A DNA stretch of 64,000 nt, from assembly GCF_018399035.1 (NCBI RefSeq), contig NZ_CP073760.1, positions 1,054,001 to 1,118,000 on the forward strand, written 5' to 3'. The position numbers and the translations under genes were made by a program. A model generated the notes under the pieces. That model was not told the DNA's origin. It ran no database searches and saw only the letters and a list, made by a program, of their open reading frames with translations. Source of the DNA: Thiocapsa sp. (lineage in GTDB: Bacteria; Pseudomonadota; Gammaproteobacteria; Chromatiales; Chromatiaceae). Positions 1 through 64,000 of the stretch are shown in pieces. Positions within the stretch are counted from its first letter, which is position 1. Each line of letters opens with the position of its first letter.

Positions 1-2
1 AT

Positions 3-371
3 ATTAAGAAAGCCAACGACTATTTTCGTGAGTCTTTTAGGTTATCGCCTAATCTAGATGTGCTTTTCTACGGCCTATCGTTGATGGCGAATGCTGGTGA
101 GTATGACCAGGTGTATGCTTTTCTGGCGGAAGCACGTGAATTGAGTCCGAGATCAAGACTGGAGCGTTCGCTTTGGCTGAAGCGCCTTGATGATTTCCTA
201 GAGATCATGCGTGAATCACAAAGGATCGACTCAGGAAGACTCTTGTCTGTCCTTGTCTGTCAAGATGTTCCGGGGTCTTCTTTTTTATCATTCTTGGAGG
301 GCCGTTTTCGGGGTCAGGACCAACCTACGCCGTCCGCGTCTGCGATTCTCGATTCGGCGGCTGTGCTGTGA
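3..371 (+). CDS. TPR-containing protein, C-terminal part (start outside window)
   Basis: The frame is already open at base 3 and runs to a TGA at 369-371. The visible part reads as helical repeats (for example YFRESFRLSPN and FLAEARELSPRSR) typical of a tetratricopeptide tail, as at the end of PglL/Wzy-type O-antigen ligases or glycan-assembly proteins. The polysaccharide genes that follow fit such a role, but the catalytic part is not visible. The last 20 or so codons, from about base 312, are not TPR-like. They coincide with DNA matching the downstream end of the RAYT gene at 22.2 kb, so the natural C-terminus seems to have been replaced by insertion debris. Exact function is unknown. Confidence 0.55.
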   Translation: MKKANDYFRESFRLSPNLDVLFYGLSLMANAGEYDQVYAFLAEARELSPRSRLERSLWLKRLDDFLEIMRESQRIDSGRLLSVLVCQDVPGSSFLSFLEGRFRGQDQPTPSASAILDSAAVL

Positions 372-612
372 GGATCGCCTCCCCTCTTGATCGGTGAACC
401 GCTGTCATCGGGTCGTTGCCCACGTTGCAAAGCCTCGCGGATCAGTGTCCATTGCTCCCGTTATCGGATCGCGCCTGCATAAGTTCGATTTCCCGTGATA
501 AGGCGCCGCTCACTCCCGCGTCGTGGAATCCAGGGCTCCGCACCAGGGATCGGTATCGAGCCAGCCGAGGATTTCGTCTGCGCTCGGTACCGCGCTGCGG
601 CCTATATCATGT
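300..612 (-). pseudogene. RAYT (REP-associated tyrosine transposase) relic, 3' end
   Basis: Bases about 310-600 align by eye with 22240-22500, the 3' end and downstream flank of the full-length RAYT on the minus strand. Shared stretches include GATTCTCGATTCG and the region encoding the C-terminal ADQxE-type helix. The frame is broken by several indels and no start is present. It is a decayed insertion between the TPR gene and the glycosyltransferase at 621. Confidence 0.6.
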
Positions 613-620
613 GACAACGA

Positions 621-1583
621 ATGAACCCTTGGCCTATGCTGCACCAAGACGACACCAGGTCAAGAACGCAAGACATCGGCGAGGCGATCTTGAGCAACTC
701 TCTCCCCCCGGAATACCAACAAGCGGGTACGCCACTCCTGTCGGTGATCCTGCCGGCCAAGAACGAGGCCGAATCCCTCAAGGGCCTACTGACTCGACTG
801 CGCGCGACGCTTCCTCACGCCGAGCTGATCCTGCTCGACGACGGCTCGACCGACCAAACGGCCGAGGTCGCCCTCGCCCACGGCGCCCACGTCATCTCGC
901 ACCCCTACAGCCTGGGCAACGGCGCTGCCGTCAAGTCCGGTGCGCGCGCCGCGGCCGGCGAGATCCTGGTCTTCATGGACGCAGACGGCCAGCACGACCC
1001 GGCGGATATCCCCCAGTTACTCGCGAAACTCGACGAAGGCTACGACATGGTGGTTGGCGCGCGGGGGGTCGGCTCTCAAGCGAGCGTCGGCCGATCGCTC
1101 GCCAACAGCTTCTACAACTGGTTCGCAAGCCTGATCACGGGCCACAAGATCCACGACCTGACATCCGGGTTCCGCGTCGTCCGCGCAGAGCGGTTCAAGC
1201 GCTTTCTGTATCTGTTGCCGAACGGATTCTCTTACCCCACCACCATCACGATGGCGTTCTTCCGGTCCGGTTATCCGGTCGGCTATGTCCCGATTCATGC
1301 CGCCAAGCGCCAAGGCACCAGCCACCTGCGCCCATTTCGGGACGGCGTGCGCTTCCTGCTGATCATGTTCAAGGTCGCGACGCTCTACTCACCGCTGAAG
1401 CTCTTTTTCCCGGTCAGCGCAGCCTTCTTCGCGACCGGGATCGGCTATTATCTCTATACCTTTCTGACCCTTGGTCGATTCACCAACATGAGCGCCTTAC
1501 TGCTCACCGCGGCGATCATCGTCTTTATGATGGGGCTGATTTCAGAACAGATCACGGCGTTGAACTATCGCGAGGGGGATTGA
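621..1583 (+). CDS. Glycosyltransferase family 2, polyprenyl-phosphate sugar transferase-like
   Basis: 320 residues. A GT-A Rossmann-type domain starts near residue 38 (LSVILPAKNEAESL), with the nucleotide-binding DDGSTD near residue 73 and the metal/nucleotide DADGQHDP near residue 117. Two hydrophobic segments follow at about 255-280 and 287-308. This matches the DPM1/ArnC-like GT2 group, which transfers a sugar from a nucleotide donor to a polyprenyl phosphate or a glycan at the inner membrane. The ATG at 621 gives about 37 residues before the fold, so a start further in is possible. It is followed after 79 bases by a second glycosyltransferase on the same strand. The sugar specificity cannot be read from the sequence. 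Confidence 0.85.
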   Translation: MNPWPMLHQDDTRSRTQDIGEAILSNSLPPEYQQAGTPLLSVILPAKNEAESLKGLLTRLRATLPHAELILLDDGSTDQTAEVALAHGAHVISHPYSLGNGAAVKSGARAAAGEILVFMDADGQHDPADIPQLLAKLDEGYDMVVGARGVGSQASVGRSLANSFYNWFASLITGHKIHDLTSGFRVVRAERFKRFLYLLPNGFSYPTTITMAFFRSGYPVGYVPIHAAKRQGTSHLRPFRDGVRFLLIMFKVATLYSPLKLFFPVSAAFFATGIGYYLYTFLTLGRFTNMSALLLTAAIIVFMMGLISEQITALNYREGD

Positions 1584-1662
1584 GGATCGCGGTTCCCACG
1601 ATGTCCGATGCCCATGTGCCGACGACGCGAAGGCCGTCCAACGAGATGAATGACTGTCTGCG

Positions 1663-2874
1663 ATGCCAAGTCCTAAACCGCGTCTGCTGGTCCTGACCTC
1701 GACCTTCCCGCGCTGGCGGGATGATGTGGAGCCGCCGTTCGTCTTCGAGTTGAGTCGACGCCTCACCGACACCTTTGACATCACCGTGCTGACGCCGCGT
1801 GCTCCGGGCAGCCTGGAGCACGAGACCTTGGACGGGCTGCGCGTCATCCGCTTTCCTTACTTCATCCGGAGCCGAGAGAACCTCGCCAGCCATGGGGGCG
1901 GCATCCTCAACCGACTACGAGCCAACCCGCTGAACTATCTGCTGGTACCACCCTTCCTGATCGGCCAGTTATGGGCGCTGATCCGCGTTCTGCGCCATGA
2001 CGACTGGGATCTGATTCACGCCCACTGGCTGATTCCGCAGGGTCTTGTGGCGTTGCTGGCGCGCAGGTTGGCCAGGCGTCCGGTGCCGCTGGTCTGTACC
2101 TCGCACGGCGGCGATTTGTTCGCCCTGCGCGGCATAGCGTTTCGCGCACTGAAGCGTGCCGTACTGCGGGCGAGTCATCGGATCAGCGTGGTCAGCCAAG
2201 CGATGCGCGATGAGGTGCTCGCGCTCGGCATCGCTCCGGAGAAGGTCGCGGTCATCCCTATGGGCGTCGACCTGCGCGAACGCTTCACGCCCGACCCTCG
2301 CACCCCCCGCGAACAGAACCAGTTGCTGTTCGTCGGACGCCTGGTCGAAAAAAAGGGTGTGGGTTTGCTGCTGAAGGCGCTCCCACGGATCTTGCTGGCA
2401 TTTCCAGACACCCGACTCACCATTGTCGGGAGCGGCCCGCTGGAGACCGAGCTGCGAGAGCTTGCCGCGTCTCTGCGAATCAGCGACCACGTCGACTTTG
2501 AAGGAATGGTGCCGCAATCCGATTTGCCCGCCTTCTTGCGCAGCGCGACCCTCTTCGTCGCCCCATTCATGGTTGCAGACAGCGGCGATCAAGAGGGATT
2601 CGGGCTGGTTCTCGTCGAAGCGATGGGTTGCGGTTGCCCGGTGATCTGCGGCGACGTGCCCGCGGTTCGGGATATCGTTCTCGATGAAAACAACGGAGTT
2701 TTAATCAACCCGCGAAATCCCGTGGAGCTTGCCGACGCCATCGCCGACCTGCTCGCTGATCCGATCCGACGCGATCGCTACGCGGCAAACGCTCGCAGAA
2801 ACTGCGCCGAGGTGTTCGACTGGGGAACCATCGCTGCACGGTATGGCGAGTTACTGTCCTTGGCCGCAACATGA
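1663..2874 (+). CDS. Glycosyltransferase family 4 (GT-B fold)
   Basis: 403 residues. The N-terminal half opens with LLVLTSTFPRWRDD and contains LIHAHWLIPQG and the CTSHGGDLF segment. The C-terminal GT4 half shows LLFVGRLVEKKG near residue 223, then a GLVLVEAMGCGCPVI segment carrying the conserved glutamate of EX7E retaining transferases, and the typical tail ADAIADLLADP. It is a cytoplasmic or membrane-associated enzyme that adds one sugar to a lipid-linked glycan. It lies 79 bases after the GT2 gene on the same strand and probably shares its transcript. Donor and acceptor are unknown. Confidence 0.88.
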   Translation: MPSPKPRLLVLTSTFPRWRDDVEPPFVFELSRRLTDTFDITVLTPRAPGSLEHETLDGLRVIRFPYFIRSRENLASHGGGILNRLRANPLNYLLVPPFLIGQLWALIRVLRHDDWDLIHAHWLIPQGLVALLARRLARRPVPLVCTSHGGDLFALRGIAFRALKRAVLRASHRISVVSQAMRDEVLALGIAPEKVAVIPMGVDLRERFTPDPRTPREQNQLLFVGRLVEKKGVGLLLKALPRILLAFPDTRLTIVGSGPLETELRELAASLRISDHVDFEGMVPQSDLPAFLRSATLFVAPFMVADSGDQEGFGLVLVEAMGCGCPVICGDVPAVRDIVLDENNGVLINPRNPVELADAIADLLADPIRRDRYAANARRNCAEVFDWGTIAARYGELLSLAAT

Positions 2875-3379
2875 AGATCCTGCGCTCGCGTCGCGAGATC
2901 GATGCCACATCGACCGAGTCGGATAAGATGCGACCGACCACGAACTCCGACGACTCCCCAAGCGGCAGCTGAGCTTCACGACATCAAGACTGCGGTTTGG
3001 AGTACCGCCCCCGCGTATCTGGCGCTGGACGCATCTGCAGACTACAGACTACTATGAGGTTCAATTCGACTTTCCCTTGAAGACTGGACTTTGACCATTG
3101 TCCATGGTCGCCAAGCTCCTAACTTCCGGAAACCGGTAGTACTACGGACCGTAGCACTTCAATGTGAAGCCCAGGCATAAAGCTTAGGACGGAGTTTCGC
3201 TTCTTCGTGTTTTTCAAGAGTTCGGGACCAGGATATCATATTAATCAGCTAAATAAGAATACGCTTTTATTAAAGGTGCCCCCAAAAACATCATAGATAA
3301 AAGGGCGCTACCGGCTCGTGAGTCGTCACTAAATGGAGCAGCATCCATAGATTATCGATTCGCGCAAACCCTCGGGCCC
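2875..3379. other. Intergenic region between convergent genes, AT-richer than surroundings
   Basis: About 505 bases between two converging glycosyltransferase genes. No reading frame with protein-like character was found on either strand. Composition drops in GC after about 3050, in line with the AT-richer gene that follows. No clear RNA gene or strong T-tailed terminator was seen. Confidence 0.5.
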
Positions 3380-4513
3380 CTAGATTCGATAACCCTTGAG
3401 TTGACATGCAATCTCCTCAACTCTCGACCGCCAACTCTGCTGCTGAGCGGCCAACACGACCGATGCCTGCTTCTCCCGCACCAACTCTCGGTCTTCAGCA
3501 AGTGTTTTCAGCAACGCCACCAGCGCCGAAGCATTTTCGACCACCCAACCAAGATCCTGTTTAGCGACTAGCCGTGCCGCTTCTGTACCAGCTGTCGTCA
3601 CAATTGGCAAAGCGTAGCCTATTGCCTCAAAGAGCTTAACGGGGACCGCGAAGTCCAAGTATGCATCTGGGTTGCGCAGCAAGGCAAAGACATCAGCGCT
3701 TGAGTATAGATCAGCTAATGCGCCCCCGAAGACATGCACTACCTCAACGCGGCCGTCAACCAGATGCGCATAATGATCTTTCCATTTAACCCACTCACCC
3801 AGTCGACAACAAACGATAAGACTCACATTGGTGACTTGTGCAACGCACTCAAATAACGGGGTTAGATCGTAAGTCGGAGGTTGAACGCCACCAACATAAA
3901 GCAACTTTAAATTTTCGGATTGTTTACGCTGGGATACCTGCGTATGTTCTCGGGCAGGTGGAATACACCCTGGCGGCAAGGCGCTGAGTCGCGAGGCTGG
4001 CCAAGCTGTTGGCAAGTGTTCCGCCATGCCTCTTGAGGGTAGAAATAGATGAGTAACGACTTGGCGATACCACCACCAATCATACCAATAGAGCGGAACC
4101 GTCAACATTCTTCCCACCAATGGTAGCATGGTTCGGTAGGCTTTGAACCGCCAGAAGACATCACGATAAAATAGGCCTACGGGAATCTTGGCTGCGCGAA
4201 CCTTCCTAAGAAACCAAAAATCCGTGATCGGATAAGCAGGAAAGCGGTTCCGCTCAGTAAGTAGCGTTGGAATAGAGCGCGACTCTGAATACAAAAAATC
4301 AAAACGTCGGCCGTTTTCCAAATCAGTGATGATGCGGTTAATTGCGCGTCGACGCTCCGCGCCATAACCGACGACAGCCTCTACTTCAAAGCCTGTTTCA
4401 TAAAAAGCCTCCAATAGACGGTACGGACGGACCTGGCTACCGGAACGTCCATCAGCCATAACAGGCCCTGGATGATGAAAAATAACCGAAGCGCTCTGAG
4501 TTGTATCAGGCAT
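3380..4513 (-). CDS. Glycosyltransferase, GT4-like
   Basis: 377 residues. The N-terminal half carries VMADGRSGSQVRPYRLLEAF, a usual start of GT-B glycosyltransferases that act on surface glycans. The C-terminal half has LKLLYVGGVQPPTYDL, a YSSADVFALLRN segment and PVKLFEAIGYALPIVTT, which holds the acidic residue and Gly-rich turn of the GT4 nucleotide-sugar site. No signal peptide or membrane segment is evident. It is AT-richer than the genes to its right, suggesting separate acquisition. It is the last gene of the minus-strand run that starts near 13.3 kb. Substrates are unknown. Confidence 0.75.
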   Translation of the reverse strand: MPDTTQSASVIFHHPGPVMADGRSGSQVRPYRLLEAFYETGFEVEAVVGYGAERRRAINRIITDLENGRRFDFLYSESRSIPTLLTERNRFPAYPITDFWFLRKVRAAKIPVGLFYRDVFWRFKAYRTMLPLVGRMLTVPLYWYDWWWYRQVVTHLFLPSRGMAEHLPTAWPASRLSALPPGCIPPAREHTQVSQRKQSENLKLLYVGGVQPPTYDLTPLFECVAQVTNVSLIVCCRLGEWVKWKDHYAHLVDGRVEVVHVFGGALADLYSSADVFALLRNPDAYLDFAVPVKLFEAIGYALPIVTTAGTEAARLVAKQDLGWVVENASALVALLKTLAEDRELVREKQASVVLAAQQQSWRSRVEEIACQLKGYRI

Positions 4514-4599
4514 CTAATCAAGATGATCCAATGTCACATAAATGATTACGAGCGGCCCTCAAATAGTCGTACGAACACTGACCTCGTGGAGAGACACCG

Positions 4600-5721
4600 T
4601 TAGACTCCGCACAGTATCTCAGCAATCTTAGGACCAGCGTCCCCGCTACCAAAGAACAAAGCCATTCCGAGATCTGATGCATCCAGACCCCACACGATTG
4701 CCTCATAGATCGCCTGTGGTGTCGTGCCGGCCAGCACCGCCGCATGAGACTCAACCAGTTCCACCCACTCGGTCTCCTCCCGCAAGACCGCGCAGGGAAC
4801 CCGATGGAAGAACGCCTCTTTTTGCACCCCACCGGAATCGCTCGCAATGACCGCAGCGTGCTTCTCCAACATCACCATATCCAGGTATCCAAGCGGATCG
4901 CAAAGCAACAGAGTGTGGGCCACCTGCTGGAAAAGATCCGCGCGAAGCAATGCAGCTCGGGTACGCGGATGCAGCGGCAAGACTACCGGGCGCTCTCGGG
5001 CCGCCAGCATGAGCCCGCGCATGATTGCATCCAACCGTTCCGGATCGTCGGTGTTACCCGCGCGGTGGACGGTCGCCAGCACATAGCCGCCGTGAGTGAG
5101 ATGCAACCGGTCCAGGATCACACTACCCTGCTCCGCCTTCATGGCATAGTACCGCGAAGCATCGTACATCACATCGCCGACCGGACGTATCCTTTCGTCC
5201 GCGATGCCTTCGGCCCGCAGATTCAGCACGGCAGTCGCGGTCGGTGTGAATAGCAAATTAGCAGCATGATCGGTAAGGATCCGGTTAATTTCCTCCGGCA
5301 TATGCCGATTGAATGATCGCAAACCTGCCTCGACGTGCGCGATCGGGACATTGAGCTTGACCGCCGCCAGGGCGCCCGCGAGCGTGGAGTCGGTGTCGCC
5401 GTAAACCAATACCCAGTCCGGCCGCTCAGCGAGCAAGACCGTTTCGATGGCCTCGATCATCCGGCCCGTATTCTGACCATGGGTGCCCCCGCCGATACCA
5501 AGATGGTAGTCCGGACGCGGGATCTCCAGTTCATCAAAAAAGACCTCGCTCATGTTGGCATCGAAATGCTGTCCGGTATGGATGAGAACCTCGCACGCAT
5601 CCGCGCAATGCTCACGCAGAGCACGCGAGACTACGGCGGCTTTGATGAACTGTGGACGGGCGCCGATGACAACGACGATTTTCATAGGTAAGGTCTTCAT
5701 CGAGTATTTGATTGTGGCCAT
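4600..5721 (-). CDS. wecB: UDP-N-acetylglucosamine 2-epimerase, non-hydrolysing (WecB/WbpI type)
   Basis: Up to 373 residues. It contains VVIGARPQFIKAA, LIHTGQHFD, VYGDTDSTLAGALAA, HVEAGLRSFN and the late SDSGGVQKEAFF block, all hallmarks of the epimerase that interconverts UDP-GlcNAc and UDP-ManNAc types. The conserved start MKIVVVIGARP lies at residue 13, so translation may begin at 5685 rather than 5721. WbpD- and WbpB-like genes in the same run make a WbpI role (epimerising a 2,3-diacetamido-uronic acid sugar) as likely as plain WecB; sequence alone does not decide. It lies six bases after the deacetylase gene, as in an operon. Confidence 0.88.
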   Translation of the reverse strand: MATIKYSMKTLPMKIVVVIGARPQFIKAAVVSRALREHCADACEVLIHTGQHFDANMSEVFFDELEIPRPDYHLGIGGGTHGQNTGRMIEAIETVLLAERPDWVLVYGDTDSTLAGALAAVKLNVPIAHVEAGLRSFNRHMPEEINRILTDHAANLLFTPTATAVLNLRAEGIADERIRPVGDVMYDASRYYAMKAEQGSVILDRLHLTHGGYVLATVHRAGNTDDPERLDAIMRGLMLAARERPVVLPLHPRTRAALLRADLFQQVAHTLLLCDPLGYLDMVMLEKHAAVIASDSGGVQKEAFFHRVPCAVLREETEWVELVESHAAVLAGTTPQAIYEAIVWGLDASDLGMALFFGSGDAGPKIAEILCGV

Positions 5722-5727
5722 TGAAGC

Positions 5728-7119
5728 CTAAACGATAATGGCCTGGTACAACTCGCGTTCCTGCGGACTAGCAAGCTGAGTATTGTGCCAGAGCAGCGTG
5801 AAGTCACCATCAACAGTCTCGCAGGCACGCTTGAGTTTCATGAATGCCTCGTAAGCCGCTGCCGTCGTGCCAAGGCCCATGTAGCGCTCGGCCATCACAG
5901 TACATTCCATCGCGATCAGTGGGCGGATGCGCAGTTTGAGGGCTTGGCTTCGCACAGGGTCGAAGGCGGGATATTCGTGGCACGTCCCGCACCGAAAGCC
6001 GGGGCGGTCGGCGTAGCTCAGGGTGCTATCGTAGGTCATGCCCGCTTGTTCCAAACCGAGCAAGGTCGTCGGCATTTCCCAGCGCAAATAGTGCATGCGC
6101 CCACCCCATTCGGCTTGCTCGATCCCTTCCTCCGCGCAGACGCCCTTAAGCCGGGTGGCTTCGGCCTCGATGGTTAGCGGATTATGGTAACTATTGTAAC
6201 TGGGATGCAAACCGATCTCGTGACCACGCACATGGATGTGGCGCAACAGTTGACGGATGGCCGGATGCTCCAACCTATAGCCCACATCGAATCTAGCGTG
6301 AGTGCGTCTGGACATAAAATAAAACGCACTAGTCAGTCCATGGTGTTCGGACTGATCCATGAGCCAGTCGAAAGTGTTGTCGGGATCGCTCCCGCGAATG
6401 CGCTGCCCACTGGCGATCCAGCGCCAAGGTCGACGAACGGCATTAGCAAGATCGCGCCGTTTGAGAAGATCCGCGCCACTCCGAAGCAGCACCTGAAACG
6501 GGGACGCAAATACATCGCGGCTGGGACAGTCCACGTCATGACTCACCAGGGTACGCGGAGCACGAGGTTTACGCTTCAGGCTCGGCCAGAGCTGTTGCAT
6601 CGCCGCCCACAGGACTTCGACGTATTCATCGACGATCGGCCGACCGAGAAACCCCGCACGGTTTGCGAGTGAGGCCATCGCCGGAAAGCGATTATGGTTG
6701 TCGCGGTCGGGGAGGATAGCCTCTTCGTAGCGGGAAAGCATGAAGAACGCTGAGCCAAAAATGTCGATGGGGAGTTCGATCGTCTGACCGGACCGGCGAA
6801 GGATCGGGTGTGCCGCGCCGCAGATCACCGGGACGACCGGCTCGGTAAGACTAATATTCACTGCCAACTCGCGAGTACCCCAGGTCGCCAGGGGCAATCG
6901 CGGCAGTGTTGCCGCCGTGAGCCAGGCAGGGTCGGACTGGGAGAAAAATATATCGGGCAGGACAATCTCGCTGTCATCGCCCCGCAATCGGAGATGCGCA
7001 TCGCCATCGGTAGAAGCGGCCCGCTGCCACGATATGCCGAGGAAGTCCCCAAGGATGACGCCAAGGATATAGTCCCGCTCTGCGGGGTGGGTGCCTGGAG
7101 TCTCGACGATAAGCGTCAT
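5728..7119 (-). CDS. Polysaccharide deacetylase-like protein with N-terminal DUF7033-type domain
   Basis: 463 residues. The N-terminal 150 or so residues (IFGSAFFMLSRYEE, NRFPAMASLANRAGFLGRP) match the domain found before NodB-like deacetylases in glycan clusters. The second half has LVSHDVDCPS, the first metal-binding aspartate pair, and HEIGLHPSYNSYH, the His-rich metal motif of carbohydrate esterase family 4. It should remove an acetyl group from a cluster sugar. It overlaps the 66-codon ORF upstream by four bases (ATGA), which implies translational coupling. No signal peptide is seen, so action on a cytoplasmic or lipid-linked substrate is more likely than on exported polymer. Confidence 0.78.
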   Translation of the reverse strand: MTLIVETPGTHPAERDYILGVILGDFLGISWQRAASTDGDAHLRLRGDDSEIVLPDIFFSQSDPAWLTAATLPRLPLATWGTRELAVNISLTEPVVPVICGAAHPILRRSGQTIELPIDIFGSAFFMLSRYEEAILPDRDNHNRFPAMASLANRAGFLGRPIVDEYVEVLWAAMQQLWPSLKRKPRAPRTLVSHDVDCPSRDVFASPFQVLLRSGADLLKRRDLANAVRRPWRWIASGQRIRGSDPDNTFDWLMDQSEHHGLTSAFYFMSRRTHARFDVGYRLEHPAIRQLLRHIHVRGHEIGLHPSYNSYHNPLTIEAEATRLKGVCAEEGIEQAEWGGRMHYLRWEMPTTLLGLEQAGMTYDSTLSYADRPGFRCGTCHEYPAFDPVRSQALKLRIRPLIAMECTVMAERYMGLGTTAAAYEAFMKLKRACETVDGDFTLLWHNTQLASPQERELYQAIIV

Positions 7120-7316
7120 GTGTCGGCACCAATCCGAAAATCGGTTGTACGATCAAGCTGCGCCTGCGCGCGCGGTTGGATATCGTCTTGGGTCCAGTCG
7201 GCACAGGTCACAATAACGTCGATGTTATTGGGTGTGGGACCCCTATTGACAGGTCCACGGCAAAAGAGACTGTGAGGAAATCTAGTCCGTCCGAGGTCTT
7301 GATCGTAGATTTTCAC
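7116..7316 (-). CDS. Small coupled ORF of unknown function (66 aa)
   Basis: 66 residues with no family recognised. It overlaps the deacetylase start by four bases on one side and the stop of the GNAT-like gene by four bases on the other (ATGA at both ends). Such double coupling argues that it is translated. The sequence shows a conserved-looking FCRGPVNRGPTPNN and DVIVTCADW but no signal peptide or membrane helix. It could be a small accessory subunit or the N-terminal remnant of a larger enzyme. Confidence 0.5.
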   Translation of the reverse strand: MKIYDQDLGRTRFPHSLFCRGPVNRGPTPNNIDVIVTCADWTQDDIQPRAQAQLDRTTDFRIGADT

Positions 7317-8293
7317 CGCACTTTCTGCAAAAAACTACGAATGCATCGATGTACCCTCAACAGCCGCGACGGTGTTTTTGATACAGAAAAATAAGGGGTC
7401 TGAACCGCACCAAACGCCCGGAAGAATCGTTCCACTGGCTCGATCATAGAGCCTTCGAAATCGAAGCTCTTCGTGACCGTCGCCGCGAAACGGATAGCCT
7501 CCCACATGCAAAGGCTAGTGGCACCACTGTTCCGTAGGGCAGGATCACCACCACCCATGAGGTAGTAGGCGCTGTTCTGGTCCCAGATAAGGTAAACGCC
7601 CGCATGATAACGCCCTGCCTCATCTTCGGCGATAAATATGCGACGCGCGTTCCTCTCATGGCACGCCCGATCAAGTCGCCGCACAAGATCCTTCGAATAA
7701 GGCAACGATTTTCTCTGTCGCTGGAAGACTTGGAGATTCAGACTTAGAAAATCGTCGATATCAACCCCGGTCCTGATAGTCAGTCGAAATCGATCACGCG
7801 CTTTTCTAATATCTGTTCGGATATTTGCCTGAAGTCCGTTCCAAAGGAGGTGCTCATCTGAGATATCGAGAAGGCGGTAGGTATACCTGGTAGTCTGACT
7901 GAAACCTTGCCAATAAAATGGGAGCCAATTCGTCCGCGCGTGATGCCAGTTCTGGGAAAAATAATGGAAGTTCGGAAGGCCGGCGATCAATGCCTCGAGC
8001 AGATCCTTTTCTTGGCTGAGGCGTTTCGTATATTTCGCGTCGCTCTCCCGCAACCATGGCCCGAGAGTCTGCGTCAGCGGTGGATGGGCCAGCAAGATAA
8101 ATCCTTGATACTTAATAATAACGTAAGGCAAGGCCGCGTCAATCCTATCGCCTTGCTCTACGAGCGCTACGTTCCAATGGTCGGCACCCGCTACAGCATC
8201 CAACCACCAGTCCCGAGAGAAAATCGGGATGGATGGTTCAGTAAGACACAGTTGCCTATATTTGTCCTTCAAGATAATCTCGTTAAGACACAA
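7313..8293 (-). CDS. GNAT/FemAB-like acyltransferase (BioF2-like)
   Basis: 326 residues of the FemAB-related acyl-CoA N-acyltransferase superfamily. It shows an N-terminal FSRDWWLDAV, a basic central NIRTDIRKARDRF that resembles the acceptor-binding part, HAGVYLIWDQNSAYYLMGG, and a C-terminal FDFEGSMIEPVERFFRAFG block typical of glycan-cluster members. These proteins usually N-acylate an amino sugar; the acceptor here is unknown. No signal peptide is visible. Its stop overlaps the start of the 66-codon ORF. About 290 bases without a recognisable gene separate it from the sulfotransferase upstream. Confidence 0.72.
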   Translation of the reverse strand: MCLNEIILKDKYRQLCLTEPSIPIFSRDWWLDAVAGADHWNVALVEQGDRIDAALPYVIIKYQGFILLAHPPLTQTLGPWLRESDAKYTKRLSQEKDLLEALIAGLPNFHYFSQNWHHARTNWLPFYWQGFSQTTRYTYRLLDISDEHLLWNGLQANIRTDIRKARDRFRLTIRTGVDIDDFLSLNLQVFQRQRKSLPYSKDLVRRLDRACHERNARRIFIAEDEAGRYHAGVYLIWDQNSAYYLMGGGDPALRNSGATSLCMWEAIRFAATVTKSFDFEGSMIEPVERFFRAFGAVQTPYFSVSKTPSRLLRVHRCIRSFLQKVR

Positions 8294-8584
8294 TGTAATG
8301 TACGGAATCAGCGACCGTTTGTTTCAATATTCGCAGAATCTCGGCAGCCTTCAATCGCCGAAGTTCAGATATATCGGTACATCGATTAACAGAGTCGTCG
8401 CTTTCTGTGCATTCCGACAATAGTCCTGACCACCGTCTCCGATCAGCGCCGGCAATAGAAATTTTCAGACCCCCAAGCCTCGCTCCTGAAGCCACGTTGC
8501 AGACCCCCGCAACTTCGCGACGTCTTCGATGCGCGGCTTCTGCTATAACCACGTCGTGTCGTTATCCATAACGCATCGACGGAG

Positions 8585-9550
8585 TTAAGACCGCTGTGCA
8601 TAGTCTGCCATTGCAACGTAGACGGTGCTGTCGATCCGTATCTCCGTCCCGCGTTTGAACCTAAGGGGGACATCGCCTCGCAGCTCGGCCTTGTAGCCAT
8701 TTGACGCGAGAAATGCCAGCAATGCGCCGACGCTCCTAGACGGGTTCGCGCAAAACTCCTCGTAACTCAGGTCAAGCCGACGTGACGCAGGCACCCGGCC
8801 AATCTCTAGGTCGCGTTCTATGGCCTCATGTATATGACGGATCTGTTCAATCACCTGCTGATGGACCGGCAGGGTTTTCAACACCTCAGTCTGGGGTGGT
8901 TCCACTGACAGCCAGGCCTCGTAGTTACTAAATCTCTGATAACGGGCGTCAAGCAACGAATGACCATTATCGACCTCATCGCGATGAGTCACGATGAAAA
9001 GGCTCTCCGGTAGATAGTGCGCGATAGCCTGAATGCGTAGCGATGCATAAAGGTTTTTGAACAGAATTGGACGATCGAAGGCGTTTGTCAGGGCCGCGAC
9101 GGACTGGCGAAAGCGCCGCATCTTGCGTGGATCGACCTCGTTCAATGTGACATAGGGTGGACGGCGGCGAAAAAAGCGGTACCACCACTCGCCACACTCC
9201 GCAGGGGCATAAGAGCCTTTGGTAACGCCCTGTACGGACCGATAGTCGGAGATTGGTCTTCCGGCAGTTGGGTGGAGCAACCGCTCAGCCAAGGCCGGCG
9301 CGCCAAACCACTGACAATGGCGATTACTGATATATCCCAGATCCAGTGCATCAGTAATGACCTGAGTCATCAGCGTGCTACCCGAGCGCGGGGCACCGAG
9401 GAAGAAGATCGGTGGGTGACGCAGCGGTTCATCCGGAATCGGTATAAGTAAACGTTCCAACTTATCCAGGACATATCGATTGGCCAAAGAAACCCCGAAT
9501 CGGGCGTACGCGCGAGGGTTAAAGAGCCGGGAGTACTTAAAACCAACCAT
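8585..9550 (-). CDS. Sulfotransferase family protein
   Basis: 321 residues. Near residue 49 it has FFLGAPRSGSTLMTQ, the 5'-phosphosulfate loop of PAPS-dependent sulfotransferases. Further on LFIVTHRDEVDNGHSLLDAR fits the 3'-phosphate-binding region, where the usual Arg/Ser pattern is present in altered form, and DLSYEEFCANP is the usual late motif. It would move sulfate from PAPS to a glycan or small molecule. Its place among polysaccharide genes suggests a sulfated surface polymer, which is inference. It is separated by about 50 bases from the methyltransferase gene upstream. Confidence 0.8.
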   Translation of the reverse strand: MVGFKYSRLFNPRAYARFGVSLANRYVLDKLERLLIPIPDEPLRHPPIFFLGAPRSGSTLMTQVITDALDLGYISNRHCQWFGAPALAERLLHPTAGRPISDYRSVQGVTKGSYAPAECGEWWYRFFRRRPPYVTLNEVDPRKMRRFRQSVAALTNAFDRPILFKNLYASLRIQAIAHYLPESLFIVTHRDEVDNGHSLLDARYQRFSNYEAWLSVEPPQTEVLKTLPVHQQVIEQIRHIHEAIERDLEIGRVPASRRLDLSYEEFCANPSRSVGALLAFLASNGYKAELRGDVPLRFKRGTEIRIDSTVYVAMADYAQRS

Positions 9551-9598
9551 TTTTGTTATCCGTCACTTCTGCAAGCTGGAGTCATATTTAGAGCGTAA

Positions 9599-10246
9599 TC
9601 AATCGACTTGCAGCGCGTAAAATCTAATATACCTATGCGCCAATTGCTTCTCTATCTTCAAACCAACGTCGTCAAAAAGACTCTCAACGCGCTCGGTTGT
9701 CGTATTTCCGTGATCCAGCTCCCAGTGATGTGCTTCAGTGCGGATCTTGCCTGATAGTATTCGCCAATCCCAGTTGAGAACCGGAAGGCGCGGTATTTTA
9801 AGATTAAAGTTGAATAGCGAAATTTCGTTTCTCGGTAAAGAAATGAAAGCATAGCGCTTAATAAACAGCGGGATCTTGCGGACAATCTTCTCAAACTCTT
9901 GATATGGCATGTGCTCCATAATCTCAAACGCCATTAGGTGGTCGTATTTTTCTTGGAAATCAAAGTCAACAGCGTTTGCAACGATATCTGGTTTCTTCTC
10001 TGGATCGATGTCGAGCGTGGATACATGAAAACCCTTACTACGACAATAGTTTGCTGCGAATCCACTACCTACTCCAATCTCTAAAATGGACTCGTCTTTT
10101 TCATTCCGAGAAAGCCCCTCCATCAGCTTCTGTTGGAACCAGTAGAACTCCCAATGCTGCAAACTCTCAAGTCGCCTTGTCCACTCCGCACTATATTTAT
10201 ATACCACGCCGTTGCGGCACTGAGAATTTAGATATCTTTTTGTCAT
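9599..10246 (-). CDS. Class I SAM-dependent methyltransferase
   Basis: 215 residues. It shows ILEIGVGSGFAANYC (motif I, SAM binding), STLDIDPEKKPDIV and a post-motif DHLMAFEIMEHM, all of the class I fold. No target-recognition domain is evident, so the substrate (sugar hydroxyl, lipid or small molecule) is unknown. The gene is clearly AT-richer than the rest of the cluster and begins 5 bases after the flippase stop, so it is likely co-transcribed with the flippase yet of different origin. Confidence 0.8.
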   Translation of the reverse strand: MTKRYLNSQCRNGVVYKYSAEWTRRLESLQHWEFYWFQQKLMEGLSRNEKDESILEIGVGSGFAANYCRSKGFHVSTLDIDPEKKPDIVANAVDFDFQEKYDHLMAFEIMEHMPYQEFEKIVRKIPLFIKRYAFISLPRNEISLFNFNLKIPRLPVLNWDWRILSGKIRTEAHHWELDHGNTTTERVESLFDDVGLKIEKQLAHRYIRFYALQVD

Positions 10247-10251
10247 ACAAG

Positions 10252-11709
10252 TTATCGGCTCGATGTATTTTTATCGATAAACTGGAATCGATATGACCAA
10301 AAGAAAAGCGCGGTTAACATAGCCGCCGCCCAGAGTACAAGTATAGAATCTTTCAGAATCAACGCAAAAGCCAATGCGATAGCAAAGTGCGGAGCGGTTT
10401 GCAGCAAAGTATCCTTGATAAATGGGACGAGAGACTTAACGCGTACGTCGGCGTGGTGAAGAACGAGAGCCATGAGATAACCATAGACAGCCACGCCCGA
10501 CAATGAAAACAGAACGAGTGCAATAATGACGCTATCAAGCAGAGCGCCTACCGCTAGAGCAACAAAACGCGACGAGAAGATAAGAATCTGGATCTTTAGC
10601 CCCTGCTCTTGCCGTCCCAGTACACCAAATAGATTGCTCATCGGACTCGACACGAACCAGACGAGAGACCAGATGCTAAGAATCTGAGTGTAGACGCCGG
10701 CTTCCGCCCATCGTTCACCAAAAACCACGACGTATAGATCGCGCCCAATGATCGTAAGCATCAGCGTCGGAAGAAGTGCAACCAAGAAGAGCCGCTTGAA
10801 CAAAGCTTCTACCAAAGGTCCTAACTGTCCGGCGTTATGCGCCTCTGCCGCCCGCTGGTGAAAGACCTGTGAGATTGCGCCGCCGATCAGGCTCATCGGC
10901 ATCTGAAGGATACGGAACCCCAAAGCGTAGAAACCTGCCACGGCGGGGGAAAAGAACCCGCCCAGCATCAACACTGGGAGTTGCCAGGAGATTGTATTCA
11001 ACAAACCGGCCCAACTGCCATAGAGCGGAAACTTGCGGTGCCGTTTTAGGCCAGCCCACATCTCTTGCCAGGTGATGCAAGCGAGTATGGACCGACCGTT
11101 GTCGCGCCAGATCTGCCCGCCCAGGACGCTCGTTGCCACTGCTTGACCGCCGAGATTTGCAGCAATCAAAGCACCTCCCGTCGCATGGCCAGCGAGGCCC
11201 GCACCCAGGCTGCCAGAAGTATTCGCCAGGGCGCTGGTCACCCGCGCGATGGACAAACGCGTAAAGTGTTTGGTCCGGGTATTCCAGTAATTCAGCGCCG
11301 TGAAGAGGCCGCTAACCAATACCGTGACCGGCACCAGCCAGAGGTAGGGGGCCAACTCGGGCATCCGGATCCAGCGGATGATGTCGGAACCGCTAGACCA
11401 GACGAGCAGTAGCGTTAGGAGAGTCATCAGGACTGTGAAGACGAGACTGACTGCTAGCAGGTTGGCGGCCTCCCTATCGTTGTCCGGCAGCACGATCGAC
11501 AGCTCATAGCGCATGCAAGCGACCACGCCGAGGATGCCGGTGAGGGAAGCGAATAGCGCGCCGACGCCGAAGGCTTCAGGGGCATAGAGGCGCGTTAGGA
11601 TCGGCGCGGCAAGTAGGGCAATGATCTGGGCCAGGCCAGTCCCGGAAACGAGTCGGAGGACGTCGCTTTTGAAGGTCGTATTCCATGCTTCTGGTGGATG
11701 AAAAGTCAT
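10252..11709 (-). CDS. Wzx-type polysaccharide flippase (MOP superfamily)
   Basis: 485 residues with about 12-14 hydrophobic segments. The N-terminal LVSGTGLAQIIALLAAPILTR and the following YAPEAFGVGALFASL are typical of the PST/oligosaccharide flippase family. It should move undecaprenyl-diphosphate-linked repeat units across the inner membrane for Wzy-dependent assembly. No Wzy or Wzz gene is visible in the window, apart from the possible TPR ligase tail at the left edge. It is followed 5 bases later by the methyltransferase. Confidence 0.85.
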   Translation of the reverse strand: MTFHPPEAWNTTFKSDVLRLVSGTGLAQIIALLAAPILTRLYAPEAFGVGALFASLTGILGVVACMRYELSIVLPDNDREAANLLAVSLVFTVLMTLLTLLLVWSSGSDIIRWIRMPELAPYLWLVPVTVLVSGLFTALNYWNTRTKHFTRLSIARVTSALANTSGSLGAGLAGHATGGALIAANLGGQAVATSVLGGQIWRDNGRSILACITWQEMWAGLKRHRKFPLYGSWAGLLNTISWQLPVLMLGGFFSPAVAGFYALGFRILQMPMSLIGGAISQVFHQRAAEAHNAGQLGPLVEALFKRLFLVALLPTLMLTIIGRDLYVVVFGERWAEAGVYTQILSIWSLVWFVSSPMSNLFGVLGRQEQGLKIQILIFSSRFVALAVGALLDSVIIALVLFSLSGVAVYGYLMALVLHHADVRVKSLVPFIKDTLLQTAPHFAIALAFALILKDSILVLWAAAMLTALFFWSYRFQFIDKNTSSR

Positions 11710-11813
11710 TCAGGAGTTATGTATTCCCTGTTGCGCTCGCAGGGGCGTTTGGCCAAGCATCACTTGGCGGATCAGCAGCCGGCATCGTCTCCGCGCATCC
11801 CCCAGGGACTCGG

Positions 11814-12395
11814 TCATTGTGGCTCCAACTGGCCGTGGTCCAGCCGATACGCTTGCCCGCTGGCGCGGCAAACGGCGTGCCCGCTTCCCGCGAGCGGGAG
11901 GTGCAGGCGTTCACCATGGGCGCTCATCCATCCGGTCTGACGCGCCGGTAAGCCGGTCATCAGAGCATAGGGCTTGATGTCTTTGGTGATGACGGCGCCC
12001 GCGCCGATGAAGGCATGTTCGCCAATGGTCACGCCGCAGATAATGGTGCAGTTGGCGCCGAGCGTAGCGCCCCGCCGAACCAGCGTGGGACGGTATTCGT
12101 GTTTGCGGGAAACGGCCGAGCGCGGGTTGTAGACATTGGTGAAGACCATGCTGGGGCCGCAGAAGACGTCGTCTTCCAGGGTGACGCCGTCGTAGACGGA
12201 GACGTTGTTTTGGATCTTGACGTTGTCGCCGATGACAACGCGGTTGCCGATGAAAACGTTCTGCCCCAGCGAGCAGCCTCGGCCGATGCGTGCGCCGGCA
12301 CACACATGGACCCAGTGCCAGATGCGGCTACCCACCCCGATTTGGGCGCCTGCGTCGATGATGGCGGTGGGGTGGGCGGTGAAGTCCATGCTCAC
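11814..12395 (-). CDS. wbpD: WbpD/WlbB-like UDP-amino-sugar N-acetyltransferase (left-handed beta helix)
   Basis: 193 residues dominated by hexapeptide repeats ([20 protein letters not shown] and [20 protein letters not shown]) and a [20 protein letters not shown] insertion found in WbpD/WlbB, which acetylate the 3-amino group of UDP-GlcNAc(3N)A. The C-terminal 30 or so residues past [11 protein letters not shown] look atypical and may be an extension. The first Met is at 12395 and an alternative lies two codons on. It starts five bases after the WbpB-like gene ends, forming a pair. No WbpE aminotransferase is seen nearby. Confidence 0.85.
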
Positions 12396-12400
12396 GGGTC

Positions 12401-13348
12401 TCAGCGTGCTTGCTTACAGAACGGATGATAGTCGCTTTGCAGACCTTGGGGGGCGGCGTTTCGGATCTGATAGACGGTCTCGACGGCTGCCCGCGCAGCA
12501 TCCACGCCGAAGCCCTCCCCGGCTAGGATGTGGCGATAGCTGTCGGTATGCAGGTCGGTAAAGCCTTCGGAGAACTCGATTTCCTCGCCGTCAAGTGTGA
12601 TCGAGCGATAGGTACGCTGGCCCTGGGCGCGCTGGGCCTCTGGCAGGTGCTCGGCGTTGACCGACAGGAACCAGCGTACGTGCGCATGCGCGAGCTCAAG
12701 GTGCCCGGCCGCACAGTCTTCGCGATTTAGGTGGACGGTACTGTAGCGGACGTTGCCGAAGACCCAGGCGAGCATGTCGAAGAAGTGAACACCGATGTTG
12801 GTGGCGATGCCGCCGGATTTTTCGATGTCGCCCTTCCAACTGCGCTGGTACCACTTGCCGCGCGAGGTGATGTAGGTGACCTCGACCTGGTGCATACGGT
12901 CGCCGGCGGCTTGGACGGACTCTCTCAGCGCGATGATGCTGGGGTGCAGGCGCAGTTGCAGGATGTTGTAGATGCGTGCTCCCGTCTCTGCCTCGATCTC
13001 TTGCAGACCGTCGATGTTCCAGGGGTTGAGTACAAGGGGCTTTTCGCAGATGGCGTTGGCGCGGTTGCGCAAGGCGAGCCTGATGTGGGCGTCGTGCAGG
13101 TAGTTGGGCGAGCAGATGCTGACGTAGTCGACAGGCGTGCCTTTGCGGCGGAGTTTGTCGATGTGGCGGTCGAAGCGCTCGGACTCGGTAAAGAAATCCG
13201 CGGTCGGGAAATAGCTGTCGATGACGCCGACGCTGTCGTTGGGGTCGAGCGCTGCGATCAGGTGGTTGCCGGTGTCTTTGATAGCGCGCATGTGGCGCGG
13301 TGCAACAAAGCCGGCGGCGCCGATGAGGGCGAAGGTTTTGGAGTCCAT
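12401..13348 (-). CDS. wbpB: WbpB/WlbA-like UDP-N-acetylglucosaminuronate 3-dehydrogenase
   Basis: 315 residues from the ATG at 13348. A longer frame to 13477 exists, but its first 43 residues are low-complexity and unlike the family. The N-terminus [20 protein letters not shown] is the Rossmann NAD-binding site of Gfo/Idh/MocA oxidoreductases. [18 protein letters not shown] and [13 protein letters not shown] follow, the latter with the catalytic-region [23 protein letters not shown] is typical of WbpB/WlbA. It oxidises C3 of UDP-GlcNAcA before transamination. It precedes wbpD in an apparent operon. Confidence 0.88.
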
Positions 13349-13580
13349 CTGTCGTGCCGTTGCGGTCGGTGAGGTGTTAGGTGACGTCTTGGGAGTCTGA
13401 AACCCGGTTGCCTGCTCATGCCCCTTTTTGCCAGCCGTGTGAAAGCCCTGATGCGCGTCGCGCGAACTGGGTGGCAAGTTCGGATTGGATTTTTATAACC
13501 CCGCCCACTTTAACACCCACAGAAGGGTGGCGAGCGCGGAAAGATCGTAGAGAAGCGGGCTAAACAACCTCTCGGCGGTC
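13349..13580. other. Intergenic region upstream of wbpB-like gene
   Basis: About 230 bases between the wbpB-like gene and the end of the acyltransferase gene, both on the minus strand. It should hold the promoter of the wbpB-wbpD pair. No clear consensus promoter or terminator stood out by eye. Confidence 0.4.
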
Positions 13581-15620
13581 TCATTCTGACACCTCGTCTA
13601 GCGACCCTCCGGTCCGAACGGCAGCATCCAGCTTGTCTCGAACTATCGGAATCATCGCACGCACGAAGCGATCCGTTAGGTGTTGACTGTCACGAAAAAC
13701 CAGCAAACCATCCTCGGTGACGGCGTTGCAGATCCCGGCGGGACAGACAATCTCGCTCAAGTCGAGAAGGTGGACATTGCCGAAGCGCTCGACAGCCTGG
13801 CTGAGGTCGCGCGTGGACCGCTCGACGAGCCGTCGGCGATCCGTCGCCTGACAGGCAGTGCGGCCGATCTTTCCGTCCGACGACAGGTTTCGCGCCACAC
13901 AACCGGGGCCATCGAAGGGCAGGCTCGGTGTTCCGGGAACAACGACGACGTTCTCTGCCGCGTTGCTGAGCCGCGAAAACACGCGGGCACTCCCTTCAAT
14001 CCACTGGGTTTCGGTGAAATCGTAGGTGGCTGCGCTGCCCGTGATCACCACCTCCGGTCGGATACGCTCGATCTCTGCCAGGACCGCGTCGCGCCATTCG
14101 TTGCAGACAGTGTAGACCTGTCCGATCCTCGGGTAGAAATAGTCTTCATCGACCATCGCGCAGGCGGATTTCGTCAAGACGACGATGCGCCAAGCGGGTG
14201 CCGGAAACAGGGCCGGCACCATCGAAAACCATTGTGCCAGGATGCTGTCCCCCACCAGAACAACGGTGCGGGGCGCGTCGTCCGGTCCGAAGATGCAGGG
14301 CTCCACATCGGCGTGGTGGTACCAGGCATCGCAGGGCATCCGGTAGATCACCGGAAGATCCGTCTGCCATTCGGTCATGTTCGCACCCGGCATATCGTCG
14401 GCCTTCGGTGCAAGTCCGCGCCAGAGATGGAAGAGCACGGCGATCAGGGCGGCCATGATCAAGAGGCTGATAAGAAGAACCCTTCGCGGTTCCGCGTGAC
14501 TGAAACGGCCTTTCCAGATGGGGTACTCGACCAAGCGGTAGCTGAGGATCGCGGCCAGGAGGGACAGCAGCACCAGACCCAGAGTCGGGATGGGTTGACC
14601 TTCGAAGCCGAGGGAGAAGCCGAGCATCAGCACCGGCCAATGCCACAGATACCAGGAGTAGGAGCGATCGCCCAACCAGACGAGCACGGGATGGGCGAGC
14701 GGCCCGACCTGCCCTCCGGCCAGAGCGTGTCCGGCGGCGATGACGAGGGCGGTTCCCAATGAGGGGATGAGCGCCCAGAACCCCGGATAGCCGAGCTGCG
14801 GATGCAGAAACAGGGCGCTCCCCGCAATCATGGCCAGTCCGCAGCCGAGCGCCGCCCGGGCGATGATCCCGGAGGGTAGAAGTGACCGGATGCGTGGATG
14901 GTCCGCGACGCGTGGCGCGTTGAGTGGTGATGTCTCGGACAGGGCCAGGAAGACGACAGCACCGAGTGCAAACTGCCAGATGCGCGAGGGCATCAGGTAG
15001 AAGGCGAAGCCGGGTGTCGTGGATGTCCAGATCAGTGCGAGGGCGAGGCTGGCGACGAGGAGCAATCCCAGGCCCCACCACCAGACGCCGTGTCGATGCG
15101 CGAAACGCGTGTCGCCGCGGGCGATCAGGAAGAGCCCGAACAGGATCGGCGGCCAGATGATGTAGAACTGCTCCTCGACACCGAGAGACCAGGTGTGCAG
15201 GAAGAGATCTCGAGCGGCCAGCTCGTTGAAGTAGTCCACGCCGAGGAAGGCGAAGTAGAGGTTGCTGGACCATGCAGCGGCGAAGGGTGCGGAAGCCAGT
15301 TGCGCACGCGCTTCAAGATCCGACAGGAGCCAGAGCGCAGCGGCCGTGCCGACGACGAGCATCGCCGCGAGGGCGGGCAGAAGGCGTTTCAGCCGCCTGG
15401 CGTAAAAGCGCAGAAAGCGGATGCAGCCGGTTTGGCGAAGCTCGCGGATCAGGAGTCCGCTGATCAAGTAGCCGGAGAGGACAAAGAAGACATCGACACC
15501 GATAAAGCCGCCTTGTGCGAACGGCACGTTCGCATGCGCGAGGACAACGAGGAGGATGGCGATGGCGGGCAATCCTTGCAGGTCAGGGCGGAAATCCGGT
15601 CGATCCGAGGACGTGAACAT
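13581..15620 (-). CDS. OafA/YrhL-type acyltransferase with C-terminal SGNH domain
   Basis: 679 residues from the ATG at 15620. The longer frame to 15755 adds 45 unlikely residues. It starts MFTSSDRPDFRPDLQGLPAI, then AILLVVLAHANVP with the membrane acyltransferase-3 histidine, and GVDVFFVLSGYLISGLL. About ten membrane spans follow to residue 390 or so. A periplasmic SGNH-like part has VLVGDSILAQWF (catalytic Ser block) and a late DSQHLTDRF with the His of the Asp-x-x-His pair. It O-acetylates an exported glycan. Its first 11 or so codons and 5' flank recur with every family A Rpn module downstream. Confidence 0.87.
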   Translation of the reverse strand: MFTSSDRPDFRPDLQGLPAIAILLVVLAHANVPFAQGGFIGVDVFFVLSGYLISGLLIRELRQTGCIRFLRFYARRLKRLLPALAAMLVVGTAAALWLLSDLEARAQLASAPFAAAWSSNLYFAFLGVDYFNELAARDLFLHTWSLGVEEQFYIIWPPILFGLFLIARGDTRFAHRHGVWWWGLGLLLVASLALALIWTSTTPGFAFYLMPSRIWQFALGAVVFLALSETSPLNAPRVADHPRIRSLLPSGIIARAALGCGLAMIAGSALFLHPQLGYPGFWALIPSLGTALVIAAGHALAGGQVGPLAHPVLVWLGDRSYSWYLWHWPVLMLGFSLGFEGQPIPTLGLVLLSLLAAILSYRLVEYPIWKGRFSHAEPRRVLLISLLIMAALIAVLFHLWRGLAPKADDMPGANMTEWQTDLPVIYRMPCDAWYHHADVEPCIFGPDDAPRTVVLVGDSILAQWFSMVPALFPAPAWRIVVLTKSACAMVDEDYFYPRIGQVYTVCNEWRDAVLAEIERIRPEVVITGSAATYDFTETQWIEGSARVFSRLSNAAENVVVVPGTPSLPFDGPGCVARNLSSDGKIGRTACQATDRRRLVERSTRDLSQAVERFGNVHLLDLSEIVCPAGICNAVTEDGLLVFRDSQHLTDRFVRAMIPIVRDKLDAAVRTGGSLDEVSE

Positions 15621-15948
15621 GGGCGTACGCTCCGTGCGAGTCGGGGGGCATGGTACACCGATGGGGAATCGTTTTTGAGGAGCCGGTTGGGATTCAGAGC
15701 TGGCGTCGACGTCTTCGCGCTCCGCGCTCCGGGGACGATCGCGCTGCACGATCATGCCGCTTGGCGGTGGGCTGACGACGCGGAGACTTTAGGCGATTTC
15801 CGGGAATGAGCATCCCGGCCGTGCATGCCTCCAATGGTTACCGGGCGACTAAAGTCGCCCCTTGTTGGTCGATGCAGTCCCGGAAATCGCCTTCTCGTGT
15901 GCGATCGGGTAAAATTCGCGACGATACGAACACGCTACGGAGAGGCCC
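15588..15948. promoter_or_regulatory. Divergent control region shared by acyltransferase and rpn-like copy A1 (source of the A-module 5' flank)
   Basis: This region separates the minus-strand acyltransferase from the plus-strand Rpn-like gene A1. It includes the first 11 or so acyltransferase codons. The same sequence recurs upstream of A2 (24.8 kb), A3 (28.5 kb) and A4 (33.7 kb), and without the gene at 30.65 kb. A TAAAAT hexamer at 15910-15915 may be the -10 of the A1 promoter, and GGAGAGG directly precedes its ATG. Only this copy has a 100-bp palindromic insertion at 15792. Confidence 0.6.
15792..15891. mobile_element. 100-bp MITE/REPIN-like element with perfect 14-bp terminal inverted repeats
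   Basis: It is bounded by GGCGATTTCCGGGA (15792-15805) and its exact reverse complement (15878-15891). Inside is an 8-bp stem hairpin GGGCGACT-AA-AGTCGCCC at 15843-15860. The three other family A 5' flanks lack it and read straight from GACTTTA to TCGTGT, giving three natural empty sites. Three extra bases (TTC) after the right repeat may be an imperfect copy of the TTA before the left one. It is non-coding and would need a transposase supplied in trans. Confidence 0.85.
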
Positions 15949-17025
15949 ATGCGCAAGCCCACCGCCGATCGCGACGATTATGATTCCCCCTGGAAGGATC
16001 TGCTCGATCGCTGGCAGCGTCCGTTTCTGGAATTCTTCTTCCCGAGGATCGCGGCCGACATCGACTGGTCGCGCGGCTTCGAGTTTCTCGACAAGGAGCT
16101 GCAGAAGGTCACGCGCCGCGCCGTAGTCGGGCGACGGTATGTCGATAAGCTGGTCAAGGTCTGGCGCACGGGCGGCGAGGAGACCTGGGTGCTGATCCAC
16201 ACCGAGGTGCAGGGCGAGCCGGATCCGGGGTTTGCGCGGCGGCTCTATACCTACCATTCGCGGCTGATGGACCGTTACGATCGTCCGGTCGCGACCTTGG
16301 TGATCCTGGCCGATGAGCGGCGCGACTGGCGCCCGGAGCACTATCGTCATGCCCTCTGGGGCTGCGAGGCGGTGCTGGTGTTTCCGGTCGTGAAGTTGCT
16401 GGATTTCAAGTCCCGCACGGCCGAGCTGGAGGCCAGTACCAATCCGTTCGCGCTGGTCGTCCTGGCGCAGTTGGCCGCCACCGCGACCAAACGCGACCCG
16501 ACCGCGCGGCTGGATCGCAAGATCGGGCTGACCCGGCGGCTGTACCGTTTCGGCCTGAGCCGCGACGAGGTGCTGAGTCTGTATGCCTTCATCGATTGGG
16601 TGATGACGTTGCCCGCGCCGCTGGAGGACGACTACCATCGGGCCATTCAAGCCATCGAAGAGGCGGAGCAAATGCGATACGTGACCACGGCCGAGCGAAT
16701 CGGCATTCGGAAGGGGATGGAACGCGGGATGGAGCGCGGGATGGAACGGGGTCTGGAGAGGGGTCTGGAACGGGGTCTGGAGCGGGGTCTGGAATCCGAA
16801 CGTGCATTGCTGCAGCGCCAAGCTCGGCGGCGCTTCGGGGATGCGGTCGCCGAGCGCGCCGCTGTGCTGTTGGCGCTGATTCGGGCGCCGGAGACTCTCG
16901 AGCAGCTCGGCGAAGCCCTGCTCGACGATGACAACGGCGAGGTCTGGTTGACGGCGGTGCAGGCGCAGGCTGAACGCGCGGACGATCGCATCGATGCCGC
17001 GGGAGACCCCTCGCCGGCAGGATGA
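15949..17025 (+). CDS. Rpn/PD-(D/E)XK nuclease-like protein, family A copy 1 (likely source copy)
   Basis: 358 residues. The region YVDKLVKV with D66 followed by HTEVQGE (E86, Q88) has the spacing of a PD-(D/E)XK core with the ExQ variant, as in Rpn/YhgA and DUF4351-type proteins. A helical middle ends in EEAEQMRYVTTAERIG. Then come seven four-residue units (three GME and four GLE, each starting K/RG) before a conserved C-terminal domain ERALLQRQARRRFGDAVAER. A good Shine-Dalgarno (GGAGAGG) precedes ATG 15949. By analogy to Rpn proteins it is a DNA-acting, possibly toxic, nuclease; that is inference. Confidence 0.75.
   Translation: MRKPTADRDDYDSPWKDLLDRWQRPFLEFFFPRIAADIDWSRGFEFLDKELQKVTRRAVVGRRYVDKLVKVWRTGGEETWVLIHTEVQGEPDPGFARRLYTYHSRLMDRYDRPVATLVILADERRDWRPEHYRHALWGCEAVLVFPVVKLLDFKSRTAELEASTNPFALVVLAQLAATATKRDPTARLDRKIGLTRRLYRFGLSRDEVLSLYAFIDWVMTLPAPLEDDYHRAIQAIEEAEQMRYVTTAERIGIRKGMERGMERGMERGLERGLERGLERGLESERALLQRQARRRFGDAVAERAAVLLALIRAPETLEQLGEALLDDDNGEVWLTAVQAQAERADDRIDAAGDPSPAG
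16672..17025 (+). CDS. Predicted internal short product (RpnS-like) of family A copy 1
   Basis: In-frame ATG at 16672 (residue 242 of the full protein) lies 8 bases after AGAGG, an ideal ribosome-binding arrangement within the coding sequence. The 117-residue product would comprise the four-residue repeats and C-terminal domain only. In E. coli Rpn proteins an internally translated C-terminal piece neutralises the full-length nuclease; the layout here is the same. Translation is predicted, not shown. Confidence 0.45.
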   Translation: MRYVTTAERIGIRKGMERGMERGMERGLERGLERGLERGLESERALLQRQARRRFGDAVAERAAVLLALIRAPETLEQLGEALLDDDNGEVWLTAVQAQAERADDRIDAAGDPSPAG

Positions 17026-17610
17026 AGGCGCGGTCGCCCGAGCGGGGTCAGGGTAGGATGTTCAATCCCCCGGGGAAACCTCGGGGTCACCATTTAGCTG
17101 ACCCCGATCAATGGCGCGACCTCTTTTCTCGCACCCATGCACGCTCGTGTCGGTCGGGAAGTGCCACTTTGGTACCGTCAACGCGCCCGCGGTTCTCGTT
17201 GAAAGGTCGCGGATTCACTCCGATCCGCGCCAGTCACCCTTCTGGATCAAGGCGGTGGGGCTGCTCCGTTGGGAGTAGACACCCGGCCCCTGGCTCTTGC
17301 GAGCCCCGGAAAATCGTCGGTGCCCCACCAAGGTCCAAGTGGACCACGGAGGTGGGTGCGGGGCGGGGGCGCGGATCCCTAAAATCCAGGCGTCCCCGCC
17401 CCGCACCCACCGGGCCGCGGATTCACAGATCGCTGGCTCGGTGCCATGTCGGCACCGTCCAACCCCGTGCTGGCTCGATGGCGGAGGCGTCTCGGTCACA
17501 ACCGTTGCTCCCTGACGAATGTCGGCGGGAGATGTGCCGGCGGCCAATCAGGTCTGGAGGCTGTCCGCCAACCCCTTGTCCTGGCTCACCGGCGCATCGC
17601 CCATAGCCCT
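17026..17610. other. Non-coding stretch downstream of A1 and of the IS110 transposase, with a large hairpin
   Basis: About 585 bases without a convincing gene. The first 65 bases are identical to the flank after A4 (35071-35135). Next comes a 108-base repeat shared with 19.66 kb. At 17351-17368 and 17394-17411 lie the arms of a perfect 18-bp inverted repeat (GGTGGGTGCGGGGCGGGG and complement) with a 25-base loop. Because the region lies on the 3' side of the IS110 transposase, it may hold the element's end and guide RNA. Confidence 0.5.
17086..17193. repeat. 108-base dispersed repeat, copy 1 (second copy 19664-19772)
   Basis: The stretch starting GGGTCACCATTTAGCTGACC and ending CAACGCGCCCGC is present again at 19664-19772 with only a few differences. 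Its left end can fold as GGTCA-loop-TGACC. The two copies bracket the IS110 gene and the first HigBA pair, so they could mark a duplicated or transposed segment. Confidence 0.75.
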
Positions 17611-18627
17611 TCAGGCGAAGGCCCGATTGACATCGAAGTCGGTCCCCTCGCGCAGCATGTAGTAACAGGCCCGTGCCAGCTTGTGCGCCACCGTCTTGAT
17701 GGCGACTACGCCATTGGTCCGCGCGCGCTTGCGCTGGTAGTAACGCTTGATCGCGGGGTTGTAGCGTACCGCGAAGTTGGCCGCCTCCAGATAGGCCCAG
17801 GCGAGATATTTGTTGCCGCTCTTGGTGTTGCCCCGGCCCTTGCGTTTGCCGTTGGAGAGCCGCTCGCTGCCGACGAGGCGACAGTAGGAAGCGTAGTTGC
17901 CGACCCGGGCAAAGCGCTCGATGGGTCCGGTCTCCAACAGGATCGTCAACCCCAGCACCTGACCAATGCCGCTGGTGCCGAGCAGATGCCGGTACTCGGG
18001 CCGGCCTCTGACTTGCGCGCAGGCCTCGCGCTCCAACAGATCGATCGCCGCCTCTTGGCCGCGCATGGCCAGCAGGGTGCTCTGCACCGCCAGGGCCAAG
18101 TGCACATCCGGCAGCAACTCGCCCACGGTCTCGGTCGTCAGGCGTCGGATCGCATTGGCGCTCAGCGAGCGCCCGCGGTTGCGCGAGAACAGGTTCTGCA
18201 CCGCCAGGACGTTGGCCGTATGTTGCTGGACCAGGCGACTGCGCCGTCGCAGCAGATCGCGCACGGCACGCTGTTCCTTGGGGTAGATATAACCCTCCGG
18301 CAACAGCCCAAGACGCAGCAGCTTGGCCAACCAGGCGGCGTCGGAATCGTCGTCGCTGTACTTCAGCCCGCTGTACTGCACGATCGCCGCGGTGTTGGCC
18401 AAGTGCACCCGATAGCCCGCATCCATCAAGGCATCGACCAGCCAGTACCAGTTGTACGTCGATTCCACCACCAGTCCCGTGATCGCTTCGCGATACGGTG
18501 CCAAGGATTCCAGCACCAGCGCCGCGTCGTTCGCCAACCGCTTGCGATAGACCACGCGGTCTTCTTCGTCCAAAAGGGCCACGACGCTATTGTTGGAATG
18601 CAGATCGATTCCGCCGTAGAGTTTCAT
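17611..18627 (-). CDS. IS110-family transposase (DEDD recombinase)
   Basis: 338 residues. The N-terminal MKLYGGIDLHSNN carries the first Asp of the RuvC-like DEDD set. VVESTYNWYWL supplies the Glu and YSDDDSDAAWLAKLL the later Asp pair. The C-terminal Tnp_20 region (LGTSGIGQVLGLTILLE, SGNKYLAWAYLEAA) has the serine-type second active site. Such transposases use a guide (bridge) RNA encoded in a non-coding end. The upstream non-coding stretch is under 100 bases before a dispersed repeat begins, while the downstream side has some 500 bases. The frame is intact, so the element may be active. Confidence 0.85.
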   Translation of the reverse strand: MKLYGGIDLHSNNSVVALLDEEDRVVYRKRLANDAALVLESLAPYREAITGLVVESTYNWYWLVDALMDAGYRVHLANTAAIVQYSGLKYSDDDSDAAWLAKLLRLGLLPEGYIYPKEQRAVRDLLRRRSRLVQQHTANVLAVQNLFSRNRGRSLSANAIRRLTTETVGELLPDVHLALAVQSTLLAMRGQEAAIDLLEREACAQVRGRPEYRHLLGTSGIGQVLGLTILLETGPIERFARVGNYASYCRLVGSERLSNGKRKGRGNTKSGNKYLAWAYLEAANFAVRYNPAIKRYYQRKRARTNGVVAIKTVAHKLARACYYMLREGTDFDVNRAFA

Positions 18628-18714
18628 CGTCGACTCCTCCTGCCGGGTCTCCAGCTCTGGTGTTTTCTTCTACCTTAACTGTAGGCCCGCGGGCGGGGTC
18701 GGCTAGATGTTTAT

Positions 18715-18831
18715 CAGGTCTTGACTCGTGCCTTTTCTCATCAGGGGGCGGGCGGATCGGGAAAGTCAGTGCCGCATTCTGCCGTTGGCCGTCGGGACGG
18801 TGGAAGAGGACGACTGCAAAGTCGTCCGGAG
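18715..18831. repeat. REP-like module: GGTCAGGTCTTGACTCG motif plus GACGACT hairpin, copy 1
   Basis: About 117 bases nearly identical to 35132-35248. It begins with the CAGGTCTTGACTCGTGCC motif seen at many module edges. It ends with the hairpin GACGACT-GCAA-AGTCGTC preceded by GTGGAAGAG. A third, partial copy at 32752-32800 is interrupted by the DUF6399-type IS. The downstream GGGGACGGATTTATTTTCC (18868) also recurs at 21.19 and 22.21 kb. Confidence 0.7.
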
Positions 18832-18998
18832 TAAAAGGGGACGGAGTAAAAGGGGACACGCGAAGAAAGGGGACGGATTTATTTTCCAGCCATCCCGCCC
18901 TTACTAGCCCAACCCATCGGGTCTTTCCTTGCTGAACACAGCCGAAGCGGTGTCACGAGCGCCACCACCCGCCACGCGGACGACACTCACAGGGCAGT

Positions 18999-19295
18999 TC
19001 AAGCCGCCCGCGGCCTGACGTCCTGCTCCAGACGCTCGCCCAGGCGCTTGCGAGCCTCCTCAAGGTCGTAGTCCGCCTGGAGACCCATCCAGAACTCCTC
19101 CGATGTCCCGAAGTACCGCGCCAGGCGCAAGGCCGTATCGGCGGTGACGGCGCGCTGAGCGTGGACAATCTCGTTGATGCGCCGCGGTGGAACCCCGATG
19201 TCACGCGCCAGCCCGTTCTGGCTGACGCCCATGGGTATCAGAAACTCTTCGAGCAGCACCTCGCCGGGGTGTATGTTGTCGATGACAGGGGTCAT
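18999..19295 (-). CDS. higA: HigA-type XRE antitoxin (HigBA pair 1)
   Basis: 98 residues from ATG 19295; the frame opens earlier but the added N-terminus does not resemble HigA. It has IHPGEVLLEEFLIPMGVS, the helix-turn-helix LARDIGVPPRRINEIVHAQR and the usual ADTALRLARYFGTSEEFWMGLQ tail. It should bind and neutralise the HigB encoded just upstream and repress the pair's promoter. It follows higB by 14 bases. A duplicated fragment of its 3' end lies at 20.2 kb. Confidence 0.88.
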   Translation of the reverse strand: MTPVIDNIHPGEVLLEEFLIPMGVSQNGLARDIGVPPRRINEIVHAQRAVTADTALRLARYFGTSEEFWMGLQADYDLEEARKRLGERLEQDVRPRAA

Positions 19296-19309
19296 GTCGC
19301 TCCTCAATG

Positions 19310-19591
19310 TCAATGGTAATCGACGATCTCGACGGCATCCGCATTCCCGTCGCTCCAGACGAAGCAGATGCGCCACTGCCGATTGATGCGGATGCTGTAC
19401 TGCCCCGCGCGATCCCCACGCAGGGACTCCAGGCGATTGGCCGGGGGTATGCGCAAATCTTCCAGGGAGCGGGCATTGTTCAGCATACGGAGCTTGCGCC
19501 GGGCGATCTTCTGGACCTCCGAAGGGAGTCGGCGATCGCCCTCGCCGCCCCAGATCCGCTCGGTCGTCTTGTCGCGAAATGCGCTTATCAT
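19310..19591 (-). CDS. higB: HigB-type RelE-superfamily toxin (HigBA pair 1)
   Basis: 93 residues. MISAFRDKTTERIWGGE, the ARRKLRMLNNARSLEDLRIPP block, LRGDRAGQYSIRINRQWRICF and the terminal VEIVDYH are the standard HigB pattern. These toxins cut mRNA in the ribosomal A site. It is the first gene of a toxin-first pair, as usual for higBA. Two further pairs in the window (21.6 and 36.5 kb) have clearly diverged sequences, so they are separate systems and not recent copies. Confidence 0.9.
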   Translation of the reverse strand: MISAFRDKTTERIWGGEGDRRLPSEVQKIARRKLRMLNNARSLEDLRIPPANRLESLRGDRAGQYSIRINRQWRICFVWSDGNADAVEIVDYH

Positions 19592-19663
19592 GAACTTAAC
19601 TATAGCGCCAGGCGTTATGGGTCACAACGGGAAAAAAGCACGTGGGCCACGGGGTCGGCCACG

Positions 19664-19772
19664 GGGTCACCATTTAGCTGACCCCGATCAATGGCGCGAC
19701 CTCTTATCTCGCACCCATGCACGCTCGTGTCGGTCGGGAAGTGCGACATTGGTAACGCCAACGCGCCCGCAA
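19664..19772. repeat. 108-base dispersed repeat, copy 2
   Basis: Near-identical to 17086-17193, including the GGTCACCATTTAGCTGACC palindrome and the run TGCACGCTCGTGTCGGTCGG. It lies between the HigBA pair 1 promoter side and the IS1595 relic. Confidence 0.75.
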
Positions 19773-19876
19773 AGAGTCGTGAAGAAGACAGGCAGCGCAC
19801 GCGGGGTTGGCCGCCACGGGGCTTGTTGGTGTAGGATCCGCGGCGTTTCGAGGCCCCGACCGAGCGGATGCGTGCA

Positions 19877-20126
19877 TGATGCTGAACATTCAGAACCTGA
19901 TCGACGATGCGAAGTGCTACGACACCATCCGCGAGCTGCGCTGGCCGGAGGGGGTGCGCTGCGTGCATTGCCACGCGGCAGCCGTCACCAAGCGTCGTTG
20001 CTGCGGCCCCACCGCGGCATTTCGCAGGAGAGCTTGCCGGTGTACCTGAGCTTCTTTCAGTTCGTCCACAATGCTCGTGTCCGAGGCAAAGGCCTGTTGA
20101 ACTCACTGGCGGCGCTCCTGGGCTAA
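19877..20126 (+). pseudogene. IS1595-family transposase relic with large internal deletion
   Basis: The N-terminal zinc-ribbon part (LRWPEGVRCVHC and HAAAVTKRRC) reads in one frame from 19877. The C-terminal part (HRGISQESLPVYLSFFQFVH and NARVRGKG), standard for IS1595 ends, follows directly in another frame and stops at 20126. About 200 residues with the catalytic core are missing between them. It is an inactive remnant. Confidence 0.75.
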
Positions 20127-20225
20127 CTGTCCGAAACACATAAAGAGCCTGCCTTTTCAGAGCTACCTTTAAAGCCATGCCCAGACCCCGATCCCGGGGT
20201 CAATTCTGTCCTCGTGACAGTCCAG

Positions 20226-20365
20226 AGCGTCACGAGCGCCATCACCCGCCAGGCGGGCGACCCTCAAAGGGCCGTGCAAGCCGCCCGCGGCCTGACGTCC
20301 CGATCCAGACGCTCGCCCAGGCGCTTGCAAGCCTCCTCAAGGTCGTCGTCCGCCTGTAGACCCAC
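20226..20365 (-). pseudogene. Duplicated fragment of higA copy 1 3' end
   Basis: About 140 bases closely match 18953-19090, the 3' end and flank of higA pair 1 (shared: AAGCCGCCCGCGGCCTGACG, then CCAGACGCTCGCCCAGGCGC). No open frame remains. It shows a segmental duplication of the antitoxin end. Confidence 0.65.
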
Positions 20366-20403
20366 AACGGGGACACCAACCATCACGCCGCGATCTGTCC
20401 CAG

Positions 20404-20525
20404 CTAGCGAAGTTTGTCCAAGGTATCCGGGAACTTTCGCACCATCAGGATCAGCGCGGCCGCCTGAGCATTCGGCCTAGCGCGGCCCTGCTCCCAGTTC
20501 TCCAGGGTGCGGGTAGAGTCGAGTA
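20404..20525 (-). pseudogene. 3' exon of an XRE/HTH antitoxin gene cut by a group II intron relic
   Basis: On the minus strand the frame STRTLENWEQGRARPNAQAA continues to VRKFPDTLDKLR and a TAG at 20404. This is the recognisable C-terminal half of YiaG/HigA2-type antitoxins. It begins directly where the group II intron sequence ends (near 20530). No matching 5' exon was found on the far side of the intron relic. Confidence 0.55.
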
Positions 20526-20529
20526 AAAG

Positions 20530-21215
20530 GATAGAGTAGAGAGCAGGTTGCCAGCGCTGTAGTCCCGGCTTATCCGTTTCCGCCCCTTTCGTTTGGCGGT
20601 GCCTAAGTAGCCCGGGCGTGGTGCTGACAACCAGCCCTCCCTCATCAAACCGTGCATGCGGTTTTCCCGCACACGGCTTTCCGATGTGCTTCACAACAAG
20701 GCATGCACAACTTCAGTTGCTTGGCCTTGCCGTAGAGCGACCTCTGTAGCGTCCTGATCGTATTCGGAGTGACTAGCGATGAACGCAATCTCCCGATCCT
20801 CCTTCCATCACGGGCGACAGCGATTTCGTGACCTTATACGCTGGCGTTGGTGGTCTGGCCCACTTCCCGTCATGGATCTCCAGCACTGGACAGATCAGTC
20901 TTCAAGAACATGCCGCCCCTGCTACCCCGAGAGACGATGACCATCACTTCCGTTCTTCCAATGGCCACCCAACGGCCTTCCCCTTCTGTCCACAGGGTCG
21001 GCGTCTCCAACCTAATATTACGAGGCTACCTCTAGGTTCACTTGCGTTACGGCCTGCTCTTTTGCTGGGGGGAAACTTACGACCCCTTGTTACCAAGACG
21101 CCGCTTCCTCATGCTACCGAGTCGTACGGACAACTCCTCGGACGGGACTTCAACCCGCTAGACTTACTGTTGTTACTGCGAACGGACAGATTTATTTTCC
21201 AGGAGGTCGTAAGTT
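20530..21215 (-). ncRNA. Group II intron relic, ORF-less (intron 1A)
   Basis: The minus strand holds intron-type RNA sequence: a GTTGAAGTCCCG domain I segment near 21150 and a classic 34-base domain V at 20680-20647 (AGCCGTG stem, GAAA loop, CACGGTT return). A GATGAGGGAGGG domain VI leader follows. No reverse transcriptase frame is present between domains. A parallel copy lies at 39297-39910 (intron 1B). The 5' boundary is uncertain. Confidence 0.7.
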
Positions 21216-21255
21216 AATGGCAAAGGATCAAGCCTCAGTCTGAACCCCTGATGAG

Positions 21256-21279
21256 AAAAGACCGCTTCGGCGGTCTTTT
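21256..21279. terminator. Rho-independent terminator hairpin
   Basis: Perfect 10-bp stem AAAAGACCGC-TTCG-GCGGTCTTTT with a UUCG tetraloop, followed by CTTTT on the plus strand. The symmetric A/T flanks allow it to work in both directions. No intact gene ends here; it may be a relic of a lost gene. Confidence 0.8.
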
Positions 21280-21299
21280 CTTTTGCGTTGAAAAAGAGG

Positions 21300-21395
21300 G
21301 AAAAAAGGGATCGATTGGACTGGATTCGTAGCGCCCTTCCCAGAGTGTTCCCGAACGTGAGTCCTGACGGTTGACGAAGCGCGTCTGCGATCCGA
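21300..21395 (-). pseudogene. RAYT relic, central fragment
   Basis: The minus strand encodes TRFVNRQDSRSGTLWEGRYE, almost the same as residues around 107-126 of the full RAYT at 22.2 kb. Both ends run into unrelated sequence. It is an internal fragment only. Confidence 0.65.
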
Positions 21396-21545
21396 GCTGC
21401 GCGGGTGCCTGGAGCCAGACGATCAGGGCGCGCACGATGCCCATCGCGGCCGCGATCCGCGGCTCACCTCAAGCAAGCCGGAGCAGTGCACCCTTGAGGA
21501 ACCGGGATAAGCCCGGGACAGACACTGCCTTCCTTATGATTGACG

Positions 21546-21564
21546 TATTACGCTTAACGTAATA
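21546..21564. promoter_or_regulatory. Palindromic operator candidate for HigBA pair 2
   Basis: Inverted repeat TATTACG-cttaa-CGTAATA ends 10 bases before the higB start at 21575. Its position fits autoregulation by the HigA-type antitoxin. The AT-rich palindrome may overlap the promoter. Confidence 0.55.
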
Positions 21565-21574
21565 TCCTGCTCGC

Positions 21575-21853
21575 ATGATCAAATCGTTTCGCTGCAAGGA
21601 CACCGCCAAGCTGTTCGCCGGCCAAAGCCCGCAACACTTTCGCGCTTTCCAACGTGTTGCGGAGCGCAAACTGACGCAACTTCACGCCGCCATAACCCTC
21701 GAGTTTCTGCGCAGCCCACCAGGCAACCGTTTGGAAGCCTTGAGCGGAGATCGCACGGGACAGCACAGCATACGTATCAATGGCCAATGGCGCCTGTGCT
21801 TCATTTGGCGCGATGGCGATGCCTACGAAGTCGAGATCGTGGACTACCACTGA
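21575..21853 (+). CDS. higB: HigB-type toxin (HigBA pair 2)
   Basis: 92 residues with the HigB pattern: MIKSFRCKDTAKLFAGQSPQ, AERKLTQLHAAITLEFLRSP, LSGDRTGQHSIRINGQWRLC and the terminal VEIVDYH. It is a predicted ribosome-dependent mRNA interferase. It is followed 12 bases later by its antitoxin gene. A GAGGTG Shine-Dalgarno lies between the two. Confidence 0.9.
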   Translation: MIKSFRCKDTAKLFAGQSPQHFRAFQRVAERKLTQLHAAITLEFLRSPPGNRLEALSGDRTGQHSIRINGQWRLCFIWRDGDAYEVEIVDYH

Positions 21854-21865
21854 GGAGGTGATCGA

Positions 21866-22171
21866 ATGATTCCAATCAATGGCCTCAGGCCAGTGCATCC
21901 GGGTGAGATTCTGCGCGAGGATTTTCTGACACCACTGGGGATGAGCGTTAACGCCTTGGCGCACGCTTTGCGCGTACCGGCTACCCGCCTGCATGAGATC
22001 GTCAAGGAACGGCGCGCGATCAGCCCCGATACTGCTTTGCGGCTCGCGCGCTACTTCGGCGGTGATGCGCAATCGTGGCTGAATCTTCAGGCCTGTTTCG
22101 ATCTGAAGACCGCGGAACTGAGGTTACGCGACGTGATCGAACGCGAGGTCGAGCCGCGCGAGGCAGCTTGA
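21866..22171 (+). CDS. higA: HigA-type XRE antitoxin (HigBA pair 2)
   Basis: 101 residues. VHPGEILREDFLTPLGMSVN, the helix-turn-helix region ALAHALRVPATRLHEIVKER, and DTALRLARYFGGDAQSWLNL mark a HigA antitoxin. It would complex with the HigB upstream and bind the TATTACG palindrome. A four-unit CGCACCA tandem repeat follows its stop codon. Confidence 0.9.
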   Translation: MIPINGLRPVHPGEILREDFLTPLGMSVNALAHALRVPATRLHEIVKERRAISPDTALRLARYFGGDAQSWLNLQACFDLKTAELRLRDVIEREVEPREAA

Positions 22172-22175
22172 GCCG

Positions 22176-22203
22176 CGCACCACGCACCACGCACCACGCA
22201 CCA
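22176..22203. repeat. Tandem repeat, four units of CGCACCA
   Basis: Four perfect 7-base units directly after the higA pair 2 stop codon, followed by AAAAAAGGACAGATTTATTTTC, a RAYT-associated junction motif. Unit number may vary between strains. Confidence 0.85.
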
Positions 22204-22221
22204 CGCCAAAAAAGGACAGAT

Positions 22222-22941
22222 TTATTTTCCGCCCACCTCGCCAGGACCAACCGACTTGCAAGGCCGTCCGCGTCTCCGATTCTCGATTCGCCGGCTGAGG
22301 ATGGCCTCCACTTGATCCGCGAACCGTTGTCCTCCGGTGAGTTGTCCACGTTGCACAGCCTCGCGGATCAGCGTCCACTCCCCTTGCGGAATCGCGCCGC
22401 GCACGAACTCCCGATATCGCGCGGCTCGCTCAGAGGCCGTAGAACCCAGCGCTTCGTAACACGGATCGAGATCGAGCCAGTCGAGGGTGTCGTCTGCGCC
22501 GACGTGTCGGCGATAACTCGACCAGGGATAAGACGCCGGCGCATCGGTCATGCGGGCGCGCACCGGGTTGAGCTCGACGTATCGGCAACAGGCCAGCAAA
22601 TAGGCGTCGGTTTCGATCGGGCTGGATTTGTAGCGTCCTTCCCAGAGGGTTCCCGAACGTGCGTCCTGGCGGTTGACGAAGCGCGTCTGCCGCCCCGCCA
22701 GGCGTTTCATGAGTTGCCCGAGACCGGCGATCGCCTCGCCGGGCTGTAGGATCAAGTGAACGTGGTTCGTCATCAAACAGAATGCGTAAACCTGAACGTC
22801 GTAGAGGACTTTGAACGCCTCCAGGGTGTTGAGGTAGTACTGATAATCCGCTTCTTCGACAAACACCACCTGCTTGTTGTGGCCGCGCTGCACCACGTGA
22901 TGCGGATAGTTTGGAAGCACCACGCGACCGATTCTCGGCAT
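22222..22941 (-). CDS. REP-associated tyrosine transposase (RAYT, Y1/HUH), full length
   Basis: 239 residues. It has the N-terminal IGRVVLPNYPHHVVQRG, the HUH motif TNHVHLILQP, GTLWEGRYKSSPIETDAYLL, and RYVELNPVRARM with the late helix TLDWLDLDP. RAYTs act on single-stranded REP hairpins and spread REP/REPIN elements, which abound here. At the usual tyrosine position (R-x-x-R-Y-x-N-R in relatives) this copy has TRFVNR, so the catalytic tyrosine may be Phe. Relics of the same family lie at about 300, 21.3, 26.3 and 36.2 kb. Confidence 0.82.
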   Translation of the reverse strand: MPRIGRVVLPNYPHHVVQRGHNKQVVFVEEADYQYYLNTLEAFKVLYDVQVYAFCLMTNHVHLILQPGEAIAGLGQLMKRLAGRQTRFVNRQDARSGTLWEGRYKSSPIETDAYLLACCRYVELNPVRARMTDAPASYPWSSYRRHVGADDTLDWLDLDPCYEALGSTASERAARYREFVRGAIPQGEWTLIREAVQRGQLTGGQRFADQVEAILSRRIENRRRGRPCKSVGPGEVGGK

Positions 22942-23122
22942 GCTCCGGTCCTGCTTCGGATGGGTTCAGGCGCCAGTGTAGCAGGAGTCGCAGCAGACAC
23001 GATCTGTCCTCGGTCATGGCGCAATTATTCCGGATCGGCCCGAAATTTGCTGGTTCATCGACAGCGCCCATACCAGACAAGGAGATCGACCGCGTGCAAC
23101 CACGTCAGCAGGGATTTATACC

Positions 23123-23629
23123 TCATATAGGCACAAGCTCACATTTTTTGAATGCCTGGAATTTCAGCGTGAGTAAAGAGTCCAGCTCCTTCTTGTGCGT
23201 GGTGTGCGTTTGTTTTAGGCAGTCGGTGATTGCAGTTCGGAACTCGGCGAAATTAGGATAGTATTTCGAGTAGAGCACTTCTTTCTTGACGAACTTCCAC
23301 AACCTTTCGATCAGGTTCAAATTCGGTGAATAGGTGGGAAGATAAAGCAGTTCGATATTCAGCTGCAAAGCCAGCGCTGTGACGATATTGCACTTCTGGT
23401 AGCGCGCATTGTCCATCACCAGCGTGATTGGCACGTCGAGATTCAGCATGGCAATGCGTCGCAACAGGTCGCAGACGCTTACCGCAGTGATATAGGTATC
23501 GTTCGTCACCATCACCAGTTCATGCGTGATCGCGTTCAGCGCACCGAGCACGTTGAAACGTTTTCTCCCGGCGGAAGTCTTTAAAAAAAGGCGGGAGAAT
23601 GACCACAGAATGCCGAGAAAGGCACCCAT
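23123..23629 (-). CDS. IS630 transposase, orfB (DDE catalytic part)
   Basis: 168 residues from a nominal ATG, but the real entry is probably by -1 frameshift from orfA, which adds FVDAAHFV with the first catalytic Asp. LVMDNARYQKCN has the second Asp and YSPNLNLIERLWKFVKKEV the Glu. The protein would act as an orfA-orfB fusion of about 345 residues. Its end overlaps the IS terminal repeat. Confidence 0.85.
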   Translation of the reverse strand: MGAFLGILWSFSRLFLKTSAGRKRFNVLGALNAITHELVMVTNDTYITAVSVCDLLRRIAMLNLDVPITLVMDNARYQKCNIVTALALQLNIELLYLPTYSPNLNLIERLWKFVKKEVLYSKYYPNFAEFRTAITDCLKQTHTTHKKELDSLLTLKFQAFKKCELVPI

Positions 23630-24165
23630 TACAAAGTGAGCAGCATCGACAAAAAAATAGCGCGTTTACCCTGTCTGGCTTCTTCGATGCGCGGCTCTAA
23701 CTTATTGATAATAAACTGTTCTTGCTCCTCCGGATCGGCTTTCGAGGGGATGATTCCGACTCGTCTCGGAGCCATGCCGAGCGAATTGAGAAACCGCCCC
23801 ACGGCGCTCGGACTGCGCTTGATTCCCGTCAGCTCCTCGATCATGGCCGCCGCCTCGTTGATGGTCGCAGGCGGATGCGCGCGGAAATGGGCTTCGAGTC
23901 GATAGCGATGCTGCTCCAACTCGCTTATCGGGGCGTAGAAGTTGAGCTCCGTCAGCTTTTTGATACCACCGGACTGAAACATCCCTAGGTACTGCCGTAA
24001 GGTGTTGCTGGAAATTCCCGCGAGCCGACAAATCTCCCGGTGCGCAAGGCCTTGGCTCTTCAGCCACAGCACCTCCATTCGCCTGCGCACCCTTGGGTGT
24101 GGATGCTCGTAACGCAACTTCTGTATTGTCTTCAAATCCTGCTCGGAGAACTCGATTCTGATCAT
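23629..24165 (-). CDS. IS630 transposase, orfA (N-terminal DNA-binding part)
   Basis: 178 residues with two helix-turn-helix regions (LAHREICRLAGISSNTLRQY and the winged part INEAAAMIEELTG with SPSAVGRFLNSLG). It ends after a run of seven T that can slip (A TTT TTT, near 23648-23654). A -1 shift there would join RAIF to FVDAAHF, the start of the DDE core in orfB. Frameshift-made transposase is common in IS630 subgroups. Confidence 0.85.
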   Translation of the reverse strand: MIRIEFSEQDLKTIQKLRYEHPHPRVRRRMEVLWLKSQGLAHREICRLAGISSNTLRQYLGMFQSGGIKKLTELNFYAPISELEQHRYRLEAHFRAHPPATINEAAAMIEELTGIKRSPSAVGRFLNSLGMAPRRVGIIPSKADPEEQEQFIINKLEPRIEEARQGKRAIFLSMLLTL

Positions 24166-24805
24166 CGTCTAAAAAACACTACAAGGCGGCCCGTCGGTAG
24201 CGATAAGTCTAACTCGAAGTTAAAATGTTATCGAGCATTGCTGAGAGTCGACATAAGGAAAGTTGCGTTTATGCCTATAAAAGGTATAACCTGATCGAGC
24301 TCATGATCGTCGTGGCGATCATCGGGATCCTCGCCGCGATTGCTGTACCCCAATACCAGGCTTATGTGAACCGAGCCAAGATGACCGAAGCATTCATGGT
24401 CTTCGCCCGCCTGAAGAACGATGTCACAGAGTTCCATACCCGACATAGGCGCCTCCCGCTAAACAGCGAGCTGAGCGGTTTCGCAACACTCGGACGCCAA
24501 TCGCCCTATGTCGTCGCCATCGAGATCAACAATGTACCAGGCACGGACTACAACGAAAGGAACAACCCTGCGATCCGCATCTTCGTGAAAATGGATCCAA
24601 AGCAGTTCGCCGGGATGAATTACCAGTCCAACCAGATGATGTTCACCGCCGATACACGCGGACTTAATGGCGGGATCGCCTGGTCCTGCGGACCAGGCGA
24701 TAGGTCAGCGGTTAAACGAGCTTGGCTTCCGTCAACCTGTCGCGACTAAGAAAAACAATAAAGTAGACCCCGAAAATCGGACAGTAGTTTCGCGCGGCAT
24801 CGGGG

Positions 24806-25096
24806 TCAGGTCTTTCCTTTTGACATTCCAGATCGTCCGGCGGAAATCCGGTCGATCCGAGGTTGTGGACATGGGCGTACGCTCCGTGCGAGTCGGGGCA
24901 TGGTACACCGATGGGGGTATCATTTTTGGGGAGCCGGTTGGGATTCAGAGCTGGCGTCGACGTCTTCTCGCTCCGCGCTCCGGGGACGATCGCGCTTGAC
25001 GATCATGTCGCTTGGCGGTGGGCTGACGATGCGGAGACTTTATCGTGTACGATCGGGTAAAATTCGCGACGATACGAACACGCTACGGAGAGGCCC
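24806..25096. repeat. A-module 5' flank, copy 2
   Basis: It begins with the GGGGTCAGGTCTTTCC junction motif, then the acyltransferase 5' end (reverse frame MSTTSDRPDFR), then the same 200 or so bases that precede A1 but without the 100-bp MITE. Its strand-specific features (TAAAAT, GGAGAGG) lead into A2. Confidence 0.8.
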
Positions 25097-26152
25097 ATGC
25101 GCAAGCCCACCGCCGATCGCGACGATTATGATTCCCCCTGGAAGGATCTGCTCGACCGTTGGCAGCGGCCTTTTCTGGAGTTCTTCTTCCCGACGATCGC
25201 GGCCGACATCGACTGGTCGCGCGGCTTCGAGTTTCTCGACAAGGAGCTGCAGAAGGTCACGCGCCGCGCCGTGGTCGGTCGGCGGTATGTCGACAAGCTG
25301 GTCAAGGTCTGGCGCCTCGGCGGCGAGGAGACCTGGGTGCTGATCCACACCGAGGTGCAGGGCGAGCCGGATCCGGGGTTTGCGCGGCGGCTCTACACCT
25401 ATCACTCGCGCCTGATGGACCGTTACGATCGTCCGGTCGCGACCTTGGTGATCCTGGCCGATGAGCGGCGCGACTGGCGCCCGGAGCACTATCGTCATGC
25501 CCTCTGGGGCTGCGAGGCGGTGCTGGTGTTTCCGGTCGTGAAGTTGCTGGATTTTAAATCCCGCACGGCCGAGCTGGAGGCCAGTACCAATCCGTTCGCG
25601 CTGGTCGTCCTGGCGCAGTTGGCCGCCACCGCGACCAAACGCGACCCGACCGCGCGGCTGGATCGCAAGATCGGGCTGACACGGCGGCTGTACCGTTTCG
25701 GCCTGAGCCGCGACGAGGTGCTGAGTCTGTATGCCTTCATCGACTGGGTGATGACGTTGCCCGCGCCGCTGGAGGACGACTACCATCGGGCCATTCAAGC
25801 CATCGAAGAGGCGGAGCAAATGCGATACGTGACCACGGCCGAGCGAATCGGCATTCGGAAGGGGATGGAGCGCGGGATGGAGCGCGGGATGGAACGGGGT
25901 CTGGAGAGGGGTCTGGAATCCGAACGTGCATTGCTCCAGCGCCTGGCTCGCCGCCGCTTCGGAGATGCGGTCGCCGAGCGCGCAGCTGTGCTGTTGGCGC
26001 TGATTCGGGCGCCGGAGACTCTCGAGCAGCTCGGTGAAGCGCTGCTCGATGGTGACGACGGCGAGGTCTGGTTGACGGCGGTGCAGGCGTTGGCGGAGCG
26101 CGCGGACGACCTTACCGAGGGGGCGAGAGACAGGTCGCCGGCAGCACAGTGA
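25097..26152 (+). CDS. Rpn/PD-(D/E)XK nuclease-like protein, family A copy 2
   Basis: 351 residues, nearly identical to A1 over the first 258 or so residues, with the same D66 and E86-V-Q88 core. It has five four-residue units (three GME, two GLE). Its C-terminal domain is slightly diverged (LLQRLARRRFGD) and the last 12 residues differ (LTEGARDRSPAAQ). An internal ATG at 25820 with AGAGG 8 bases upstream would give a 110-residue short form. The module follows the 3' end of the interrupted pilin gene. Confidence 0.75.
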   Translation: MRKPTADRDDYDSPWKDLLDRWQRPFLEFFFPTIAADIDWSRGFEFLDKELQKVTRRAVVGRRYVDKLVKVWRLGGEETWVLIHTEVQGEPDPGFARRLYTYHSRLMDRYDRPVATLVILADERRDWRPEHYRHALWGCEAVLVFPVVKLLDFKSRTAELEASTNPFALVVLAQLAATATKRDPTARLDRKIGLTRRLYRFGLSRDEVLSLYAFIDWVMTLPAPLEDDYHRAIQAIEEAEQMRYVTTAERIGIRKGMERGMERGMERGLERGLESERALLQRLARRRFGDAVAERAAVLLALIRAPETLEQLGEALLDGDDGEVWLTAVQALAERADDLTEGARDRSPAAQ

Positions 26153-26218
26153 ACTTCCGTGCCTTCAAAAAGTGGATAGATTTCCCACCGCGTCATCAGG
26201 ACCAACCGGCTTGCGAGG

Positions 26219-26527
26219 TCATCCCCGTCTGCGATTCTCGGTCCGACGACTGCGGATGGCCTCTACGTGATCCGCGAACCGCTGTCCTCCGGTGAGTTGC
26301 CCAACGCCTCGCGGATCAGCGTCCGCTCCCCCTGCGGAATCGAGAAATCGGGGGCAGGTCTTGACTTGTGCTTTTTCCGAGCAGAGACAAAGACAATGCG
26401 CTCGCTCATGAGCCGTTGATCTCAGGGCTTCGCAGTACGGATCGATATCGAGCCAGTCGAGGGTTTCATCTGTCGGGAAGTCATGAGGGGACGCAACGGG
26501 GCGTCGGTGTATTTGACCACCCAGCAC
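26219..26527 (-). pseudogene. RAYT relic, C-terminal part
   Basis: The minus strand shows DETLDWLDIDPYCEALRSTA and TGGQRFADHVEAIRSRRTEN, matching the late part of the RAYT at 22.2 kb. The segment between them is replaced by a CAGGTCTTGACTTG junction motif, and no N-terminal half exists. Inactive. Confidence 0.7.
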
Positions 26528-26577
26528 CGCGGAGCGGGTGGACCGCGATCCGCGATCCGTGGGGGCGCGGGCGGGTT

Positions 26578-27006
26578 TCAGGGCTGGCCCGGCGTGGAAG
26601 GATCGTCGTTCAGAACATCGGGCATCCGGGTGAGGACAAAGACGAGGACGATCTGTGCGAGCTCGATGGCCTCGACTACATCCGCCGGATCAGGATCGCT
26701 GACATCACCCGGATAGCGAAACGCCGTTGCGAATGGCGTCAAGACCTCGGTCGCCTCGGCCAGTTCCATAAACGCTGGTTCCAACTGTTCGCAGTCGGCG
26801 AGCAACGGAACCAACAAGTGGGTCTTTCGGAAAGGAACGTCGTGTAGCGCAAGATAAGCCTTCAACGCCTTCTCAGCCGCCTGCTGACAATGATAAGCCG
26901 CCGTGTCGAGGAGTGGCGGCCTATCGGAATATAGGCGACGTGCCGAGCGGAGATCGTTGCATGCCTTGGTGAGCCACTGTTGGATCAGTTCCGCTTTCTC
27001 ATCCAT
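26578..27006 (-). CDS. hepT: HEPN-domain toxin of a HEPN-MNT pair
   Basis: 142 residues from ATG 27006; the longer frame to 27066 is antisense to the MNT end. It has the HEPN (PF05168-type) pattern IQQWLTKACNDLRSARRLYS, TAAYHCQQAAEKALKAYLAL and KTHLLVPLLADCEQLEP. Such proteins are RNA-targeting toxins or substrates of the partner nucleotidyltransferase. Its start overlaps the end of the MNT gene by 8 bases, so the two are translationally coupled. The canonical RxxxxxH ribonuclease motif is not obvious. Confidence 0.82.
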   Translation of the reverse strand: MDEKAELIQQWLTKACNDLRSARRLYSDRPPLLDTAAYHCQQAAEKALKAYLALHDVPFRKTHLLVPLLADCEQLEPAFMELAEATEVLTPFATAFRYPGDVSDPDPADVVEAIELAQIVLVFVLTRMPDVLNDDPSTPGQP

Positions 27007-27319
27007 AAAGCAACCGACCTCGATCCAACGCTTGGCGCTCCAACGAGGTTGAAACCCGGCCCGCACGAATCATTTCATCACGGGTTCTGACCACGACTTC
27101 GATGGGTAGACGGATACCCCGCAGACTCCGATAAACCTCACGCGCACGGCGATAACCTGGCTCGCTGGATGTGCCGAGGACAACCAGAAGATCGATGTCG
27201 CTATCTTCATTCGGTTGCCCCCATGCCTGAGAGCCATAAAGCAGAATCTGCTCCGGATGGACGGCTTGAATGATGCGATCCACGACCTCGGACAACGCAT
27301 CGGAAGAAACGTTTACCAT
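26999..27319 (-). CDS. mntA: MNT-domain nucleotidyltransferase antitoxin of a HEPN-MNT pair
   Basis: 106 residues from ATG 27319 (an ATG one codon before is also possible; the longer frame starts inside a REP motif). ILLYGSQAWGQPNEDSDIDL is the GSx10DxD nucleotidyltransferase signature. IRLPIEVVVRTRDEM carries the third acidic residue region. In MntA/HepT systems it AMPylates and silences the HEPN partner. It is first in the pair and overlaps HEPN by 8 bases. The CAGGTCTTGACTCG repeat lies about 35 bases upstream. Confidence 0.85.
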   Translation of the reverse strand: MVNVSSDALSEVVDRIIQAVHPEQILLYGSQAWGQPNEDSDIDLLVVLGTSSEPGYRRAREVYRSLRGIRLPIEVVVRTRDEMIRAGRVSTSLERQALDRGRLLYG

Positions 27320-27352
27320 CATGGCTCCGGGAAAAGAAAAAAAGGAACCTCG

Positions 27353-27386
27353 GGTCAGGTCTTGACTCGTGCCTTTTCTCATCAGG
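27353..27386. repeat. GGGTCAGGTCTTGACTCGTGCC junction motif between HEPN-MNT and B1
   Basis: The same 30 or so bases occur at 18716, 35132 and 39932, with degenerate forms at 26349 and 36189. Here it separates the MNT gene promoter side from the 3' end of family B copy 1 and marks the end of the B module. Confidence 0.75.
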
Positions 27387-27427
27387 CAATCAAGATCAAG
27401 GCCGCCGACGTGAGCAGCAGGACGCTA

Positions 27428-27676
27428 TCAGTGCAGCACCTCATCAAGACTGTTGGCATCGAGTATCCGATCGGACCATTGCAGCAGCGTGTTGGGGTCG
27501 GCCCGGGTGACGCGTTCGCGCACCTGCTCACTGGGCGGGCCGAAGCGGCGTTCGATGAGGCGCAGGAGCATGGCTGCCCCGCCTTTCTGCACGCCCTGCA
27601 GTTCGCCCTGCTGCACGCCCTGCTGCAAGCCCTGCTGCACGCCTTGTTCAATGTAACGGTCGATGAAGGTTTGCAT
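27428..27676 (-). CDS. Predicted internal short product (RpnS-like) of family B copy 1
   Basis: The in-frame ATG at 27676 (MQTFIDRYIEQG) lies 8 bases after GGAG (27688-27685). It would give 82 residues consisting of the repeat helix and C-terminal domain. This matches the internally translated inhibitory fragment of E. coli Rpn proteins. Translation is predicted only. Confidence 0.5.
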   Translation of the reverse strand: MQTFIDRYIEQGVQQGLQQGVQQGELQGVQKGGAAMLLRLIERRFGPPSEQVRERVTRADPNTLLQWSDRILDANSLDEVLH

Positions 27677-28414
27677 GATGGGGTCTCCGGTGTTGGTTGA
27701 CTGTTGGAGCAGTTCCCGTACGTCGTGTTCTTCGATGCGCTGTGTCCCTTGGACATAGTAGCGCAACAGGGATTCCAGGATCGCCACGGCGGTGTCCTTG
27801 TCCTGCACCTGTTCGATCAGCGTCAGCAGCGTGCGCAGGCGTCCGATGGGTTGATCGTCGAAGATCCAGCGCAGGGCGAGTTGCACCAGACGCGTGAGCA
27901 CGTCGCCCTTGATCTCGGCGTTGGTGCGCGCGGAGAGGTCGACCAAGGCGTAGGTGAATTGCGGCACGAAGGCTGTCAATGCCTGCGGTAGCGGTGAGAC
28001 CAGTTGCTGAAAGCCGCGGGGAACACGCCATTGACGCTCGCCGTGGTAGATGACCAAGGGGTAGATCGGAGGCAGATGCTTGGCCTTGGGGTGTTGCTTG
28101 CGGTATTGGTCGCCTTCGGCGGTGATGTAGCGCAGCAGCTGCAGCAGCGTCCAGTGCTCGGGGCGGCTCTTGTGCTCGAACAGCAGATAGACGCTCAGAG
28201 GGCCGTCGCGATGCTGGACCCGATACACGAGGTCCGAATAGGCGGTGCGCAGATCGGACGCGACATAGCTGTCTTTGCCGATGTCGAGCGTGTCGAGATC
28301 GATCTCGGCGAGGAGCTCGGCCGGCAGGTGCCGGCGTAGGAAATCCAGTGCGATCTCGCGACGGCTGAAGCTTTCGCGAAAGTAGGTATCGTGGGGGGAG
28401 GCGATCTCGTCCAT
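27428..28414 (-). CDS. Rpn family (YhgA/Transposase_31) nuclease-like protein, family B copy 1
   Basis: 328 residues. It opens SPHDTYFRESFSRREIALDF, standard for Rpn/YhgA proteins. The PD-(D/E)XK core is YSDLVYRV with D61 and LLFEHKSRPE with E80-H81-K82. PIYPLVIYHGERQWRVP is the family motif. After TGDPIMQTFIDRYIEQG come four-residue QQGx repeats (GVQQGLQQGVQQGELQGVQ), then KGGAAMLLRLIERRFG and a LNxWSDRILDA-like end. Rpn proteins are DNA endonucleases with anti-phage and toxic activity in E. coli. A second copy lies at 40 kb. Confidence 0.87.
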   Translation of the reverse strand: MDEIASPHDTYFRESFSRREIALDFLRRHLPAELLAEIDLDTLDIGKDSYVASDLRTAYSDLVYRVQHRDGPLSVYLLFEHKSRPEHWTLLQLLRYITAEGDQYRKQHPKAKHLPPIYPLVIYHGERQWRVPRGFQQLVSPLPQALTAFVPQFTYALVDLSARTNAEIKGDVLTRLVQLALRWIFDDQPIGRLRTLLTLIEQVQDKDTAVAILESLLRYYVQGTQRIEEHDVRELLQQSTNTGDPIMQTFIDRYIEQGVQQGLQQGVQQGELQGVQKGGAAMLLRLIERRFGPPSEQVRERVTRADPNTLLQWSDRILDANSLDEVLH

Positions 28415-28446
28415 GGCAGCGGTGATCTATTGGTGGGGGTGTGGCA

Positions 28447-28743
28447 TCGGGGTCAGGTCTTTCCTTTTGACATTCCAGATCGTCCGGCGGAAATCCGGTC
28501 GATCCGAGGTTGTGGACATGGGCGTACGCTCCGAGCGAGTCGGGGGCATGGTACACCGATGGGGAATCGTTTTTGAGGAGCCGGTTGGGATTCAGAGCTG
28601 GCGTCGACGTCTTCTCGCTCCGCGCTCCGGGGACGATCTCGCTTCACGATCATGCCGCTTGGCGGTGGGCTGATGACGCGGAGACTTTATCGTGTGCGAT
28701 CGGGTAAGATTCGCGACGATACGAACACGCTACGGAGAGGCCC
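28447..28743. repeat. A-module 5' flank, copy 3
   Basis: It starts at GGGGTCAGGTCTTTCC and carries the acyltransferase 5' codons and upstream region into A3. It lacks the MITE. It abuts the 5' flank of family B copy 1, so A3 and B1 are divergent neighbours. Confidence 0.8.
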
Positions 28744-29784
28744 ATGCGCACGCCCGCCGCCGATTACGACGACTATGATTCCCCTTGGAAGGATCTGCTC
28801 GACCGTTGGCAGCAGCCTTTTCTGGAATTCTTCTTTCCGACGATCGCGGCCGACATCGACTGGTCGCGCGGCTTCGAGTTTCTCGACAAGGAGCTGCAGA
28901 AGGTCACGCGCCGCGCCGTGGTCGGACGACGGTATGTCGATAAGCTGGTCAAGGTCTGGCGCACGGGCGGCGAGGAGACCTGGGTGCTGATCCACACCGA
29001 GGTGCAGGGCGAGCCGGATCCGGGGTTTGCGCGGCGGCTCTACACCTATCACTCGCGCCTGATGGACCGTTACGATCGTCCGGTCGCGACCTTGGTGATC
29101 CTGGCCGATGAGCGGCGCGACTGGCGCCCGGAGCACTATCGTCATGCCCTCTGGGGCTGCGAGGCGGTGCTCGTGTTTCCGGTCGTGAAGTTGCTGGATT
29201 TTAAATCCCGCACGGCCGAGCTGGAGGCCAGTACCAATCCCTTCGCGCTGGTCGTCCTGGCGCAGTTGGCCGCCACCGCGACCAAACGCGACCCGACCGC
29301 GCGGCTGGATCGCAAGATCGGGCTGACACGGCGGCTGTACCGTTTCGGTCTGAGCCGCGACGAGGTGCTGAGTCTGTATGCCTTCATCGACTGGGTGATG
29401 ACGTTGCCCGCGCCGCTGGAGGACGACTACCATCGGGCTATTCAAGCCATCGAAGAGGCAGAGCAGATGCGATACGTCACCACGGCCGAGCGAATCGGCA
29501 TTCGGAAGGGGATGGAGCGGGGTCTGGAGAGGGGTCTGGAGCGGGGTCTGGAATCCGAACGTGCATTGCTGCAGCGCCAAGCTCGGCGGCGCTTCGGGGA
29601 TGCGGTCGCCGAGCGCGCCGCTGTGCTGTTGGCGCTGATTCGGGCGCCGGAGACTCTCGAGCAGCTCGGTGAAGCGCTGCTCGATGGTGACGACGGCGAG
29701 GTCTGGTTGACGGCGGTGCAGGCGCAGGTTGAACGCGCGGACGATCGCATCGATGCCGCGGGAGACCCCTCGCCGGCAGGATGA
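28744..29784 (+). CDS. Rpn/PD-(D/E)XK nuclease-like protein, family A copy 3
   Basis: 346 residues. It is nearly identical to A1 except for the N-terminus (MRTPAADYDDYDSPW) and only four four-residue units (one GME, three GLE), the shortest array. The core D66 and E86-V-Q88 is kept. The C-terminal 100 or so residues match A1 and A4. The internal ATG at 29467 follows AGAGG by 8 bases and would give a 105-residue short form. It is divergent from B1. Confidence 0.75.
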   Translation: MRTPAADYDDYDSPWKDLLDRWQQPFLEFFFPTIAADIDWSRGFEFLDKELQKVTRRAVVGRRYVDKLVKVWRTGGEETWVLIHTEVQGEPDPGFARRLYTYHSRLMDRYDRPVATLVILADERRDWRPEHYRHALWGCEAVLVFPVVKLLDFKSRTAELEASTNPFALVVLAQLAATATKRDPTARLDRKIGLTRRLYRFGLSRDEVLSLYAFIDWVMTLPAPLEDDYHRAIQAIEEAEQMRYVTTAERIGIRKGMERGLERGLERGLESERALLQRQARRRFGDAVAERAAVLLALIRAPETLEQLGEALLDGDDGEVWLTAVQAQVERADDRIDAAGDPSPAG

Positions 29785-29905
29785 AGGCGCGGTCGCCTCG
29801 GACGGCAGCCCGATGAATATGCTCTGAGGGCATCGGGGTCAGCACTTTCATGGTCGGGCCTGATCAGGATACGCGGAAATTTCAGCTATCTCGGCTGATT
29901 TCCAG

Positions 29906-30394
29906 CTACTCACCAACCTCGCGCAAGAGTCGCTGCACGATCTCGTCGGACGCGTAGAGTCCGGTTTCCCGCAGTCGCTGGATGACTGGCCCAGCGCGAT
30001 CGATCAGTCCTGCAACCTTCGCGCGACCGATGATGCCCAGGGTTCCAATGATCGCGAGCCCCATCGCCTTCGCGCAGCGTCTGGCCGCCAAGTCGTCGAT
30101 CACGACCCGGTCTGCGGCATGCGTAACCGCATAGCTGATGACTTGGGTTTCGCCCGCGCCAAGGTCCCAGCTCAGAATGTTGGCCGGCGGGACTTCGTCA
30201 TCCACGATGATGGCAGGCTCGAGTGCGCCCAGGATCTGAATCGTACGCGCTCCATCTGGTTTGGCGCTGACCTCTTGGATGACGGCGCCGGGCACGGCGA
30301 TCTGCCCTGCCATGGCACTGAGCAGTTCGATCTGCTCGACCTTGCCGAGCAAGATCAGCGGCGAGGCATTGACGACCCAGCGTCTATCCGCCAT
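29906..30394 (-). CDS. DUF3368 PIN-like toxin
   Basis: 162 residues from ATG 30394, which overlaps the antitoxin gene by 11 bases; an in-frame ATG at 30415 is less likely. VVNASPLILLGKVEQIELLS is the start of PIN-like DUF3368 proteins, with DLGAGETQVISYA and VVIDDLAARRCAKAMG giving the later acidic residues. These are VapC-like predicted ribonucleases paired with UPF0175 antitoxins, as here. The end IVQRLLREVGE is typical. Confidence 0.85.
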   Translation of the reverse strand: MADRRWVVNASPLILLGKVEQIELLSAMAGQIAVPGAVIQEVSAKPDGARTIQILGALEPAIIVDDEVPPANILSWDLGAGETQVISYAVTHAADRVVIDDLAARRCAKAMGLAIIGTLGIIGRAKVAGLIDRAGPVIQRLRETGLYASDEIVQRLLREVGE

Positions 30395-30638
30395 GGATCT
30401 CGGCCGCAAGCTCATCGGCTGTGACTTGGCACGCCGGAACCTTGCGGCGGCGGAGCTCTTCCAAGAGCTCGGCTCGCGTCAGATCGGCCAGCTCAGCCGC
30501 TTTTCCCTGCGAAACGACGCCTTCGGCATACCACTGAACCGCCGCGGCGATGCGCATCTCGCGTGCAAACTCCCCGGGCGCGAGGCGCAACGCGCCGAAG
30601 GCCGAGGCATCGAAGTCAAAAGTGATCGTGGTGGTCAT
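30384..30638 (-). CDS. UPF0175 family antitoxin
   Basis: 84 residues from ATG 30638; upstream codons belong to the repeated REP/acyltransferase flank. FAREMRIAAAVQWYAEGVVS, then QGKAAELADLTRAELLEELR is the standard UPF0175 pattern, with a helix-turn-helix-like segment. It is the first gene of the pair and overlaps the toxin start by 11 bases. Its promoter must lie within or near the orphan A-module flank at 30.65 kb. Confidence 0.85.
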   Translation of the reverse strand: MTTTITFDFDASAFGALRLAPGEFAREMRIAAAVQWYAEGVVSQGKAAELADLTRAELLEELRRRKVPACQVTADELAAEIHGG

Positions 30639-30652
30639 GGCTGTTCTGGCAT

Positions 30653-30834
30653 CGGGGTCAGGTCTTTTGTGACATTCCAGATAGTCCAGATAGTCCGGCG
30701 GAAATCCGGTCGATCCGAGGTCGTGGACATGGGCGTACGCTCCGTGCGAGTCGGGGACATGGTACACCGATGCGGGATCGTTTTCGGGGGAAGCGGATGG
30801 AATCCGGGCGTCCCAGGGGTTGATGTCGTTGGCC
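30653..30834. repeat. Orphan A-module 5' flank without the rpn gene
   Basis: The junction motif CATCGGGGTCAGGTCTTTTG, the acyltransferase 5' codons and about 60 further bases of the A flank are present, with one extra tandem AGATAGTCC unit. The similarity then ends and the 9-bp target repeat of the DUF6399-type IS follows. Confidence 0.7.
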
Positions 30835-32751
30835 GGCGTTGTTCATAGTCCCGTCCAAGTCCGAGTTCATGGCTTGGTGATGGGCATGCGGGGATTTGGC
30901 AGGACCCACGAAATTTCATACCCTTGGAAGTGCAAACTAACCGAGGGTTCGAAAAGATGTTCGAAGATCCTGCCGAGAGTGACTTTAGACCAAGCGCGGG
31001 CGCTGCGCTACCCGGACGTTCGAGACCGGGCCGGAGCATCGGCTCATGACGCGACGCACACGCTTGGAGCAAGCCGAGCACATCGCGGCGGCCGAAGCAC
31101 GGCTGGCGGCGGGGGAGACGCAACGCGCCGTGGCCACCGAGATGGGTATTGCGCGCAGCACCTTGCGCGACTGGTGCGGGGAGGTTCCGCGCGGGGATCC
31201 GCCGACGGGCTTGACGGCCTTCGCACGCACCCCGGAGGGGATCGATTGGTTGCATCGGCTGGTGTTGGCGGCGCATTTCAGCATCACCTTGCGGGCGGCG
31301 GGCGGAACCCGGCTGGTGAGTGAGTTCCTGGAGCTGAGCGGACTGTCGGCCTTCGTCGGGGTCAGCGACGGCGCGCAGCACGCGCTCAATGTCGCCCTGG
31401 AAACGGCCGTGGTCGCGGTGGCCGCGGAGCAGCGCACGGCGCTTGCCGAGGGCATGCCGGCGCGTGCGGTGACGGTGTGCGAGGACGAAACCTTTCATCC
31501 GGGGATCTGCTTGGTCAACATCGAGCCGGTGTCGAACTTCATTGTCCTGGAGCAATACGCCGCGGATCGCACCGCGGCGACCTGGACCGCCGCGCTTCAG
31601 GACGCCTGCACGGGGCTCGCCGTGGAGGTGATCCAGAGCACCGCCGACGAGGCCAAGGCGCTGCGTCGCCATGCCGAGACGGACCTCCGTGCGCATCATT
31701 CCCCGGACCTCTTTCACGGCCAACACGAGGTCTCCAAAGCCACGTCCTTGGCGTTGGCGCGCGACGTGCGCCGGGCTGAAGCCGGCGTGGCGGCCGCGCA
31801 GGCGCATTGGGAGGCCGAGCGCGCGGCGCAGCAGGCATTCGAGGCGCGCATGCCCCGCCCGCTCGGGCGTCCACCGGCCTTCGAGACCCGCATTGGCGCC
31901 GCCCTGAGCGCGCTGGTCGCCGTGGAAGCCGAACGCGACCGCGCACGGGAGCGGCAGAGCGAGGCGCGCGCATTGATCCGCGAGCTCGGCGTGCTGTATC
32001 ACCCGTATGATCCGGTGGATGGACAGACGCAGCCGGTGGAGCGCGTGGCGGCGCGCTTCACCGACGTCTGGACACGCCTGAAGGGATTGGCCGAGGCCGC
32101 CGAGCTGCCCGAGCGCGCTCGCGAACGCCTCGCCAAGGCCGAGCGCCTGACCGTGCAGTGGCTCGCCACGCTCGCGTTCTTCTTCGCCACCGTGACCGCC
32201 AGGGTCGAGGCCCTCGCACTATCCCCGGAGCTGGAAGCGGCGGTCCTCGAGCAGCTCATCCCCGGCATCTACCTCGAGCGCGTCGCCGCCCGCAGCACCG
32301 CGGCCGAGACCCGACACCGCGTGCAGGCGGCGAGTACCGCGTTGCTCGACGTCCTGCGGCGCGCCGATCATCCGCTGCAGCGTCTCGCGCCCGAGGACAG
32401 CGCTCGGGTCGAACAGGTCGCCGGCGCTTGCGCCGATCTGTTCCAACGCAGCAGCTCCTGTGTGGAAGGACGCAACGGCCAACTGTCGCTGCATCATCAC
32501 GGGCGTCATCGCTTGAGCGACCGCAGGCTCGCCGCGCTCACCGCCGTGCACAACTTCCACATCCGCCGTCCCGACGGCACGACCGCCGCCGAGCGCTTCT
32601 TCGGGCGGACACATCCCGCACTGTTCGAGGAGCTTCTCCTGCGTGTGCCCTTGCCGCCGCGACCCCGACGCCGCCGACTGCGTCCGGCGAAACTGCCCTA
32701 TCTGATGCCGGTCGCGGCATGAGGGCGGTGGTCGGGATAATGAACAAGGCC
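30835..32751 (+). mobile_element. DUF6399-type insertion sequence, 1917 bp, 19-bp TIR, 9-bp target duplication
   Basis: The left end GGCGTTGTTCATAGTCCCG (30835-30853) and the inverted right end GGCCTTGTTCATTATCCCG (32751-32733) match at 16 of 19 positions. TCGTTGGCC is repeated exactly at 30826-30834 and 32752-32760, directly outside the ends. It contains one long transposase gene. The target was the GTTGGCCGTCGGGAC segment of the REP-like module seen intact at 18.8 and 35.2 kb. Confidence 0.88.
31046..32722 (+). CDS. DUF6399-type putative transposase
   Basis: 558 residues. The N-terminal helix-turn-helix is ETQRAVATEMGIARSTLRDW. A central segment VTVCEDETFHPGICLVNIEP, then HSPDLFHGQHEVSK, and late SSSCVEGRNGQLSLHHHGRH could supply the acidic DDE residues. 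A helical insertion (250-400) separates the last two. RRPDGTTAAERFFGRTHPAL is the usual C-terminal block of DUF6399 proteins. Its place between terminal inverted repeats and a 9-bp duplication shows that it is the transposase of this element. Catalytic residues are inferred by position. Confidence 0.75.
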   Translation: MTRRTRLEQAEHIAAAEARLAAGETQRAVATEMGIARSTLRDWCGEVPRGDPPTGLTAFARTPEGIDWLHRLVLAAHFSITLRAAGGTRLVSEFLELSGLSAFVGVSDGAQHALNVALETAVVAVAAEQRTALAEGMPARAVTVCEDETFHPGICLVNIEPVSNFIVLEQYAADRTAATWTAALQDACTGLAVEVIQSTADEAKALRRHAETDLRAHHSPDLFHGQHEVSKATSLALARDVRRAEAGVAAAQAHWEAERAAQQAFEARMPRPLGRPPAFETRIGAALSALVAVEAERDRARERQSEARALIRELGVLYHPYDPVDGQTQPVERVAARFTDVWTRLKGLAEAAELPERARERLAKAERLTVQWLATLAFFFATVTARVEALALSPELEAAVLEQLIPGIYLERVAARSTAAETRHRVQAASTALLDVLRRADHPLQRLAPEDSARVEQVAGACADLFQRSSSCVEGRNGQLSLHHHGRHRLSDRRLAALTAVHNFHIRRPDGTTAAERFFGRTHPALFEELLLRVPLPPRPRRRRLRPAKLPYLMPVAA

Positions 32752-33031
32752 TCGTTGGCCGTCGGGACAGTGGAAGAGGACGACTGCAAGTCGTCGATCC
32801 CGGGGTGTCGTCGCTTCGCGACATTGGACAGCGTCGGTTCCTTCTTCCAAAAGGCATCGGGGTCTTGCCTCGTGGCTTTGAACACACGTCGAAAGCGAGG
32901 ATTCAGCCGGCGATGCAAGGATGTCGGAGCTTCCCATAGGGAAAATCCCCCGCTTGAAGACTAACGGTAGAAGTGGAGGCCCATCAGACGGATGGATTCA
33001 GTGCGACCTCGCCGACAGCATTCGTTATCGC
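32752..33031. other. Non-coding stretch with split REP-like module right of the IS
   Basis: The right half of the target REP module (GTGGAAGAGGACGACTGC with the AAGTCGTC return) continues from the IS. Then follows a GCATCGGGGTCTTGCCTCG junction motif at 32865. No gene-like frame is seen before the hicA stop at 33032. Confidence 0.5.
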
Positions 33032-33274
33032 TTATCGCTCGCGCGCGGAATAAAACGACTTCTTGGAGACACCCGCTTGACGCGCCATCGACGCGATGAG
33101 GGTTGGAGAGAAAGGCGCCTTGGGACAGTCCACCGTGACCTTGTAGCGTCGGCCGTCTTCATCCTTGACCCACTGCTCGTGTGAGCCGCTCCCGCCCTTG
33201 CGGGGCTCGAAACCGAGTGTGCGCAGGATCCGCTTGACCTCGGTGCAGGTCAGCGGCGGGAAGTGTCCGCTCAT
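33032..33274 (-). CDS. hicA: HicA-type mRNA interferase toxin
   Basis: 80 residues from ATG 33274; a longer frame to 33436 is antisense to hicB. LTCTEVKRILRTLGFEPRKG and GGSGSHEQWVKDEDGRRYKV with the catalytic Gly-Ser-His, then IASMARQAGVSKKSFYSARE, define HicA, a double-stranded-RNA-binding-fold ribonuclease. Its ATG overlaps the hicB stop by four bases. Antitoxin-first order is the less common hicBA arrangement. Confidence 0.9.
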   Translation of the reverse strand: MSGHFPPLTCTEVKRILRTLGFEPRKGGSGSHEQWVKDEDGRRYKVTVDCPKAPFSPTLIASMARQAGVSKKSFYSARER

Positions 33275-33606
33275 TGAGCGAGCGACAGGGGGAGGCGTCC
33301 GTTGAACGGGCGGTGGGTGTCGTCGTGTCGGCGGATATGGCGCCAGAAGCCGAACCACCAGAAGCGCAGCCAGTACCGCAGCGGCGCGCGTCGACTCAGC
33401 AACGCGTCGGCGTAGGCTTGGTCTTCGCCGTCCCATGCCTCGCGGACATAGTCATCGATCATGGCATCCAGCTTGCGTTTGACCTCCTCGAAGGTCTCGC
33501 CTTGGGCGGCCAAGTCGAAGTCCAGACAGATGGCGACCCACAGGCGCGGCGCCTCACGCTCGGCGTAGCAGCGGACCTTCAGCTCGGTGGGACGGATGGT
33601 CGTCAT
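33271..33606 (-). CDS. hicB: HicB-like antitoxin
   Basis: 111 residues. ELKVRCYAEREAPRLWVAIC and LDFDLAAQGETFEEVKRKLD are the RNase H-like HicB fold. The C-terminal region is rich in Trp/Arg (LRYWLRFWWFGFWRHIRRHD) and lacks an obvious helix-turn-helix or ribbon-helix-helix. It may be a variant HicB that acts only by binding HicA. Translational coupling to hicA through ATGA supports pairing. Confidence 0.8.
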   Translation of the reverse strand: MTTIRPTELKVRCYAEREAPRLWVAICLDFDLAAQGETFEEVKRKLDAMIDDYVREAWDGEDQAYADALLSRRAPLRYWLRFWWFGFWRHIRRHDDTHRPFNGRLPLSLAQ

Positions 33607-33698
33607 TGGCGGGCTACGGGATGGTTCGAAACGGTCTGTTATTCATCGTTACCCCGAGGATGCCCGCTGTCAACAGGGGCTTCGGGGCTCGGGACTTC

Positions 33699-33993
33699 GG
33701 GGTCAGGTCTTTCCTTTTGACATTCCAGATCGTCCGGCGGAAATCCGGTCGATCCGAGGTTGTGGACATGGGCGTACGCTCCGAGCGAGTCGGGGGCATG
33801 GTACACCGATGGGGAATCGTTTTTGAGGAGCCGGTTGGGATTCAGAGCTGGCGTCGACGTCTTCTCGCTCCGCGCTCCGGAGACGATCGCGCTTCACGAT
33901 CATGCCGCTTGGCGGTGGGCTGATGACGCGGAGACTTTATCGTGTGCGATCGGGTAAAATTCGCGACGATACGAACACGCTAAGGAGAGGCCC
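33699..33993. repeat. A-module 5' flank, copy 4
   Basis: It starts TTCGGGGTCAGGTCTTTCC and is nearly identical to copy 3 up to the A4 start codon; it lacks the MITE. The Shine-Dalgarno before A4 reads AAGGAGAGG, slightly stronger than in the others. Confidence 0.8.
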
Positions 33994-35070
33994 ATGCGCA
34001 AGCCCACCGCCGATCGCGACGATTATGATTCCCCCTGGAAGGATCTGCTCGACCGTTGGCAGCGGCCTTTTCTGGAGTTCTTCTTCCCGACGATCGCGGC
34101 CGACATCGACTGGTCGCGTGGCTTCGAGTTTCTCGACAAGGAGCTGCAGAAGGTCACGCGCCGCGCCGTGGTCGGTCGGCGGTATGTCGACAAGCTGGTC
34201 AAGGTCTGGCGCCTCGGCGGCGAGGAGACCTGGGTGCTGATCCACACCGAGGTGCAGGGCGAGCCGGATCCGGGGTTTGCGCGGCGGCTCTACACCTATC
34301 ACTCGCGCCTGATGGACCGTTACGATCGTCCGGTCGCGACCTTGGTGATCCTGGCCGATGAGCGGCGCGACTGGCGCCCGGAGCACTATCGTCATGCCCT
34401 CTGGGGCTGCGAGGCGGTGCTGGTGTTTCCGGTCGTGAAGTTGCTGGATTTTAAATCCCGCACGGCCGAGCTGGAGGCCAGTACCAATCCGTTCGCGCTG
34501 GTCGTCCTGGCGCAGTTGGCCGCCACCGCGACCAAACGCGACCCGACCGCGCGGCTGGATCGCAAGATCGGGCTGACCCGGCGGCTGTACCGTTTCGGTC
34601 TGAGCCGCGACGAGGTGCTGAGTCTGTATGCCTTCATCGACTGGGTGATGACGTTGCCCGCGCCGCTGGAGGACGACTACCATCGGGCTATTCAAGCCAT
34701 CGAAGAGGCAGAGCAGATGCGATACGTCACCACGGCCGAGCGAATCGGCATGCGCAAGGGGATGGAACGCGGGATGGAACGCGGGATGGAGCGCGGGATG
34801 GAACGGGGTCTGGAGAGGGGTCTGGAGCGGGGTCTGGAATCCGAACGTGCATTGCTCCAGCGCCTGGCTCGCCGCCGCTTCGGAGATGCGGTCGCCGAGC
34901 GCGCCGCTGTGCTGTTGGCGCTGATTCGGGCGCCGGAGACTCTCGAGCAGCTCGGTGAAGCGCTGCTCGATGGTGACGACGGCGAGGTCTGGTTGACGGC
35001 GGTGCAGGCGCAGGTTGAACGCGCGGACGATCGCATCGATGCCGCGGGAGACCCCTCGCCGGCAGGATGA
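33994..35070 (+). CDS. Rpn/PD-(D/E)XK nuclease-like protein, family A copy 4
   Basis: 358 residues, closest to A2 in the N-terminal part (VWRLGGEETW, LLQRLARRRFGD) and to A1 in the last 20 residues. It has seven four-residue units (four GME, three GLE) and GMRKGME in place of GIRKGME. It therefore looks like a mosaic of other copies. The internal ATG at 34717 follows AGAGG by 8 bases (117-residue short form). The 65 bases after the stop equal those after A1. Confidence 0.75.
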   Translation: MRKPTADRDDYDSPWKDLLDRWQRPFLEFFFPTIAADIDWSRGFEFLDKELQKVTRRAVVGRRYVDKLVKVWRLGGEETWVLIHTEVQGEPDPGFARRLYTYHSRLMDRYDRPVATLVILADERRDWRPEHYRHALWGCEAVLVFPVVKLLDFKSRTAELEASTNPFALVVLAQLAATATKRDPTARLDRKIGLTRRLYRFGLSRDEVLSLYAFIDWVMTLPAPLEDDYHRAIQAIEEAEQMRYVTTAERIGMRKGMERGMERGMERGMERGLERGLERGLESERALLQRLARRRFGDAVAERAAVLLALIRAPETLEQLGEALLDGDDGEVWLTAVQAQVERADDRIDAAGDPSPAG

Positions 35071-35131
35071 AGGCGCGGTCGCCCGAGCGGGGTCAGGGTA
35101 GGATGTTCAATCCCCCGGGGAAACCTCGGGG

Positions 35132-35248
35132 TCAGGTCTTGACTCGTGCCTTTTCTCATCAGGGGGCGGGCGGATCGGGAAAGTCAGTGCCGCATTCTGC
35201 CGTTGGCCGTCGGGACGGTGGAAGAGGACGACTGCAAAGTCGTCTGTC
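35132..35248. repeat. REP-like module, copy 2 (same as 18715-18831)
   Basis: GGTCAGGTCTTGACTCGTGC through the GACGACT-GCAA-AGTCGTC hairpin, almost base for base as at 18.7 kb. It joins the A4 flank to the phosphoribosyltransferase-like gene. Confidence 0.75.
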
Positions 35249-35373
35249 CTAGGGAGATTTCAACCCCGGCGCCGAGCCGACGGAGCGGTTGCTGCGGGCG
35301 ATCGAGCGTAAGCGCCCGAGATGCGCTCAAAAGGCGCATTGCCTCGACCGATATCGAGGCTATTTTATCGAAG

Positions 35374-36120
35374 ATGCAGACTCGCCTCCCTTCGACGCTT
35401 CAGCCTTTGCCGTTGCGTGCCCCATGGCCGTCCAACTTCCCGGATGCCGACATTCATGCGGCAGAGTCTCGGGTCAAGAAACATGATCTGTATGCCGTGG
35501 CGAAGGGTGGAGGCGTGGCGGCATCGGTTGGCCTGATCTTGGAACTGATGGACGAGGCAGCCGTCGAGCGTCTGCGCCGGTACGCAGCGCGCTCGCCGGT
35601 GATTGTTCCGGTTCACGGTATCGAAGGTGTGAGCGCGAATACAATCCCGGCGGTGCTGGCTGTGTGTTTGAGCGACCGACTTGATTTCGAACTGTCCACG
35701 GACATCGTTCAAACTTCCAAAGCAGCCCACACGGGGTCGAGTGGGTGGTGGTGGCTTAGATCTTCGGCGCTCTTCGGCGGCGAAGTCACGGCAGGCCGTT
35801 GTTATATCCTCGTCGATGACTTCATCGGCATGGGCGGCACCTTCGCCAACCTGCGGGGCTATATCGAGGCCTGCGGAGGCGCAGTGGTTCATGTGCAAGC
35901 CCTTACGGGAAAGCCGCATTCAGCTAAACTAGCGTTGCAGGCATCGACGCTACAAGCACTGAGGAGCAAGCACGGTGACATCGAAACATGGTGGGTCGCA
36001 CAATTCGGATATGGATTCGGAGAGCTTACCGAATCAGAAGCTCTTTACCTTCTCCGCATCGAACATGCTGACACCATCCGAAGAAGACTTGCTGAGGCAG
36101 CACCTCAAAGAGACGGTTGA
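35374..36120 (+). CDS. Phosphoribosyltransferase-like protein
   Basis: 248 residues from ATG 35374; the frame is open further upstream but enters a REP module, so the natural start may be lost. RCYILVDDFIGMGGTFANLR is the type I PRTase PRPP-binding loop (VDDxxxxGGT). Upstream SPVIVPVHGIEGVSANTIPA and the middle QTSKAAHTG fit the fold. It may use PRPP on a base or a small molecule; no biosynthetic neighbour helps. Similar lone PRTases occur in defence-like contexts, which would suit the surroundings. Specific activity is unknown. Confidence 0.6.
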   Translation: MQTRLPSTLQPLPLRAPWPSNFPDADIHAAESRVKKHDLYAVAKGGGVAASVGLILELMDEAAVERLRRYAARSPVIVPVHGIEGVSANTIPAVLAVCLSDRLDFELSTDIVQTSKAAHTGSSGWWWLRSSALFGGEVTAGRCYILVDDFIGMGGTFANLRGYIEACGGAVVHVQALTGKPHSAKLALQASTLQALRSKHGDIETWWVAQFGYGFGELTESEALYLLRIEHADTIRRRLAEAAPQRDG

Positions 36121-36166
36121 CCTGGCTCGCCAGATTCTCGACGAACGCAAGCAGCGCGCGGCATGA
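36065..36166 (+). CDS. Possible small ORF overlapping the PRTase-like gene (33 aa)
   Basis: ATG 36065 in the +1 frame relative to the PRTase gene opens MLTPSEEDLLRQHLKETVDL and ends with DERKQRAA at 36166, a single amphipathic charged helix. It overlaps the PRTase end by 56 bases. The helix-like composition favours a real coupled peptide, but there is no strong ribosome-binding site. Confidence 0.3.
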   Translation: MLTPSEEDLLRQHLKETVDLARQILDERKQRAA

Positions 36167-36235
36167 CAAGGTCTTAGGGTCTAGTCAAAAAATCGGGGTC
36201 TTGACTTATGCCTTTTCCGAGCTATTTTTGGGGTC

Positions 36236-36313
36236 ATGGCCAGACCCCTGCGACTTGAGTTTGCCGGTGCACTCTATCACGTCACTTCGCGCGGTAACGG
36301 ACGGGAGGACATT
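36236..36313 (+). pseudogene. RAYT relic, N-terminal fragment of a second subfamily
   Basis: MARPLRLEFAGALYHVTSRG then NGREDI is the standard start of another RAYT subgroup. After 26 codons it runs into a junction motif (AAAAAGGGGACC) and then a minus-strand scrap of the other RAYT type (36395-36440). Non-functional. Confidence 0.7.
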
Positions 36314-36499
36314 GTCCCGCCGAAAAAGGGGACCAATTTGTTCTCCAGGGGGGGCCGGGCCGTTTTCTCCGGCCATCGTGTCTTCGAACGTTTCCCGAAC
36401 GTGATTCCTGACGGTTGACGAAGCTCGCCTGCCGCCCTGCTCGACCCCGCTACACCCCCTCGCTCCAGAATGCTCTCGCTTGACGATACTAATGCGTAA

Positions 36500-36512
36500 C
36501 GTTAGCCTAACG
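36500..36512. promoter_or_regulatory. Palindromic operator candidate for HigBA pair 3
   Basis: CGTTAG-C-CTAACG lies 2 bases before the higB ATG at 36515. TTGACG at 36480-36485 could be a -35 element. The layout parallels that of HigBA pair 2. Confidence 0.45.
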
Positions 36513-36514
36513 GC

Positions 36515-36796
36515 ATGATCAAGAGCTTTGCCGACAAGGAAACTGCTGCGCTATTTGCCGGCAAGCGGGTGAAGCGCTGGGGACCCGATTTAATGCGACA
36601 AGCGCAGCGCAAGCTTGCAATGTTGAACCGCGCGGGATCGCTCGACGATCTGCGCATGCCGCCGGGTAATCGACTCGAAACCCTGAGCGGCGATCGGGAT
36701 GGCCAATGCAGCATCCGCATCAACGATCAGTGGCGTCTGTGCTTCGAGTGGCGAGAGGGGCAGGCATGGAACGTTTTGATCGTCGACTACCATTAG
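36515..36796 (+). CDS. higB: HigB-type toxin (HigBA pair 3)
   Basis: 93 residues: MIKSFADKETAALFAGKRVK, AQRKLAMLNRAGSLDDLRMP, LSGDRDGQCSIRINDQWRLC and VLIVDYH at the end. It is a predicted mRNA interferase of the HigB/RelE group. It is followed 12 bases later by higA, with GGAG between. It shares the family fold with pairs 1 and 2 but only moderate identity. Confidence 0.9.
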   Translation: MIKSFADKETAALFAGKRVKRWGPDLMRQAQRKLAMLNRAGSLDDLRMPPGNRLETLSGDRDGQCSIRINDQWRLCFEWREGQAWNVLIVDYH

Positions 36797-36808
36797 GAGA
36801 ATCGCACG

Positions 36809-37168
36809 ATGGCAATTGCCGTGGAAGACTTGGGTCAACTGGATTTTTCGGATGTCGCAGACGGCGACCTAGCGCCCGTCCCGCCGGGCGAGATCCTGGC
36901 GCGCGAGTTTCTGGAACCACTGAGCATTACCCCTTATCGCCTGGCGAAGGCCGTCGGGGTACCGCAACAACGTATCGGCGAAATCCTGGCCGGTCGACGG
37001 GCGATCAGCGCCGATACCGGGCTGCGTCTGTCGCGCGTCTTCGCCCTGAGCGATGGCTTCTGGGTAGGGCTGCAGGCCGACTACGATGCGGCGAAAGCGC
37101 GTCAAACGCTGGGCGCGACCTTGGAACGCATTACGCCTTTCATACAGCGCATCGAACCGCATCGGTGA
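36809..37168 (+). CDS. higA: HigA-type XRE antitoxin (HigBA pair 3)
   Basis: 119 residues. VPPGEILAREFLEPLSITPY, helix-turn-helix RLAKAVGVPQQRIGEILAGR and ISADTGLRLSRVFALSDGFW are HigA hallmarks. The N-terminus has about 20 additional acidic residues (VEDLGQLDFSDVADGDL), which could be a real extension or a sign that translation starts later. A group II intron 3' end begins about 15 bases after its stop. Confidence 0.88.
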   Translation: MAIAVEDLGQLDFSDVADGDLAPVPPGEILAREFLEPLSITPYRLAKAVGVPQQRIGEILAGRRAISADTGLRLSRVFALSDGFWVGLQADYDAAKARQTLGATLERITPFIQRIEPHR

Positions 37169-37306
37169 CGGCACGCCTACCAAAAAGGGTAGAGTAGAGA
37201 GCAGGTCGCCAATTACGGTAGCCGTGGCTTATCTGTTTCCGCGCCTTTCGTTTCGCGGTGCCTAAATAGCCAGGACATGGCTGTGACTCCCAGCCCTCCC
37301 TCATCA

Positions 37307-39296
37307 GTAGGGTCGGGAACTGGCGCGCCGACGTTAGGGTCCGGTGGGACCTCCAGCACTTTCGCGCTGGCCCTCAGTCCGGCTCCCATGATCACGTTTC
37401 CAGCCCCCGCCACGTCAAACCCGGCGTGCCGTTTTCCGGCACCGGGCTTTCCTGCCGACTTCACATCCAGGGTTATGAGACCTCTTGCACTGGGAGCGCT
37501 TTCGGCTTACGCAGCCCGATTCGGTACCCGTCGTAGAGCCCGAGCACCTCGTATAGCCACGTCCTACTCCACCTCTTCCAGCCAAAGCCCTGACGCTGAC
37601 GCGCGCGCATTAAATGGCGCCGAATCTTCTTCTCCACCCAATCTTGGACATACCCGAAACAGCGACTGGAGTGCCCCACCCGAAAGTAGCCTACCCACCC
37701 CCTGAGGATCGGATTGATCAGGGCGATCACCCGATCGATCGGCTGGGAGCGGTAGCGGCGGAACACGTCCTTGAGGCGTTGCAGGATCGCGGTGCGCGCC
37801 TTCATCCGTGGCGTGTAACGCGCGCCCCAGACCCCACGCCGAGTCTTGGCCCGGCGGAAGTCAAAGCCCGGGAAGCTGAATGCCCCTCCCTGACTCAGGT
37901 CCAGTCGTCGTGTCTTGTCGTGATTGAGTTGCACATCGAGCTTGGCTAACTCCTCGACCAAGCGTCGCCAGGCCGCGTCCTCGAGCCAGTTCCACCGGCG
38001 ATACCCATCGACCAAGATCACCAGGTCATCGGCATAACGGGCATACTCGATATAGGTATAGCGTCCGTTGCGGGTGACCTCCTTGGCCCGCTCCAGCATC
38101 CGGTCGACCTCGTTGAGGTAGAGGTTACTGAGCAGGGGTGAGATCACACCGCCTTGCGGAACGCCCCGCTTGCCACTGGCCTTGAGGATACGCTTGAGCA
38201 AGCCCAAGACCTGATCATCGCGGACCCGCTCCGCCACCTTCCCCAAGAGGAGATCGTGACGAACCGTGTCGAAGTACGACGCCAGGTCCACATCAATCAC
38301 ATAGGTCTTGTTGCTCACAATCGCCTCGGCCACGCGCTGCACGGCTTGATGCGCCGTGCGCTTGGGTCGGTATCCATAGCTTCCATCCTGGAAGTCAGCC
38401 TCGAAGATCGGCTCCAGAATCAGCTTGAGCGCCCCCTGGACCACGCGATCGCGAATGCAGGGAATCCCGGGACGCGCATGCGCCCGTCTCCCTTGGGAAT
38501 CTCCCGGCGGCGATTCGGTTGCGGTCGGTAGGTTCCGGTGACCAGCTCATCCCGGATGCCTTGCAGAAACGCCTCAACGCCAGCCGCCTCGATGGCCGCG
38601 AACGTCACCCCGTCACTGCCGGGGGCACCGTTGTTCGCTTTCGCCATCGCATAGGCCGCGTGCAGGGTCTCCTCTTTGCACACGTGGACGTAGAGTCCCC
38701 AGAAGCGCCAGGCCGGTTCAGCCTTCGCCTTGATGTAGATCCTCTTCCTCAGGTCTTGCAGATCGATGGGCGTCGTTGTCATCTCGCCCCTGCCTCCCGT
38801 CTTGTTTAAGGATTGCCAACAGTAGGGCGCCTTCGCTCCACGGACATTACCCCGCTTCAGCGCTACTACGCGCCCATCCGCCACCCGCTCGCCTTCGGTC
38901 CACTTCCCGGTGTCGCCGGTTATAGGACCTACCTTGCTCCGGGGATTTCGCCCTGGGGCGAGACGGGCTTCTCCAGTTGCTTAGCGTGCCCTTGCCACCA
39001 TGCCGTCGCTACTCACCCCGCCGAAGTGGTCGGATCGTCTCGGTCAGACTTCGACCCGCCATGCTGCCTTCGCCCCACGGTTGCAGGCTCGGCCTTCGGA
39101 GATACGCATTGTCGAGGCCATCATTGCGTTCACTGTTGTTACGGCCTGGTGACTCGCCACCTCCCCAAGGAAGGTGCTGTCGATCGGCTTCAGAGTCTTG
39201 GTCTCCCGCCACCCTGCGATCCAAGCTACGGGGCTCCTGACTGTTACCCCGGCAGGACTGTCTCCTGCTGAACACGCCAGCCTTCGCTGGACACAC
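37307..39296 (-). mobile_element. Group II intron 2 (inner), 1990 bp, with reverse transcriptase
   Basis: The 5' end reads GTGTGTCC (39296 downward), fitting the GUGYG rule, and the 3' end reads CCCTAC (to 37307), fitting a terminal AY. A 34-base domain V is at 37450-37417 (AGCCCGG stem, GAAA loop, CCGGGTT return). The RT gene lies in domain IV. The host site is inside the domain V hairpin of intron 1B. Confidence 0.78.
37473..38782 (-). pseudogene. ltrA: Group II intron reverse transcriptase/maturase, frameshifted
   Basis: The start MTTTPIDLQDLRKRIYIKAK at 38782 leads through NNGAPGSDGVTF and PNRRREIPKGDGRMRV, then one base is missing near 38463-38475. The other frame continues with RVVQGALKLILEPIFEADFQ, SYGYRPKRTAHQAVQ, VIDVDLASYFDTVRHDLL, the RT catalytic ARYADDLVIL and the maturase X region ending in LRGWVGYFRVGHSS. 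Joined length is about 436 residues, normal for these enzymes. A single-base loss or a sequencing error would explain the break; no HNH domain is seen. Confidence 0.85.
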
Positions 39297-39931
39297 AACC
39301 GTGCATACAGTTCTCCCGTACACGGCTTTCCGATGTGCGTCACTGCCGAGCATGCGCTGCACTCCAGCAAGCTTGGCTCGACAATCAAGCGTCCGCCACA
39401 GCGTCCTGATCATTATTGGAGTGGCTAGCGACAAGGTCGCAATCTCCTGATCCTCCGCGCTTTGGATGCGTGCACAAAGTAGGGCTCCTTTCCTCGGGCC
39501 GGGTTATGTTGTCCCAGGCCCTCAAACGGTACTATGAGCCCCTCCGACTCCCGTGACGGCCCGCGTCGACTTCGGACTCGCCTTATACGGCACGGTTGAC
39601 GGTTCTGCGCCGCCACCGTCACGGGTCTCCCGCACTGGGACTGATCAACTTCCACCACATGCCACCCCTGCTACCCCGGAAGAATCGATGGGACGCTCTC
39701 GTTGTCTCTTCCCACCGGCGGCGGCCTTCCCCTTCTGACCACAGGGTCGGCTTCTTCGATTAAGTGACGAGGCTACCTCTAGGTTCGCTTGCGCTGCGGC
39801 CTGCGGTTTTGCACCCACGAAACTCACGACCCTTGGTTACCCAAACGCCGCTCCGGGGCACTACAATGGTGTACGAGCAACTCCATCGGCGGGACTTAAA
39901 CCCGCAAGTTAATCAGCCTGTTACGGCATAC

Positions 39932-39966
39932 GGTCAGGTCTTGACTCGTGCCTTTTCTCATCAGGC
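39932..39966. repeat. GGTCAGGTCTTGACTCG junction motif at the end of module B2
   Basis: Same motif and same distance from the family B stop codon as at 27353. It lies where intron 1B sequence ends, so the B2 module was joined to the intron relic at this motif. Confidence 0.7.
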
Positions 39967-40006
39967 GATCCAGATCAAGGCCACCGACGTGAGCAGCAGG
40001 ACGCCA

Positions 40007-41017
40007 TCAGTGCAGCACCTCATCAAGACTGTTGGCATCGAGTATCCGATCGGACCATTGCAGCAGCGTGTTCGGGTCGGCCCGGGTGACGCGTTCGCGC
40101 ACCTGCTCACTGGGCGGTCCGAAGCGGCGTTCGATGAGGCGCAGGAGCATGGCTGCCCCGCCTTTCTGCACGCCCTGCTGCACGCCTTGCTGCAAGCCTT
40201 TCTGCAAGCCAAGCTGCTCGCCCTGCTGCAAGCCCTGCTGCACGCCTTGTTCAATGTAACGGTCGATGAAGGTTTGCATGATGGGGTCTCCGGTGTTGGT
40301 TGACTGTTGGAGCAGTTCCCGTACCTCGTGTTCCTCGATGCGCTGTGTGCCTTTGACATAGTAGCGCAACAGGGATTCCAGGATCGCCACGGCGGTGTCC
40401 TGATCCTGCACCTGCCCGATCAGCGCCAGCAGCGTGCGCAGGCGGTCGATGGGTTGATCGTCGAAGATCCAGCGCAGGGCGAGTTGCACCAGACGCGTGA
40501 GCACGTCGCCCTTGATCTCGGCGTTGGTGCGCGCGGAGAGGTCGACCAAGGCGTAGGTGAATTGCGGCACGAAGGCTGTCAATGCCTGCGGCAGCGGTGA
40601 GACCAGCTGCTGAAAGCCGCGGGGAACACGCCATTGACGCTCGCCATGGTAGATGACCAAGGGGTAGATCGGAGGCAGATGCTTGGCCTTGGGGTGTTGC
40701 TTGCGGTATTGGTCGCCTTCGGCGGTGATGTAGCGCAGCAGCTGCAGCAGCGTCCAGTGCTCGGGGCGGCTCTTGTGTTCGAACAGCAGATAGACGCGCA
40801 GAGGGCCGTCGCGATGTTGGACGCGATACACCAGGTCCGAATAGGCGGTGCGCAGATCGGACGCGACGTAGCTGTCTTTGCCGATATCGAGCGTGTCGAG
40901 ATCGATCTCGGCGAGGAGCTCGGCCGGCAGGTGGCAGCGGAGGAAATCCAAAGCGATCTCGCGCCGGCTGAAGCTTTCGCGAAAGTAGGTATCGTGGGGG
41001 GAGGCGATCTCGTCCAT
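40007..41017 (-). CDS. Rpn family (YhgA/Transposase_31) nuclease-like protein, family B copy 2
   Basis: 336 residues, over 95% identical to B1 by eye, with D61 and E80-H81-K82 kept. The repeat segment is 8 residues longer (GVQQGLQQGEQLGLQKGLQQ then GVQQGVQ), that is two extra four-residue units. An in-frame ATG at 40279 follows GGAG by 8 bases and would give a 90-residue short form. Its 5' flank matches B1 only to TATTGGTGG (41038), where group II intron sequence begins. Confidence 0.87.
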   Translation of the reverse strand: MDEIASPHDTYFRESFSRREIALDFLRCHLPAELLAEIDLDTLDIGKDSYVASDLRTAYSDLVYRVQHRDGPLRVYLLFEHKSRPEHWTLLQLLRYITAEGDQYRKQHPKAKHLPPIYPLVIYHGERQWRVPRGFQQLVSPLPQALTAFVPQFTYALVDLSARTNAEIKGDVLTRLVQLALRWIFDDQPIDRLRTLLALIGQVQDQDTAVAILESLLRYYVKGTQRIEEHEVRELLQQSTNTGDPIMQTFIDRYIEQGVQQGLQQGEQLGLQKGLQQGVQQGVQKGGAAMLLRLIERRFGPPSEQVRERVTRADPNTLLQWSDRILDANSLDEVLH

Positions 41018-41039
41018 GGCAGCGGTGATCTATTGGTGG

Positions 41040-41650
41040 TGACCCGGTCCTGCTCGTCCGGCACGTGTTTCCTGTGCGGGCTGCGTACTCCCGTCGGGTC
41101 CTTCGCCGTGTCATGGGCTTTCCCCATCGCAGACGACTATGCTCGATAAGACACCCCGTCGGCTTGCGGCGCTCTCCCGCCTGCCTGTGCGCTCCGTGTT
41201 CGACGCATCCACCCGAGCGCACGCCGTTGCAGGGCTCTTCACCCGTTCGTGTCCCAGCTCAGTCGATTTCATCGCTTCACCTCGTCACAGGAGCCTTCGG
41301 GGCTTCCCGAGTTCTCCGGCGCCTCTCTTTCTGCATGCCACGGCCTGTCGACTCCGGCGGACATCCACACACTCGCCCTTGCGCGTGCTTCATCTCGGCT
41401 TCCGGGTTCAGTACCCCGTCGCCATCCGCGGGTTTGCGATCTCGAAGCTGTACCAGCACTTCAGGGAGCGCGATCTCCCCTGCGGCCTACAGGATTCTCT
41501 GTGTACGCTTGCCCTGTCTCTTGTTCGCGACTTGCGCCGCTCCGCAACAGGACCAACACTCGATACGGGTGGGTGGCTAGCCCTTACCCGACCGGGACTT
41601 TCACCCGGCAAGAGACGCCGAGCTTTGCTCGGCGCTAACTGAAGTCGGCG
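41040..41650 (-). ncRNA. Group II intron relic, 5' domains only (third type)
   Basis: The minus strand from about 41640 reads CGCCGAGCAAAGCTCGGCG, then CCGGGTGAAAGTCCCGGTCG and GGGCTAGCCACC, the typical domain I start of bacterial group II introns. Later GCGGAGCGGCGCAAGTCGCG and related segments follow. It is cut at 41039 by the 5' flank of B2; no domain V, VI or RT follows. Several open frames on the plus strand here are spurious. Confidence 0.55.
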
Positions 41651-42098
41651 TACCCGGCGCTAAACCCTCGCCGATCCCGCCATCGGCGGGCTTCATGCCA
41701 TCATTTGCGCGGGCAAGCCACGCGCCTACGGCGAGGTGGCTTCTGTCGGTCTCGCCAGAGACGGTCTTTCTCGGAAATCACCGAAGTCGAGCACCGAACC
41801 CAGTCGTTGTCGTGATCGCGGTCGATAACGACAACGACGAGAACCGAGCAAAATCGCGGGCAAACCAGCGACCAAAGCCGTCGCGCTGTTCCGGTGTCAG
41901 AGAACCAACCGGCATTGATCACAGCACCTCAGCGCAGAACACGGCGGGCGTGACGATCCGCGTGCGTTCGATGTGCCCGCAGTGGTCGAACGGGCGCTTC
42001 GCAGAGCGCGCCTGTTAGCCTTGCGGAAAATACATATTATTCGCACAATGCAGATTCTTTGACGAACCCTAACGGCCTGATCCGGCCCCGGCGGCGAT
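41651..42098. other. Non-coding stretch with an 11-bp inverted repeat
   Basis: No credible gene. At 41803-41813 and 41828-41838 lie GTCGTTGTCGT and its exact complement ACGACAACGAC, separated by 14 bases. AT-rich sequence at 42025-42070 probably contains the promoter of the Phd/VapC pair. Confidence 0.5.
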
Positions 42099-42383
42099 AT
42101 GCGATTCGACCTCAAGGAGAGCGTCACGACGACAGAACTGGTGCGTAATCTCTCGGTCGTGATCGACCGGGTGCGGCTGACGGGCCGACGGCTGGCCATC
42201 ACCAAGGGGAGTCAGACGGTCGCCGAGCTCAGTCCGCCGGCCAAGGCCGGCTACCCCATTTCCAGACTCGGCGAGTTGCTGGCCTCCCTGCCCAAGTTGG
42301 ATGCCAACGACCGAGCCATGGCTGACGATCTGGCACTCATCCGCCGGGCGGGAGATCTTCCGGACACGCCATGGGACTCGTGA
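42099..42383 (+). CDS. vapB: Phd/YefM-like antitoxin of a VapC pair
   Basis: 94 residues. SVTTTELVRNLSVVIDRVRL and GRRLAITKGSQTVAELSP are the Phd-type DNA-binding fold. The C-terminal tail (RAMADDLALIRRAGDLPDTP) is the usual toxin-binding helix. It overlaps the toxin start by 13 bases. It should repress its own promoter and shield VapC. Confidence 0.85.
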   Translation: MRFDLKESVTTTELVRNLSVVIDRVRLTGRRLAITKGSQTVAELSPPAKAGYPISRLGELLASLPKLDANDRAMADDLALIRRAGDLPDTPWDS

Positions 42384-42784
42384 TCGATACCAATGTTTTC
42401 ATCGATGCGCAGAACGGGCGCTTCGCGCTGGAGCGCCTGGCGGATTTTGCGCGCTACGGCGAGGGCTACATCGCCGCCATCACCGTCTCGGATCTCTTGG
42501 CTGGGGTCCATTTGGCAGCCACTGCGGCCCAGCGTGTGCAACGCTCGGCCTTCGTCGAGGGACTGATCGGGAGCATGCCGGTGCTGGACTTTACGGAGGC
42601 GGTCGCTAGGGTCTACGCGGAACTGTATGCCCATTTCCTGCGACCGCGCGGCCAGATGAAGGGCCGCGTTCATGATCTGCAGATCGCCGCGACGGGCATT
42701 GCCCATGGGTTTGCGGTGCTGACCAGCAATCGGGATGACTTCGAGCAGGTCCCCGGCCTGCGGGTCGAGTGCCCGTTCGGATGA
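42371..42784 (+). CDS. vapC: PIN-domain VapC toxin
   Basis: 137 residues. GLVIDTNVFIDAQNG gives the first PIN Asp, ITVSDLLAGVHLA the second acidic position (Asp in place of the usual Glu), and RVHDLQIAATG and LTSNRDDFEQVPGLRVE the last ones. It is a predicted site-specific endoribonuclease. The gene is intact and coupled to the antitoxin. Confidence 0.88.
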   Translation: MGLVIDTNVFIDAQNGRFALERLADFARYGEGYIAAITVSDLLAGVHLAATAAQRVQRSAFVEGLIGSMPVLDFTEAVARVYAELYAHFLRPRGQMKGRVHDLQIAATGIAHGFAVLTSNRDDFEQVPGLRVECPFG

Positions 42785-42894
42785 TCCGACGCCCTTCCTC
42801 GCGCCCCCATCGACTCGACCGAACTTTCTTGGCCGGGCCAAAAGGGGTCGGAGCCCTTTTCGCGCGGGAAACCGTGGTCCGTCCCTGGTTTCCA

Positions 42895-42966
42895 CGCCAG
42901 GTGCGAAACGGCGAGCTGGTCTTATTGGTCGTCAAGATCGGACCACGGGGAGATGTCTATCAATGA
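42895..42966 (+). pseudogene. RelE/ParE-type toxin, C-terminal remnant
   Basis: The frame ending VRNGELVLLVVKIGPRGDVY plus Q and a TGA at 42964 is the standard last strand of RelE-type toxins. Upstream codons in this frame are antisense to the VapC end, so only about 22 codons remain. The stop overlaps the XRE antitoxin start by four bases, as in intact pairs. Confidence 0.6.
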
Positions 42967-43370
42967 GCGTCCAAATTATCGAGCTAAACGGCGTCCCTGC
43001 CTTGGCCGTGTTGCCGATCGTTGAATGGGAAACATTGCTGGAGCGACTGGAAACGCTCCAAGACATCGCGGATGCCAAGGCGGCCGCGAGCGAGGAGACC
43101 TTCCCGGCGGCATTCGTCGATCGTTTGCTGGCGGGGGAGGCCCCGCTGAAGGTCTGGCGCGAATATCGCGGATTGACGCTCCAAGCCTTGGCCGAAACCT
43201 CCGGCACGACCCGGCAGATGCTGTCGATGGCGGAAAACGGCAAAGCGAATCCCTCCGCCGATCTGCTGGCGCGCCTTGCGCGCGCACTCGACTGCGATAT
43301 GGACGATCTCCATGGCGAGACCGCGCAACGCTGCAACGACTCCGGCCGGGCGATACCCCAACCCGAGTGA
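42963..43370 (+). CDS. XRE-family antitoxin, orphan
   Basis: 135 residues from ATG 42963. A Phd-like N-terminus (IIELNGVPALAVLPIVEWET) is followed by a Cro/XRE helix-turn-helix at YRGLTLQALAETSGTTRQML and NPSADLLARLARALDCDMDD. This architecture belongs to RelE/HigB-type modules in which toxin comes first. Its toxin is reduced to a 22-codon remnant, so it may be a leftover antitoxin that still protects against related toxins. Confidence 0.8.
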   Translation: MSVQIIELNGVPALAVLPIVEWETLLERLETLQDIADAKAAASEETFPAAFVDRLLAGEAPLKVWREYRGLTLQALAETSGTTRQMLSMAENGKANPSADLLARLARALDCDMDDLHGETAQRCNDSGRAIPQPE

Positions 43371-43393
43371 AGGCGGCACTCTGAAACCAGGGG

Positions 43394-43470
43394 TCGCGGG
43401 AGGGACGGAGGTTACCCGCCGCCGCCCCCCCGCACAGATCCGTACGTGCGGAATTACCGCATACGGCTCT
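43394..43470 (-). ncRNA. Group II intron 3' end relic (domains V and VI)
   Basis: On the minus strand 43470-43437 forms the 34-base domain V (AGAGCCGTATGCGG, loop TAAT, CCGCACGTACGGATC). It is followed by TGTGCGGGGGGGCGGCGGG with GTAACC and CCGTCCC, a common domain VI ending near CCGCGAC at 43394. The usual GAAA loop is altered. No RT lies upstream. Confidence 0.7.
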
Positions 43471-43736
43471 TGCCTCGGGTCATGACGCGAAAGCGAAACG
43501 TCTTGGGCCGCTTCGCTTACGCCTTCGAGACCCATCGACACGCGATCCCGGCTCTGTGTCTCGCTGCGCCGCCAAGGCTCGCGCCTCGGCGGCGGCTTGT
43601 GCTTGATCCAGGATGATCAATCGGGCGAGTCGGGCGTTGAAACCCCGCATGACAGGCCATCGCCGAGCCGTTACGCTGAGGTCTGGTCGCTCAATCGCTG
43701 CCGCGCCCATCACGCTCCAGCCTGCCGAGGTCCCCC
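43471..43736. other. Region upstream of the AAA/PD-(D/E)XK gene
   Basis: About 265 bases without a recognisable gene. It ends in a 37-base segment (43714-43750) that is repeated at 45337-45373 with two or three differences and includes the first codons of the AAA gene. Confidence 0.45.
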
Positions 43737-45284
43737 ATGCACCGCCGCAAACTGCCGATCGGGATTCAGACCTTCCGCGAGATCCGTGAGAACGACTATT
43801 ACTATATCGACAAGACAGGTTTTGCCCGACAGTTGATCGACGAGGGGAAATACTATTTCCTCTCGCGTCCGCGTCGCTTCGGAAAATCGCTGCTGATCGA
43901 CACGCTGGCCGAGCTGTTCGCCGGCAACGAGCCGCTGTTCCGGGACCTGGCGATCCATCCGCACTGGGACTGGTCCACACGCTATCCGGTGATCCGGATC
44001 AGCTTTGCGGAGGGTGTGCTGCAGAGTCGCGACGCACTGGACGCACGCATCGCGGATCTGATACGCATCAACCGCGAGGCATTGGCGGTCGCCGTCCATC
44101 CGGGACTCGACATTGCGGGAGCCTTCGGCGAGCTGATTCGCAAGACCCACGCCCACTACGGGCAACGTGTCGTGGTCTTGGTGGACGAATACGACAAGCC
44201 GATCCTCGATCATCTCAGCGACCGCGACACGGCTCGCGCCATGCGCGACGGGCTGCGTAACCTCTACTCGGTGATCAAGGGATCCGACGCTCATATCCGT
44301 TTCGCCTTCCTCACCGGGGTGAGCAAATTCAGCAAGGTGAGCATCTTTTCGGGGCTCAACAACCTGAACGACATCACAGTGGATACAACCTATTCCGCGA
44401 TCTGCGGCTATACCGAGCAGGATGTGGATACTATCTTTGCGCCGGAGCTCGAAAACCTGGACCGCGATCGAATGCGCGACTGGTACAACGGCTACAACTG
44501 GACGGGGGCGGCCGTCTACAACCCCTTCGATCTGTTGTTGCTGTTTCAGAAACGCGAGTTTCGCTCCTGGTGGTTCGAGACCGGCACGCCGACCTTTCTG
44601 GTCGATCTGCTCACCACGCGCGGCTATTTCACGCCCGATTTGGCTGGCGTGCGTGCCTCGGAGGCACTGCTGTCGACCTTCGACGTGGACAGCATGTCGG
44701 CCGAGGCATTGCTTTGGCAGAGTGGTTATCTCACCTTGACCGGCTCGCGACGCATCGGCGCACGGCTCGAATACAGCCTGGGGTACCCGAACCTGGAGGT
44801 CGAATCGGCGTTGAACGACGCGCTACTCAAGGGACTGATGGGCGATCCCATGCAGGCCGAGCGCGCCGTCAGCCGGCTCTACGACGTGCTGGTCAGCGGC
44901 GATTTCGAGGCCCTGCGCGCCCACATCGAGGCGCTCTTTGCAGCCATCCCGCATCAGTGGCACGACGGCCACCCGATCGCTCGATACGAAGGCTTCTATG
45001 CCAGCGTCTTCTACAGCCACCTTGCCGCGCTGGGGCTGGACCTGACACCGGAGGATTCCGCCAATCAAGGTCGGATCGACCTGACCCTTAAATTCAACAG
45101 CCGGATCTGGCTGTTTGAATTCAAGGTCGTGGAGCTGGCGCCCGAGGGAAGCGCGCTCCAGCAGATCAAGGATCGCGGCTATGCAGACAAATACCGCGCC
45201 GCCGGCCAACCCATCCACCTGATCGGCATCGAATTCAGCCGCGAGCGGCGTGCCCTGGTGGGGTTCGAGGTCGAGACGGTTTAG
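43737..45284 (+). CDS. AAA-ATPase-like protein with C-terminal PD-(D/E)XK nuclease domain
   Basis: 515 residues. It opens RRKLPIGIQTFREIRENDYY and YIDKTGFARQLIDEGKYYFL, then SRPRRFGKSLLIDTLAELFA, the variant Walker A of AAA-ATPase_like (PF09820) proteins. VVVLVDEYDKPILDHL is the Walker B and AFLTGVSKFSKVSIFSGLNN the sensor region. The C-terminal domain (PDDEXK_9) has QGRIDLTLKF and IWLFEFKVVE, the D...ExK nuclease core. The family is widespread in accessory DNA, with unproven function in mobile-element biology or defence. A single intact gene. Confidence 0.85.
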   Translation: MHRRKLPIGIQTFREIRENDYYYIDKTGFARQLIDEGKYYFLSRPRRFGKSLLIDTLAELFAGNEPLFRDLAIHPHWDWSTRYPVIRISFAEGVLQSRDALDARIADLIRINREALAVAVHPGLDIAGAFGELIRKTHAHYGQRVVVLVDEYDKPILDHLSDRDTARAMRDGLRNLYSVIKGSDAHIRFAFLTGVSKFSKVSIFSGLNNLNDITVDTTYSAICGYTEQDVDTIFAPELENLDRDRMRDWYNGYNWTGAAVYNPFDLLLLFQKREFRSWWFETGTPTFLVDLLTTRGYFTPDLAGVRASEALLSTFDVDSMSAEALLWQSGYLTLTGSRRIGARLEYSLGYPNLEVESALNDALLKGLMGDPMQAERAVSRLYDVLVSGDFEALRAHIEALFAAIPHQWHDGHPIARYEGFYASVFYSHLAALGLDLTPEDSANQGRIDLTLKFNSRIWLFEFKVVELAPEGSALQQIKDRGYADKYRAAGQPIHLIGIEFSRERRALVGFEVETV

Positions 45285-45336
45285 CGGCGAACCGCAAGCC
45301 ACCGGGGCAGACCACCAAACGTCATCCAAAGATCAT

Positions 45337-45373
45337 GCACCAGCCTGCCGAGCTCCCCCATGCACCGCCGCAA
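45337..45373. repeat. 37-base direct repeat flanking the AAA gene, right copy (left 43714-43750)
   Basis: CCAGCCTGCCGAGCTCCCCC followed by ATGCACCGCCGCAA. The left copy overlaps the AAA start codon. Here the same bases run into an IS4-type transposase relic. It could reflect duplication of the gene's 5' end or a recombination joint. Confidence 0.7.
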
Positions 45374-45695
45374 GCACGACATGCTTGAGCTTCTTCGGCT
45401 TGCTCAGCACGATCAGGTGATCGCGCGCGCCGAGCCGCTCGCCGAGGCGGAAATCGGTGCTGCGTTTGCGCGCGCCGTGCTGCTCGAACAGCCCGTCCAC
45501 GCCCCCGCGCACCAACTCGCAGAGCAGAAAATAGGTTGCGTAGAAGGCATCTCCGAGAAGGATCTCTCCGCTTTAGAGGCTGTCGAGCAGCTCGCGCAGC
45601 AGCGTCTGCTCGTCGCTGCCTTTGCCCGCGCAGGGGCCGAGCGCGGGATGCGTTCCAGGCAGGAGGCTCGCGGCATTCTCCAGCATAATGGGACC
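45374..45695 (-). pseudogene. IS4-family transposase relic
   Basis: In two minus-strand frames one reads SLLPGTHPALGPCAGKGSDE, then EQTLLRELLDSL, and, after a stop, GGVDGLFEQHGARKRSTDFR and LGERLGARDHLIVLSKPKKL. These follow the order of IS4-type transposases around the second catalytic Asp. The N- and C-terminal thirds are missing. Confidence 0.65.
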
Positions 45696-45719
45696 CACCC
45701 AAAGACCGCAGGCCACCGC

Positions 45720-46466
45720 ATGTCCTTCACCTTCGCACCCATCGGCCACGTCCGCTCCCCCTACACCGACAAGTTCGGGATCCCGCGGCAACCCGGATTG
45801 GTGAGCGCCGCGGAGGCGCGTGTCGAGCTGCTGCCCGAGTTCGCCCGAGAAGAGGCATTCAAGGGACTCGAGGGTTTCTCGCATGTCTGGATCCTCTTCG
45901 TCTTTCACGAGGACTGTCTGACCGCCGGCTGGAGCCCGACGGTGCGACCGCCGCGTCTCGGCGGCCGCGAGAGCGTCGGCGTCTTCGCGAGCCGTGCGCC
46001 CTATCGGCCGAACCCCATCGGGATCTCCGCGGTCGAGCAGCTTGGACTCGTCAGAGATGCGCGCGGACTCGCGCTCGCGATTCGGGGCGTCGATCTACTG
46101 GATGGCACCCCGGTTCTGGACATCAAGCCCTATGTACCCTATGCGGACAGCATCCCCGGAGCCCGAAGCGGCTTCGCCACGGCGCCCGAGATCGACGCCG
46201 CCGATGTTACCTTCTCCGTGGAGGCATTACAGGGCATTGCCGAAGCCGATCCGACCGGGACGCTCCGACTGCGCGCGCTGATCGAGCAGGTCCTCGCCCA
46301 AGATCCGCGCCCGGGCTATATGGAGCGCTACCCCGGGCGGCGCGAGTTCGGCCTACGGCTTTACGATCTGAACATCTGCTGGAGGATCGACGGAAACACC
46401 ATGCAGGTACTCACCGTCGAGCCGCATGCCGACATCCCCGCCGTAGGTCGGATTAGCGAAGCGTAA
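45720..46466 (+). CDS. trmO: tRNA (N6-threonylcarbamoyladenosine37-N6)-methyltransferase TrmO
   Basis: 248 residues from ATG 45720; the frame is open upstream through the IS4 relic. TFAPIGHVRSPYTDKFGIPR, FSHVWILFVFHED, VGVFASRAPYRPNPIGISAV and DGTPVLDIKPYVPYADSIPG are the TsaA/TrmO signature. It methylates t6A37 of tRNA-Thr using SAM. Its last codons (VGRISEA and the TAA) lie within a REP element, so the natural end was overwritten or the stop donated by the insertion. Confidence 0.92.
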   Translation: MSFTFAPIGHVRSPYTDKFGIPRQPGLVSAAEARVELLPEFAREEAFKGLEGFSHVWILFVFHEDCLTAGWSPTVRPPRLGGRESVGVFASRAPYRPNPIGISAVEQLGLVRDARGLALAIRGVDLLDGTPVLDIKPYVPYADSIPGARSGFATAPEIDAADVTFSVEALQGIAEADPTGTLRLRALIEQVLAQDPRPGYMERYPGRREFGLRLYDLNICWRIDGNTMQVLTVEPHADIPAVGRISEA

Positions 46467-46578
46467 TCCGACAGGCATCCTCGCAGCAGTCCGCATGCGT
46501 AGAAGTCCGATTACGGCGCGCATCGACATCGGCGCCCAAACCGAATCTCATGCCAGCGCGCCTAATCAGACCTACATT
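46444..46578. repeat. REPIN-like pair of REP sequences
   Basis: Left half GTAGGTCGGATTAGCGAAGC with its hairpin GTCGGATTA-loop-TAATCCGAC (46447-46472). Right half, inverted, CGCGCCTAATCAGACCTAC near 46560-46577. Such GTAGGTCGGATTAGCG REP motifs are widespread in proteobacteria and are moved by RAYTs. It lies between convergent trmO and rlmB. Confidence 0.75.
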
Positions 46579-46584
46579 CGTTGG

Positions 46585-47379
46585 TTAGGCCCGTCGTTGG
46601 CGCAACGCCTCATAAAGACAAACACCCGCAGCGACGGAGACGTTGAGGCTCTCGACCGTCCCGCACATGGGTAGACGCACCAGACGGTCGCAGTGCTCGC
46701 GTGTGAGACGGCGCAGGCCGGTGCCTTCGCTGCCCATGACGAGACCGAGCGGTCCGGTGAGATCGGCGGCATAGAGCTCGGTGTCGGCGTCTCCGCTGGT
46801 TCCGGTGAGCCAGATTCCTCGCTCCTTGAGGTAGCCCATGGTCCGCGCCAGATTGGTGACCTGGACATAGGGCAGCGTCTCGGCGGCGCCGCTGGCGACC
46901 TTGCAGACGACCGGCGTGAGACCGACGGCGTTGTCCTTCGGGGCGATGACGGCATGTACGCCGGCACCTTCGGCGGTGCGTAGACAGGCGCCGAGATTGT
47001 GTGGATCCTGCACCTCGTCGAGCAGGAGCAGGAAGGGCGGGCCTTCGATGCGCTCGAGGAGCAGATCGAGATCCTGCTCGGAGCGGGCCGCAGGAACACG
47101 CACCCAGGCCAAGGCACCCTGGTGATTGGTACCCTCGGCGGCACGCTCGAGCTCGTCGCGCTCGACCTGGCGGACCTTCACGCCCGCCTGGTTCGCGAGA
47201 TCGGCCAGCTCGGACAAGCGCCGGTCGCGACGACTGCGGTCGAGCCAAAGCTCACCGACCCCTTCGCTCCCGAACTTGATCGCCGCGCGCGCGCTGTGGA
47301 TACCGCCGACCGGGTGCAGCCCCGCCGTGGGGTGCCGCACCTCGTCACGGATCACGACGGGGCGTCGCGATGGCTTCAT
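46585..47379 (-). CDS. rlmB: 23S rRNA (guanosine2251-2'-O)-methyltransferase RlmB
   Basis: 264 residues. The N-terminal substrate-binding part (GGIHSARAAIKFGSEGVGEL) precedes the SPOUT fold: LLLLDEVQDPHNLGACLRTA (motif 1), PLGLVMGSEGTGLRRLTREH (motif 2) and LPMCGTVESLNVSVAAGVCL (motif 3, trefoil knot). It methylates G2251 in the 23S rRNA P-loop. It follows rnr by two bases, the usual rnr-rlmB operon. Confidence 0.95.
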   Translation of the reverse strand: MKPSRRPVVIRDEVRHPTAGLHPVGGIHSARAAIKFGSEGVGELWLDRSRRDRRLSELADLANQAGVKVRQVERDELERAAEGTNHQGALAWVRVPAARSEQDLDLLLERIEGPPFLLLLDEVQDPHNLGACLRTAEGAGVHAVIAPKDNAVGLTPVVCKVASGAAETLPYVQVTNLARTMGYLKERGIWLTGTSGDADTELYAADLTGPLGLVMGSEGTGLRRLTREHCDRLVRLPMCGTVESLNVSVAAGVCLYEALRQRRA

Positions 47380-47381
47380 GG

Positions 47382-49823
47382 TCAGGAGGTCGGCGCCGCG
47401 CCGGCCGGTTTGCGCTTGCGTCGGTTGCGCGAGCGCGGCTTCTTGGGGCCCTCGGCGGGTTGGTCGGCCTGGACCTGCGGCGGTGCCGGTGCCGGAGACT
47501 GCGCCGGAGCCGTGGCCTGATCCAACGCCTGAGCGGTCGGCTTGGCCTTCGGCTTTGGCTTTGGCTTCGACTTGCGCGGACCCGGTCCACCCTGTCCGCC
47601 CTTCCCGCCTTGTCCGGCCTTGCCACCCTTCCCGCTCGGCTCGGCGAGCACGAAGTCGATCTTACGATCGTCGAGATTCACGGCTGCAACCTGCACCCGC
47701 AGCGGATCGCCGAGACGGTAAACGGTCCCGGTACGCTCGCCGTGCAGACGATGGCCAATGGGGTCGAAGTGGTAGAAGTCGTTGTCGAGCGCGGTGATGT
47801 GCACCAGACCGTCGACATGGACCTCGTCGAGCTCGACGAAGATGCCGAACGAGTTGACGCTGGTGATGATGCCGTCGAACTTCTCGCCGAGCTTGCCCTG
47901 CATGAACTCGCACTTGAGCCAGTCGTCGGCATCGCGGGTCGCCTCGTCGGCGCGCCGCTCGGTGCCCGAGCAGTATTCGCCGATCTGCTGGAGTTCCATC
48001 TTGGAGTAGTCCAGATCGGCCGCTGTCCCGCCACGCAGGATGTGCTTGATGATGCGATGGACGACCAGATCAGGATAGCGACGGATCGGCGAGGTGAAAT
48101 GGGTGTAGGCATCGTAGGCCAAACCGAAATGGCCGACATTGTCCGAGCTGTACATCGCCTGCTGCATGGAGCGCAGCAAGACCGTTTGGATTAAGCCACG
48201 ATCCGGGCGCTCCTTGACCATCTCGAGCAGCGCGGCATAGTCCTTGGCAGTGGGTTTCTCGCCGCCCGGGAGCTTGAGCGCGAGCTGTCCCAAAAACTCG
48301 CGCAGGTCGCTCAGCTTCTCGGTGTTCGGCAGATCATGGATGCGGTAGAGCGCCGGGATTTTCTTGCGCTCGAAGAGACGCGCTGCGGCCACGTTCGCGG
48401 CCAGCATGCATTCCTCGATGATCTTGTGCGCCTCGTTGCGCACCAACGGCACCACGGCGGCGATGCGTCCCTGCTCGTTGAAGACGAACTTGGTTTCGAC
48501 GGTGTCGAAGTCGATCGCCCCGCGCTCGGCGCGCGCCTGGTGCAGGGTCTGATAGAGGGCGTAGAGCTCGTGCAGCTGCGGCAACAGGTCCGCGTGCTTC
48601 TCGCACAGATCGGCATCGCCGTCGATGATCATGGCGGCGACCTGATCGTAGGTCAGCCGCGCATGCGAGCGCATGACGCCTTCGAAGAAGCGGGTCCGGG
48701 TGACCTTGCCCTCGGCGTTGATGTAGAGCTCGGCGGTCATGCAGAGCCGATCGACATGCGGGTTGAGCGAGCAGAGCCCGTTGGAGAGCACCTCCGGCAG
48801 CATCGGGACGACCCGATCCGGGAAGTACACCGAGTTGCCGCGCGAATAGCCCTCGGTGTCCAACGCCGTGCCCGGCACGACATAGCTCGAGACATCGGCG
48901 ATGCTGACCAGCAGCTTCCAGCCCTTGGGCTTACGCTCGCAATAAACGGCGTCGTCGAAGTCGCGCGCATCGGCCCCGTCGATCGTGACCAGGGCGAGCT
49001 TGCGCAGATCGGTCCGGCCCTCCTTCGCCGCGTCCGGGACCTCGCTGCCGAGCCCGGCGATCTCGGCCTCGACCGCCTCCGGCCACTCGATCGGCAGATC
49101 GTGGGCGCGGATCGCGATGTCCGTCTCCATCCCGGGCGCCATGTGGTCGCCCAAGACCTCCAGGATCCGGCCGATCGGCTGAGTGCGCTGGGTCGGCTGA
49201 TCCGTGATCTCGGCGACGACGATCTGACCCTGCTCCGCCCCCGAGATCCGGTCGCTCGGGATGATGATGTCGTGGGTCAGGCGCTTGTTGTCCGGCGCGA
49301 CGAAGCCGACGCCGCTCTCTTTATAGAGCCGCCCGACCACGGTGCGGGTCTTGCGCTCCAGGATTTCGACGACCGCACCCTCGAGCCGACCCCGTCGATC
49401 GCGCCCTGCGACACGCACGACGACACGATCGCCGTGAAACAGCGCGCGCATCTCTTTCGGGTAGAGGTAGAGGTCGTCGCCACCCTCGTCCGGGCGCACG
49501 AAACCGAAGCCATCCGCATGTCCGATGACACGACCGGCGATCAGATCGCGTCGGTTGACCAGACAGAAGGCCTGGTTGCGATTGCGGACCAGCTGACCGT
49601 CGCGCACCATGGCGCCAAGTCGGCGCTCCAGGGCGATCAGATCCTGCTCGTCGGTGAGGTTGAGCTCGCGGGCGACCTCGTCGACACCGGCCGGTGCGCC
49701 GAGGGTGGTGAGTGTTTCGAGGATGAATTCGCGACTGGGGATGGGGTTGGCGTACTTTTTCGCCTCGCGCTGGCGATGGGGGTCCGCTTCTTTGGCGGCT
49801 GTCGGAGTTCGGCGTCTTGTCAC
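47382..49823 (-). CDS. rnr: Ribonuclease R
   Basis: 813 residues. A helix-turn-helix-like N-terminus (SREFILETLTTLGAPAGVDE) and cold-shock domains (DGFGFVRPDEGGDDLYLYPK) precede the RNB core with TIDGADARDFDDAVYCERKP, which holds the catalytic Asp residues. A C-terminal S1 domain (FDGIITSVNSFGIFVELDEV) and a Lys-rich tail (GKGGKAGQGGKGG and KPKPKPK) follow. It degrades structured RNA 3' to 5'. The basic, Ala/Pro-rich end is usual for RNase R. Confidence 0.95.
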   Translation of the reverse strand: MTRRRTPTAAKEADPHRQREAKKYANPIPSREFILETLTTLGAPAGVDEVARELNLTDEQDLIALERRLGAMVRDGQLVRNRNQAFCLVNRRDLIAGRVIGHADGFGFVRPDEGGDDLYLYPKEMRALFHGDRVVVRVAGRDRRGRLEGAVVEILERKTRTVVGRLYKESGVGFVAPDNKRLTHDIIIPSDRISGAEQGQIVVAEITDQPTQRTQPIGRILEVLGDHMAPGMETDIAIRAHDLPIEWPEAVEAEIAGLGSEVPDAAKEGRTDLRKLALVTIDGADARDFDDAVYCERKPKGWKLLVSIADVSSYVVPGTALDTEGYSRGNSVYFPDRVVPMLPEVLSNGLCSLNPHVDRLCMTAELYINAEGKVTRTRFFEGVMRSHARLTYDQVAAMIIDGDADLCEKHADLLPQLHELYALYQTLHQARAERGAIDFDTVETKFVFNEQGRIAAVVPLVRNEAHKIIEECMLAANVAAARLFERKKIPALYRIHDLPNTEKLSDLREFLGQLALKLPGGEKPTAKDYAALLEMVKERPDRGLIQTVLLRSMQQAMYSSDNVGHFGLAYDAYTHFTSPIRRYPDLVVHRIIKHILRGGTAADLDYSKMELQQIGEYCSGTERRADEATRDADDWLKCEFMQGKLGEKFDGIITSVNSFGIFVELDEVHVDGLVHITALDNDFYHFDPIGHRLHGERTGTVYRLGDPLRVQVAAVNLDDRKIDFVLAEPSGKGGKAGQGGKGGQGGPGPRKSKPKPKPKAKPTAQALDQATAPAQSPAPAPPQVQADQPAEGPKKPRSRNRRKRKPAGAAPTS

Positions 49824-49860
49824 TTGGGCTCGTTCTTATTCGGAAAAGGTTAGTGTAGCC

Positions 49861-49889
49861 TTGACACCCTTCGGTTGTCTCACTAATAT
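49861..49889 (+). promoter_or_regulatory. Sigma-70 promoter of tRNA-Leu
   Basis: TTGACA (49861-49866), a 17-base spacer and TAATAT (49884-49889), near-consensus. A GC-rich discriminator (CGCGCC) follows, as expected for a stable-RNA promoter under stringent control. It is divergent from rnr. Confidence 0.8.
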
Positions 49890-49940
49890 TCGCGCCTTGC
49901 TACGGGGACGGCCTTCTTCAAGACATCCCCGGAACCTCAT

Positions 49941-50027
49941 GCCGAGGTGGCGGAACTGGTAGACGCGCATGGTTCAGGTCCATGTGGGCGAAAGCTCGTG
50001 GAGGTTCGAGTCCTCTCCTCGGCACCA
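49941..50027 (+). tRNA. leuX-like: tRNA-Leu (CAG anticodon)
   Basis: 87 bases including the encoded CCA. Acceptor GCCGAGG pairs with CCTCGGC. The anticodon arm CATGG-TTCAGGT-CCATG gives CAG. A long variable arm (TGGGCGAAAGCTCGT) marks a class II tRNA, and the T arm is GGAGG-TTCGAGT-CCTCT. It reads CUG codons. A short hairpin (CTCATT-TCG-AATGAG) follows without a T tail. Confidence 0.95.
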
Positions 50028-50164
50028 TCTCATTTCGAATGAGGCTCACCCCGAGTCACGGGAAACCGAGCCGCAGACGTGCCGGAATCGATCGCGGCAA
50101 AGCCCGTAGACTCCCTCCCGCAGCCAACTGATGCCTCGGTGCGACATCGGCTTAGTGCTTTCGG

Positions 50165-50476
50165 ATGACCGACTTCCTCACCTTCGAAACGATGATCAGC
50201 CGCCAGGCGCTGCTGGTGTTCTACTATCTGGGCGCCGTCGTCATGCCCGTCGCGGCCTGGCTTATGGCGCTGTACCTGATGCGCCGCTTCGAGCCGGTGG
50301 GCGATGCGTATCGCGCCGGTCTGGGTCTTCTAGCCGCCACCGCGCGACTGCGTTGGCGCGTGCTCGGAATCCTGCTGTTCGTCGCCGCGTTCCTCTTCAT
50401 GGAGCTGATGTGGCGCATCATGTTCGAGTATCTGATCGCCTTTATGCAGATGCGAGACGCCTTGGTCAGGGGTTGA
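50165..50476 (+). CDS. Small membrane protein, DUF4282-like
   Basis: 103 residues. MTDFLTFETMISRQALLVFY and YLGAVVMPVAAWLMALYL form the first hydrophobic segment, and WRVLGILLFVAAFLFMELMW the second. The layout resembles DUF4282 proteins of two membrane helices. Function is unknown. It is convergent with mtnC, only 9 bases from its stop. Confidence 0.6.
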   Translation: MTDFLTFETMISRQALLVFYYLGAVVMPVAAWLMALYLMRRFEPVGDAYRAGLGLLAATARLRWRVLGILLFVAAFLFMELMWRIMFEYLIAFMQMRDALVRG

Positions 50477-50485
50477 GGCCGCCGA

Positions 50486-51169
50486 TCAGTCCGCGATCGG
50501 CCGAACCCCATCGAAATCTTCCACGACCGGGTGCTCGCCGAAGGGGCCGGTGACGCCTTCGCGGCGCAAGGCGGTCGTCGCCATCCCGGCATCCCGCGCG
50601 GCATCCAGCTCCTCTCGGATATCCGAAAGAAAGAGAATCTCTCCGGCCGACAGACCCGTCTCGGAGGCGATGGCACGGTAGGATTCGCGCTCGCGCTTCC
50701 CGCCGATGCGCGTATCGAAGAAGCCGGAGAAGACCGGCGTGAGGTCGCCGTAGTCGGTGTGTCCGAACAGCAGCTTCTGGGCATGCACCGAGCCCGAGGA
50801 ATAGACATAGAGCCGCAGGCCGGCGCCGTGCCAGGCGCGCAGGCGGCGGGCGGCATCCTCGTAGACGTGGCCCCGAAAGTCGCCGCGGGCGTAACCCTCC
50901 TCCCAGATGAGACCCTGCAATGCCTTGAGCGGCGTGATCTTGCGATCGGTCGCGATCCAATCGAGCATCGCGGCGATCAGCGCGTCCTCGTCCATCGCTC
51001 CGCCCGCGACGGCGCCCGCGTCCTCGAGCAGCGCCGCCACTTGCGGATCCTCGCAATGCGCCCGCACGAAGTCGGGCAGACGCTCCGCCGCGTAGGGAAA
51101 GAGGACGTCCTTGACGAACGCGAGGCTCGAGGTCGTGCCCTCGATGTCGGTGAGGATCGCCTTGACCAT
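50486..51169 (-). CDS. mtnC: Enolase-phosphatase E1 (methionine salvage)
   Basis: 227 residues. The HAD signature is MVKAILTDIEGTTSSLAFVK (Asp/Glu pair), with YSSGSVHAQKLLFGHT (motif II Ser) and the late ILFLSDIREELDAARDAGM (motif III-IV). It enolises and dephosphorylates diketo-MTP-1-phosphate to the acireductone. It is the last gene of the mtnB-mtnD-mtnC run, nine bases after mtnD. Confidence 0.95.
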   Translation of the reverse strand: MVKAILTDIEGTTSSLAFVKDVLFPYAAERLPDFVRAHCEDPQVAALLEDAGAVAGGAMDEDALIAAMLDWIATDRKITPLKALQGLIWEEGYARGDFRGHVYEDAARRLRAWHGAGLRLYVYSSGSVHAQKLLFGHTDYGDLTPVFSGFFDTRIGGKRERESYRAIASETGLSAGEILFLSDIREELDAARDAGMATTALRREGVTGPFGEHPVVEDFDGVRPIAD

Positions 51170-51178
51170 GGGGTTGGA

Positions 51179-51718
51179 TTACTCGAAGCGTGGAAAGCGC
51201 GACGCGATGTCGCTGCCGGTGAAGTTGGCGACCCAACCCGCGGGGTTGGTGAAGAGGCGGATCGCGGTGAAATGCGGGCGCGGACCCATGTCGAACCAGT
51301 GGGTCGTGCCGTCGGGGACGCTGATGAGATCGCCCTGCTCGCAGATTACGGCGTAGACCCGACCGTTGGTGTGCAGATAGAACAGACCGCTGCCCTCGAC
51401 GAAGAAGCGCACCTCGAACTCGCTGTGGGTGTGCTCGTTGAGGAACTTCGCGCGCAGGGCCTCGCGATCGGGGTGGTCCGGCGTCATGCGCAGCACGTCG
51501 ACCGCGCCGAAGCCGTAGTCGGTCATGAGACGGTCGATATCGCCGCGGTAGGCGGCGATGACGTCGTCCGGTGTCGCATCCGCCGCCAGGACGCGATCGG
51601 CCTGCCAGCGCTCGAAGATGACGCCGAGGGCGCCGAGCTCGCGCCGAATGTCGGCGAAGTCGTGGAAGACCACCTCGGGGACGGGGCGGTCTTCGGCGTG
51701 AACGCGCAGCTCGCTCAT
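51179..51718 (-). CDS. mtnD: Acireductone dioxygenase
   Basis: 179 residues from ATG 51718; an in-frame ATG at 51748 would overlap mtnB more. The cupin metal site is HTHSEFEVRFFVEGSGLFYL (His, His, Glu) with the fourth ligand in VPDGTTHWFDMG. With Fe2+ it makes the methionine precursor KMTB, with Ni2+ an off-pathway product. The start overlaps the mtnB stop by four bases. Confidence 0.95.
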   Translation of the reverse strand: MSELRVHAEDRPVPEVVFHDFADIRRELGALGVIFERWQADRVLAADATPDDVIAAYRGDIDRLMTDYGFGAVDVLRMTPDHPDREALRAKFLNEHTHSEFEVRFFVEGSGLFYLHTNGRVYAVICEQGDLISVPDGTTHWFDMGPRPHFTAIRLFTNPAGWVANFTGSDIASRFPRFE

Positions 51719-52335
51719 CGGGCCATGCTCCTCGTGAGGGTTTCGCATTCGAGCAGGAACTCGAACGCCTCGATCCGCCGACGCGCGTCGGCGACGTTGC
51801 TGCCCCAGGTATAGAGGCCGTGACCGGCAATCAAGTAGCCGGGCAGTTCCGGCGTGCGCTTCAGCGCCCGCTCCACCTCGACCGCCAGACGGGCGATGTC
51901 CTGGTCGTTGGGAAAGACGGGCAGCGCGAGCCGGGTCTCGTGCGTCTCGATCCCGGGCAATGCCTTCAAGACCTCGTAGTCGGAGAGCGTCAGGGTGGCG
52001 CCGGCCAGGCGCGAGAGCACGGTGGCGTTGACCGAATGGGTGTGCAGCACCGCGCCGATGCTCTGATCACGGCGATACAGCATGAGATGGAGCTCGGTCT
52101 CGGCGGACGGACGGCATCCCTCGGTCAGGATGCTGCCGTCGAGATCCATCGCCATGATCCCGCTTGCGTCGAGCGCGCCCTTGTGACGCCCCGACACGGT
52201 GATGGCGATGCGGCTCGCATCCAGACGCGCGGAGAGGTTGCCGGAGGTCGCCGGCAGCCATCCGCGTGAAAAACAAAAGTGCCCGACGCCGATCAGCTCG
52301 GCGGCGCGCTGTTTGAAGACCTCGGGATCGACCAT
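51715..52335 (-). CDS. mtnB: Methylthioribulose-1-phosphate dehydratase
   Basis: 206 residues of the class II aldolase/adducin family. LPATSGNLSARLDASRIAIT is the N-terminal phosphate site. GAVLHTHSVNATVLSRLAGA gives the zinc His pair and LIAGHGLYTWGSNVADARRR the third His. It dehydrates MTRu-1-P in methionine salvage. First gene of the run; mtnA, mtnP and mtnE are not in the window. Confidence 0.95.
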   Translation of the reverse strand: MVDPEVFKQRAAELIGVGHFCFSRGWLPATSGNLSARLDASRIAITVSGRHKGALDASGIMAMDLDGSILTEGCRPSAETELHLMLYRRDQSIGAVLHTHSVNATVLSRLAGATLTLSDYEVLKALPGIETHETRLALPVFPNDQDIARLAVEVERALKRTPELPGYLIAGHGLYTWGSNVADARRRIEAFEFLLECETLTRSMAR

Positions 52336-52447
52336 CTCGGTTCTGCCGGGGAAAACCGCAATCTAAGGCAGAATCGGGATGAGGTCCAATCCTCGCGGCA
52401 CGACCGACTCGGAAGGCCGGGCGGAAATCCCTTCCCGCCGTGTGCGG
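52336..52447. other. Spacer between mtnB and htrA
   Basis: About 110 bases between two minus-strand genes; it should contain the mtnB promoter. No clear consensus element was recognised. Confidence 0.35.
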
Positions 52448-53920
<1,473 letters not shown>

Positions 53921-54047
53921 CGTTGCCTCCAATGGATTGACCTGGTCAATCGAATTCGCCCGGTCGAGCGCACTTGCCGCGGCATCGCTCGCCACGGATC
54001 CAGCGACGGTGGATCGGTCGCGCTTCAACGCGCGATGGCCTGCGAGC

Positions 54048-54824
54048 TCAGGACTCGGCCCAGCCGCGCCATCGGTAGACCCACCATCCGACATACTCCT
54101 TCAGGGCGCGCGTGCTGTCGGACAAGGCTTCCGCGTCCGGGAGCCAGCGGATGAGATGAGCCGGCTCGGGCATCACCTCGAAATCGGTCGGCGCCGGCAC
54201 CGCATCGATCCCGACCGCGCGAAAGGTCGCCAAGGCACGCGGCATGTGCAACGCCGAGGTCACCAGCAGGACGCGATCGATGCCCTTCGCGCTCAGGATT
54301 TCGGCGGTATAGAGCGCGTTCTCGCGGGTGTTTCGGCTGCGCCCCTCCAGCAGGATCGCATCCCGCGGCACGCCCAGATCGGCCAGGAAACGCAGCATCG
54401 CATCGGCCTCGCTGAGACGCTCGCCCGCCCACGGCATGGCGCCGCCCGAGACGATGACGCGCCGCGCCTTCCCCGCATGATGGATCCGCGCCGCATGCCA
54501 AACCCGGTCCGAGGCCCGTCCGAGATCCGGATCCGGCCAATCGAGCGGGCCTCCGCGGATACCGCCGCCGAGGACGACCACGGCATCCGCCGCGGGCAAG
54601 GCGCCGACCGGCTCACGCGCGAACCGACCTTCCAGTGACAGGCGCAACCCGTCCGAGACGATGGGTATCGACCAGAAACCGAGCCAAAGGATCCCGACCG
54701 TCAAGGCCAGGAGTCCGGATCGACGCCAGCCCGCCATCAGAAGCGCGAGCGCCAGCACCGCCAGGGCAATCGAGAGCCCGAGCGGATAGGCCAGTTGACT
54801 GAGCAGCTTATCGAGGTAAAGCAT
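54048..54824 (-). CDS. YdcF/ElyC-like DUF218 membrane protein
   Basis: 258 residues. There are two N-terminal membrane helices (LGLSIALAVLALALLMAGW and LLALTVGILWLGFWSIPIV). The DUF218 domain follows: ADAVVVLGGGIRGGP, VIVSGGAMPWAGERLSEADA, GRSRNTRENALYTAEIL and RVLLVTSALHMPRALATFRA. ElyC-type proteins take part in envelope precursor metabolism in E. coli. The gene is alone on the minus strand between htrA and the SDR gene. Confidence 0.88.
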   Translation of the reverse strand: MLYLDKLLSQLAYPLGLSIALAVLALALLMAGWRRSGLLALTVGILWLGFWSIPIVSDGLRLSLEGRFAREPVGALPAADAVVVLGGGIRGGPLDWPDPDLGRASDRVWHAARIHHAGKARRVIVSGGAMPWAGERLSEADAMLRFLADLGVPRDAILLEGRSRNTRENALYTAEILSAKGIDRVLLVTSALHMPRALATFRAVGIDAVPAPTDFEVMPEPAHLIRWLPDAEALSDSTRALKEYVGWWVYRWRGWAES

Positions 54825-54884
54825 TGGGATCGATGGCTCGGATCGCGCGGATCCTACGGCCGATCCGGATCCGTGCTCGGGTGG

Positions 54885-55787
54885 CTAACCCAGATAGCCG
54901 GGAACGACGGCGTCCACATCGGTCGCCGGGATGCCGAGGCGAGCGAGTCCGTCCTCGCCACAAAGGCTGTCGATCTGAAGGGACAGATAATTGTCCGTAC
55001 TGAAGGGTTTGCCCGGAAGCTTCTCGAAGATGCGCGCCTGAAACTGCGCGAGACGATCGCTCAGCGCGATCACCCGGACCTTGCGCCCGATGCAGCTGCC
55101 CGTATAGGTCAGGATATCGCGCAGGGCGAAGGTGCGCGGTCCGCACAGCGCATAGATCTGTCCTCGGCTTGCCGGGTCCTCGAGTGTGCGCAGCATGGCG
55201 CTCGCGACATCGCCGACATAGACCGGCGCGAATCGCGCGTCGGCACAGGCCAGCGGGAAGGGTCCCGGCAGCACCTGCAGCAGCGAGGCGAAGCGATTGA
55301 AGAGTCCGTCGCCCGGCCCGAAGATGACGGACGGACGAAACAGCGTCACCGCCAATCCCTGCTCGGCCGCGGCCAAGGCCACCGCCTCGCCCCTGCCCTT
55401 GCTGCGCAGATACTCGCTGGGACCTGCCGGGTCCGCATTCAAAGCACTCATGTGCAGGTAAGCGCCGACACCGGCGGCGAGCGCCGCGCGTGTCGTCGAC
55501 TCGACCATCCCGACATGGGTCTGCTCGAAGGTACGCCCGCCCGTCTCGTTGAGGATGCCGACAAGATTCACCACGGCATCGCAACCGGCCATCGCGTTGC
55601 ATAAACCGGTCTCGTCCCAGTGCTCGACCTGCACAACCTCGCAGCCCGGAACGAGCCGAAGGTGTCGGTGGCGATGAGGATGGCGCGTCGGCACACGGGT
55701 GCGATACCCCGCGCCCGAGAGTCGATTCAAGAGATGTCGACCGACGAAGCCGGTCCCCCCAATGACACAAATGCACGGATGTCTCAT
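54885..55787 (-). CDS. NDUFA9-like SDR-family NAD(P)-binding protein
   Basis: 300 residues. CICVIGGTGFVGRHLLNRLS is the GxxGxxG dinucleotide site. DAVVNLVGILNETGGRTFEQ and HMSALNADPAGPSEYLRSKG match the atypical SDR group related to complex I subunit NDUFA9. Bacterial members may handle quinone- or lipid-linked redox steps, but the substrate is unknown. No complex I genes are nearby. Confidence 0.85.
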   Translation of the reverse strand: MRHPCICVIGGTGFVGRHLLNRLSGAGYRTRVPTRHPHRHRHLRLVPGCEVVQVEHWDETGLCNAMAGCDAVVNLVGILNETGGRTFEQTHVGMVESTTRAALAAGVGAYLHMSALNADPAGPSEYLRSKGRGEAVALAAAEQGLAVTLFRPSVIFGPGDGLFNRFASLLQVLPGPFPLACADARFAPVYVGDVASAMLRTLEDPASRGQIYALCGPRTFALRDILTYTGSCIGRKVRVIALSDRLAQFQARIFEKLPGKPFSTDNYLSLQIDSLCGEDGLARLGIPATDVDAVVPGYLG

Positions 55788-56171
55788 GATGTCGTCTTGA
55801 CTCGTCTGGGGCGGCTCGGCGCCCGTGGTCGGGCTAAACCGCGCCCCGGTATGTTTTTTTGTCGATCCGAGGAGCGGCCGGCCGCGCGGCGACGTGCGGC
55901 CTTGGCGAAACGCGGTTTAGGAAACTGGAACAGTGCCATTCATCGTTCTTATGGATTTTGGATTGACTCCGCCGCGACCAAAACAAGCCCGATGGCCGAG
56001 GACGCTCGGGAAACACGACCGGGCGAGATTGGCACAGGTCGCGCGCGACATACAATAACGAGATCTTTCTTGCGCAGGCTCCGTGTCTCCGTGAGAGATT
56101 TTAGAACGGATCGGTGCTGAGGCGGCCGCCCTTCGGCTGTCCGGGCCTTCGATCGTTCAGGACCGAATCCA
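55788..56171. other. Intergenic region with TAAACCGCG inverted repeat
   Basis: About 384 bases. TAAACCGCG (55839-55847) and CGCGGTTTA (55911-55919) form an inverted pair, the same motif as at 56956-57039. A promoter for the TauE gene should lie in the last 150 bases. No gene-like frame. Confidence 0.5.
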
Positions 56172-56957
56172 GTGCTTGAGCTCCTGGCCTATCTTCTCAT
56201 CGGCGCCGCGTCCGGGATACTGGCAGGTCTCTTCGGGGTCGGGGGCGGCGTGATCGTCGTGCCGGCGCTGATCCTGCTGTTCGCGCAGATCGGCATGGTG
56301 TCGGAGTGGATCCCGCATCTTGCTGTCGGCAGCTCGCTCGCCGCCATCGTCGGAACAGGTGCCGCCTCGACCTATGCGCACCAAGGCCGCGGCGCGGTGC
56401 GCTGGGATCTGGTCGCACGACTGGCACCCGGCATCGTTCTCGGCGCTTGGCTGGGCGCCGCACTGGCGGGGATCATCCCCGAGCTCTGGCTGACCCGTCT
56501 CTTTGCCGCCTTTCTGACCTATGTCGGCATCCGCATGCTGGTCCCTCGAAAGATCCATCGCGAGCGCACCCTGCCCGGCCCCGGTGGGATGTGGGCCGCC
56601 GGCGGCGGCATCGGGACGCTCTCCGCGCTGGTCGGGATCGGCGGCGGTACCCTGACGGTGCCCTTTCTCGGCAACCGGGGGATCGACATGCGCACGGCCG
56701 TAGGCACCTCGGCCGCCTGCGGCCTGCCGATCGCACTCGCCGGCGCCATCGGCTTCATGGTGGTCGGCTGGGGCCGCGACGGACTGCCCGACGCGAGCAC
56801 GGGCTTCGTCTATTGGCCGGCCGTCGGGGCGATCCTGCTCGCCAGTATGCCCACCGCGCCCTTGGGTGCAGCTTTGGCGCATCGGCTGCCGGTTGCACTC
56901 TTGAAGCGGTTGTTCGGGGTGTTTCTGCTCTTGATCGCCCTGCGCTTGGCCGATTAA
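56172..56957 (+). CDS. TauE/SafE family sulfite/anion exporter
   Basis: 261 residues from GTG 56172, with eight or so membrane spans. The first repeat LIGAASGILAGLFGVGGGVI and the second GGIGTLSALVGIGGGTLTVP carry the GxGGG motifs of the two DUF81 repeats. These proteins export sulfite, sulfoacetate or related anions. That suits a sulfur-oxidising host but is not proof. It stands alone on the plus strand. Confidence 0.88.
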   Translation: MLELLAYLLIGAASGILAGLFGVGGGVIVVPALILLFAQIGMVSEWIPHLAVGSSLAAIVGTGAASTYAHQGRGAVRWDLVARLAPGIVLGAWLGAALAGIIPELWLTRLFAAFLTYVGIRMLVPRKIHRERTLPGPGGMWAAGGGIGTLSALVGIGGGTLTVPFLGNRGIDMRTAVGTSAACGLPIALAGAIGFMVVGWGRDGLPDASTGFVYWPAVGAILLASMPTAPLGAALAHRLPVALLKRLFGVFLLLIALRLAD

Positions 56958-57040
56958 ACCGCGTCCGGTGCAACATGCAATGCTTGCGCGTGGGCTTTGC
57001 ATCGTTTCGGCTCGCGGCGTCGGAGTCGACGCGGTTTAAG
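56955..57040. repeat. TAAACCGCGTC inverted repeat unit
   Basis: TAAACCGCGTC (56956-56966) directly overlaps the tauE stop codon, and its complement GACGCGGTTTA lies at 57028-57038, then a T run. A related AACCGCGTC/GACGCGGTT pair follows up to 57135. It could act as a terminator for tauE and is probably a dispersed chromosomal repeat. Confidence 0.55.
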
Positions 57041-57136
57041 TTTTTTCGATATTTTCTGAACCGCGTCTTACCGAGGTCTTTTGCCTCCTCGGCGTGCCGA
57101 TTCACGAAGACACGGAGGATATGCTCCGGACGCGGT

Positions 57137-57763
57137 TCAGCCGCCCTCGAGAACGAGGCGGCGATAGAGATAGATCTGGCCCTGGCGATCGCGCAGCACC
57201 AGGCGGCCTTGGTCCAGGGCATACTCGAACTCCTGACTGAAGTTTTCGCGCCGGTTGGTCAGCGCGACACGGTCTCCCTCGATGCGAATGTCCCCGTCGA
57301 TGTAGCCGCTGAAGGGCGCGTAGATGCGATAGCGTCCGCCCTGCACGATCAGGAGTCCGTCGTCGCTGCCCTCCCAGATGCCCTCCAACGGACCCGCTGT
57401 CCAGGGCATCGCACCGGTCATGGCGCTGCCCGGATTAAAGCGCTCCATCATTTGGCCCATCTGACCCATCTGGCTCGTCGGATCCATCTGCGACCCGCCG
57501 GGGAACGGCATCGTGCCCGCGCCGGGAACGCCCGGCATGGCCCCGAACCCAGGGGGCCATCCGGACATGCCCATTGGATCGGGCACGCCGGGCGAGCCGC
57601 CGGACATGGCACCCCCGGCCGCGCCGAAGAGGCCCATCGCCTCCATCATGCGCACCATGGCGTCGGCCATGGCCGAGCGCGTGTCGGCGGCGACCGGGGG
57701 CACGACCGACACCAAGAGGCAGATCGCGATGAGCGCAAGAGCAGGACGGACGACGTTCGACAT
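57137..57763 (-). CDS. Secreted Met/Gly/Pro-rich hypothetical protein
   Basis: 208 residues from ATG 57763; the longer frame to 57928 overlaps the Slt gene. The signal peptide is MSNVVRPALALIAICLLVSV with cleavage after VAA. A middle region is rich in Met, Gly and Pro (GGSPGVPDPMGMSGWPPGFG, MGQMGQMMERF). A C-terminal beta domain follows (LEGIWEGSDDGLLIVQGGRY to GQIYLYRRLVLEG), resembling a small lipocalin-like or repeat-barrel fold. No family recognised. It lies 11 bases after slt. Confidence 0.65.
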   Translation of the reverse strand: MSNVVRPALALIAICLLVSVVPPVAADTRSAMADAMVRMMEAMGLFGAAGGAMSGGSPGVPDPMGMSGWPPGFGAMPGVPGAGTMPFPGGSQMDPTSQMGQMGQMMERFNPGSAMTGAMPWTAGPLEGIWEGSDDGLLIVQGGRYRIYAPFSGYIDGDIRIEGDRVALTNRRENFSQEFEYALDQGRLVLRDRQGQIYLYRRLVLEGG

Positions 57764-57774
57764 CAGTGTTTCGT

Positions 57775-59733
57775 TCAGGACCTGAAGAAGTCCGCGCCGG
57801 GCACGGGAGGAAGCCAATCGGACAGGCGTGTCGGGGCAAGACCCAGACGCTCGCCGTAGATGACCCGGTAGGCGAGAACACGCTCGACATAGCGACGCGT
57901 CTCGAGGAAGGGGATCGACAGGATCCACAGATCGGCCTCGAGACAGGCGTCCGGCAGCCAGCGAGCCACACGCGCCGGACCGGCATTATAGGCCGCCGTG
58001 GCCAAGGCGACGTGACCAAAACGATCGCGCATGCGCGTGAGGTAGGCACTGCCCAGCGTGATGTTGACCGAGGGGACGAGCAGATCCCAACGCGACGGCG
58101 GATCCAGGTCCAGCGTCTGTGCGACCTCCCGCGCCGTCCCGGGCAGGAGCTGCATCAGGCCGATCGCTCCGGCGTGGGAGGCCAGCGTCCGCGCAAACAC
58201 ACTCTCCTGTCGGATCACGGCAAAGACCCAATCCGGCTCCACACCCCGCTGCCAAGCCTGCTCCTCGACCAGGGCGCGATGCGGTACCGGGAAGCGCAGC
58301 TCCATGTCGTCCCAGTAGCCGGAGCGCGCCAGGGCCTGGACCGCCTGGTCGTGCCAGCCCATGACGTCGGCCACATAGGCGGCAGCCAGCAGATCCGGGC
58401 CGTTCAGATGCTCCATCAGCTCGCGCCACTCGCGGCGCATATCGGTCTCGCGGCCCAGTCGGCTGAGCTCGCGCATGCGTGCGAAGGTGGGGCTGGCCGC
58501 CATGGCGCGAATGCGTTGCGGCTCCGCGGGTGTCCCGGCATGGTCGAGCCGATAGGGCAGCCCCAGCCGGTCCGCCGCCAGGAAGGCCCACAGACTGCGC
58601 CCCTCGGCGGCTCGCGTCAGGGTGGCGTGCGCTGACTCGTCGCGGCCGAGCGCTGTCTGCGCGCGCCCTTGCCAGTAGAGCCAGCGATCACGCTTGACGG
58701 CGCCCTCGGGCATCCGAGCCACCCAGTCCGCAACCCGCTCCCAGTCGCGCAGGGCGACCGCGGCACGCAGACGAGCCTCTTGCTCGGTCATCGTCCCCTC
58801 GATCGCGCGCAGACCGTCCCAAACCGCAAGCCCGCGCGGATCCCCGGCACGCGTCAAGGCCTGTCCGATCGCCGCATGGGCGCGATCGGAGGCTGCGGCA
58901 TCCGTGCGCAAAACGCCCTGGAAGGAGACCAAGGCGTCGGCCGCCGTCTCGGGCGATCGACGTGCCAGACCGACCAGACCATGGGCCAGGATCGCAGCCC
59001 GTTGCGGATGGCGTTCCTCGACGGAAGCCGGATCCAGGACCAGCGACGGATCCGCGTCGACCGCGCGCCACGCCGCATAGAGGTGCTTCTGCGAATCCGG
59101 GAGAAGCCCGCCCAGATAGCCGGCGACGCCGCGCTCGCCCGCCTCCATGGCCAAGCGGATGCGCTGCAGGATGCGCTCGGTGGTGAGGCCGCCGGCATCG
59201 CGCCAGGCGGCGAAGACGGGGTCGCAGGCGTCCGGCTGCGATCCGGCCGACAACCACAGCGGCTCGACCCGGGCCAGCGCCTCGTCGCGCCGCCCGGTCT
59301 CGAGGAGTGCGCGAAGGTAGAGACAGCGCCGCTCGGGTGCGCTGTCCGGCCGATAGATCCGTGCATACTCCGACCAACGCGCGGCCGCCGCGAGACGTGC
59401 CAGATAGGCGAGGCGCAGACGGGTGGCGAGCTGGGTCTGCGGAAAATCGCTCAGGAAGCGCTCGATCTCCTCATCCGACGTCGCCCCGAGATCCCGCGTC
59501 ACGACGGCAAAGCGCAGGTAGGGAGACAGCGGATGATCGGCGAGACCTGCGGCGAGCCGCTCGAAGGTCTCGAGGTCATCGGCCTCGAGCGCGCGCTCGG
59601 CAGCCGTCAACGCTGGACGATCGTATGCGCTGGGCTGACCGAACAGGACGCACAAGACGAAGAACAGCGCCGTCGATGCTCGGCCTCGAAACACGGCCGA
59701 CTCGGCGCGGACAGACGATGGACAGGTGAACAT
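57775..59733 (-). CDS. slt: Soluble lytic murein transglycosylase (Slt70-like)
   Basis: 652 residues from ATG 59733. A signal-like segment is ASTALFFVLCVLFGQPSAYD. A long alpha-superhelical U/L domain follows. The catalytic domain has FAVIRQESVFARTLASHAGA with the Glu, IGLMQLLPGTAREVAQTL, and NITLGSAYLTRMRDRFG with ATAAYNAGPARVARWLP. It cleaves peptidoglycan to 1,6-anhydro-MurNAc products in the periplasm. A more upstream start (to 59964) lacks support. Confidence 0.92.
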   Translation of the reverse strand: MFTCPSSVRAESAVFRGRASTALFFVLCVLFGQPSAYDRPALTAAERALEADDLETFERLAAGLADHPLSPYLRFAVVTRDLGATSDEEIERFLSDFPQTQLATRLRLAYLARLAAAARWSEYARIYRPDSAPERRCLYLRALLETGRRDEALARVEPLWLSAGSQPDACDPVFAAWRDAGGLTTERILQRIRLAMEAGERGVAGYLGGLLPDSQKHLYAAWRAVDADPSLVLDPASVEERHPQRAAILAHGLVGLARRSPETAADALVSFQGVLRTDAAASDRAHAAIGQALTRAGDPRGLAVWDGLRAIEGTMTEQEARLRAAVALRDWERVADWVARMPEGAVKRDRWLYWQGRAQTALGRDESAHATLTRAAEGRSLWAFLAADRLGLPYRLDHAGTPAEPQRIRAMAASPTFARMRELSRLGRETDMRREWRELMEHLNGPDLLAAAYVADVMGWHDQAVQALARSGYWDDMELRFPVPHRALVEEQAWQRGVEPDWVFAVIRQESVFARTLASHAGAIGLMQLLPGTAREVAQTLDLDPPSRWDLLVPSVNITLGSAYLTRMRDRFGHVALATAAYNAGPARVARWLPDACLEADLWILSIPFLETRRYVERVLAYRVIYGERLGLAPTRLSDWLPPVPGADFFRS

Positions 59734-59860
59734 GGACGTTGGAAAGGTCCTGATGGAAAGATCCTGATACTCTTGCCGGCACACGCCGAGTCGGCGACAC
59801 TTCGAGTCCTGACCCGTTCCGATCGTGGTCGCCGCCGGCCCGGTTGATAGGATAACGCCG

Positions 59861-60286
59861 ATGCACCTTCGACACCCTTGCCTGGCCCTCATGGGCGCGG
59901 CCATTGCACTCTTGGGCTCTGCGCTCCTCTGCGCGGCCGCCGACACGCCCAAGCTCCAAGGCATCTACTCCAACATGGAGCCCTCGGTCGAGCAAGGGGA
60001 GCTGATCGGTATCGAGGTCTTCATCCTGCCTCACATTCGGGACGACGAGGTCGCCTACGTCGCCTTGATCCAGTTCTCCGATGGGCTGCCGACGCGACCG
60101 CAACTCGTCGACCTGGCGACTCGGGATGACGGCATCTCCTTCTCGGCTGTCCACCCCATCGAAGGGGAAATCGGATTCAAGGGGAGCATCGACATGGAAG
60201 GGCTTTCCGGACGCTTCGACACCTTGGGCGAGGTCTCTTTACCGCGCGGGGAGAGCATCTGGCAATGGGGCGCGAGCGGGCGTTGA
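59861..60286 (+). CDS. Secreted hypothetical protein
   Basis: 141 residues from ATG 59861. The signal peptide is MHLRHPCLALMGAAIALLGS with a likely cut at CAAADT. The mature part is acidic, beta-rich (IGIEVFILPHIRDDEVAYVA, GEIGFKGSIDMEGLSGRFDT) and has no Cys. No family recognised. It is divergent from slt and about 55 bases before the next gene. Confidence 0.6.
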   Translation: MHLRHPCLALMGAAIALLGSALLCAAADTPKLQGIYSNMEPSVEQGELIGIEVFILPHIRDDEVAYVALIQFSDGLPTRPQLVDLATRDDGISFSAVHPIEGEIGFKGSIDMEGLSGRFDTLGEVSLPRGESIWQWGASGR

Positions 60287-60340
60287 CTTGCCGGTGTCAT
60301 CCGCAGCTTCCGACATTCAGTTTTTTATAGAGAGACGTCA

Positions 60341-60700
60341 ATGAAGACACTCATCCTCGCCCTGATCTTTCTCTTGATCGGAAGCGCCGTCGGAGGGTTC
60401 CTCGCATTAGGCTTCGGTGCCGGATTGGGTGCCGCGAGCGGACTGGTGATCGGATCCCAGGCCGGTGCCTGCCTGGCGGTCGAGACGGCCGAAGAGTCCG
60501 GTCTGGTGACCGATCCCGCCCGGATCGACGCGCTGATCGTAGCCACGATCGCGAAGATCCGCGACAAAAGCGGCGCCGTCCCGGCCGAGGCCGGATTACA
60601 GTGGATCAGCAACGCCGCCGAATGCCGCGACATCATCCGACAGTTGGTCGAAGGCCCCGAGACCGTTGCTCAAGCGCCGGCCGCGCCGCGAGCGGATTGA
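60341..60700 (+). CDS. Small membrane-anchored hypothetical protein
   Basis: 119 residues. LILALIFLLIGSAVGGFLAL and GFGAGLGAASGLVIGSQAGA give one or two Gly-rich membrane segments. A soluble tail with two Cys (GACLAV, AAECRD) and a Pro/Ala end follows. GAGACG precedes the ATG. Unknown function; possibly co-transcribed with the secreted protein upstream. Confidence 0.6.
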   Translation: MKTLILALIFLLIGSAVGGFLALGFGAGLGAASGLVIGSQAGACLAVETAEESGLVTDPARIDALIVATIAKIRDKSGAVPAEAGLQWISNAAECRDIIRQLVEGPETVAQAPAAPRAD

Positions 60701-60938
60701 CCCGCACCGCGAACGAGTGAACGCGACTGCTCGAGGAACCCGGCGCAGCCGTCCGCCGACCGACACCAAAGATCGATTCACCGCAGCGTGCCGTCGGTCT
60801 CCTCCACCCGCCACAGCGTCGCGGCGCAGAACCCAAGCTCGAGACAGGCGGCCTTCGTTGCTTAACGATAGCGTTGCCGGGACAATTTCCTAGTTGCTAA
60901 GTTGGTTTTTAAACCGCCGTCCCCGGCTCGAGTCCGAT
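60701..60938. other. Intergenic region
   Basis: About 240 bases between convergent genes. Only shadow frames are present. No clear T-tailed hairpin was seen. Confidence 0.4.
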
Positions 60939-61304
60939 TCAAACCTCGTGACCAGTTTCGTCCCCCGGTCGATCCGATGGAACGACCAGCCCGATCCTCG
61001 CGCCGGCAGCACCCTCGCTCTCACATGTCGGCTCCACCACGAGTCGTTTACCGTTGATCAGCGCATCCGTCACCTTGCGGCGCGCCTGCGCGAGGGTTCG
61101 CGAGAAGGTGGTCCGCGAGATGCCCATCCGCACCGCACACTCCTCCTGATACAAGCCTTCGAGGTCCGCAAGACGCAAGGCTTCCAGATCGTCGGCGCGC
61201 AGCGTCACAGTCTCCAAGCCCCGTCCCGGTCGACCACAGGGTTTGAAACAGAGAAAACCCGGATCGAATCCGATACAGCGGGCGCGTCGTTTTCGACCCG
61301 GCAT
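60939..61304 (-). CDS. DUF134 family DNA-binding protein
   Basis: 121 residues from ATG 61304 (another ATG at 61307). The family start is MPGRKRRARCIGFDPGFLCF. VTLRADDLEALRLADLEGLY and EECAVRMGISRTTFSRTLAQ form the sigma-70 region 4-like helix-turn-helix. DUF134 genes often accompany NifX/NifB-like cluster-binding proteins and ferredoxin-ParA ATPases, as here. It probably regulates the divergent genes from 61560 via the palindrome at 61348. Confidence 0.85.
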   Translation of the reverse strand: MPGRKRRARCIGFDPGFLCFKPCGRPGRGLETVTLRADDLEALRLADLEGLYQEECAVRMGISRTTFSRTLAQARRKVTDALINGKRLVVEPTCESEGAAGARIGLVVPSDRPGDETGHEV

Positions 61305-61347
61305 CATGCCTCCGCAGGCTGAAGTGTTCCGATTCGCAAGCTCAGTA

Positions 61348-61367
61348 AAACGCACATATGTTCGTTT
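61348..61367. promoter_or_regulatory. Near-perfect 20-bp palindrome in the DUF134/NifX-like divergent region
   Basis: AAACGCACATATGTTCGTTT matches its own reverse complement at 18 of 20 positions. It lies 41 bases before the DUF134 start and about 190 before the NifX-like gene. A likely operator for DUF134 autoregulation and control of the divergent operon. Confidence 0.55.
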
Positions 61368-61559
61368 CACATTGACGTATATCAGGGTCGTGCACCGGGA
61401 GAACGCGGGAGAATGCCGATCACTCCGGCGAAGATGGCCTACCAGGCTGATTTCGAAAGATCATCTCGATGCAATAGACACTCGGCGATCCGTGCAGCCC
61501 TGTCCAAGGGCTCCCCGAGCGGATAAACACCCCCGACCGGAACAAGGAGAATACTCGCG

Positions 61560-61931
61560 ATGAAAGTCGCCATCTCGATCGCCGGCGAGACGCCGGACGC
61601 GCCCTTCGACGCCCGCTTCGGGCGCGCGGAGTCCTTCTGCCTGGCGGAGACGGATACCGGCGCCTGGACACTCCATGCCAATCCGGCGCTGTCGGCGGCG
61701 GGTGGAGCGGGCGTGCTCGCCGCACAGTTCATCGCTCGGCTCGGCGCCCAGGCGGTCGTCAGCGGGGCGTATGGCCCCAAGGCGTATCGCACCCTGTCCG
61801 CGGCACACATCGATTGTTTCCTTGCTCCGGGCAATGAGGTGCGCAGCGCCGCCGAGATCCTGGACGCCTTCACCGCGGGAAGTCTGACCCCGGCCGATGG
61901 CGCCACGCATGGCGGCCACCACGGAGACTGA
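61560..61931 (+). CDS. NifX/NifB-like iron-molybdenum cluster-binding protein
   Basis: 123 residues. MKVAISIAGETPDAPFDARF with FGRAESFCLAE and the later QFIARLGAQAVVSGAYGPKA are the dinitrogenase iron-molybdenum cofactor-binding fold (PF02579). A His-rich tail (ATHGGHHGD) may bind metal. It starts a plus-strand run with two ATPases and a second NifX-like gene. GGAG lies about 10 bases before ATG. Direct nitrogenase linkage is not shown. Confidence 0.85.
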   Translation: MKVAISIAGETPDAPFDARFGRAESFCLAETDTGAWTLHANPALSAAGGAGVLAAQFIARLGAQAVVSGAYGPKAYRTLSAAHIDCFLAPGNEVRSAAEILDAFTAGSLTPADGATHGGHHGD

Positions 61932-61936
61932 ACCGG

Positions 61937-62812
61937 ATGCGCATCGTTGTTGCCAGCGGCAAGGGCGGCACCGGCAAGACCACCGTCGCCACCAGTCTTG
62001 CACAGGTCGCGACCGAAGGGTACGCGGTGCGTTTTCTCGATTGCGACGTGGAAGCGCCAAACGCCGAGCTGTTTCTGCATCCAAGCCTGGATGTCCATCT
62101 CGATGTCGGGGTCCAGGTCCCGCGAGTGGATGCGCAGACCTGCACCTACTGCGGCACCTGCGCCGAGATCTGCCGATTCAATGCGATTGCCGTGGTCGGC
62201 GAAACGACGCTGGTGTTCGACGATCTGTGTCACGGCTGCGGCAGCTGCACCTGGATGTGCCCGGAGCAGGCCATCACCGAGCATCTCTTCGTCACGGGCA
62301 CGATCGACAGCGGGATCACGCCGGACGGGATCGCTTTCGCACGCGGCCTGATGAACGTCGGCCAAGCGATGGGCGTGCCGATCCTGCGCGAGCTCAAGAA
62401 ACGGGCCCCGGCGGCAACCTCGGCAGCCACCGGCGTGCGCCGTGCTCTGGAGATTCGCGATGCCCCGCCCGGCGCATCCTGCCCGGTGGTGGAGACGATG
62501 CGCGGGGCGGACTTCGTGCTGTTCGTGACGGAACCCACGCCCTTCGGTCTGCACGACCTGAAACAGGTCGCCGCCATCGCCCGCGAGCTGAGCATCCCGG
62601 CCGGCGTCGTGGTCAACCGCGACGGGATCGGCGACGACGCCGTCGATGCCTATTGCGCCGAAAGTGATCTGCCGATTCTGCTGCGCATCCCGATGAATCG
62701 GTGCATCGCCGAGGCGATCGCCGCCGGCCGCACCCTGGTCGAAACCGACGCGGTGTATCGCTCACAATTCAAGAACCTGCTCGAACGCATCCTCACCGAG
62801 GTGCCCCAATGA
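61937..62812 (+). CDS. ParA/MinD-type ATPase with inserted 4Fe-4S ferredoxin domain, copy 1
   Basis: 291 residues. RIVVASGKGGTGKTTVATSL is the deviant Walker A. Ferredoxin motifs follow: CTYCGTCAEICRFNAI and CHGCGSCTWMCPEQAI. The later half (ADFVLFVTEPTPFGLHDLKQ) is the MinD fold. These Mrp-like ATPases assemble or carry Fe-S or FeMo-type clusters. It starts six bases after the NifX-like gene and overlaps the next ATPase by four bases. Confidence 0.9.
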   Translation: MRIVVASGKGGTGKTTVATSLAQVATEGYAVRFLDCDVEAPNAELFLHPSLDVHLDVGVQVPRVDAQTCTYCGTCAEICRFNAIAVVGETTLVFDDLCHGCGSCTWMCPEQAITEHLFVTGTIDSGITPDGIAFARGLMNVGQAMGVPILRELKKRAPAATSAATGVRRALEIRDAPPGASCPVVETMRGADFVLFVTEPTPFGLHDLKQVAAIARELSIPAGVVVNRDGIGDDAVDAYCAESDLPILLRIPMNRCIAEAIAAGRTLVETDAVYRSQFKNLLERILTEVPQ

Positions 62813-63750
62813 AACAGCTCGTCATCCTCAGCGGCAAGGGCGGCACGGGAAAGACCAGCGTCACTGCGGCCTTCGCCCATCTGGCGTCCCCGGGTCCCTT
62901 TGCCGATCAGATCATCCTGGCCGATGCCGACGTGGACGCGGCCAATCTGGAGCTGGTGCTGCGGCCGGAGCGGGTGAACACCGAGCCGTTTCGCGGCGGG
63001 GAGGTGGCGGTCATCGACGAAGACCGATGCGCGCAGTGCGGAGACTGCGAGTCGGTCTGCCGCTTCGACGCCATTGTCGAGACCGATGCCGGTTGGTTGA
63101 TCGACCCCGTCGCCTGCGAAGGCTGTGCCGCCTGCGTCCATCAATGCCCCACCGAGAGTATCGCCATGCAGGAGCAGACCGTCGGCGAATACGCCTACTC
63201 CGACAGCCGCTATGGACCGCTCCACCATGCCCATCTGTATCCCGGACAGGAGAGCTCCGGCAAGCTGGTCACTGACGTTCGGCAGCGCGCCTCACGGCAG
63301 GCCCTTGACGAACAGCGCCGACTGGTCCTGATCGATGGGCCGCCCGGCATCGGCTGTCCGGTCATCGCCTCCGTCTCGGGCGCGGACCTCGCGCTGCTGG
63401 TGACCGAGCCGACCGTGGCCGGCATCCACGACCTGCGCCGCGCCCTGAAAACCCTTCAGCACTTCGGCGTGCCGGCGCTGGTCTGCATCAACAAAGCCGA
63501 TGTCTATCCCGTCGGCGCCCGGGAGATCGAAGCCTATTGCCGCGCGAACGGGATCGACGGCGTCGGCCGCATCCCGTTCGATCCGGCGGTTCCGGGCGCC
63601 ATGGTCGCGGGCGAGGCCGTCACCGCCTATCGCCCGGACGCCCCCGCCAGCCTCGCCCTGTCCGCCGTGTGGGAACGGGTTGTCGCAGCCCTTTCGGAGA
63701 CGCCTGCAGGATCTCATGACGCCCGCGTTGATCAACAACGACGCGGATGA
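62809..63750 (+). CDS. ParA/MinD-type ATPase with inserted 4Fe-4S ferredoxin domain, copy 2
   Basis: 313 residues from ATG 62809, coupled to copy 1 by ATGA; a longer frame to 62701 is internal to copy 1. KQLVILSGKGGTGKTSVTAA is the Walker A. CAQCGDCESVCRFDAI and CEGCAACVHQCPTESI are the two ferredoxin motifs. RLVLIDGPPGIGCPVIASVS and the Walker B region are intact. It is a paralogue of copy 1 and probably forms a heterodimer with it. Confidence 0.9.
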   Translation: MKQLVILSGKGGTGKTSVTAAFAHLASPGPFADQIILADADVDAANLELVLRPERVNTEPFRGGEVAVIDEDRCAQCGDCESVCRFDAIVETDAGWLIDPVACEGCAACVHQCPTESIAMQEQTVGEYAYSDSRYGPLHHAHLYPGQESSGKLVTDVRQRASRQALDEQRRLVLIDGPPGIGCPVIASVSGADLALLVTEPTVAGIHDLRRALKTLQHFGVPALVCINKADVYPVGAREIEAYCRANGIDGVGRIPFDPAVPGAMVAGEAVTAYRPDAPASLALSAVWERVVAALSETPAGSHDARVDQQRRG

Positions 63751-63799
63751 AAACCCCGATCGGCCCCCGGTCGGCCACCGAACAACCAGGAGATCGACA

Positions 63800-64000
63800 A
63801 TGAAGATTGCCATTACCGCCGAGTCCAGCCAGGGTCTCGACAGCCAGGTCGCCCAGCATTTCGGCCATGCCCCCTACTTCATTGTGGTGGACATCGAAAA
63901 CGGTGCGGTCACCGCGACGCGGGACATCGCCAACCCCTTCGCCGAGGCACATCAGCCGGGGCAGATCCCGGACTTCATCAAGCAGCAGGAGGTCGACGTC
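63800..64000 (+). CDS. NifX/NifB-like cluster-binding protein, N-terminal part (runs off window)
   Basis: 67 codons visible from ATG 63800, with AGGAG about ten bases upstream. MKIAITAESSQGLDSQVAQH and FGHAPYFIVVDIENG are the usual start of the PF02579 fold. It continues the DUF134-associated cluster. Its end is not in the window. Confidence 0.85.
   Translation, partial: MKIAITAESSQGLDSQVAQHFGHAPYFIVVDIENGAVTATRDIANPFAEAHQPGQIPDFIKQQEVDV

Follow-up and report, generated by a model that had tools for sequence, protein, structure and literature searches.

A conserved internal start site in a diverged relative of the Rpn nuclease genes and its probable role in producing an intragenic antitoxin

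Introduction

In E. coli, RpnS is made from internal starts and binds RpnL, blocking its nuclease and neutralizing it (PMC10327210). Repeat number sets the specificity of Rpn proteins, one extra repeat abolishing recognition, and separate RpnS genes exist behind rpn genes (PMC10327210). An in-frame internal start also yields a second protein in the Cas10d/Cas11d pair of the Synechocystis type I-D system, a case we take from its citation in PMC10327210. A search of open-licence PMC papers returned no report of internal starts in DUF4351 genes besides PMC10327210.

We analyzed a 64,000-nucleotide stretch of Thiocapsa sp. DNA, hereafter the window. It carries four copies of a gene family (family A) for which an earlier reading made from the letters alone (the sequence-only reading) had proposed an Rpn-like layout. 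That layout is supported: a nuclease-like domain, a methionine, 4-residue repeats, and a DUF4351 tail follow one another in that order. Comparison with homologues strongly supports selection for an internal start in these genes.

Results

Four nearly identical genes share a predicted internal start

Copies 2-4 are 96-98% identical to copy 1 (Table 1) and, because the copies are nearly identical, we count them as one observation. The 4-residue repeat units, which are 12-bp tandem repeats in the DNA, number 6, 4, 3, and 6 in copies 1-4. As the sequence-only reading had described, codon 242 is an in-frame ATG preceded by an AGAGG that ends 8 nt before it, exactly so in 4/4 copies. The short products, given as 105-117 residues, have the computed lengths listed in Table 1. 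The same reading had called the ribosome-binding site ideal, which overstates its strength: the anti-Shine-Dalgarno (anti-SD) duplexes of the window copies are only moderate (-7.5, -7.5, -5.8, and -5.8 kcal/mol for copies 1-4) and weaker than the family median. The genes' own starts form duplexes of -6.6, -6.6, -6.6, and -9.1 kcal/mol, so that the internal site is the weaker one in copies 3 and 4. Within the window alone, the internal site would not be significant because 89 of 515 other in-frame ATGs of the family also have an SD match of at least 4 nt; a chance origin is rejected by the homologue comparison.

Long antisense ORFs over the gene (such as 15838-16821, minus strand) were taken as by-products of GC-rich coding. 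Elsewhere in the window are another nuclease-type accessory gene, with AAA-ATPase_like and PDDEXK_9 matches (43737-45284, plus strand), a DUF3368 protein (29906-30415, minus strand) that is presumably a PIN-like toxin candidate, and a transposase split into two ORFs, an HTH part and a DDE_3 part (23123-24165, minus strand), which we take to be of the IS630 type.

Table 1. Family A genes, predicted internal ORFs, and Rpn genes in the window
Feature	Position	Strand	Description
Family A gene copy 1	15949..17025	+	358 aa: PD-(D/E)XK-like N-domain, repeat helix, DUF4351-like tail
Internal Shine-Dalgarno AGAGG, copy 1	16659..16663	+	Anti-SD duplex -7.5 kcal/mol; GGAG also present closer to ATG
Predicted internal ORF, copy 1	16672..17025	+	ATG is codon 242; 117-aa short product
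12-bp tandem repeats (G[ML]ER units), copy 1	16714..16794	+	6 units by regex
Family A gene copy 2	25097..26152	+	351 aa
Internal Shine-Dalgarno AGAGG, copy 2	25807..25811	+	
Predicted internal ORF, copy 2	25820..26152	+	110 aa, 4 repeat units
Family A gene copy 3	28744..29784	+	346 aa
Internal Shine-Dalgarno AGAGG, copy 3	29454..29458	+	
Predicted internal ORF, copy 3	29467..29784	+	105 aa, 3 repeat units
Family A gene copy 4	33994..35070	+	358 aa
Internal Shine-Dalgarno AGAGG, copy 4	34704..34708	+	
Predicted internal ORF, copy 4	34717..35070	+	117 aa, 6 repeat units
True Rpn gene	27428-28414	minus	Pfam Transposase_31 5e-49
True Rpn gene	40007-41017	minus	Pfam Transposase_31 4.2e-48

The start codon is maintained across homologues

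A homologue search gave matches in 17 of 56 genomes, including the window's own, which held 39. A profile built from 12 family A members (profile A2) matched at least 569 related stretches in named genomes, and we retained the best 80; it had matches in 51 of 398 genomes of the phylum. Among the matches listed, record titles name Chromatiaceae, Ectothiorhodospira, Cyanobacteria, Chloroflexi, Planctomycetota, Desulfobacteraceae, Myxococcales, Magnetococcales, Riflebacteria, and Chlorobiota. From 168 loci we obtained 132 ORFs judged full length, and dropping 33 that were at least 80% identical to one kept left 99 non-redundant homologues, a sample skewed toward the closest relatives. Family A also matched 65 of 72,556 plasmid records. 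Judging by genus name, at least 53 of these are cyanobacterial, and 25 are predicted to be conjugative. In the 25 plasmid records listed, the genes are named "cytosolic protein" (11), "hypothetical protein" (8), "DUF4351 domain-containing" (3), or "Rpn family" (2), and one is unnamed. A phage collection yielded no family A match.

The internal Met codon is ATG in 95 of the 99 homologues, GTG in two (SD match of 6 nt), and AAA (Lys) in two. The other three Met-rich columns hold Met in 86, 49, and 51 of the 99 and drift mainly to Leu and other residues, the main alternative being Leu in two of them and Leu, Ile, or Val in the third. Both homologues with Lys, L100 and L120, come from Chloroflexi MAGs and have no SD match above 3 nt; start codon and SD have been lost together. 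They are 62% identical to each other and perhaps represent one loss event. The downstream DNA examined for these two showed no small tail gene.

We also assembled a second set of 28 further genes (20 genes and 8 plasmid regions), and the internal codon is ATG in 28/28. An automatic pass assigned a position in 23 of these genes, in one case a residue away from the correct one; this case was corrected and the five remaining genes were assigned manually. For two of the 28, the first set contains a 100% identical member; none of the other 26 exceeds 79% identity to that set.

Synonymous codons preserve the internal Shine-Dalgarno

An SD match of at least 4 nt accompanies 95/95 internal ATGs, compared to the 89/515 other in-frame ATGs noted above; at a threshold of at least 5 nt, the counts are 84/95 and 35/515. 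Mean SD excess over synonymous shuffles is highest at the Met column and both its neighbors, the top three of 327 columns. With expected counts computed from each gene's own Glu codons, GAG is used in 74/88 Glu codons at position -5 from the Met (42.9 expected, z 7.1) and in 82/85 at position -4 (40.6 expected, z 9.6). These positions are the top two of 49 Glu columns for GAG bias, with the third reaching z 2.8. In 25 low-GAG genes, which prefer GAA, GAG occupies 18/21 (-5) and 23/23 (-4) positions versus 5.2 and 5.9 expected. The second set repeats the bias (25/26 and 22/22 GAG versus 11.2 and 9.5 expected). Where the residues themselves differ, the SD is retained, with Glu-Gly-Glu written as GAAGGAGAA, Glu-Gln-Glu as GAACAGGAG, and Glu-Gly-Gly as GAAGGAGGA (EGE, EQE, EGGN).

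Relatedness of the homologues was rejected as the cause of the GAG bias, as z does not exceed 2.8 in any of the 47 remaining Glu columns of these genes and the signal survives a 50% identity cut. At cuts of 65, 55, and 50%, GAG remains in 57/59, 33/34, and 20/20 genes at codon -4 (9.2 expected at 50%); codon -5 is weaker at the 50% cut (17/23 versus 11.8 expected). Synonymous-site conservation was the check that the sequence-only reading had set for its proposal, and when it was run, the internal SD codons proved conserved in the first set and in the 28 new genes. The claim that the internal start is under selection is borne out by the GAG bias, its repetition in new genes, and the joint loss of start and SD. 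Selection of this start across distant bacterial groups, nearly unchanged, is strongly supported by these sequence comparisons, and translation very probably initiates at the internal ATG.

mRNA structure and site strength fit an initiation site

In every 60-nt segment centered 20-200 codons upstream of the Met, native sequences are on average more structured than synonymous shuffles (-0.15 to -1.76 kcal/mol). Structure is relaxed at the internal ATG (+1.69 kcal/mol) and five codons on (+2.05 kcal/mol), after which the difference falls to approximately zero (12 shuffles per gene; t about 7 with genes taken as independent). Relaxed mRNA structure around an ATG is the look of a genuine initiation site. 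Across the family, the median anti-SD duplex is -9.3 kcal/mol at the internal site (n = 99) versus -3.2 kcal/mol at the genes' own starts (n = 47, the genes whose start could be placed by rule).

Could the same signals arise without initiation? The GAGGAG word just precedes the domain boundary, where it might slow the ribosome between domains to aid folding. Pausing needs no start codon, yet ATG or GTG lies downstream in 97/99 homologues and both exceptions also lack the SD; nor does pausing predict relaxed mRNA structure around and after the ATG. We consider pausing very improbable. A DNA word conserved for its own sake, for example as a recombination site for tail swapping, would suit the tail fragments and tandem tail copies that exist (L105, L034) and the nearby non-SD codons that are also uneven (Lys-1, Ser+5, Glu+7, Glu-10). 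However, the synonymous bias peaks by a wide margin at the pair of SD codons (z 79 and 33), the next of 200 columns (z 15) lies far upstream, and Pro+1, Tyr+2, Val+3, and Thr+4, directly after the ATG, show no synonymous bias. As the SD is moreover rebuilt in another frame when residues differ, we give a conserved DNA word almost no weight. Distant Ser and Ala columns (-128, -148) are also uneven in synonymous codons, an unevenness that for Ser probably stems from its two codon blocks. Just as slight is the chance that plain protein-level conservation of the linker (EE..xMPYVTSxER) resembles a start site by accident. The linker residues are strongly conserved in the protein, but protein selection is blind to GAG versus GAA, and it would not yield the excess of GAG at codon -4 in low-GAG genes or its return in new genes. 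Protein-level conservation alone was rejected as contradicted by the synonymous-site tests.

The N-domain resembles a PD-(D/E)XK nuclease

A structure model of copy 1 (mean pLDDT 90.4, pTM 0.72) contains an alpha/beta N-domain, a helical middle, a repeat-bearing helix (248-296), and three more helices. Met242 falls in the loop that connects helix 223-239 to the repeat helix. E50, D66, E86, and Q88 are invariant in 48/48 members of the family alignment. Among solved PD-(D/E)XK nucleases, the N-domain model matches EndoMS/NucS (Z 6.6-6.9, rmsd 3.3-3.8 over 102-109 residues), Kpn2I (Z 5.3), and McrBC (Z 5.0); Z values below 8 are supporting evidence and do not settle a fold by themselves. The two-domain build and nuclease signature are supported by comparative sequence evidence, and we read the N-domain as a diverged PD-(D/E)XK nuclease, distantly Rpn-like.

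For the full model, the top VIA-align row is not a nuclease but Zuotin (Z 9.1), which matches the tail as a helical bundle. Foldseek gave no hit at E<=0.001 for the full protein or the tail, a sequence search of solved structures found nothing relevant, and the window proteins pass no curated nuclease model in Pfam or NCBIfam. The 74-aa short product of L006, modeled alone, is helical (pLDDT 84.2). Fold and sequence searches for the tail, whose model is helical, did not return PDB 7TH0 (RpnA-S, a three-helix dimer). NCBIfam FliH hits, which fall on the repeat helix far below cutoff, were rejected. PADLOC gave tail-region matches to C3a178 "putative invertase" in three of five family A proteins scanned, the best being L079 at 1e-5; the Rpn protein matched as well.

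Family A is a distant relative of Rpn

The sequence-only reading had assigned family A a different nuclease domain. The domain is indeed far diverged, but it is not wholly different, as this PD-(D/E)XK domain aligns weakly with the Rpn core: hhalign of family A against Rpn N-domains gave a probability of 79 (P 1.6e-5, residues 6-137), in a register that places D66 and E86-x-Q88 on the Rpn D and E-x-[KQ]. Family A and Rpn tails align with a probability of 99.3. Transposase_31 scored 11.8 bits in copies 1 and 3 (cutoff 21), and copies 2 and 4 had no listed match. TIGR01784 scored 15.6-17.2 bits in the window copies (cutoff 52.1), while 33 of the 48 family alignment members match it at E<=0.01 (best 4.3e-15); of ten members scanned singly, eight match, all below cutoff (18.5-30.6 bits). 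DUF4351 matches 19/48 members at E<=0.01 (best 6.6e-27) and reaches 14.9-15.8 bits in the window copies alone, below the cutoff of 25. N-domains and tails align with those of Rpn, yet the window proteins pass no curated Rpn model. We therefore read family A as a sister family or distant clade of Rpn that is not among its filed members, that probably encodes an intragenic antitoxin, and that does not have a different nuclease fold.

As a positive control, we examined profile-found relatives of the window's Rpn gene; 7 of 40 rows were set aside (4 family A, 3 of a third family), leaving 33. By hand count, 31/33 carry, within the final third of the gene, an ATG whose SD match is 4 nt or longer, one has only GTG, and one has neither, although this control is lenient, with about one in six ATGs passing the SD threshold in family A.

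Tails with putative ribosome-binding sites of their own occur in other contexts

At 17 of 134 places, the start motif has fewer than 190 residues open upstream; these are partly fragments or frameshifted genes. A GAGG- or GGAG-like word, judged by eye, is retained at 15 of these 17 tail-only places. The family A copy in L034 (1501-4026, from a same-genus genome) has two breaks in its long frame, one of them immediately ahead of the internal ATG, and a substitution of the catalytic Glu; its internal ORF is open and has its SD. Behind this broken copy come other coding sequence and then a partial tail copy starting with GTG. In L105 (Trichocoleus), the tail and SD are tandemly repeated behind the gene, one repeat being an 86-aa ORF from the internal Met and the other short.

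A third DUF4351-tailed family comprises L028, L188 (ORF at 267), L194, and L199 (ORF at 355), the last three 55-62% identical to L028. L028, L188, and L194 have no Pfam match above cutoff, and all three have a weak DUF4351 match. The tail of L028 is 50% identical to the window Rpn tail over 84 residues, and the identity of L028 to family A is 26% across 296 residues. At the four places, AGGAGG, GAGGAG (twice), or GGGAGG stands ahead of the tail ATG; an example is EAADMSGFAQRFIE behind AGGAGG. L028 lies in the window's own genome, with three more matches nearby (C1:1037739-1044619). From such sequences, we tentatively suggest, with somewhat more doubt than confidence, that the DUF4351 tail with its built-in ribosome site may be a general "self-antitoxin cassette" behind several diverged N-domains (family A, Transposase_31, and the third family). 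If so, any gene with a DUF4351 tail would carry its own inhibitor, and gene-within-gene toxin-antitoxin pairs would be a large class hidden by names such as "cytosolic protein."

Discussion

A model that would accommodate these data is that each family A gene gives rise to two proteins from a single reading frame. The long protein would contain the PD-(D/E)XK nuclease-like domain (D66, E86-x-Q88) and a helical dimerization tail. The short protein, initiated at Met242 from its own internal ribosome-binding site, would consist of the tail only, that is, the repeat helix and the DUF4351 helical bundle. By analogy with Rpn, the short protein would pair through its repeat helix with the tail of the long protein and block the nuclease, and the stronger internal site seen in the family median would keep the short protein in excess. 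Loss of this balance, for example during phage infection, would free the nuclease. The repeat number (6, 4, 3, or 6 in the window) may decide which short protein fits which long one. We infer from the Rpn precedent that the short protein accumulates, binds, and neutralizes, and that the system defends against phage. An intragenic antitoxin is the most likely role of the short product (probability roughly 0.78), because the same parts occur in the Rpn order, the internal site is selected, and its strength exceeds that of the genes' own starts in the family median.

The short tail protein might instead be made to serve the nuclease complex as a stoichiometric co-subunit, the role of Cas11d beside Cas10d in the account cited in PMC10327210, and all the evidence for internal initiation fits this role equally well. 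Against it, the Rpn tail, a homologue of the family A tail, has been shown to inhibit (PMC10327210), and the family-median internal site is stronger than the own starts, as an excess of antitoxin requires. We judge the co-subunit role unlikely and favor the intragenic antitoxin.

The intragenic antitoxin layout, experimentally shown in Rpn, would thereby extend to a family that is mostly missed by curated models and spans Cyanobacteria, Chloroflexi, Planctomycetota, Desulfobacteraceae, and Gammaproteobacteria, among others. Sequence comparison makes selection at this start readable without expression data, and the same synonymous-codon test can be applied to other families in search of hidden second products. 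Four nearly identical copies with differing repeat numbers also offer a natural test of antitoxin specificity by repeat number.

Compared to known systems, family A shares with Cas11d an in-frame internal start; as cited in PMC10327210, however, Cas11d is a needed partner and not an inhibitor, and the proteins are unrelated. The likeness to Rpn (Transposase_31 / TIGR01784 / COG5464) is closer in kind: both have the PD-(D/E)XK domain first, an internal start with a Shine-Dalgarno, and a DUF4351 tail, and in both there are separate tail copies and several genes per genome. The repeats begin 8-20 residues after the internal Met in Rpn (PMC10327210) and about 11-15 residues after it in family A. 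The Rpn genes in the window have the same tail family as family A, and in one of them (27428-28414, L169) an ATG with a 4-nt Shine-Dalgarno precedes the tail. The family A start motif, EE..xM[PR]Y[VI]T[ST]xER, differs from that of the window Rpn, IMQTFIDRYIEQG.
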